A DNA stretch of 20,007 nucleotides from a virus. Within the stretch, counting starts at the first letter, position 1. Each line of letters begins with the position of its first letter. The stretch is from positions 1-20,007 of IMG/VR virus record IMGVR_UViG_3300034096_000126. One strand, written 5' to 3'. Shown here in pieces: positions 1 through 20,007 of the stretch. The notes under the pieces were generated by a model. The model was not told the DNA's origin. It ran no database searches and saw only the letters and a list, made by a program, of their open reading frames with translations. Position numbers and translations under genes: made by a program.

Positions 1-713
1 AGGACAAAGACACGCTGGCGACTTCCGCCCGATACGTAGTTCCACCCCACGTTCGGCAGTTGCAGCACCCAGGTCGATGCTTTCGCGGTCAGTTCGACCT
101 CGACCTTGTAGTAGCGAATCTCCTGCTCGTTGACGACTTCCACGGCTGGCTCGCCACGAATGCCGTCTACCTTCCACGCCCACTTCGGCCAGCCGAGGTA
201 CGGGGCATTGTTGAGCGCCCCGTGGACCGACGCAGCGAGGTTGTAGTCGTAGGTCGCCCGGTTTCCACTGATGTGTGCCGTGAGCGTCGGCTCGTCCTCG
301 GTCAGCCCCTCGATGAAGTCCCCTGCCGTGTTGACCAAGGCACGAAGGTTGTCGCTGTTGTCGTAGTAGACGAGCGCGGGGATCTGCACTCCACCCGTCG
401 ACCACTTCCAGATGTCCGGCCGTGCCAGAGGGTTGGCGTCATAGTTCGCCTGCTTCGGCACCTCGTACTTCCAGACGACGAGGTGCGCCCACCTGTTCCC
501 GTCGTAGTAGTCACGAGAGACTTCCCACGCCTTGCAGTACGCCGCCTCGGGGTGCGGGTCCAGATACACCACGGGGACCGCGTTCACGACGGTCGTTTCC
601 GGGGTTGCCGGGTCGTCTACCTTGACGAGAAACTTCCGTTCAAACACGGGTGGCTCACCGAACCGTCGTTGGGCTTGACCGCGCGGCAGTTCCTCGTATC
701 CGATGACACCCAT
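1..713 (-). CDS. Tail protein downstream of tape measure, partial (runs off left edge)
   Basis: I do not recognise the family. The reading frame opens with ATG at 713, one base past the tape measure stop (TGA at 715-717), and stays open through 1, giving about 237 residues without a stop; the 3' end is missing. The translation begins MGVIGYEELPRGQAQRRFGE and is rich in Trp, Tyr and charged residues, with no signal peptide or membrane segment. It ends in beta-strand-like runs such as YYKVEVELTAKASTWVLQLP. In siphophage late operons the genes just after the tape measure encode distal tail or baseplate-hub proteins, so this is probably a tail-tip component. That is inference from position only. 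The tight junction argues for co-translation with the tape measure. Confidence 0.72.
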   Translation of the reverse strand, partial: MGVIGYEELPRGQAQRRFGEPPVFERKFLVKVDDPATPETTVVNAVPVVYLDPHPEAAYCKAWEVSRDYYDGNRWAHLVVWKYEVPKQANYDANPLARPDIWKWSTGGVQIPALVYYDNSDNLRALVNTAGDFIEGLTEDEPTLTAHISGNRATYDYNLAASVHGALNNAPYLGWPKWAWKVDGIRGEPAVEVVNEQEIRYYKVEVELTAKASTWVLQLPNVGWNYVSGGSRQRVFV

Positions 714-714
714 C

Positions 715-2952
715 TCAGCCTCCTGCCGCGCCAGCGATTTCAAGCGGCGCGGCTTGAAGCGCCCTCAGTTCACCGAGCATTTTCTGAAGCGTCTCGTTGC
801 TCTTGCGGTACTCGGCAATGGCCGGGTCTTCGCGGCCAGACGCCAGCGACATGAACATCTTCATGCCCTCGGATGACCGAATGTCGGCAACCTCAAGCGC
901 GTCGTTGGACTTGCCCTCCAGTGCCGACTTCGCCTCGCCTTGGAACCCACGAGCGTTGGCGATCTGATCCTCCATCCTCGCAACCTCGTCGTTGCGTTTC
1001 TTCTGTGCCGCGTCCAACGCCTTCATCTGGTCGACTTGACCCTTGAACTTGTCCTTGAGCTTGTCGGCCTCGTCAGCATAAGTCGCGGCATTGATCCGGC
1101 CGTCTTCCAGCTTCTGGTTGAGCGACGTCAGACCGCCCTCGTACTCAGCCGCAGCAGCGGCGCCTGCGGCACCAAACGCCGCCGCCGCTTCCGCAGCGGC
1201 GAAGAACGCGTTGGTCTGCTTGCTCATGGCCGCATCGTTTGCCTGCTCCATCTCGGCGTCGTCTTCGGCCAGCTTCTTGGCAGCGTCAGCCCTCGCCTCA
1301 AGAGTGCCGATCTGATCCTCAAAAGCCTTGCGAGCCTTGTCGGCAGCTTGGCCGTAGGACGTCTCGTTGAGGATGCCTGCCTCAAGCTCGCCTTGCAGGC
1401 CACGCAGTGACTCTTGGTATTGAACGGCAGCAGAGAAGCCTGCCTCGCCGTAGGCTTGTGCCTTCTCGATTGCCGACGAGATAGCGTCGTTCTGGCGGCG
1501 GATAGCAGCAGTGAAGTCGTCGGCTTCCTCTACAGACCCTGCCGCCGCGCCGCCATCCTCGCCGCCACCGCCAATGACCGCCCCGGCGGCAGCACCGCCG
1601 ACGTTCGAAGCGAAGACGCTTCCGAACATGGGCATCTTCGACAGGTAGTTGTACGCCGTGTCGAGCAGCGAGTTGAAGTACGCGATCTTTTTGGACACCC
1701 AGTCGAAGGCGCTGCCAACGCCGCTCTTGATAGCGTCCGCGAGGTTGTTCAGCCCGACGATGAACGGCGAGAGAAGAACGCTCGCCGCAAGCCCTGCGAC
1801 ACGAAGGACCACGCCGCCCAAAGACCCGAGAACGCCGACCGTCCGCATCGCTCCACTGACGAGCGTTCCGAGCAGCGTCCCGACAGGACGAAGCACCTGA
1901 GCAATCGGCGTCAGGAGCATGTTGGCACCAGCCGTCAGGTCAGCGAGTCCGTTGCGAAGTCCAGCAAAGCCCTCCGACAACCCCTCCAGCAAGCCAATGA
2001 ACGCGCTTCCGATCGTGCGTGTCACACCGGCTTCGGCCGCTTCCAGACGCTTCGACGCCTGCTCGGACTTCTCCATCGCTCTGGCAAGGTCGTCAAACTG
2101 CTTGACGTCGAGCGCCGAAATGGCGACCCCCATCGCGATCAAGTCCTCCCGAGCCGTGCCTGACTCAAGAGCCTTCTGGATGCTGAGGCTCTGAAACGTC
2201 TGCCCTGTCTTTGCAGCCTCAAGGTTCAAGGCTGCAACGCCTTTCGCTGCCTCATAGGCGGCATCACGCGAAGCAAAGAACTGGCGGGTGACATTGATCA
2301 CTGCGAGACCAAGGCCAACCATGGGGTTCGTCAGAGCCAGCGCTGCCGTCGACAGCACCCCCGCAGAGCCGCCAGCAACGCCAAGACCAATCCCAAGCAG
2401 CTTGAGTCCCGTGACGAGGTTTCGGGTCGTGGCGATGACCTTGATGCCCTTCGTGGCGAAGTCTGCGAACGCCGCCGGACTCTTGACGGCAGACCACAAC
2501 TGCCACTGTGCGTAGGCAGTAAGCAGACCACCCGCCCACTTCGTAGCGGCACCGGCCGCTTCCATGAGTTTGTCGGCAAGTGCATCGATGCCACCCGTCT
2601 TGCCGGACGCGGCATCGACGCTGCTGGAGAGGCGTTCAACCGAGTCCGCGGTCTTGCTGGCAGTGGCCTCAGCTGCCTTCATTTCTTGCTCGGCCTTGGC
2701 GACCGCGCGCCCATACACCTCCTGGGTAATGAGTCCTTTGGACATGAACTTGTCGAGCTTTTCGACCTTCTCGGCATACTTCTCTGCTGGGGTTCTGACT
2801 GACGCCGTGATCTTTGCGGCCTGAGCCAGTTCCTTCGACGTCGCAGCCGACGATGTCTCAAGCCGCTGGAGGCTCTTTTCCGCACGCGCAATTCCGGCGT
2901 CCATGCCAGAGGCGTTGGCCGTGATTCGGAATGCAAGGCTCTGCTCGGCCAT
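715..2952 (-). CDS. Tail tape measure protein
   Basis: 745 residues, the longest gene here. It sits directly after the tail assembly chaperone, the invariant position of siphophage tape measure genes. Residues 1-115 are a charged, coiled-coil-like helical region. Residues about 183-226 and 341-404 are long hydrophobic Gly/Ala/Leu/Val stretches, typical of the membrane-active part of tape measure proteins. Residues 476-660 hold two related copies of an Ala-rich helical unit of about 95 residues. The C-terminal 60 residues form another charged helix. ATG at 2950-2952 is preceded by GGAAGGG about 10 bases upstream and lies just after the chaperone stop. Using the usual rule of roughly 0.15 nm per residue, tail length would be near 110 nm (family rule, not measured). 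Confidence 0.9.
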   Translation of the reverse strand: MAEQSLAFRITANASGMDAGIARAEKSLQRLETSSAATSKELAQAAKITASVRTPAEKYAEKVEKLDKFMSKGLITQEVYGRAVAKAEQEMKAAEATASKTADSVERLSSSVDAASGKTGGIDALADKLMEAAGAATKWAGGLLTAYAQWQLWSAVKSPAAFADFATKGIKVIATTRNLVTGLKLLGIGLGVAGGSAGVLSTAALALTNPMVGLGLAVINVTRQFFASRDAAYEAAKGVAALNLEAAKTGQTFQSLSIQKALESGTAREDLIAMGVAISALDVKQFDDLARAMEKSEQASKRLEAAEAGVTRTIGSAFIGLLEGLSEGFAGLRNGLADLTAGANMLLTPIAQVLRPVGTLLGTLVSGAMRTVGVLGSLGGVVLRVAGLAASVLLSPFIVGLNNLADAIKSGVGSAFDWVSKKIAYFNSLLDTAYNYLSKMPMFGSVFASNVGGAAAGAVIGGGGEDGGAAAGSVEEADDFTAAIRRQNDAISSAIEKAQAYGEAGFSAAVQYQESLRGLQGELEAGILNETSYGQAADKARKAFEDQIGTLEARADAAKKLAEDDAEMEQANDAAMSKQTNAFFAAAEAAAAFGAAGAAAAAEYEGGLTSLNQKLEDGRINAATYADEADKLKDKFKGQVDQMKALDAAQKKRNDEVARMEDQIANARGFQGEAKSALEGKSNDALEVADIRSSEGMKMFMSLASGREDPAIAEYRKSNETLQKMLGELRALQAAPLEIAGAAGG

Positions 2953-2959
2953 CGCTTCG

Positions 2960-3615
2960 TCACCCTTCCTGCTGCCGCTTCCTCATTTCGGCCACCTTTG
3001 CAGCCAGTTCCTCTGGCGTCATCGGTGGCGGTAGGTATGGAGCGACGTCCTCCATCCTGATTGGCGAGCCATCGTTCTTCCGGCCGATCAGTGCTGCGAC
3101 GATCCTCCAGACTTGCTCCCACTCTCGGCCGAATGGCTCGTGATGTTTGTCGTATGCCCACCAGAGTCGGAACTCGGCTGCTGACATTCCGCCGATCTCA
3201 TCGAGGGTTCGGTGGAGGTGGCCGGCGAGCCTGAGTCGGAAGATGCGGGCTGGCCGGCGGCTGAGTTTCCCCCGACTTCCTCCACCTTGCGTGGCGAGAT
3301 GTCGTTGAGCGCGTCGCACGCCTCGTACAGGCGGTTGACGACCACGGCGTTATGGCTGGCGAGCAGTTCGACCTCGTCGTCCCCGAAGAGACGCTTGCCC
3401 TTCTCGTCGCACAGGCAGTAGGCCACGAGCCGCGAACGGAAGTCGGACAGCCCCTTCTCCTTTGCTCGCACGACTGCGTTGCTGTAGTCGTCCAACTCGC
3501 TGACGTTCATGGGCCGAAGATAGACCGACCCGCCCCACTCAGGGACTTCCACGACGACCATCTTGGCGGTCAAGTCGTCTATGGACTCGATTTGCGATCG
3601 CGTCAGAATCCCCAC
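2960..3615 (-). CDS. Tail assembly chaperone, long (G-T) product by -1 frameshift
   Basis: The frame ending at 2960-2962 is offset by -1 from the GTG-initiated frame and overlaps it. Reading 117 codons from 3615 to the AAC at 3265-3267, slipping back one base and continuing with CTC at 3265 gives about 218 residues. The extension has a well-formed T-like segment (RTLDEIGGMSAAEFRLWWAY, then a Pro-rich EDVAPYLPPPMTPEEL and a charged end). No good start or ribosome binding site serves this frame alone. In lambda the G-T fusion is made by the same mechanism at a few per cent of the G level and binds tail tube subunits; the ratio here cannot be known from sequence. The stop lies 7 bases before the tape measure start. 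Confidence 0.8.
3088..3615 (-). CDS. Tail assembly chaperone, short (G-like) product
   Basis: 175 residues starting at GTG 3613-3615. The ribosome binding site GGGAGG lies 5 bases upstream, and the start sits 1 base past the TGA of the preceding gene. The first 117 residues form a compact alpha/beta domain (start GILTRSQIESIDDLTAKMVV) in the position of lambda G-type chaperones between tail tube and tape measure. Beyond residue 117 the zero-frame tail is a low-complexity Ser/Thr/Gly/His-rich run, as expected for sequence whose real coding content lies in the overlapping -1 frame. The protein is expected to hold the tape measure in solution and recruit tube subunits during tail assembly, and is normally absent from the virion. 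Assignment rests on position, domain layout and the frameshift signal. Confidence 0.8.
   Translation of the reverse strand: MGILTRSQIESIDDLTAKMVVVEVPEWGGSVYLRPMNVSELDDYSNAVVRAKEKGLSDFRSRLVAYCLCDEKGKRLFGDDEVELLASHNAVVVNRLYEACDALNDISPRKVEEVGGNSAAGQPASSDSGSPATSTEPSMRSAECQQPSSDSGGHTTNITSHSAESGSKSGGSSQH
3265..3271 (-). promoter_or_regulatory. -1 programmed ribosomal frameshift site (GGGAAAC)
   Basis: In the zero frame of the chaperone the codons read GTC GGG GGA AAC. The last G of GGG plus GGA AAC forms the canonical X XXY YYZ heptamer G GGA AAC, one base different from the lambda G-T site GGGAAAG. Slippage moves translation from the G frame to the open -1 frame ending at 2960. No obvious strong stimulatory hairpin was identified by eye directly downstream, although the region is GC-rich. 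Confidence 0.82.
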
Positions 3616-3616
3616 A

Positions 3617-3970
3617 TCAGCCTCCCAGCTTGAAGTTGACCGAATACTCCTGCAGCGCGTTCACGGTCCCGCGCCATACAGGGTCATTGAACATCGCCCA
3701 CGACCACGACTCCGTGATACCGGGGCCGTTGATTGATAGCGATGCCGTCAAGCCGACGTTCGTGCGGCTCATCGCCGTGGAGGTTCGCATGACGACGCTC
3801 ACGCTTCCGGGGTCAACGTCCCCCGGCACGAACTTCTTGAGTCGGCTCGTGCTGTTGAGCGGCGTGTACGCGGAGGCTTCGGCCGTGCCGAAGGCGTAGT
3901 CGATGGAGACGACTTCGCCAAGCGCGACGCCATTCCAACTGATTGTCGTGCCTTGGGCGTCTTGGGCCAT
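3617..3970 (-). CDS. Tail tube-like protein, second copy
   Basis: 117 residues from ATG 3968-3970, with a strong GGGGAGGG ribosome binding site about 4 bases upstream. The sequence is almost all beta-strand and small polar residues (TTISWNGVALGEVVSIDYAF at the start, SVNFKLGG at the end), matching the single-domain beta-sandwich of lambda-like tail tube proteins and their relatives. It lies between a similar 120-residue protein and the tail assembly chaperone, where the major tail protein is expected. It could be the tube subunit itself, or a minor tube or tail-terminator relative; sequence alone does not say which of the two tandem proteins builds the tube. The start is 15 bases after the upstream stop. 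Confidence 0.62.
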   Translation of the reverse strand: MAQDAQGTTISWNGVALGEVVSIDYAFGTAEASAYTPLNSTSRLKKFVPGDVDPGSVSVVMRTSTAMSRTNVGLTASLSINGPGITESWSWAMFNDPVWRGTVNALQEYSVNFKLGG

Positions 3971-3985
3971 GAGACCCTCCCCAAG

Positions 3986-4348
3986 TCACTGCACGACGCT
4001 GAACGTCGCCTGACCTTTGACGAGTTCGTTGGTCGCCCACGTGATGTTGAACGACTCGCACGTGGCCGTCGCCCCGGCAAGCTGCTGCGAAGTCACGCCA
4101 GCGACGTAGCTGACGAGCGAGATGACGCCAGACGAACCCTCGGCCGGTGCGACCGTGCCGAGGATGCTCAGGGTCACCTTCTTTGGGTCTTTGAGTGGAG
4201 CCTGCTGGGTGCGCTTGTATGCCCCCTTCGCTTGCCCGAGATGGGCCGCGTCGAGCATCGACACAGAGCCACCCAAGTCGATGTTGGTGGCCTCGTAGGT
4301 GGCACCGGCGAACGTGAGGACTGTTCCCTGAGAATCATCGACGGGCAT
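3986..4348 (-). CDS. Tail tube-like (probable major tail) protein, first copy
   Basis: 120 residues from ATG 4346-4348, with AGGAG 8 bases upstream. The pattern fits phage tail tube subunits: an opening strand (GTVLTFAGATYEATNIDLGG), a central loop with PLKDPKKVTLSILGT, and a C-terminal strand pair (ITWATNELVKGQATFSVV). It is the better candidate for the main tube protein because its 60-base leader carries the same 17-base element and ribosome binding site layout as the major capsid gene, suggesting matched high expression. The following gene encodes a second protein of similar size and apparent fold. Neither has a signal peptide. Confidence 0.66.
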   Translation of the reverse strand: MPVDDSQGTVLTFAGATYEATNIDLGGSVSMLDAAHLGQAKGAYKRTQQAPLKDPKKVTLSILGTVAPAEGSSGVISLVSYVAGVTSQQLAGATATCESFNITWATNELVKGQATFSVVQ

Positions 4349-4410
4349 GGGCGGCGCTCCTGTGTAGGGGTGCTTTCAGTCTGGCCGATCCCACCCCACC
4401 CTTGCAGTTC
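4349..4410 (-). promoter_or_regulatory. Leader of first tail-tube gene with shared 17-base element
   Basis: The 60-base gap between the gp10-like gene stop and the tail-tube ATG begins, read 5' to 3' on the minus strand, with GAACTGCAAGGGTGGGG (4394-4410). It continues to a GAAAG, a CACCCC block, and ACAGGAG 8 bases before the ATG. The same elements in the same order precede the major capsid gene at 9125-9207. I cannot tell whether this is a promoter, an RNA processing or stability element, or a translation enhancer; no clear -35/-10 pair was recognised. Confidence 0.5.
4394..4410 (-). repeat. 17-base direct repeat, copy 1
   Basis: GAACTGCAAGGGTGGGG on the minus strand, starting within the TGA of the gp10-like gene. 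It is identical to the copy at 9191-9207 ahead of the capsid gene. A near copy (first 12 bases identical) lies inside the large terminase gene at 12232-12243. Confidence 0.85.
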
Positions 4411-4921
4411 AAGCCACGGCAGCGGCCAGTGTTTTCTCGCCTACGCGAGCCAGCCTGCTCATCGCCGCCGCTGTCATTGCGTCGGTGGCGACCCCACGGG
4501 CCGTCTCCAGCGGCCGAAAAGCGGGCATGGCCCCGAGGTTCGTCGCACGGGTGACGAAGTTGACCGGGTAGACGCCGACCCCAACCCACCGCCCACGCGT
4601 GTTCCACGAAGACGACACGCCCTTGCTTGTGCGATACCGAATCACCGTGCCGAACTCGACGAGGTGCGCGTGCTTGGATCCGGGGCCAAAAAATCCGACG
4701 TCTGCCGCGACTCGCCACGTACCTCGCTCGACCCGAGTCCCAATGGAGTCGGCCAAGTTGCCCGTCACCCGGCCGAGTTTTCCCACCTCGGCCCGCAGAG
4801 CGGCTTCGCCGACGCGAGCCGCCGCGATCACGCACGGCTCGACGTTGGCAACGCTCGCGGCCTCAGCCGCTGCCTTGACGTTCAACCCGATTCCTCTCGC
4901 CAGCTTTTCGATGCTGATCAT
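4409..4921 (-). CDS. HK97 gp10-like tail component
   Basis: 170 residues from ATG 4919-4921, overlapping the previous stop as ATGA. The family hallmark is visible: HAHLVEFGT near the middle (about residues 84-92), followed by a variable loop and then MPAFRPLE (about 134-141). These are the conserved blocks of the HK97 gp10 / phage minor tail family found between head-closure and tail-terminator genes and the tail tube. The N-terminal third is an Ala-rich helix. The protein is thought to act at the head-tail interface or in tail completion; its exact role differs between phages. The gene stop merges with the 17-base repeat that begins the tail-tube leader. Confidence 0.85.
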   Translation of the reverse strand: MISIEKLARGIGLNVKAAAEAASVANVEPCVIAAARVGEAALRAEVGKLGRVTGNLADSIGTRVERGTWRVAADVGFFGPGSKHAHLVEFGTVIRYRTSKGVSSSWNTRGRWVGVGVYPVNFVTRATNLGAMPAFRPLETARGVATDAMTAAAMSRLARVGEKTLAAAVA

Positions 4922-5349
4922 GCAGCCTCGTCCTCCACGCGAATCTCGTAGGACTGCGTCACCGTGTAGTCAGGGAGCATCTGGGCGTCCTGCGGAATCT
5001 CGACGCCGTCAGACTCGCTCAGGAACGTGCATCGCTGGACGGTACACCCCCCGAGCGTCCCGCGAAACTTGTTCAATGCAGAGCGGACCTTCTCTGCGGT
5101 GTCCAAGGCACCAACATAGCTTCGGTCGTAGACCTTGACCTCAAGCGTCACGACCGGGCGCTCTACGGTCCCGCCGAGCGATGCTGGCGACTGAGAGTTT
5201 GCCCGGCGGAACACGATCAGCGGGTACGGGGTCTTCTGGGGAGCAATGATCGGAAAAACTCGATTGCCGATCACTGGCTGCGTGGTCGCGTGCGAAGTCA
5301 GCCAGTTGAAGATCAACGCCGACAGCCTACGTCCCATTCCGTTTGCCAT
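4918..5349 (-). CDS. Tail terminator-like protein (DUF3168 family)
   Basis: 143 residues from ATG 5347-5349, chosen over an in-frame GTG 18 bases upstream because GGAGG lies 5 bases before this ATG. Family features are RVFPIIAPQKTPYPLIVFRR (about residues 31-50), the later strand VTLEVKVYDRSYVGALDTAE and a helix with KVRSALNKFRGTLGG. They fit the DUF3168 fold shared with lambda gpU-like tail terminators, which cap the tail tube and join it to the head. The position between the head closure gene and the gp10-like gene agrees. The stop overlaps the next start (ATGA). Confidence 0.8.
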   Translation of the reverse strand: MANGMGRRLSALIFNWLTSHATTQPVIGNRVFPIIAPQKTPYPLIVFRRANSQSPASLGGTVERPVVTLEVKVYDRSYVGALDTAEKVRSALNKFRGTLGGCTVQRCTFLSESDGVEIPQDAQMLPDYTVTQSYEIRVEDEAA

Positions 5350-5350
5350 G

Positions 5351-5692
5351 TCAGCCTCCTGCCTCACTCGGGATGTGCCGCTGAACGCACGTGATGATCG
5401 AATAGAGCTGCCCCTCGTAATCGTCGATCGCAGCGATCTCCAGCTTTCGGTCGCGGTACTGAACCCACATGTCCGAAGTCAGCGATGGCAGGAATCGGAT
5501 CACGACCTTGTAGAGCGTGACGCCGACTTGCTGCCCGTACTGCTGCTGCTCGCGGGACGACAGCGGACGCACGGCACCCCAGACTTTTGCGACGAGCGAA
5601 GGGGCGAGCGTCACCTCGCCCGTGTCGTTGCGTGTCTGGACGGCACGGTAGATCGTCAGCCGATCCGTCAGTTCACCGGCGTTGACTGGCAT
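5351..5692 (-). CDS. Head closure / head-tail adaptor protein (SPP1 gp16 / HK97 joining type)
   Basis: 113 residues from ATG 5690-5692, overlapping the preceding stop as TGATG. A longer in-frame upstream extension is open but lies inside the connector gene and has no ribosome binding site. Typical family pattern: MPVNAGELTDRLTIYRAVQT at the N-terminus, then WGAVRPLSSREQQQYGQ, VTLYKVVIRFLP and a C-terminal DRKLEIAAIDDYEGQ, corresponding to the small beta-barrel of phage head-tail joining proteins. It is expected to bind under the portal/connector and close the filled capsid. The gene is tightly coupled at both ends. Confidence 0.83.
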   Translation of the reverse strand: MPVNAGELTDRLTIYRAVQTRNDTGEVTLAPSLVAKVWGAVRPLSSREQQQYGQQVGVTLYKVVIRFLPSLTSDMWVQYRDRKLEIAAIDDYEGQLYSIITCVQRHIPSEAGG

Positions 5693-6336
5693 CAGTAGCC
5701 GCTCCAGCGGACAGTGTTCAGCATCTGCTTCACGCCCATCGGGACGATGTTCAACGCTCCAGCCGCCGTCATTTCTCGATTGCGGTAGAGGTGTGCCACG
5801 AGCATGAGGATGGCAGGCTTGACCGCAGCGGGAACCTTGGTGCCGTCTTCGCCATACCCTGCCCACCATGTCAGGGTGACGGCGTTCCGGTCCACGACGT
5901 AGGACGGCCACGACTGCCCGTAGAGCGGACGCACCCCGCCGGGCGTCTGGTTCCGATCGACGCGGTACTCGCTCGCAGGCAGCGTGACAACCGTGCCGAC
6001 GCCGTTGATGACATTCGTCGTGTAGGTCAGCGAGACGTCCGTGAACCCTGCCGCCGTCGCCATCGGCGGGAACGGCAACCGGAACTCCCACGGGAACGCG
6101 TCCGTGCGAAGCTGCCACTGAGTGTGGATGAACGTCCGCTCCGTGTACCGCTCGGCCCACTCCCTCGCTGCCGAGATGTAGGTGGCGAACAGCGTCAGGT
6201 CTTCGCTGGTGTCGTCCACGCGACACTGCGCCTTGGCTTCGGCAAGCGACACTGGCTCGACGATCGGCTGCGTCAGCCGAATCAGCGAGCGATACTCGAC
6301 CAGACTGCGATCAAGCAGGTTCCGCTGCGTGGTCAT
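5692..6336 (-). CDS. Head-tail connector protein (phiE125 gp8 / gp6-like)
   Basis: 214 residues from ATG 6334-6336. The segment PVSLAEAKAQCRVDDTSED (about residues 28-46), followed by a helix containing YISAAREWAERYTERTF, is the classic signature of the phiE125 gp8 / HK97 gp6-like connector family. A beta-rich middle and a C-terminal helical part (PAAVKPAILMLVAHLYRNRE) follow. These proteins form a ring under the portal and link it to the closure protein. The frame starts 26 bases inside the end of the glycosyltransferase-like gene. Its length is within the usual range for the family. Confidence 0.85.
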   Translation of the reverse strand: MTTQRNLLDRSLVEYRSLIRLTQPIVEPVSLAEAKAQCRVDDTSEDLTLFATYISAAREWAERYTERTFIHTQWQLRTDAFPWEFRLPFPPMATAAGFTDVSLTYTTNVINGVGTVVTLPASEYRVDRNQTPGGVRPLYGQSWPSYVVDRNAVTLTWWAGYGEDGTKVPAAVKPAILMLVAHLYRNREMTAAGALNIVPMGVKQMLNTVRWSGY

Positions 6337-7069
6337 CCTTGCTCCTCACTCTCCAGGTCGATGCAGGCTTGCCGGACGCCGAGTAGTCTCTCGTGGACTG
6401 ATGAACGGGAGTGGAAAGGTCGGCCCCCGGCCATGTCACGACGTATTCGCCGTGGCCGATGACGACACGAGGCGTGACGAAGACGCGATTGCCGCTTGCC
6501 CGCCACTGCTTCCAGAACCACATGTCGTCGTCGACGCGGCCATCGTCCCACTCGCCATCCTCGTTGGGAGCGCAGTGAAACCACGGCTTTCGCATCCGCT
6601 TGAGCGCTGCCGTCGAGATGATCGTGCAGCCGAAGTGTGCCGCGTCAACCTCCTGGGCCGGAGCGCCAAACCACTCGGCCGTCAGCCCGGCGCTCTGCGT
6701 CTTTCCAGCGCCTTGGAACGTCCCGAGCGGCGTGATCATTACCTTGCCGTCATCCCGCTTCGTCTGGAACGGGGCCAAGGCATCGCAGCCGAGCGCCATC
6801 GTGATGGCAAAAAGCTGCTCGACGTCCTCCCGAGACATGAACGAGTCGTAGTCCATCGCGAGGATGTATTCGCACTCGTCGATCGCGGCCTTGAAACCAC
6901 GCGAGAGGCACTGGCTCCAGAAGGCTCCCTGAATGATTGTCGGCTCGATGCCGAGCGGCAGGAGCGCCTTCCACCACGCCATGTGGTTGCTCGTGAACGA
7001 CAGGCGCGGCATCGACATGACCGCCTTCACGCGGATGTCAGCCTTCGTGGAACCAATCTCGACCAGCAT
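6311..7069 (-). CDS. Glycosyltransferase-like (GT-A fold) protein
   Basis: 252 residues from ATG 7067-7069, with GGAG about 8 bases upstream. The open frame extends further 5' but those codons would cross the decoration gene and a strong hairpin, so I reject the extension. The layout resembles compact GT-A/GT2-like glycosyltransferases: an N-terminal strand and loop (KAVMSMPRLSFTSNHM), a helix, then ECEYILAMDYDSFMSREDVE carrying a DxD-like DYD near residue 73, and a C-terminal block with DDDMWFWKQW and VVIGHGEY. A nucleotide-sugar-dependent activity is therefore predicted. The target is unknown: capsid or decoration protein, or modified DNA bases. It is the only apparently non-structural gene inside the head-to-connector block. 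Family recognition is by motif only. Confidence 0.62.
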   Translation of the reverse strand: MLVEIGSTKADIRVKAVMSMPRLSFTSNHMAWWKALLPLGIEPTIIQGAFWSQCLSRGFKAAIDECEYILAMDYDSFMSREDVEQLFAITMALGCDALAPFQTKRDDGKVMITPLGTFQGAGKTQSAGLTAEWFGAPAQEVDAAHFGCTIISTAALKRMRKPWFHCAPNEDGEWDDGRVDDDMWFWKQWRASGNRVFVTPRVVIGHGEYVVTWPGADLSTPVHQSTRDYSASGKPASTWRVRSKDDHAAEPA

Positions 7070-7098
7070 CTCGGCGTCTCCATGGTGGCTGCAAACGA

Positions 7099-7129
7099 AC
7101 GAGGGCGGGGCATCATGCCCCGCCCTCGT
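7099..7129 (-). terminator. Strong GC hairpin after decoration gene, possible intrinsic terminator
   Basis: A perfect inverted repeat with 14-base arms (7099-7112 and 7116-7129) around a 3-base loop, in the 94-base gap between the decoration gene stop and the glycosyltransferase start. On the minus-strand transcript the hairpin is followed by UUCGUUUGC, a weak U-rich run, so it may terminate only partly or protect the 3' end of the upstream message. Confidence 0.6.
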
Positions 7130-7163
7130 GGGCGTCAGCAGCATGGTCGGCCTGTCAAGCCGA

Positions 7164-7652
7164 TCAGTTGGTGTACGTCGTGTTGGGCGAGAGCGCCACG
7201 CCAAGCTGGCCGCTGACGGCCCGGAGGACACCCTTGGAAGCGGCATCCCACGGAGCCTGCTCGCCCTTGGAGAGCCGAGCCACGGTGTAGATCGACCCGG
7301 TGGCTTGGCCGGTTGCCAGAACGCGGAGATAGCGGCCGGACTGCCCCTTGAGGTCGATGTCGAACCGGATGTCGTTGTCCGAGGTGGTGTTGGCAGGGTT
7401 CGGGATGGTGAACCCGCCGCTGCCACCGCCGACGAACGCCGTGATGTCGCTGTAGGTCGTCCCGTCCCCCTGCTGGAGCTTGAGGACCGTGGCGACAGCC
7501 GAGTTTGTCCCGGCAGCGGCCACCTTCTCGAACACGACGTCGATCGACACGTGGCCGAAGCCGAGCGTGTCGATCACGGGGGAGTGGGTCTGGCTGGACG
7601 TCAGGTTCTCGTCCAACTGGGCAAACGTCTTGGAAGCCGAGACGAAGTTCAC
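7164..7652 (-). CDS. Probable capsid decoration / accessory head protein
   Basis: 162 residues from GTG 7650-7652, with AGGAG 7 bases upstream. I do not recognise a named family. The sequence is beta-rich and full of Gly, Thr, Asn and Ser, with no cysteine, signal peptide or membrane segment; example segments are FGHVSIDVVFEKVAAAGTNS and DIDLKGQSGRYLRVLATG. It directly follows the major capsid gene, where many HK97-type phages encode a decoration, cement or head-fibre protein. Its leader resembles the capsid leader near the ribosome binding site, and GC hairpins stand on both sides of the gene, giving it its own expression unit. All of this fits an abundant virion protein. The role is inferred from context. 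Confidence 0.6.
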   Translation of the reverse strand: MNFVSASKTFAQLDENLTSSQTHSPVIDTLGFGHVSIDVVFEKVAAAGTNSAVATVLKLQQGDGTTYSDITAFVGGGSGGFTIPNPANTTSDNDIRFDIDLKGQSGRYLRVLATGQATGSIYTVARLSKGEQAPWDAASKGVLRAVSGQLGVALSPNTTYTN

Positions 7653-7704
7653 GGGGATGCTCCTGCGGGTGGCGGTCGTGGACGGGGATGCGGTGTGCGA
7701 TTCC

Positions 7705-7737
7705 GCCGGGGGAGGGGAGGGCGACCCCTCCCCCGGC
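7705..7737 (-). terminator. 13-bp GC hairpin downstream of major capsid gene
   Basis: Perfect inverted repeat: 13-base arms at 7705-7717 and 7725-7737, loop of 7 bases, starting 10 bases after the capsid stop on the minus strand. There is no U-tract after it (GGAAUCGC), so it is more likely a transcript-stabilising or pausing hairpin than a simple intrinsic terminator. Confidence 0.55.
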
Positions 7738-7747
7738 GTCAGGTCAC

Positions 7748-9124
7748 TCAGGCAGCGAACTTGAGGGCCACGACAGGCCCGGCCTTCGTGGACGAGCCGA
7801 CGTCGTGGCAGACCATCGAGGCGCGAGTCGTGGCGAACGTGAAGGTCTGGTCGTATTCCATGTAGCGATCGGTGCTGGTCTTGAGGGCCACGGCCCGACG
7901 ATCGCCGAACGAAGCGGCCTGCGAAAGATCGCCGAACACGCAGGCGATCTTGTTGGCCGTGCCGGTCAGGTCGCCCAGCATCGACACGACTTGGACCACC
8001 GGGTAGCCAAGGAACGTCTCGGGCATCGCGGTGGCCGCGTCACCCTTGGCGTTGCCAGAGAGCGTCACCGACAGCCGAGCCATCGCCGCAGCCCACCCAG
8101 CCGGACTGATGTACCACTTCGCGTTCCGGCGAGCATAGACCGGGAGCCTCGCCAGCATGGAGGTGAAGTCGGGCATGGTCAGGGTGTCGAACGTGTTGCG
8201 GCTGGTGCCAGCCGTCACGATGCCCTTGTTGCTCGCCACGTTGGTGATCGCGCTCACGATCCCCACCGTGCCGTGGTAAGCGGGCGAGCCATCACCGATG
8301 AACCCGGCGTCGTCGAACGCGACCGCGAAGGCGTAGGCCGTTTCGAACGCCAGTTCTTCAGCCAGCGAGATGGGGCTGTCCTCGATGAGCGAGTTGGGGG
8401 TGCGGTTGCCCACGCCCCACAGCTTCGCCACCATCTCGACTTGGTTGTAGACGATCTGCGACTCGGTCGGCGTGTCGTTCTCCCCGATCGGGATGGCCGA
8501 CAGACCGCCGACCCGACGCGGCATGAACATCTGGTCGGACGTCATCTTCCGACGCTTCGCCTCGCGGGGGAACACGCCATAGTCCTCCAGCAGCCGGATC
8601 ACCTCGTTGGCGAACTCCGGGGCGACGAGAACACCGCCAAGCTCGTTGACCGAGCCGGACTGCGCCCGCACCTCATGCTCGATGCACCACCGACGAGCCT
8701 CGGCGTCACCGAACACGTAGCCGCGAAGGTGCATCCCGGCCCGCAAGGCCCGCTCCTCGGCGTTCGGCCCCTGGAAGTGCTTGAGCCGACCGTGTGCCTT
8801 CGGCACGGCGGGGATCGACCGCCGCTCGGGCTGCTTGCTGGCGTTCGTCTCGCCATCGCCGGTGCTGGCGGTGTCGTTCGCAGGCTTGCTGGCCGGAGCG
8901 CCACGGTCGATGATCGACCGCAGTTCGGCTTGACGCGCGTCCATGCGCTTGTGGAACTCGACCCGCTCCTTGATCTTGGCGGCTCGCTCCGACAGAGTCT
9001 CCATCTGCTTGACGGAGTCCTCGCTCATCTGCTCGCCTTCGGGGACGACGTCCTCAAGGGCGCCCATCTCCGCGAGAACGCTGGTCAGTTCATCGAGCAG
9101 TGCCTTGATCTGGGAAGACGCCAC
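7748..9124 (-). CDS. Major capsid protein, HK97 fold, with N-terminal scaffold (delta) domain
   Basis: 458 residues from GTG 9122-9124, chosen because AGGAG lies 8 bases upstream; the frame is open 24 codons further but that part is the leader. Residues 1-75 are a charged coiled coil (IKALLDELTSVLAEMGALED and on), followed by a flexible Pro/Thr/Ser linker to about 110. This is the usual self-scaffolding delta domain removed by the prohead protease. The capsid core begins around residue 155 with NELGGVLVAPEFANEVIRLL, then MPRRVGGLSAIPIGEND, DAGFIGDGSPAYHGTVGI and WYISPAGWAAAMARL, all standard for the HK97 capsid family. The gene lies after the protease and a small zinc ribbon. A strong leader before it and a hairpin after it suggest separate high-level expression. 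Confidence 0.93.
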   Translation of the reverse strand: MASSQIKALLDELTSVLAEMGALEDVVPEGEQMSEDSVKQMETLSERAAKIKERVEFHKRMDARQAELRSIIDRGAPASKPANDTASTGDGETNASKQPERRSIPAVPKAHGRLKHFQGPNAEERALRAGMHLRGYVFGDAEARRWCIEHEVRAQSGSVNELGGVLVAPEFANEVIRLLEDYGVFPREAKRRKMTSDQMFMPRRVGGLSAIPIGENDTPTESQIVYNQVEMVAKLWGVGNRTPNSLIEDSPISLAEELAFETAYAFAVAFDDAGFIGDGSPAYHGTVGIVSAITNVASNKGIVTAGTSRNTFDTLTMPDFTSMLARLPVYARRNAKWYISPAGWAAAMARLSVTLSGNAKGDAATAMPETFLGYPVVQVVSMLGDLTGTANKIACVFGDLSQAASFGDRRAVALKTSTDRYMEYDQTFTFATTRASMVCHDVGSSTKAGPVVALKFAA

Positions 9125-9207
9125 GGGGGGGACTCCTGTGCGGGTGCGGTGGTACGCGAATCGCGTCCCCCGCACTTTCTCCCCAGCCGCCCCCACCCTT
9201 GCAGTTC
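9125..9207 (-). promoter_or_regulatory. Major capsid gene leader: 17-base element, hairpin, ribosome binding site
   Basis: On the minus strand the leader starts with GAACTGCAAGGGTGGGG (9191-9207), then GAGAAAG. A 30-base imperfect stem-loop follows (9145-9174; outer stem TGCGG/CCGCA, inner stem ACGCGA/TCGCGT), then CCCGCACAGGAG with AGGAG at 9133-9137, 8 bases before the GTG. The tail-tube leader at 4349-4410 has the same elements without the stem-loop. Promoter function is possible but no standard promoter boxes were recognised. Confidence 0.5.
9191..9207 (-). repeat. 17-base direct repeat, copy 2
   Basis: Identical to 4394-4410 (GAACTGCAAGGGTGGGG on the minus strand). Located in the 99-base non-coding gap between the zinc-ribbon gene and the capsid gene. 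Confidence 0.85.
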
Positions 9208-9223
9208 CGGGGCGTGTGTTTTA

Positions 9224-9391
9224 TTACGCGCGCCTCCGCACCTCGGCTGCTGCGACGACCTGTTTGTCGGTCACCTTGCAGCGGTCGCAGCGCAGATAGC
9301 GGACCTGACGCTCGCCGCAGCGGACGCTGCTCACCGTGACGAACCTTCCTGCCCGGCAATCCGGGCATCGGTCACCCGATCGTGCGGCCAT
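9224..9391 (-). CDS. Small zinc-ribbon protein
   Basis: 55 residues from ATG 9389-9391, beginning 18 bases before the end of the protease coding frame. The sequence carries two CxxC pairs, CPDC (residues 9-12) and CDRC (35-38), separated by a beta-hairpin-like stretch with RCGERQVRYLR, which is a classic zinc ribbon. The C-terminus is basic (EVRRRA). Zinc ribbons of this size in phages, such as the Com-like proteins, bind nucleic acid and can act as translational or transcriptional regulators. Here it lies immediately upstream of the capsid leader with its 17-base element, so a regulatory role on capsid expression is possible but unproven. Its stop is TAA followed directly by another TAA. Confidence 0.68.
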   Translation of the reverse strand: MAARSGDRCPDCRAGRFVTVSSVRCGERQVRYLRCDRCKVTDKQVVAAAEVRRRA

Positions 9392-10409
9392 GCTGCTTGA
9401 GAAACTCCCGGTATTCAGCCGAACGGCGAACAGGCACCGCAGCCCGCTTCGCCACTCGCGCCCGAAGGAACTGGTCGAGCGAACGCTTTGCCACCTCGAC
9501 GTCAGACTCGGGGTAGGCGGGGAAGGTCGTTGGCGAGACGTCGTAGAGCGCCTCGACTTCCATGACGGTGCGGACCGAGCGGCCATCCTCGACCGTCCAT
9601 CGGTCGCCGTCCGGTGCCGTGACGAACCCGAACGACGAGCCACGAACGATTCCGTCCTCGATATTCATCCGAAGGTCTTGGCCGTAGGACGTTCGCGGGA
9701 ACGGGAACTCGTACCGCAGGCCACGCTCGTCCGTGACCAGCTTGAGCGTGTCAGGGTAGCGGGCCAGCGGGTAGTTGGCGTCGTGGTTCCACAGCGCGCG
9801 TGTCTCGACGCTCTGAGGCGACTTGCTACGGGAAAGCACCCGGTCAAAGGCACGCGGGTCGATCCGCTCTACGAAGTCGCCGCCTGCGTCCCGAAGGTCG
9901 AGGGACAGAATCCCAAAAACGCTGGCGTAGCCGACGCACCATTCCCGCTGGGTCACGGTGGGTTGGCCGTCAACAATGACTTCTTCGGCTCGCGTCTCGA
10001 CGCGGATCGCCGGGAAAGCCACGCTTGCGTTGAGCAGCGAGCGACGTTCGATCTTCATGGTGATGCTCCTCTCGTCAGCGGCGTTCATCTGTTCCACTAG
10101 CTTGCGGCTCCACGACCATCCGGCGTCGGACCCCCACAATGCCCAAGAGATTCTCCCGTTAGAGGGAAACCCCGGCGACCCCGGCGACCAGCCTTCTCCC
10201 TGCTTGTCCGACTGATGCCGGTCGAAATACGCCTTCATCCTGCGGGCCGTCTCTGGGCTGATCTTCGTGCCGTTCGACAAGTCTCGGGCGCGAGCGATGC
10301 CGACTGCGGTTCCTCCACGGCCGAACTCGCGTCGCCACGCCAATCCCTTCTCGGCCTCGGATCGCACTCCCTTCGGAGGCGTGAAGTCGATGTGGTCGTA
10401 CTTCGCCAT
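9372..10409 (-). CDS. HK97-type prohead protease with extra N-terminal domain
   Basis: 345 residues from ATG 10407-10409, overlapping the portal stop as TGATG, with GGGAG 6 bases upstream. Residues 1-110 form a separate domain (KGLAWRREFGRGGTAVGIAR, then ISPETARRMKAYFDRH and GRISWALWGSDAG) seen in various phage head genes; its role is unclear. Residues 118-345 are the protease: YASVFGILSLDL, the catalytic His in ALWNHDANYPL (H209), and the catalytic Ser in GIVRGSSFGF (S258 or S259), the S78/U35-type prohead protease pattern. It would cleave the capsid delta domain during maturation. Residue 118 is a Met with its own very strong ribosome binding site, so a 228-residue protease may also be made, close to the usual family length. 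Confidence 0.9.
   Translation of the reverse strand: MAKYDHIDFTPPKGVRSEAEKGLAWRREFGRGGTAVGIARARDLSNGTKISPETARRMKAYFDRHQSDKQGEGWSPGSPGFPSNGRISWALWGSDAGWSWSRKLVEQMNAADERSITMKIERRSLLNASVAFPAIRVETRAEEVIVDGQPTVTQREWCVGYASVFGILSLDLRDAGGDFVERIDPRAFDRVLSRSKSPQSVETRALWNHDANYPLARYPDTLKLVTDERGLRYEFPFPRTSYGQDLRMNIEDGIVRGSSFGFVTAPDGDRWTVEDGRSVRTVMEVEALYDVSPTTFPAYPESDVEVAKRSLDQFLRARVAKRAAVPVRRSAEYREFLKQHGRTIG
10056..10073 (-). promoter_or_regulatory. Internal ribosome binding site and start within protease gene
   Basis: GAGAGGAG (10066-10073) lies 7 bases before an in-frame ATG (10056-10058). Initiation here gives MKIERRSLLNASV and a 228-residue protein, essentially the bare protease domain. This is one of the best Shine-Dalgarno sequences in the window, in the middle of an open frame. 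Confidence 0.62.
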
Positions 10410-11935
10410 CACAAGCTCCCTGATGTCGCGGATGCTGGCTGTACCGGCGCGGAAACGCTCGCATCGGGCTGGCTTGTGTCGCTCCCAAGAACGATCTTCG
10501 CCGCCTCCTGCCTGCTGAGCGTCGGAAACGCAACGGCAAGCAACTCAATCGCCGATGAACGGGACAGCGCCCCGGCAGAGACTTGCGACAGCACTTGGAG
10601 GACACCACCGATGTCCACGGTCGTCGCGGCGTTCTTCGCGGCGGCGGCAGCGGCGTTCGTTGCGGCCTGCTCCAGCGTCTGCATGTTCATCTGGACGAAC
10701 CGCTGGTCGCCGCCGTCGACGCGGTTCTTTCCTTCGGCCGTCCTGACCTCGTTGACAGACAGCCAGCCGTCCTGCAATCCGCTGTGGTAGTAGGCAGACC
10801 GACCGGCCGCGTCCCCACGCATGAGTGCGGTCGTGTCGAACTCCGGGTAGAACCCTGCCTCACGGTCGCGGTAAGTCAACAGGTCGCGGCAGATCGTCGT
10901 CTCAAAGCGGCGAATCCACGCCATCATCGTGTAGGTCAGGAAGTCCAGACCCTGCTGCTCGATGTTGTTGTTCGTGGAGCGGTCGAGCATCCCAACCAGA
11001 TGCGGAGGGACGCCCATGATCCGGCAGATTTCCTCGGCTTGAAACTTCCGCGTCTCAAGGAACTGGCTGTCGGCGTTGTTGCCCTCAAACGGGATCGGCT
11101 TGAGTCCTCCCGTCAGGATCGCCGGACGATGCGCTCTCGACGCCCCGCGATGAACCTTCTCCCACGTGTAGCGAATCTCATCCCTTGCTTCCTTGCTCAA
11201 CTCGTCAGTGTCCGTGGACAGGATGATCCCCGGCCTCGCACCGTTGCCGAAGTACGCGGCACCGTGAATCTCGCACGCGCGGGCAAGGCCGATGGCGTCC
11301 TGAGACACCTCGTAGGGAACGATGCCGTTGACGCCATCGTTCGTCAGCCAGCGAAAATGCGTCACCTGTTCCTGGCGGTACGGCTGGTCCTGCCCGTTGG
11401 CGTCTTTGTAGAAGTACCCCAGCCGACCGTCCTCAAGGCGGGAGCAAGTCATGCGCGTCGGATGAAGCGGCAGGAGCGCCACGACACGGGGCTGCTCCAA
11501 GCCGATCTCACTGTCTATCGAGTAGATTTTCTCGTCCATCGCCTGACCGCTCGTCCCGAGGTGGATCACCTTCTGAGTGACCCACTCCCAAGTCGTCTGC
11601 CACGAGTTTGGCCCGTGGTTGAATAGGCGATGAAGCCAATGATCGACGGCAACCCGCTCGCCGTCCGGCGTTCGCTGCATGATCCGAAGCGGGAGATTGG
11701 CGAGCGTTTCGCCAATGACCCGAAGGCAGGCGAGATAGACCGTCGATCGCATCACCTCGTCAGCGTCGACCTTGATGCCAGACGGATTGCTGTGCGTGGC
11801 CGACAGGAATCGCCCCGCGTCGTTGTCCCAAAGGAAGTTGCGGGACGACACGCCGTTGTCGAACCTCACGCTGCGGTCGCCGGTCGGCTCGGAGAAGTCG
11901 TCAGGGAGCCACAGCAGTCGAGAGGCAGCGATCAT
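10409..11935 (-). CDS. Portal protein (HK97 family)
   Basis: 508 residues from ATG 11933-11935, overlapping the terminase stop as ATGA; an in-frame extension upstream lies inside terminase and is rejected. HK97-family portal features: STVYLACLRVIGETLANLPL (about 65-84), the stem/crown region, and the hallmark FQAEEICRIMGVPPHLVG (about 298-315) followed by TNNNIEQQGLDFLTYTM (321-337). The last 60 residues are Ala/Thr/Ser-rich and likely flexible. The dodecameric portal forms the unique capsid vertex, docks the terminase and later the connector. Gene order terminase, portal, protease, capsid is the standard HK97-like arrangement. Confidence 0.93.
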   Translation of the reverse strand: MIAASRLLWLPDDFSEPTGDRSVRFDNGVSSRNFLWDNDAGRFLSATHSNPSGIKVDADEVMRSTVYLACLRVIGETLANLPLRIMQRTPDGERVAVDHWLHRLFNHGPNSWQTTWEWVTQKVIHLGTSGQAMDEKIYSIDSEIGLEQPRVVALLPLHPTRMTCSRLEDGRLGYFYKDANGQDQPYRQEQVTHFRWLTNDGVNGIVPYEVSQDAIGLARACEIHGAAYFGNGARPGIILSTDTDELSKEARDEIRYTWEKVHRGASRAHRPAILTGGLKPIPFEGNNADSQFLETRKFQAEEICRIMGVPPHLVGMLDRSTNNNIEQQGLDFLTYTMMAWIRRFETTICRDLLTYRDREAGFYPEFDTTALMRGDAAGRSAYYHSGLQDGWLSVNEVRTAEGKNRVDGGDQRFVQMNMQTLEQAATNAAAAAAKNAATTVDIGGVLQVLSQVSAGALSRSSAIELLAVAFPTLSRQEAAKIVLGSDTSQPDASVSAPVQPASATSGSL

Positions 11936-13563
11936 AGGACGATGATTCCCGGCTTTGGCTTCGGTGCCTTGTTGACGATCTGCTCTTGCTCCCACCACCC
12001 GAGAGCGAAGATGAGGGCCACGATCCCGTCGATGCGGCCGTTCGACTTCTTCTTGACCGGCCGCATGTCCTCGTAGGCGTTCGTCTCGACCGTCACCGCC
12101 GCTGCCTGTGCCGACAGGGCAGGATTGCCGCCGTGCCGCACCTTCCGTTCCAGCACGAGCGCTTCCAGCCGCTTCGTCGGCGCCGACATGGCGCGAAACG
12201 ACTGCGGGTATTCTTTGACGTTAAGCCCCTCCCCTTGCAGTTCCACGGCAAGCTGCGTGGCACCAGTGATGTCCACGACGATCTGTTCGATCTGGTGATT
12301 CTTGGCGTACTCCAGCACCCACTCACGAATCCGGGCATGGTCGATGACGTCGCCGTCTGTCGCGTAAATCCAGCCCTCCTCGACCCAGCGGCCGTAGGGG
12401 AGATGGTCCCGACGCTCGGCCTCCGCGACACGATCCTTGGGCATGAAAAGCATCGTCTCGACGTCGAACGTGCCGTCTTCGTTGGGGAACAGGGCAGATG
12501 CCGCAGAGAAGTCGATCCGCTTGGACAAGTCCATGCCCAAGATGCACTTCCGGCCAGACAAGTCGCCCGGAGTGGCATTGCAGGCGTTCCACCGTTCGGG
12601 ATCAATCCAGCGGTCAGCGGACTCTGTCCAGACACCGAGCGAGCGTCTCAGCCAGCCATTGAGCTTGGTCGGCTTGTTCTTGGCCTCCATCGCGTCTGAC
12701 GCGAACGATTCCATCGTCATGGTGATGCCCATGCCGGGATTGCATCGCCGCCACACCTCCGGGTCGAAGTAGTCTTCTCCGATCGCTGGCCCGTAGATTT
12801 TTCCGTAGAAGCGGGGGTCATAGGCAGGGTTTGCGATGACTTGCTCGGCGTACTCGTGCTGCTCCCAGCACAGGCTTTGCCGGTCGCTTCCCGCCGTCGT
12901 GATCGTGATGAGGAGCGGGTGCTTTCTGGAGCGGCCTGCGTAGCGGAGCGAGTCCCAGAGAAGACGGTCGGTCTGCGTGTGAAGCTCGTCGAAGAACACG
13001 AACGAGTACGACGGACCCTCGGCCGCGCCAGCGTCACGGGAGATGACGGACAGGCTGGACCCGCTTGCACGATGGAAGATGGTCTTTGTCGACCGGACGA
13101 CCTCAAGCTCATAGGCCAGCGCTGGGGATCGCTGGATCATGTCGGCCATCTCGTTGAAGATGATCGACGCCTGCCCGCGAGTCTTGGCCGCGATACAGCC
13201 AAGCGCTCCCGGCTCGTCATCTCCGATCAACTGGTAGGTGCCGAGCCATGCCAACGCACTTGACTTGGCGTTCTTTTTTGGCACCTCGATATAGACGACC
13301 CTGTACCTTCGCAGTCGCTCTGGCGTGTCTTCACGCCAACCATAGATCGGGCGGATCAGCCACTCACGATGCCAGTCGATCAACTTGACCGGCTCGCCTG
13401 CCTTCGCTGTCGGGGAGTCCTTCGTGTGGCAGCAGAGCGACTCGATGAAGTCCTCGACGGCCAGCGCCTTGGCCTCGTCGTAGACGAATCCGGGGATGTA
13501 TTCAGCTTGCCGAATGGCGGGCACGCCACTGAGCCAGGGGGGAGGTGGGGCTGCTGCTTCCAT
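11932..13563 (-). CDS. terL: Terminase large subunit (ATPase and nuclease)
   Basis: 543 residues from ATG 13561-13563, with AGGTGA upstream, overlapping the small-subunit gene by 62 bases. The ATPase has a phage-type Walker A, VPKKNAKSS (94-102), and a Walker B with catalytic Glu, SFVFFDELHT (187-196), followed by a coupling motif around ITITTAGS. The nuclease domain has the expected acidic residues: GMDLSKRIDFSA (D345), IVVDITGA (D431) and GRIDGIVA (D512). It packages DNA into proheads and cuts it. The protein resembles HK97/phage terminases paired with P27-type small subunits. An in-frame GTG about 36 bases downstream is an alternative start. Confidence 0.94.
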   Translation of the reverse strand: MEAAAPPPPWLSGVPAIRQAEYIPGFVYDEAKALAVEDFIESLCCHTKDSPTAKAGEPVKLIDWHREWLIRPIYGWREDTPERLRRYRVVYIEVPKKNAKSSALAWLGTYQLIGDDEPGALGCIAAKTRGQASIIFNEMADMIQRSPALAYELEVVRSTKTIFHRASGSSLSVISRDAGAAEGPSYSFVFFDELHTQTDRLLWDSLRYAGRSRKHPLLITITTAGSDRQSLCWEQHEYAEQVIANPAYDPRFYGKIYGPAIGEDYFDPEVWRRCNPGMGITMTMESFASDAMEAKNKPTKLNGWLRRSLGVWTESADRWIDPERWNACNATPGDLSGRKCILGMDLSKRIDFSAASALFPNEDGTFDVETMLFMPKDRVAEAERRDHLPYGRWVEEGWIYATDGDVIDHARIREWVLEYAKNHQIEQIVVDITGATQLAVELQGEGLNVKEYPQSFRAMSAPTKRLEALVLERKVRHGGNPALSAQAAAVTVETNAYEDMRPVKKKSNGRIDGIVALIFALGWWEQEQIVNKAPKPKPGIIVL

Positions 13564-14020
13564 GCACGTTCACCTGCGACCTGCTGCTGGGCGTCATCCC
13601 GAACTCTTGCTCGATCCGAAGCATTGCGGCGTGGTGCCGGTACATCTGTGTCGCCCACGGCGCGACCTGCGTGTACTTGATCCGCAGCTTCCCCGGCTCG
13701 CGGTTGGGGTCTTGCTCCCAATGCGTGTACTCCTCGCCGGCGACCTTCACCTTCTCATAGCAGGCAAGGTACTGAGCGGCCGTGATGCAGTAGCGGATCA
13801 AAACCGGAACGTCGGCCTGAGTCAGAACGCGAGCGGAAGACAGCCTCGCCACGGTGTCCCGCCAGACCTCAGCGGCCTTTCCCTCCAGCACCGCCGGTGG
13901 CGGGCAGTCCCCCGACACCGGCTCAAACACCGGCTCGCCGCCGTTGAATTGCTTCTTGCTCGGGTTGCCCTTGAGCATCGAGATGACGGTTGGTTCTGGC
14001 GCCGGACCACGCTTGCCCAT
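13502..14020 (-). CDS. terS: Terminase small subunit (P27 family)
   Basis: 172 residues from ATG 14018-14020, overlapping the kinase stop as TGATG, with GGAG 8 bases upstream. The N-terminal motif GKRGPAPEPTVISMLKGNPS is the clear signature of P27-family small terminases. It is followed by a helical core (EVWRDTVARLSSARVLTQAD, then a helix around AAQYLACYEKVKVAGEEY) and a basic, Ser-rich tail. It recognises phage DNA and stimulates the large subunit. P27-type phages normally carry an HNH endonuclease gene next door; here the HNH gene lies about 4.4 kb upstream in the same transcription unit, separated by the modification cassette. Confidence 0.9.
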   Translation of the reverse strand: MGKRGPAPEPTVISMLKGNPSKKQFNGGEPVFEPVSGDCPPPAVLEGKAAEVWRDTVARLSSARVLTQADVPVLIRYCITAAQYLACYEKVKVAGEEYTHWEQDPNREPGKLRIKYTQVAPWATQMYRHHAAMLRIEQEFGMTPSSRSQVNVHGSSSPTSPLAQWRARHSAS

Positions 14021-14577
14021 CAGGTTTTCTCCGAAAGCACGGATTCCCAAACAATACGCGACAGCGCCGCTGCCTCAAAACTTGAGTCCAGCCGGTAGGT
14101 GCCGGGGAACTGCATCGCCAGATTGTGGTGCTTGGTGACTCGCCCGCTGACCCAGGCTTCGGACTGCGCCGGGAGCCTGTGCTGGCGCGCCCGCATCTTT
14201 CTCCTCGCGTCCGCGAGCGCGTCGTCGCAGGACAGGTAGAACGCCAGCAGGCGGTAGTGCTTCTCCACCTCGCCGAAAAACCGCAGATTCGCCAGCCGAT
14301 CCCCCTCGGCGAACACCAGACCGCCGGCTTTGCATTTCCGCATCGCCGGCACCCAGCGTCCGGCGTCAGCCACGGCCGTGTAGGACAGCGTGTCGGTCCC
14401 GCCGAACGGCCACGCATCAGACCCCAGGACGCCAAACAGACCGCCGCCCCAGGAGTAGCCGCGGTGCTTGATCGGCGTCATGGCTGAGTAGAGCATCATC
14501 CCGCGGCGGCAGACCTCCCGCATCAGCGTCGTTTTGCCGCTGCCCGGCTGCCCGAAAACGTAGACGAAGGTGTTCAT
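14020..14577 (-). CDS. P-loop kinase, predicted 5-hydroxymethyl-pyrimidine DNA kinase
   Basis: 185 residues from ATG 14575-14577, overlapping the oxygenase stop as ATGA. The Walker A motif is GQPGSGKTT (9-17). The rest matches, by eye, the 5-hydroxymethyl-uracil DNA kinase type rather than adenylate kinases: PFGGTDTLS (57-65), VFAEGDRLANLRFF (88-101), an RR..R cluster (125-131) and AWVSGRVTKHHNLA (141-154). Known family members phosphorylate the hydroxymethyl group of 5-hmU in phage DNA, activating it for later substitution. The context supports this: it follows a TET/JBP-type hydroxylase and a pyrophosphorylase/transferase-like protein. No Shine-Dalgarno sequence precedes it; instead a 21-base palindrome abuts the start, so translation is probably coupled to the upstream gene. 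Confidence 0.76.
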   Translation of the reverse strand: MNTFVYVFGQPGSGKTTLMREVCRRGMMLYSAMTPIKHRGYSWGGGLFGVLGSDAWPFGGTDTLSYTAVADAGRWVPAMRKCKAGGLVFAEGDRLANLRFFGEVEKHYRLLAFYLSCDDALADARRKMRARQHRLPAQSEAWVSGRVTKHHNLAMQFPGTYRLDSSFEAAALSRIVWESVLSEKT

Positions 14578-15653
14578 GTCGCGGGAACTTCCCGCGACGC
14601 TTCGATCTGCCGCCTCACCTCAGGATTGACCGCAACGTCCACGACAAGGTGAACGCGATCAACCGGCGACTGGTTCTGAACGCTGTGCGGCTTGCGAGTG
14701 TCGAGGTAATAGACGCCCCCAGCGGCAAGATGAGCCGACCGCTCTGTCCCCTCCAGATCCCAAACGGTCATCTCGATGTCTTTGTGGGTCCGAATGGGAA
14801 CGTGAAACCGAACCAGCATCCCATCTCGGGTTCCGACGGCGTGGTCCTGAATGTCACTGTGCCGGCCGAGTTTGCCGTTTCTGTCCTTGTGCGCCACCAT
14901 CCGAAACAGCCGAACGCGCTCAAGCTGCCCCCACGCCGAGATCGACTGGACCCAGCGGCGAATGCGAGGAGTTCTGTCGGCCAAGACGGTCCATTCGCAG
15001 GTCAGATTCAGTTCGTTGGGATGCTCGTCGCGCCACTTCTGGGGCATCTCCGAAGGCTTGACGCCCCATCTCGGGTCGAGCTTTTTGTAGCCACGGATAG
15101 ACACCGCTGACCATGTTCCGTCGGAGTAGTAGGGGAAGTCGTCGTGCCAGCAGTCCACTGACCTCAACTCCGCTTCGAACTCAGCGGAGGGCACGGAAAG
15201 ATCAACCTTGGTGAACGTCCGCTGGTCGGACACAGCGATTGGCAGCGCCGGCTCGTCGTTTCTGCACCAGCAGGCGATGATCTCGCTGGTCGCTGAGACG
15301 CGATAGGCTTTTGGCTTCCATCCGGCCTGACGAAGCTGCTGGGATAACTCCTTGTCCTCAACGTAGGCGTAGACGTAGTTGTAGTGACTCACCCACGCCG
15401 GCAGCGGCGCTCCGGCGTCTCTTGCAACGTGCGTCAGCACGTTCGCTCCTGGCGCAAGACTGTAGGCGCGGCCCGTGAAGTCCTTGCGGGACGACCCTCG
15501 CGGCAGTGCTTTTCGGATCGCAACAAAACCGCTTGCCGTCAGGACGCTGCCCGGATTGGCTGCCAGTTCCTTGGGGAGCGGCGCCGCGAACTGACCGCCT
15601 TGGTAACGCTTCGCGTAGACCGAGATGAACTTGTTGACCTGCTTAGCGTCCAC
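14574..15653 (-). CDS. Aspartyl-hydroxylase-like 2OG/Fe(II) oxygenase with N-terminal domain
   Basis: 359 residues from GTG 15651-15653, chosen for GGAGG 6 bases upstream; overlaps the previous gene by 11 bases. Residues about 150-345 form a double-stranded beta-helix oxygenase of the aspartyl/asparaginyl or proline hydroxylase type: RHSDIQDH supplies H265 and D267, RFHVPIRTH follows, YYLDTRKPHSVQN supplies H323, and DRVHLVVDV supplies the 2OG-binding R333. Residues 1-140 are a separate region (SGFVAIRKAL, VYAYVEDKELSQQLRQAGW) that vaguely recalls the C-terminal half of GNAT acyltransferases; this is weak. In context it probably hydroxylates the amino-acid or amine adduct on a modified base, perhaps with acylation by the N-terminal part. 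A protein substrate cannot be excluded. Confidence 0.72.
   Translation of the reverse strand: MDAKQVNKFISVYAKRYQGGQFAAPLPKELAANPGSVLTASGFVAIRKALPRGSSRKDFTGRAYSLAPGANVLTHVARDAGAPLPAWVSHYNYVYAYVEDKELSQQLRQAGWKPKAYRVSATSEIIACWCRNDEPALPIAVSDQRTFTKVDLSVPSAEFEAELRSVDCWHDDFPYYSDGTWSAVSIRGYKKLDPRWGVKPSEMPQKWRDEHPNELNLTCEWTVLADRTPRIRRWVQSISAWGQLERVRLFRMVAHKDRNGKLGRHSDIQDHAVGTRDGMLVRFHVPIRTHKDIEMTVWDLEGTERSAHLAAGGVYYLDTRKPHSVQNQSPVDRVHLVVDVAVNPEVRRQIEASREVPAT
14578..14598. repeat. Perfect 21-base palindrome at kinase start
   Basis: Arms of 10 bases (GTCGCGGGAA and its complement) flank one central base, ending immediately before the kinase ATG and lying in the last codons of the preceding oxygenase gene. 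It could form a tight RNA hairpin that controls kinase translation, or serve as an operator; it may also be a by-product of coding. Confidence 0.55.
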
Positions 15654-16662
15654 AGATTTCCTCCAGTTTGCACCAGCGTTGTTTCTCGCCGGACGCCCAA
15701 GCCTCGACGCGAGGCATTCGCCCGAACTTCTGCATGGAGCGGTTCCAGTCTGTTCGATATGCCGGCGGCTTTTGCCCCGACAGTTCGAACAGCAAGGTGT
15801 GCGGCAGGACGGCCTTTCTGCCCTCAAGGTACAAGTCCCACAGCCAGCGGTACTCGGGCCAGTCGGCCATCATCTGAACCGTCTCGGCGTATTGCTCGTC
15901 GATGTAGCAGCCGCCGTATCGGCTGCCCCTGTGCTGCCGCTTGTAGTTGCAGCAAGCCGTCTCCAGGGTGAACCGGTCCGCTCGCGGAAACGACAGACCG
16001 CTCAGGTACTCTGCTGCGGTGCGCTCCAGCAGCTTGACCCCAGGCCCGGAAACGCTGCTTCCTGTCAGGTCGTCTCGGCCGATGCAGAACGCCCACCCGG
16101 CACGGTGGCTGGCTCCATACCTGAACTCCATGTCCGCCGCCTCGATAGGCGCGTCAACAAGTCGCCTCAGCGCCTCAGAAAAACACCAGTGCCCCATCCT
16201 CCCCCAGTGAAACCAAACCGTCTGGCACTGCTCTTTGAGCCTCAGGTAGTTCACCTTGGGATCGCTGGAGCCGAAGCAGTCAGTGATGAACTTCCCGAGC
16301 GTTCCGTATCCTGCGATGGAGCGGCCGACAGACTCAAGGAACTGCGGGAAAACCATCTTGCGGTACTTGCAGTCGGGACTGAACAGCAGCCGCTTTTTCT
16401 CGCGGTTGAAGAAATCGATCAGTCCCCTGACGTCCGCGGTCATCAGCGGGAACTTGTCTGCGAACATCGACTCGCATGGGCCGGCGTAGGTCGCTCCGTG
16501 GAACAGCGCCATGACGCACCGCTTCTCAAAGCTGAACCCGCCTCTGTCGCAAATCCACCGTTCGACCGCCAAGTCCGGCGAGCAGTCGTTTGTCTCGCAG
16601 TGGAAACGATAGAACAGGTCGAAGCCGGCACGGCGATGTTTCCTCCAGTCGATTGCCGTCAC
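15643..16662 (-). CDS. aGPT-pyrophosphorylase / amino acid:DNA transferase-like protein
   Basis: 339 residues from GTG 16660-16662, overlapping the previous stop as GTGA, with GGGGAG 8 bases upstream. The protein is helix-rich, without membrane segments. By eye it resembles the alpha-glutamyl/putrescinyl-thymine pyrophosphorylase superfamily (clades include ADDT and the helical domain of 5-hmU DNA kinases): an N-terminal RF.E.ND motif (DLFYRFHCETNDCS), ALFHGATYAGPCESMF, an FP motif, then VSGPGVKLLER (204-214) and LETACCNYKRQHRGSRYGGC (233-252), the equivalent of the conserved E..LC.y.K block. In characterised phages such proteins replace the phosphate on phospho-5-hmU with an amino acid or polyamine. 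Position between a TET/JBP enzyme and the kinase supports this. Exact clade and donor are unknown. Confidence 0.62.
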   Translation of the reverse strand: MTAIDWRKHRRAGFDLFYRFHCETNDCSPDLAVERWICDRGGFSFEKRCVMALFHGATYAGPCESMFADKFPLMTADVRGLIDFFNREKKRLLFSPDCKYRKMVFPQFLESVGRSIAGYGTLGKFITDCFGSSDPKVNYLRLKEQCQTVWFHWGRMGHWCFSEALRRLVDAPIEAADMEFRYGASHRAGWAFCIGRDDLTGSSVSGPGVKLLERTAAEYLSGLSFPRADRFTLETACCNYKRQHRGSRYGGCYIDEQYAETVQMMADWPEYRWLWDLYLEGRKAVLPHTLLFELSGQKPPAYRTDWNRSMQKFGRMPRVEAWASGEKQRWCKLEEICGR

Positions 16663-17576
16663 GCCAGCGGCTCCCCACGCTTGCGGTTCTTGGCCCACTG
16701 CACCTCGTCCTTGGCGGACTTGCAGTGAATCATCTTCTCCCGGTAATAGAACACGAGAGTGATCCGCTCGTAGCCGGCCCGCATCTGCTTGAAAACGGTG
16801 TTGCTGTGCCACTCGTGGACGTCGGCAAGGCACAGGCAACCGTGGGCGAAGTTGACCGCAACCCGAAACGCCGGAAACACGAGGAACGCGCCGTCGTACA
16901 GGTCATTGCGGAGGCAAGACATGACGCCGAAACCCGCGTGGAGGTCGCCTGCGTCCTTGTGCGTCGCGGTCTGGAAGTTGCGATTGACCGTGACCGTCGT
17001 GAAGGTGCTTTGCGGAATGACCCAATCCGGCGCCGTGCGGCTGACGAACGCGCGCTGAGCCTCCCAACGCTCAGGCATGAACTCTCGGAACCCCTCGTCG
17101 GCTCGCTCGATGTAGGGCAGGAACTGCCGCCACGCCGCGGCCTCCGAGATCACGAACGAAGTCTGCCGGCAGAACGGAAATCTGGCCGAGCGGTCGAAAA
17201 AACCCACCACGCCGCTGACAACGCCAGCAGCGTGATTGGTGTTGCTGAGCGTCCCGTCGCGTTTCACGGCCCGGTATCTCGTCGCCGACGCCGCTCCCAC
17301 TTCCCTGCCGTCTCTGTTCTTTGCGCCATCAAGCTGCCCGGCAGCCATGCCGCGGTTGAACGTCATGCGCGCAGCCCTTCGGCAGGAAGGCGCGACGTCT
17401 CGACACAGAGGCTCGCTGAACCACCCCGGCCGGTACTTGACCAGCGGTGTGCCGTCCGGCTTGAAGACGTCGCAAGGCTCGTCCCCGCCGAGAAGGTGGT
17501 CGAAGTGCGTGTCGTTCAGCTTGGTCCCGGCGAGGTGGTCAGCGTCGAATCGTTCAGTGCAACGATGAACTTTCAC
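16659..17576 (-). CDS. Phage TET/JBP-type 2OG/Fe(II) DNA base dioxygenase
   Basis: 305 residues from GTG 17574-17576, with GGAGG 9 bases upstream; overlaps the ParB-like gene by 23 bases. The C-terminal half is a TET/JBP-type double-stranded beta-helix: TFTTVTVNRNFQTATHKDAG carries the iron ligands H206 and D208, then the DLYDGAFLVFPAF strand, DVHEWHSNT with the distal ligand (most likely H257), and ERITLVFYYRE with the 2OG-binding R271. The N-terminal half, with SNTNHAAGVVSGVVGFFDR and PFCRQTSF, fits the phage branch. Family members hydroxylate the methyl group of thymine (JBP) or 5-methylcytosine (TET) in DNA. No methyltransferase or nucleotide hydroxymethylase is in the window, so the substrate base is open; thymine is suggested by the 5-hmU-kinase-like neighbour. 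Confidence 0.82.
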   Translation of the reverse strand: MKVHRCTERFDADHLAGTKLNDTHFDHLLGGDEPCDVFKPDGTPLVKYRPGWFSEPLCRDVAPSCRRAARMTFNRGMAAGQLDGAKNRDGREVGAASATRYRAVKRDGTLSNTNHAAGVVSGVVGFFDRSARFPFCRQTSFVISEAAAWRQFLPYIERADEGFREFMPERWEAQRAFVSRTAPDWVIPQSTFTTVTVNRNFQTATHKDAGDLHAGFGVMSCLRNDLYDGAFLVFPAFRVAVNFAHGCLCLADVHEWHSNTVFKQMRAGYERITLVFYYREKMIHCKSAKDEVQWAKNRKRGEPLA

Positions 17577-18225
17577 GGCGCACGGCCTCCATGACAGTGT
17601 CTGTCAGGTTCTCGGTGCCGTAAGCCGCGGCCAGCTTCGTGCAGCCCTCCTGAAACGTCACGATGGTCTGCTCGTCAAGGAACAGTTGCACCATCCGAAC
17701 GCCGCTCGGTGCGGCTTCGCCGTCTTCTTCACCGCTTTCCGGCGAGCCGCCGCCTGCGTCTTCGGTGGAACCGCTTTCCCCGGAGTCAGCTTCGCTCGGG
17801 GCAGCCAGACCCTGGAAAAGACCGGCGGAAGCCGCGGTGGCTTCCATCATCTGCTGGAGCGCCTCGTTGTCCGTGGCGACGCCCTTGAGCAGTTCCTGCA
17901 GACGGTCAGTGTCGCTCTCGGCCATCGACGCAAGCGGATCGAGCGTGAGGAGCAGCTTGTCGGCTTCTTCCTCAGTGACGTCGAGGATCAGCACCGGCAC
18001 CTTCGCGTCGGACACCGTCTCGGCCCGAAGGTGGCCGTCGATGAGCATGAGCGAGCCGTCCGGCAGTTCACGAGCGATGCAGGCGTCGGCCATTCCGACT
18101 TCGGCCAGAACACCCCGGAGCGCGTCCTGCTGCGCCTTCGGATGAGTCCGCCAGTTCTTCGGGTTCGGAAGCAACTGATTGGCTGGCACGCGCTTGAACG
18201 CCTTGATCCGGTCTCGCACCTTCAT
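17554..18225 (-). CDS. ParB/Srx-fold protein with acidic linker and C-terminal domain
   Basis: 223 residues from ATG 18223-18225, with GGGAGG 6 bases upstream; an in-frame extension upstream is rejected. Residues 12-105 are a ParB N-terminal-like domain: ANQLLPNPKNWRTHPKAQ, then MLIDGHLRAE (60-69), the GHxR nucleotide-binding motif, and VPVLILDVTEEEADKLLL. Residues 141-174 are an acidic Ser/Gly/Glu linker. Residues 175-223 are a small separate domain (VRMVQLFLDEQTIVTFQEG). Such proteins in phages are not plasmid-partition proteins but often sit in DNA modification or packaging neighbourhoods; the fold binds CTP/ATP or has nuclease activity in some members. Here it immediately precedes the dioxygenase. 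A role in DNA targeting or regulation is inferred. Confidence 0.8.
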   Translation of the reverse strand: MKVRDRIKAFKRVPANQLLPNPKNWRTHPKAQQDALRGVLAEVGMADACIARELPDGSLMLIDGHLRAETVSDAKVPVLILDVTEEEADKLLLTLDPLASMAESDTDRLQELLKGVATDNEALQQMMEATAASAGLFQGLAAPSEADSGESGSTEDAGGGSPESGEEDGEAAPSGVRMVQLFLDEQTIVTFQEGCTKLAAAYGTENLTDTVMEAVRRESSSLH

Positions 18226-18445
18226 GGTGGCCCTCCCTTGGCCGTTGCTCGCCACGCGAGCGGTAGCACTGCTGCGAGCAGAACTTGCCCGCAACCCTTG
18301 TCGTGTCAGCACGGTATCGCCGGACGAACCGGCTCCCGCACGCCACGCATCGTCTTACACGGCATGTCAAGCACAACGCCGGTGGCGGTCCACGGCGGTC
18401 GCTGTGGACACCCTGACCGCACTCGACGCAGTCTCGGCTACTCAC
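18068..18445 (-). CDS. Small multi-CxxC zinc-finger protein overlapping ParB-like gene
   Basis: Fills the 212-base gap between the HNH and ParB-like genes. GTG 18443-18445 with AGGAAG 7 bases upstream opens a frame whose first 60 residues hold regularly spaced Cys pairs: CVEC, CLTC, CVACGSRF and FCSQQCYRSRGE, the last two typical of treble-clef/zinc-ribbon proteins of mobile elements. The frame closes only at 18068, inside the ParB-like gene, so the last 50 or so residues are translated from the ParB start region in another frame and look random. Either the overlap of 158 bases is real, or the gene ends early through a frameshift or error. Total 125 residues. Probably a nucleic-acid-binding accessory; function unknown. 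Confidence 0.55.
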   Translation of the reverse strand: MSSRDCVECGQGVHSDRRGPPPALCLTCRVRRCVACGSRFVRRYRADTTRVAGKFCSQQCYRSRGEQRPREGHHEGARPDQGVQARASQSVASEPEELADSSEGAAGRAPGCSGRSRNGRRLHRS

Positions 18446-18764
18446 GTGCCGTCTTCCTCGCGTGGCAGATGATGCACCGGCAGGCACCGTTGCTGATGTC
18501 GTACCTCGACGCCCCGTTCTCGCAGCGGTCAGTCCCGCGAACGATGGGCGACACGTGATCGGCGTGAGCCTCTCCCTTGTCGGAACAGACACGACCGCAG
18601 TCCACGCAAGTCCAGTTGTCGCGGACCAGTACGGCACGGCGCCATGACGCGTGGCGGCTGTCGCAGTACCCACGTTGGTAGGCGTTGGGACGACGCTCGA
18701 CGATCGGCGGGGCAGCGGAAGCCGCCAGCCGGATCGGCTTGAACTGCTCCGGTCGCTTAGGCAT
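18438..18764 (-). CDS. HNH endonuclease
   Basis: 108 residues from ATG 18762-18764, overlapping the dehydratase stop by 8 bases; a TTG two codons upstream is an alternative. The fold is clear: [20 protein letters not shown] (40-59) with the first zinc Cys pair, then [12 protein letters not shown] (67-78) with the catalytic [17 protein letters not shown] (91-105) with the Asn, Cys ligands and final His. In P27/HK97-type phages, a small HNH protein works with the terminase to cut concatemers at packaging sites. Here it lies in the same transcription unit but is separated from the terminase genes by the modification cassette. A free-standing homing-type HNH is less likely because it is woven into overlapping genes. 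Confidence 0.85.
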
Positions 18765-19734
18765 GGGCAACGGCCTTCAGTTCTGCATCGACCATCATCG
18801 CCACCAGTTCCTCAAAGCCGACCTGCGGCACCCACCGCAACGCCGTCCGTGCCACCGTCGCGTCTCCCATGAGGATGTCCACCTCGGCAGGACGTTGCAG
18901 CGCCGGGTCGATCGACACGAACGACCGCCAGTCCAGCCCGACTCGGCCGAACGCCAACTCGACGAACTCACGAACCGTGTGCGTCTCTCCAGTGGCAATG
19001 ACGTAGTCGCCGGGGGAGTCCTGCTGGAGCATGAGCCACATGGCTCGGACGTAGTCGCCTGCGAATCCCCAATCACGACGCGCGTCGAGGTTTCCAAGGT
19101 GGAGCCTGTCCTGCATCCCTGCCTTGATCCGGGCGACCGCACGAGCGATCTTCCGCGTCACGAACGCTTCCCCACGACGCGGACTTTCGTGGTTGAAAAG
19201 GATGCCGCACGACGCGTGAAGGCCGTAGGATTCCCGGTAGTTGACCGTGGCCCAGTGGGCGTAGACCTTCGCACAGCCATAAGGGCTGCGAGGGTGGAAT
19301 GGAGTGTCCTCGCTCTGCGGTGCGGTGCCGGGCAGGCCACCGAACATCTCCGAAGACGACGCTTGGTAGAACCTCACCGTCTTGTCCGTCTCGTCTTGCA
19401 GTGTGCGAATCGCCTCCAGCAACCGGACAACCCCGGAACCAGTGACGTCGGCGGTGTATTCGGGCTGTGCGAACGACGCGTGAACGTGAGACTGCGCGGC
19501 GAGGTTGTAGACCTCGTCCGGCCGCGCCCTGCTTATGATGCGGGACAGCGAGAGCGCGTCAGATAGGTCGCCTGAGTGCAACGTCACCCGGTCTGCGAAC
19601 GGCTCGATTCGGTCAGAGGCCGTGGACGACGTGCGCCGCACGATCCCATGCACCTCGTAGCCCTTCGCCAGCAGCAACTCCGCGAGGTAGCTGCCATCCT
19701 GCCCGGTGATTCCCGTGATGAGTGCGCGTTTCAC
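18757..19734 (-). CDS. gmd: GDP-mannose 4,6-dehydratase
   Basis: 325 residues from GTG 19732-19734, overlapping the upstream tail gene stop as GTGA; an in-frame extension to 19974 is rejected because it lies inside that gene. It is a short-chain dehydrogenase/reductase of the Gmd type: the NAD(P)-binding [19 protein letters not shown] (4-22), [10 protein letters not shown] (124-133) with the catalytic Ser/Glu, [10 protein letters not shown] (152-161) with Tyr152 and Lys156, [17 protein letters not shown] (180-196) and [19 protein letters not shown] (211-229), all diagnostic. It converts GDP-D-mannose to GDP-4-keto-6-deoxy-D-mannose, the precursor of GDP-fucose, rhamnose or perosamine. All catalytic residues are present, so it should be active. 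It could alter host surface sugars or supply sugar for a phage glycosyltransferase. Confidence 0.93.
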
Positions 19735-20006
19735 TTCCACACCCCGCCGACGTTGATCTTGGCCTCGCTCAAGCGGAACGCCGTCCCGTCGTGGACGTAC
19801 GCATCGGCAGGCCGCCACGTTCCCCCGACATTGATCGACAGTTTCCTTGGCATCCCCGCCGCCCGATCCGGCAGGGGCGACAGGCCGATCCCGCGACGGG
19901 AGGCAAGCAGGCGGATTTCGGCGGGCGTGATGGCGCGGTCGTAGATGCGGATGTCGTCGAGGTAGCCGTCCCATTGGAAGGGTGCATTACCACCAACTGC
20001 GTTAGC
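19731..20006 (-). CDS. Tail fibre/spike C-terminus with LamG-like end, partial
   Basis: The open frame enters from the right edge and ends with TGA at 19731-19733, giving 91 residues. It starts [20 protein letters not shown] and continues [15 protein letters not shown], the characteristic final strand and helix of a LamG/concanavalin-like carbohydrate-binding domain. A short C-terminal module has two related units (INVGGTWR and INVGGVWK) around a [13 protein letters not shown] segment, common in phage tail fibres and other virion adhesins. It is therefore probably a receptor-binding or tail-fibre protein. The start and most of the protein lie outside the window. It overlaps the gmd start, so the sugar enzyme is translated with the fibre gene. 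Confidence 0.72.
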
Positions 20007-20007
20007 G

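Follow-up and report, generated by a model that had tools for sequence, protein, structure and literature searches.

In the middle promoters of phage T4, the MotA box, (a/t)(a/t)(a/t)TGCTTtA, is positioned 12 ± 1 bp from the -10 element, an arrangement associated with sigma appropriation (PMC2988021). A different kind of repeated phage element is the mycobacteriophage SAS (GGGATAGGAGCCC), a 13-bp repeat that contains the ribosome-binding site (PMC3203893). The papers on planctomycete promoters that we found use the E. coli sigma-70 consensus as the reference for predicted sites (PMC11958385), and papers on transcription in planctomycete phages were not found. An earlier description of a CTGCAAGG promoter was likewise not found in the literature searched, the coverage of which was incomplete.

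Here we describe a shared sequence element in a 20-kb virus record (20,007 nt, analyzed as a whole and referred to below as the window) and in its relatives, which were collected from IMG/VR by capsid, tail-gene and terL searches. A word shared by the leaders of two structural genes is very probably the -35 part of a bipartite promoter that starts separate structural-gene transcripts in a phage family. This family is uncultured and probably planctomycete-infecting. The promoter would have the form CTGCAAGG-N17-nAnnnT followed by a pyrimidine/purine start. Two boxes, a fixed spacing, an initiator, a strand bias, conservation and a synonymous constraint in terL are all demonstrable at the sequence level.

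The shared word and its conservation

Exact copies of the 17-base word GAACTGCAAGGGTGGGG lie on the minus strand at 4394-4410 and 9191-9207, upstream of a tail-tube-like and a capsid gene, just as the preliminary description had placed them. The downstream layout noted there (GAAAG, a CCC block, CACAGGAG and a start 8 nt further on) is present at both genes, with GTG 9124 (capsid) and ATG 4348 (tail) standing 8 nt past CACAGGAG, but the distance to GAAAG differs between the two. The extra stem-loop ascribed to the capsid copy was confirmed as an inverted repeat at 9144-9175. The predicted promoter parts and associated genes of the window and the loci of one protein from related records are listed in Table 1.

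Table 1. Coordinates of the predicted promoter parts and associated genes in the window, and of the small HTH protein genes in related records.
Feature	Position	Strand	Evidence
Capsid promoter, -35-like box CTGCAAGG	9197..9204	-	Kept before capsid gene in relatives to 33% identity
Capsid promoter, -10-like hexamer GAAAGT	9174..9179	-	17 nt past box; nAnnnT at offset 17 in 25/28
Predicted capsid transcription start, G, ± 1 nt	9167	-	Purine column 25/28, pyrimidine before 22/28
Inverted repeat (stem-loop), -10 to Shine-Dalgarno	9144..9175	-	Folds in every capsid leader
Shine-Dalgarno AGGAG, capsid gene	9133..9137	-	Direct reading
Major capsid protein gene, GTG start	7748..9124	-	Pfam Phage_capsid 3e-29; PHROG major head protein 2.5e-34
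Tail promoter, -35-like box CTGCAAGG	4400..4407	-	Kept before tail gene, window clade and distant clade
Tail promoter, -10-like hexamer CAGACT	4378..4383	-	Spacer 16 in window, 17 in most relatives
Predicted tail transcription start, A	4371	-	Sequence alignment of sites
Shine-Dalgarno AGGAG, tail gene	4357..4361	-	Direct reading
Probable tail-tube gene, 120 aa	3986..4348	-	Gene order, weak fold matches
terL-internal -35-like box CTGCAAGG	12233..12240	-	Profile score 21.6, not in training
terL-internal -10-like hexamer AAGAAT	12210..12215	-	Spacer 17
Predicted terL-internal start, A, toward portal, protease, capsid	12203	-	Profile scan, window reading
Small HTH protein gene, L070	2178-2603	-	
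Small HTH protein gene, L076	7136-7516	-	
Small HTH protein gene, L073	4173-4556	-	
Small HTH protein gene, L074	7939-8322	+	
Small HTH protein gene, L072	6880-7257	-	
Small HTH protein gene, L062	about 1380-1734	+	

The capsid gene assignment is firm. The other gene probably encodes a tail-tube protein, judging from its place between the tail-terminator genes and the tape measure and from an all-beta structural model with weak fold matches to the lambda gpV, Hcp and SPP1 tube proteins; no match at E <= 0.001 was obtained in the fold search of PDB, and a PHROG match was not found. Beside it, at 3617-3970 (minus strand), lies a 117-aa protein that has a similar start (DAQGT versus DDSQGT) and may be tube-like as well. 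Elsewhere in the window, a frame at 18757-19974 (minus strand) that by eye resembles GDP-mannose 4,6-dehydratase adjoins the packaging genes.

Allowing up to three mismatches, a scan of the window yielded two matches beyond the exact pair, each with two mismatches. One is located inside terL (12227-12243), while the other (16673-16689) lacks a -10 and has a background-like profile score of 11.5. The pair had been considered not to be expected by chance, and this holds in part: dinucleotide shuffles gave a mean of 0.03 matches to the 17-mer, but some repeated 17-mer was present in 6% of second-order Markov sequences modeled on this GC-rich window. The element stands beyond chance because it is conserved in relatives, not because of the 17-mer pair itself. 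Outside the phage family, the exact 17-mer was seen in a different phage group, in L006 (9844-9860, minus strand) and L009 (622-638, plus strand), where it precedes a terminator-like stem and has no nAnnnT at 17 nt. These two occurrences are probably due to chance, as by our estimate about that many are expected in the collection.

The relatives range from near-identical to 33% capsid identity, and a search for further copies found the box kept before the capsid and tail genes down to that lower level. According to their comparison, the conserved core is CTGCAAGG rather than the whole 17-mer; the GGGTGGGG tail is mostly a variable spacer, in which one G (column 12) of the G-rich stretch is well kept. 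In the window clade (65-100% capsid identity), GAACTGCAAGGG is kept upstream of both the capsid and the tail gene as well as within terL, with a terL variant in L026 (GAACTGCAAGGA) and a single degenerate tail box in L020. The distant clade has CTGCAAG followed by G, C or T as its capsid box and TAACTGCAAGG as its tail box (CTGGAAGG in L056). Within the clade at about 50% identity, the box before the capsid gene, as read by eye, has diverged to sequences resembling TGGAYG, of which most retain the same spacing; a tail-gene site was looked for in this clade and none was recognized. Four records (L010, L018, L021 and L022) have the tail copy inside the upstream reading frame. The original restriction of the element to two genes is correct as to the capsid and tail copies but too narrow, since there is a third copy in terL and there are more at late genes of relatives.

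Layout of the predicted promoter

We aligned 44 distinct sites at CTGCAAGG and reduced them to 28 nonredundant ones. Of the 28, 25 have nAnnnT at offset 17 and the remaining three have it at offset 16, whereas 0.85 per offset is expected from composition and no other offset exceeds 3; under a stricter redundancy cut the figure is 17 of 20. All these sites therefore have a hexamer with conserved A2 and T6 at a spacing of 16-17 nt (28/28), as expected of a bipartite sigma-70-type promoter, although the counts are taken over sequences of shared ancestry and so overstate the independence of the sites. The hexamer reads TASNNT in the distant clade, and its first T is missing in the window clade. 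About 7 nt past the -10, where such a promoter should start, 25 of 28 sites have a purine (22 of them A), and in 22 of 28 the base before this position is a pyrimidine. By this layout the element is a predicted sigma-70-like promoter with a non-canonical -35. The layout also places the shared word, which precedes the start codon by 50-80 nt, upstream of the transcript and not in the leader RNA.

The -35 box CTGCAAGG matches no known sigma. The housekeeping sigma-70 combination of a -35 near TTGACA and a -10 near TATAAT was not found in the element, and a scan of 4300-12400 with the canonical sigma-70 consensus gave no site, with 0.7 expected from shuffles. Sigma-54 and ECF readings, considered by eye, were dropped because the spacing or the -10 did not fit across the copies.

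A profile trained only on the capsid and tail sites was used to scan 16 phage records, which may be incomplete. The late strand gave 89 matches and the opposite strand 17 (top score 14.4), compared with 27 in Markov sequence. A loose pattern run over 14 records, with the strands sorted by us, matched 64 times on the late strand and 20 times on the opposite one, compared with 22 matches for the reversed control. We propose that host RNA polymerase would start at the predicted promoters and that they would be active late, as the gene content suggests. In addition to the promoters before the capsid and tail-tube genes, the one inside terL would yield a transcript into portal, protease and capsid, and in relatives at least one small late gene would have a promoter as well.

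The copy inside the terL gene

Although the profile was not trained on terL, the terL site scores 19-26 in 13 of the 15 terL-holding records; the score falls to 11.0 in L038, and the site is absent in L036. Codon usage is informative here. All 16 terL representatives encode the Gln of LQG by CAA, a codon with a background share of 28% in terL. In distant clades, where a Val codon provides the TA of the -10, this codon is GTA in 7 of 8 cases, against an overall share of 5.8%. These codons are counted in sequences with common ancestry and are not independent draws. The single GTA exception is L036, in which the -35 is lost too. On these codon counts, the terL-internal site is under synonymous constraint at both boxes. 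The internal site is missing from terL genes that have ELAG (L030-L032) or lack LQG (L086 and L087). The former three are a natural control for the site, as their terL is 72-74% identical to that of the window, with ELAG replacing ELQG, and their portal is only 44% identical. The terL copy is a clear example of bases shared by a promoter and a protein motif, with a constraint that persists when more than half of the protein sequence is different.

Together with the fixed -10 spacing and the profile, the terL codons support the initial idea of a phage-specific expression signal and refine it to the -35 part of a promoter.

Candidate readers, rival explanations and known systems

Because capsid relatives were found in Planctomycetota and Phycisphaerales MAG contigs, Planctomycetota is likely the host phylum, binning errors being possible. 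A capsid survey of 392 Planctomycetota genomes returned, besides the already known MAG, more distant capsids only; the leaders of these capsids contained a single box, the one in the known MAG, and a terL search of the genome contigs found no relative.

As to what reads the promoter, six records from close and distant clades, five of them long and the sixth being L062, share a conserved small HTH protein (Table 1). In most records its gene is directly followed by another promoter copy. A script detected this extra site, just past the HTH gene and before a small gene, in four of the six records, and in a fifth, L076, it was readable by eye (CTCAAAGG-N17-TAGCGT). Neither the window nor several shorter or incomplete records yielded the protein, and a search of 199 Planctomycetota genomes recovered it solely from the MAG with the capsid relative (contig C125). 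In its structural model the protein is helical, the first half resembling an HTH; a search for PDB sequence matches and significant fold matches gave none, and Pfam HTH_17 matches 2 of 7 family members only. We regard the protein as a candidate for reading the promoter. Tentatively, then, this planctomycete phage lineage may encode its own initiation factor, perhaps the HTH protein, which would recognize the unusual -35 and redirect host RNA polymerase to the CTGCAAGG late promoters, including the one in terL.

Five of these records contain a conserved gene that by eye resembles a DNA polymerase sliding clamp: L070 (3511-4350, minus), L074 (4460-5563, plus), L073 (8081-9184, minus), L072 (10040-11146, minus) and L076 (10801-11943, minus). 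Late transcription in T4 is coupled to the T4 clamp, and given that coupling a link between this gene and the promoters would be worth testing.

The same promoter might instead have its -35 read by a host alternative sigma factor, which we consider possible but rather unlikely. This would agree with the ordinary sigma-70 type of the -10 and with the 13 phage records in which no sigma-factor domain was recognized (PF04545 matches were sub-threshold only). However, in the 199 Planctomycetota genomes, a thin sample, the strict motif was not enriched (8 matches versus 12 for the reversed control), and the MAG with the capsid relative has two strict matches, of which one falls on its phage contig. 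Given this lack of enrichment, the motif looks phage-specific.

An RNA-level leader element, that is, a translation enhancer or a processing or stability signal, is improbable. Two of the copies do lie in 5' leader regions near Shine-Dalgarno sites, and an inverted repeat, GTGCG...CGCAC, is conserved in the capsid leaders of relatives. Since its 5' arm begins at the -10, RNA from the predicted start would lack that arm, and the full repeat exists only in DNA or in read-through RNA; the mean folding z of capsid leaders is -4.5 from -9 and -1.7 from +1. Distant tail leaders have short hairpins from about +1 or +2, but those of the window clade are unstructured. Furthermore, the terL copy is within coding sequence and 300 nt away from where the next gene begins. 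The purine at +1 and the conserved distance to the -10 are features of a promoter. Membership in a described RNA family was rejected, as no Rfam family matched.

Some capsid leaders also contain a perfect dyad with the core CTA-NN-TAG (most of L044-L063, as well as L036, L038 and L041), which was not seen in the clade of the window. Its arms vary yet are always complementary (e.g. GTTGCCTAACTAGGCAAC and AAGTGTTCTACATAGAACACTT). Where the box is clear, the dyad is centered 25-27 nt upstream of the -35, at about -62, and overlaps the end of the upstream gene. An operator, an activator site and an RNA hairpin are candidate readings.

A DNA site with a non-transcription role, such as terminase packaging or recombination, is very improbable: it would suit a copy in terL and sites that are few and in one orientation, but it does not predict the -10 hexamer at 17 nt, the purine at +1 or the placement before abundant structural genes. 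The suggestion that one ancestral leader was duplicated to a second gene, prompted by the exact 17-mer match in the window, can scarcely be credited and was rejected, as copies from the same genome are 94% identical in the box but only 31% in the upstream and 33% in the downstream flank, about the chance level, and the third copy is in terL coding sequence under codon constraint.

If the promoter reading is correct, this is a promoter class readable from sequence, from which start sites and transcription units could be derived in uncultured phages and which could serve as bait for the reading factor. Among known systems, T4 middle promoters are similar in that they pair a host-type -10 with a phage-specific box in place of the host -35, and in that several promoters serve one gene class (PMC2988021). 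In contrast to them, the box here is CTGCAAGG, located at the ordinary -35 position 17 bp from the -10, and TGCTT at 12 ± 1 bp was not found. Because of these differences in spacing and sequence, we do not file the element with T4 middle promoters. The SAS/ESAS elements of Cluster K mycobacteriophages are also short, conserved, phage-specific repeats before many genes and are absent from the host genome. Unlike SAS, the element described here is upstream of the predicted transcript, is separate from the AGGAG Shine-Dalgarno sequence and has one copy inside a gene. With canonical sigma-70 promoters it shares two boxes, a 17-nt spacer, a -10 whose second base is A and sixth base T, and a purine start 7 nt downstream, and it differs in having CTGCAAGG rather than TTGACA as its -35.
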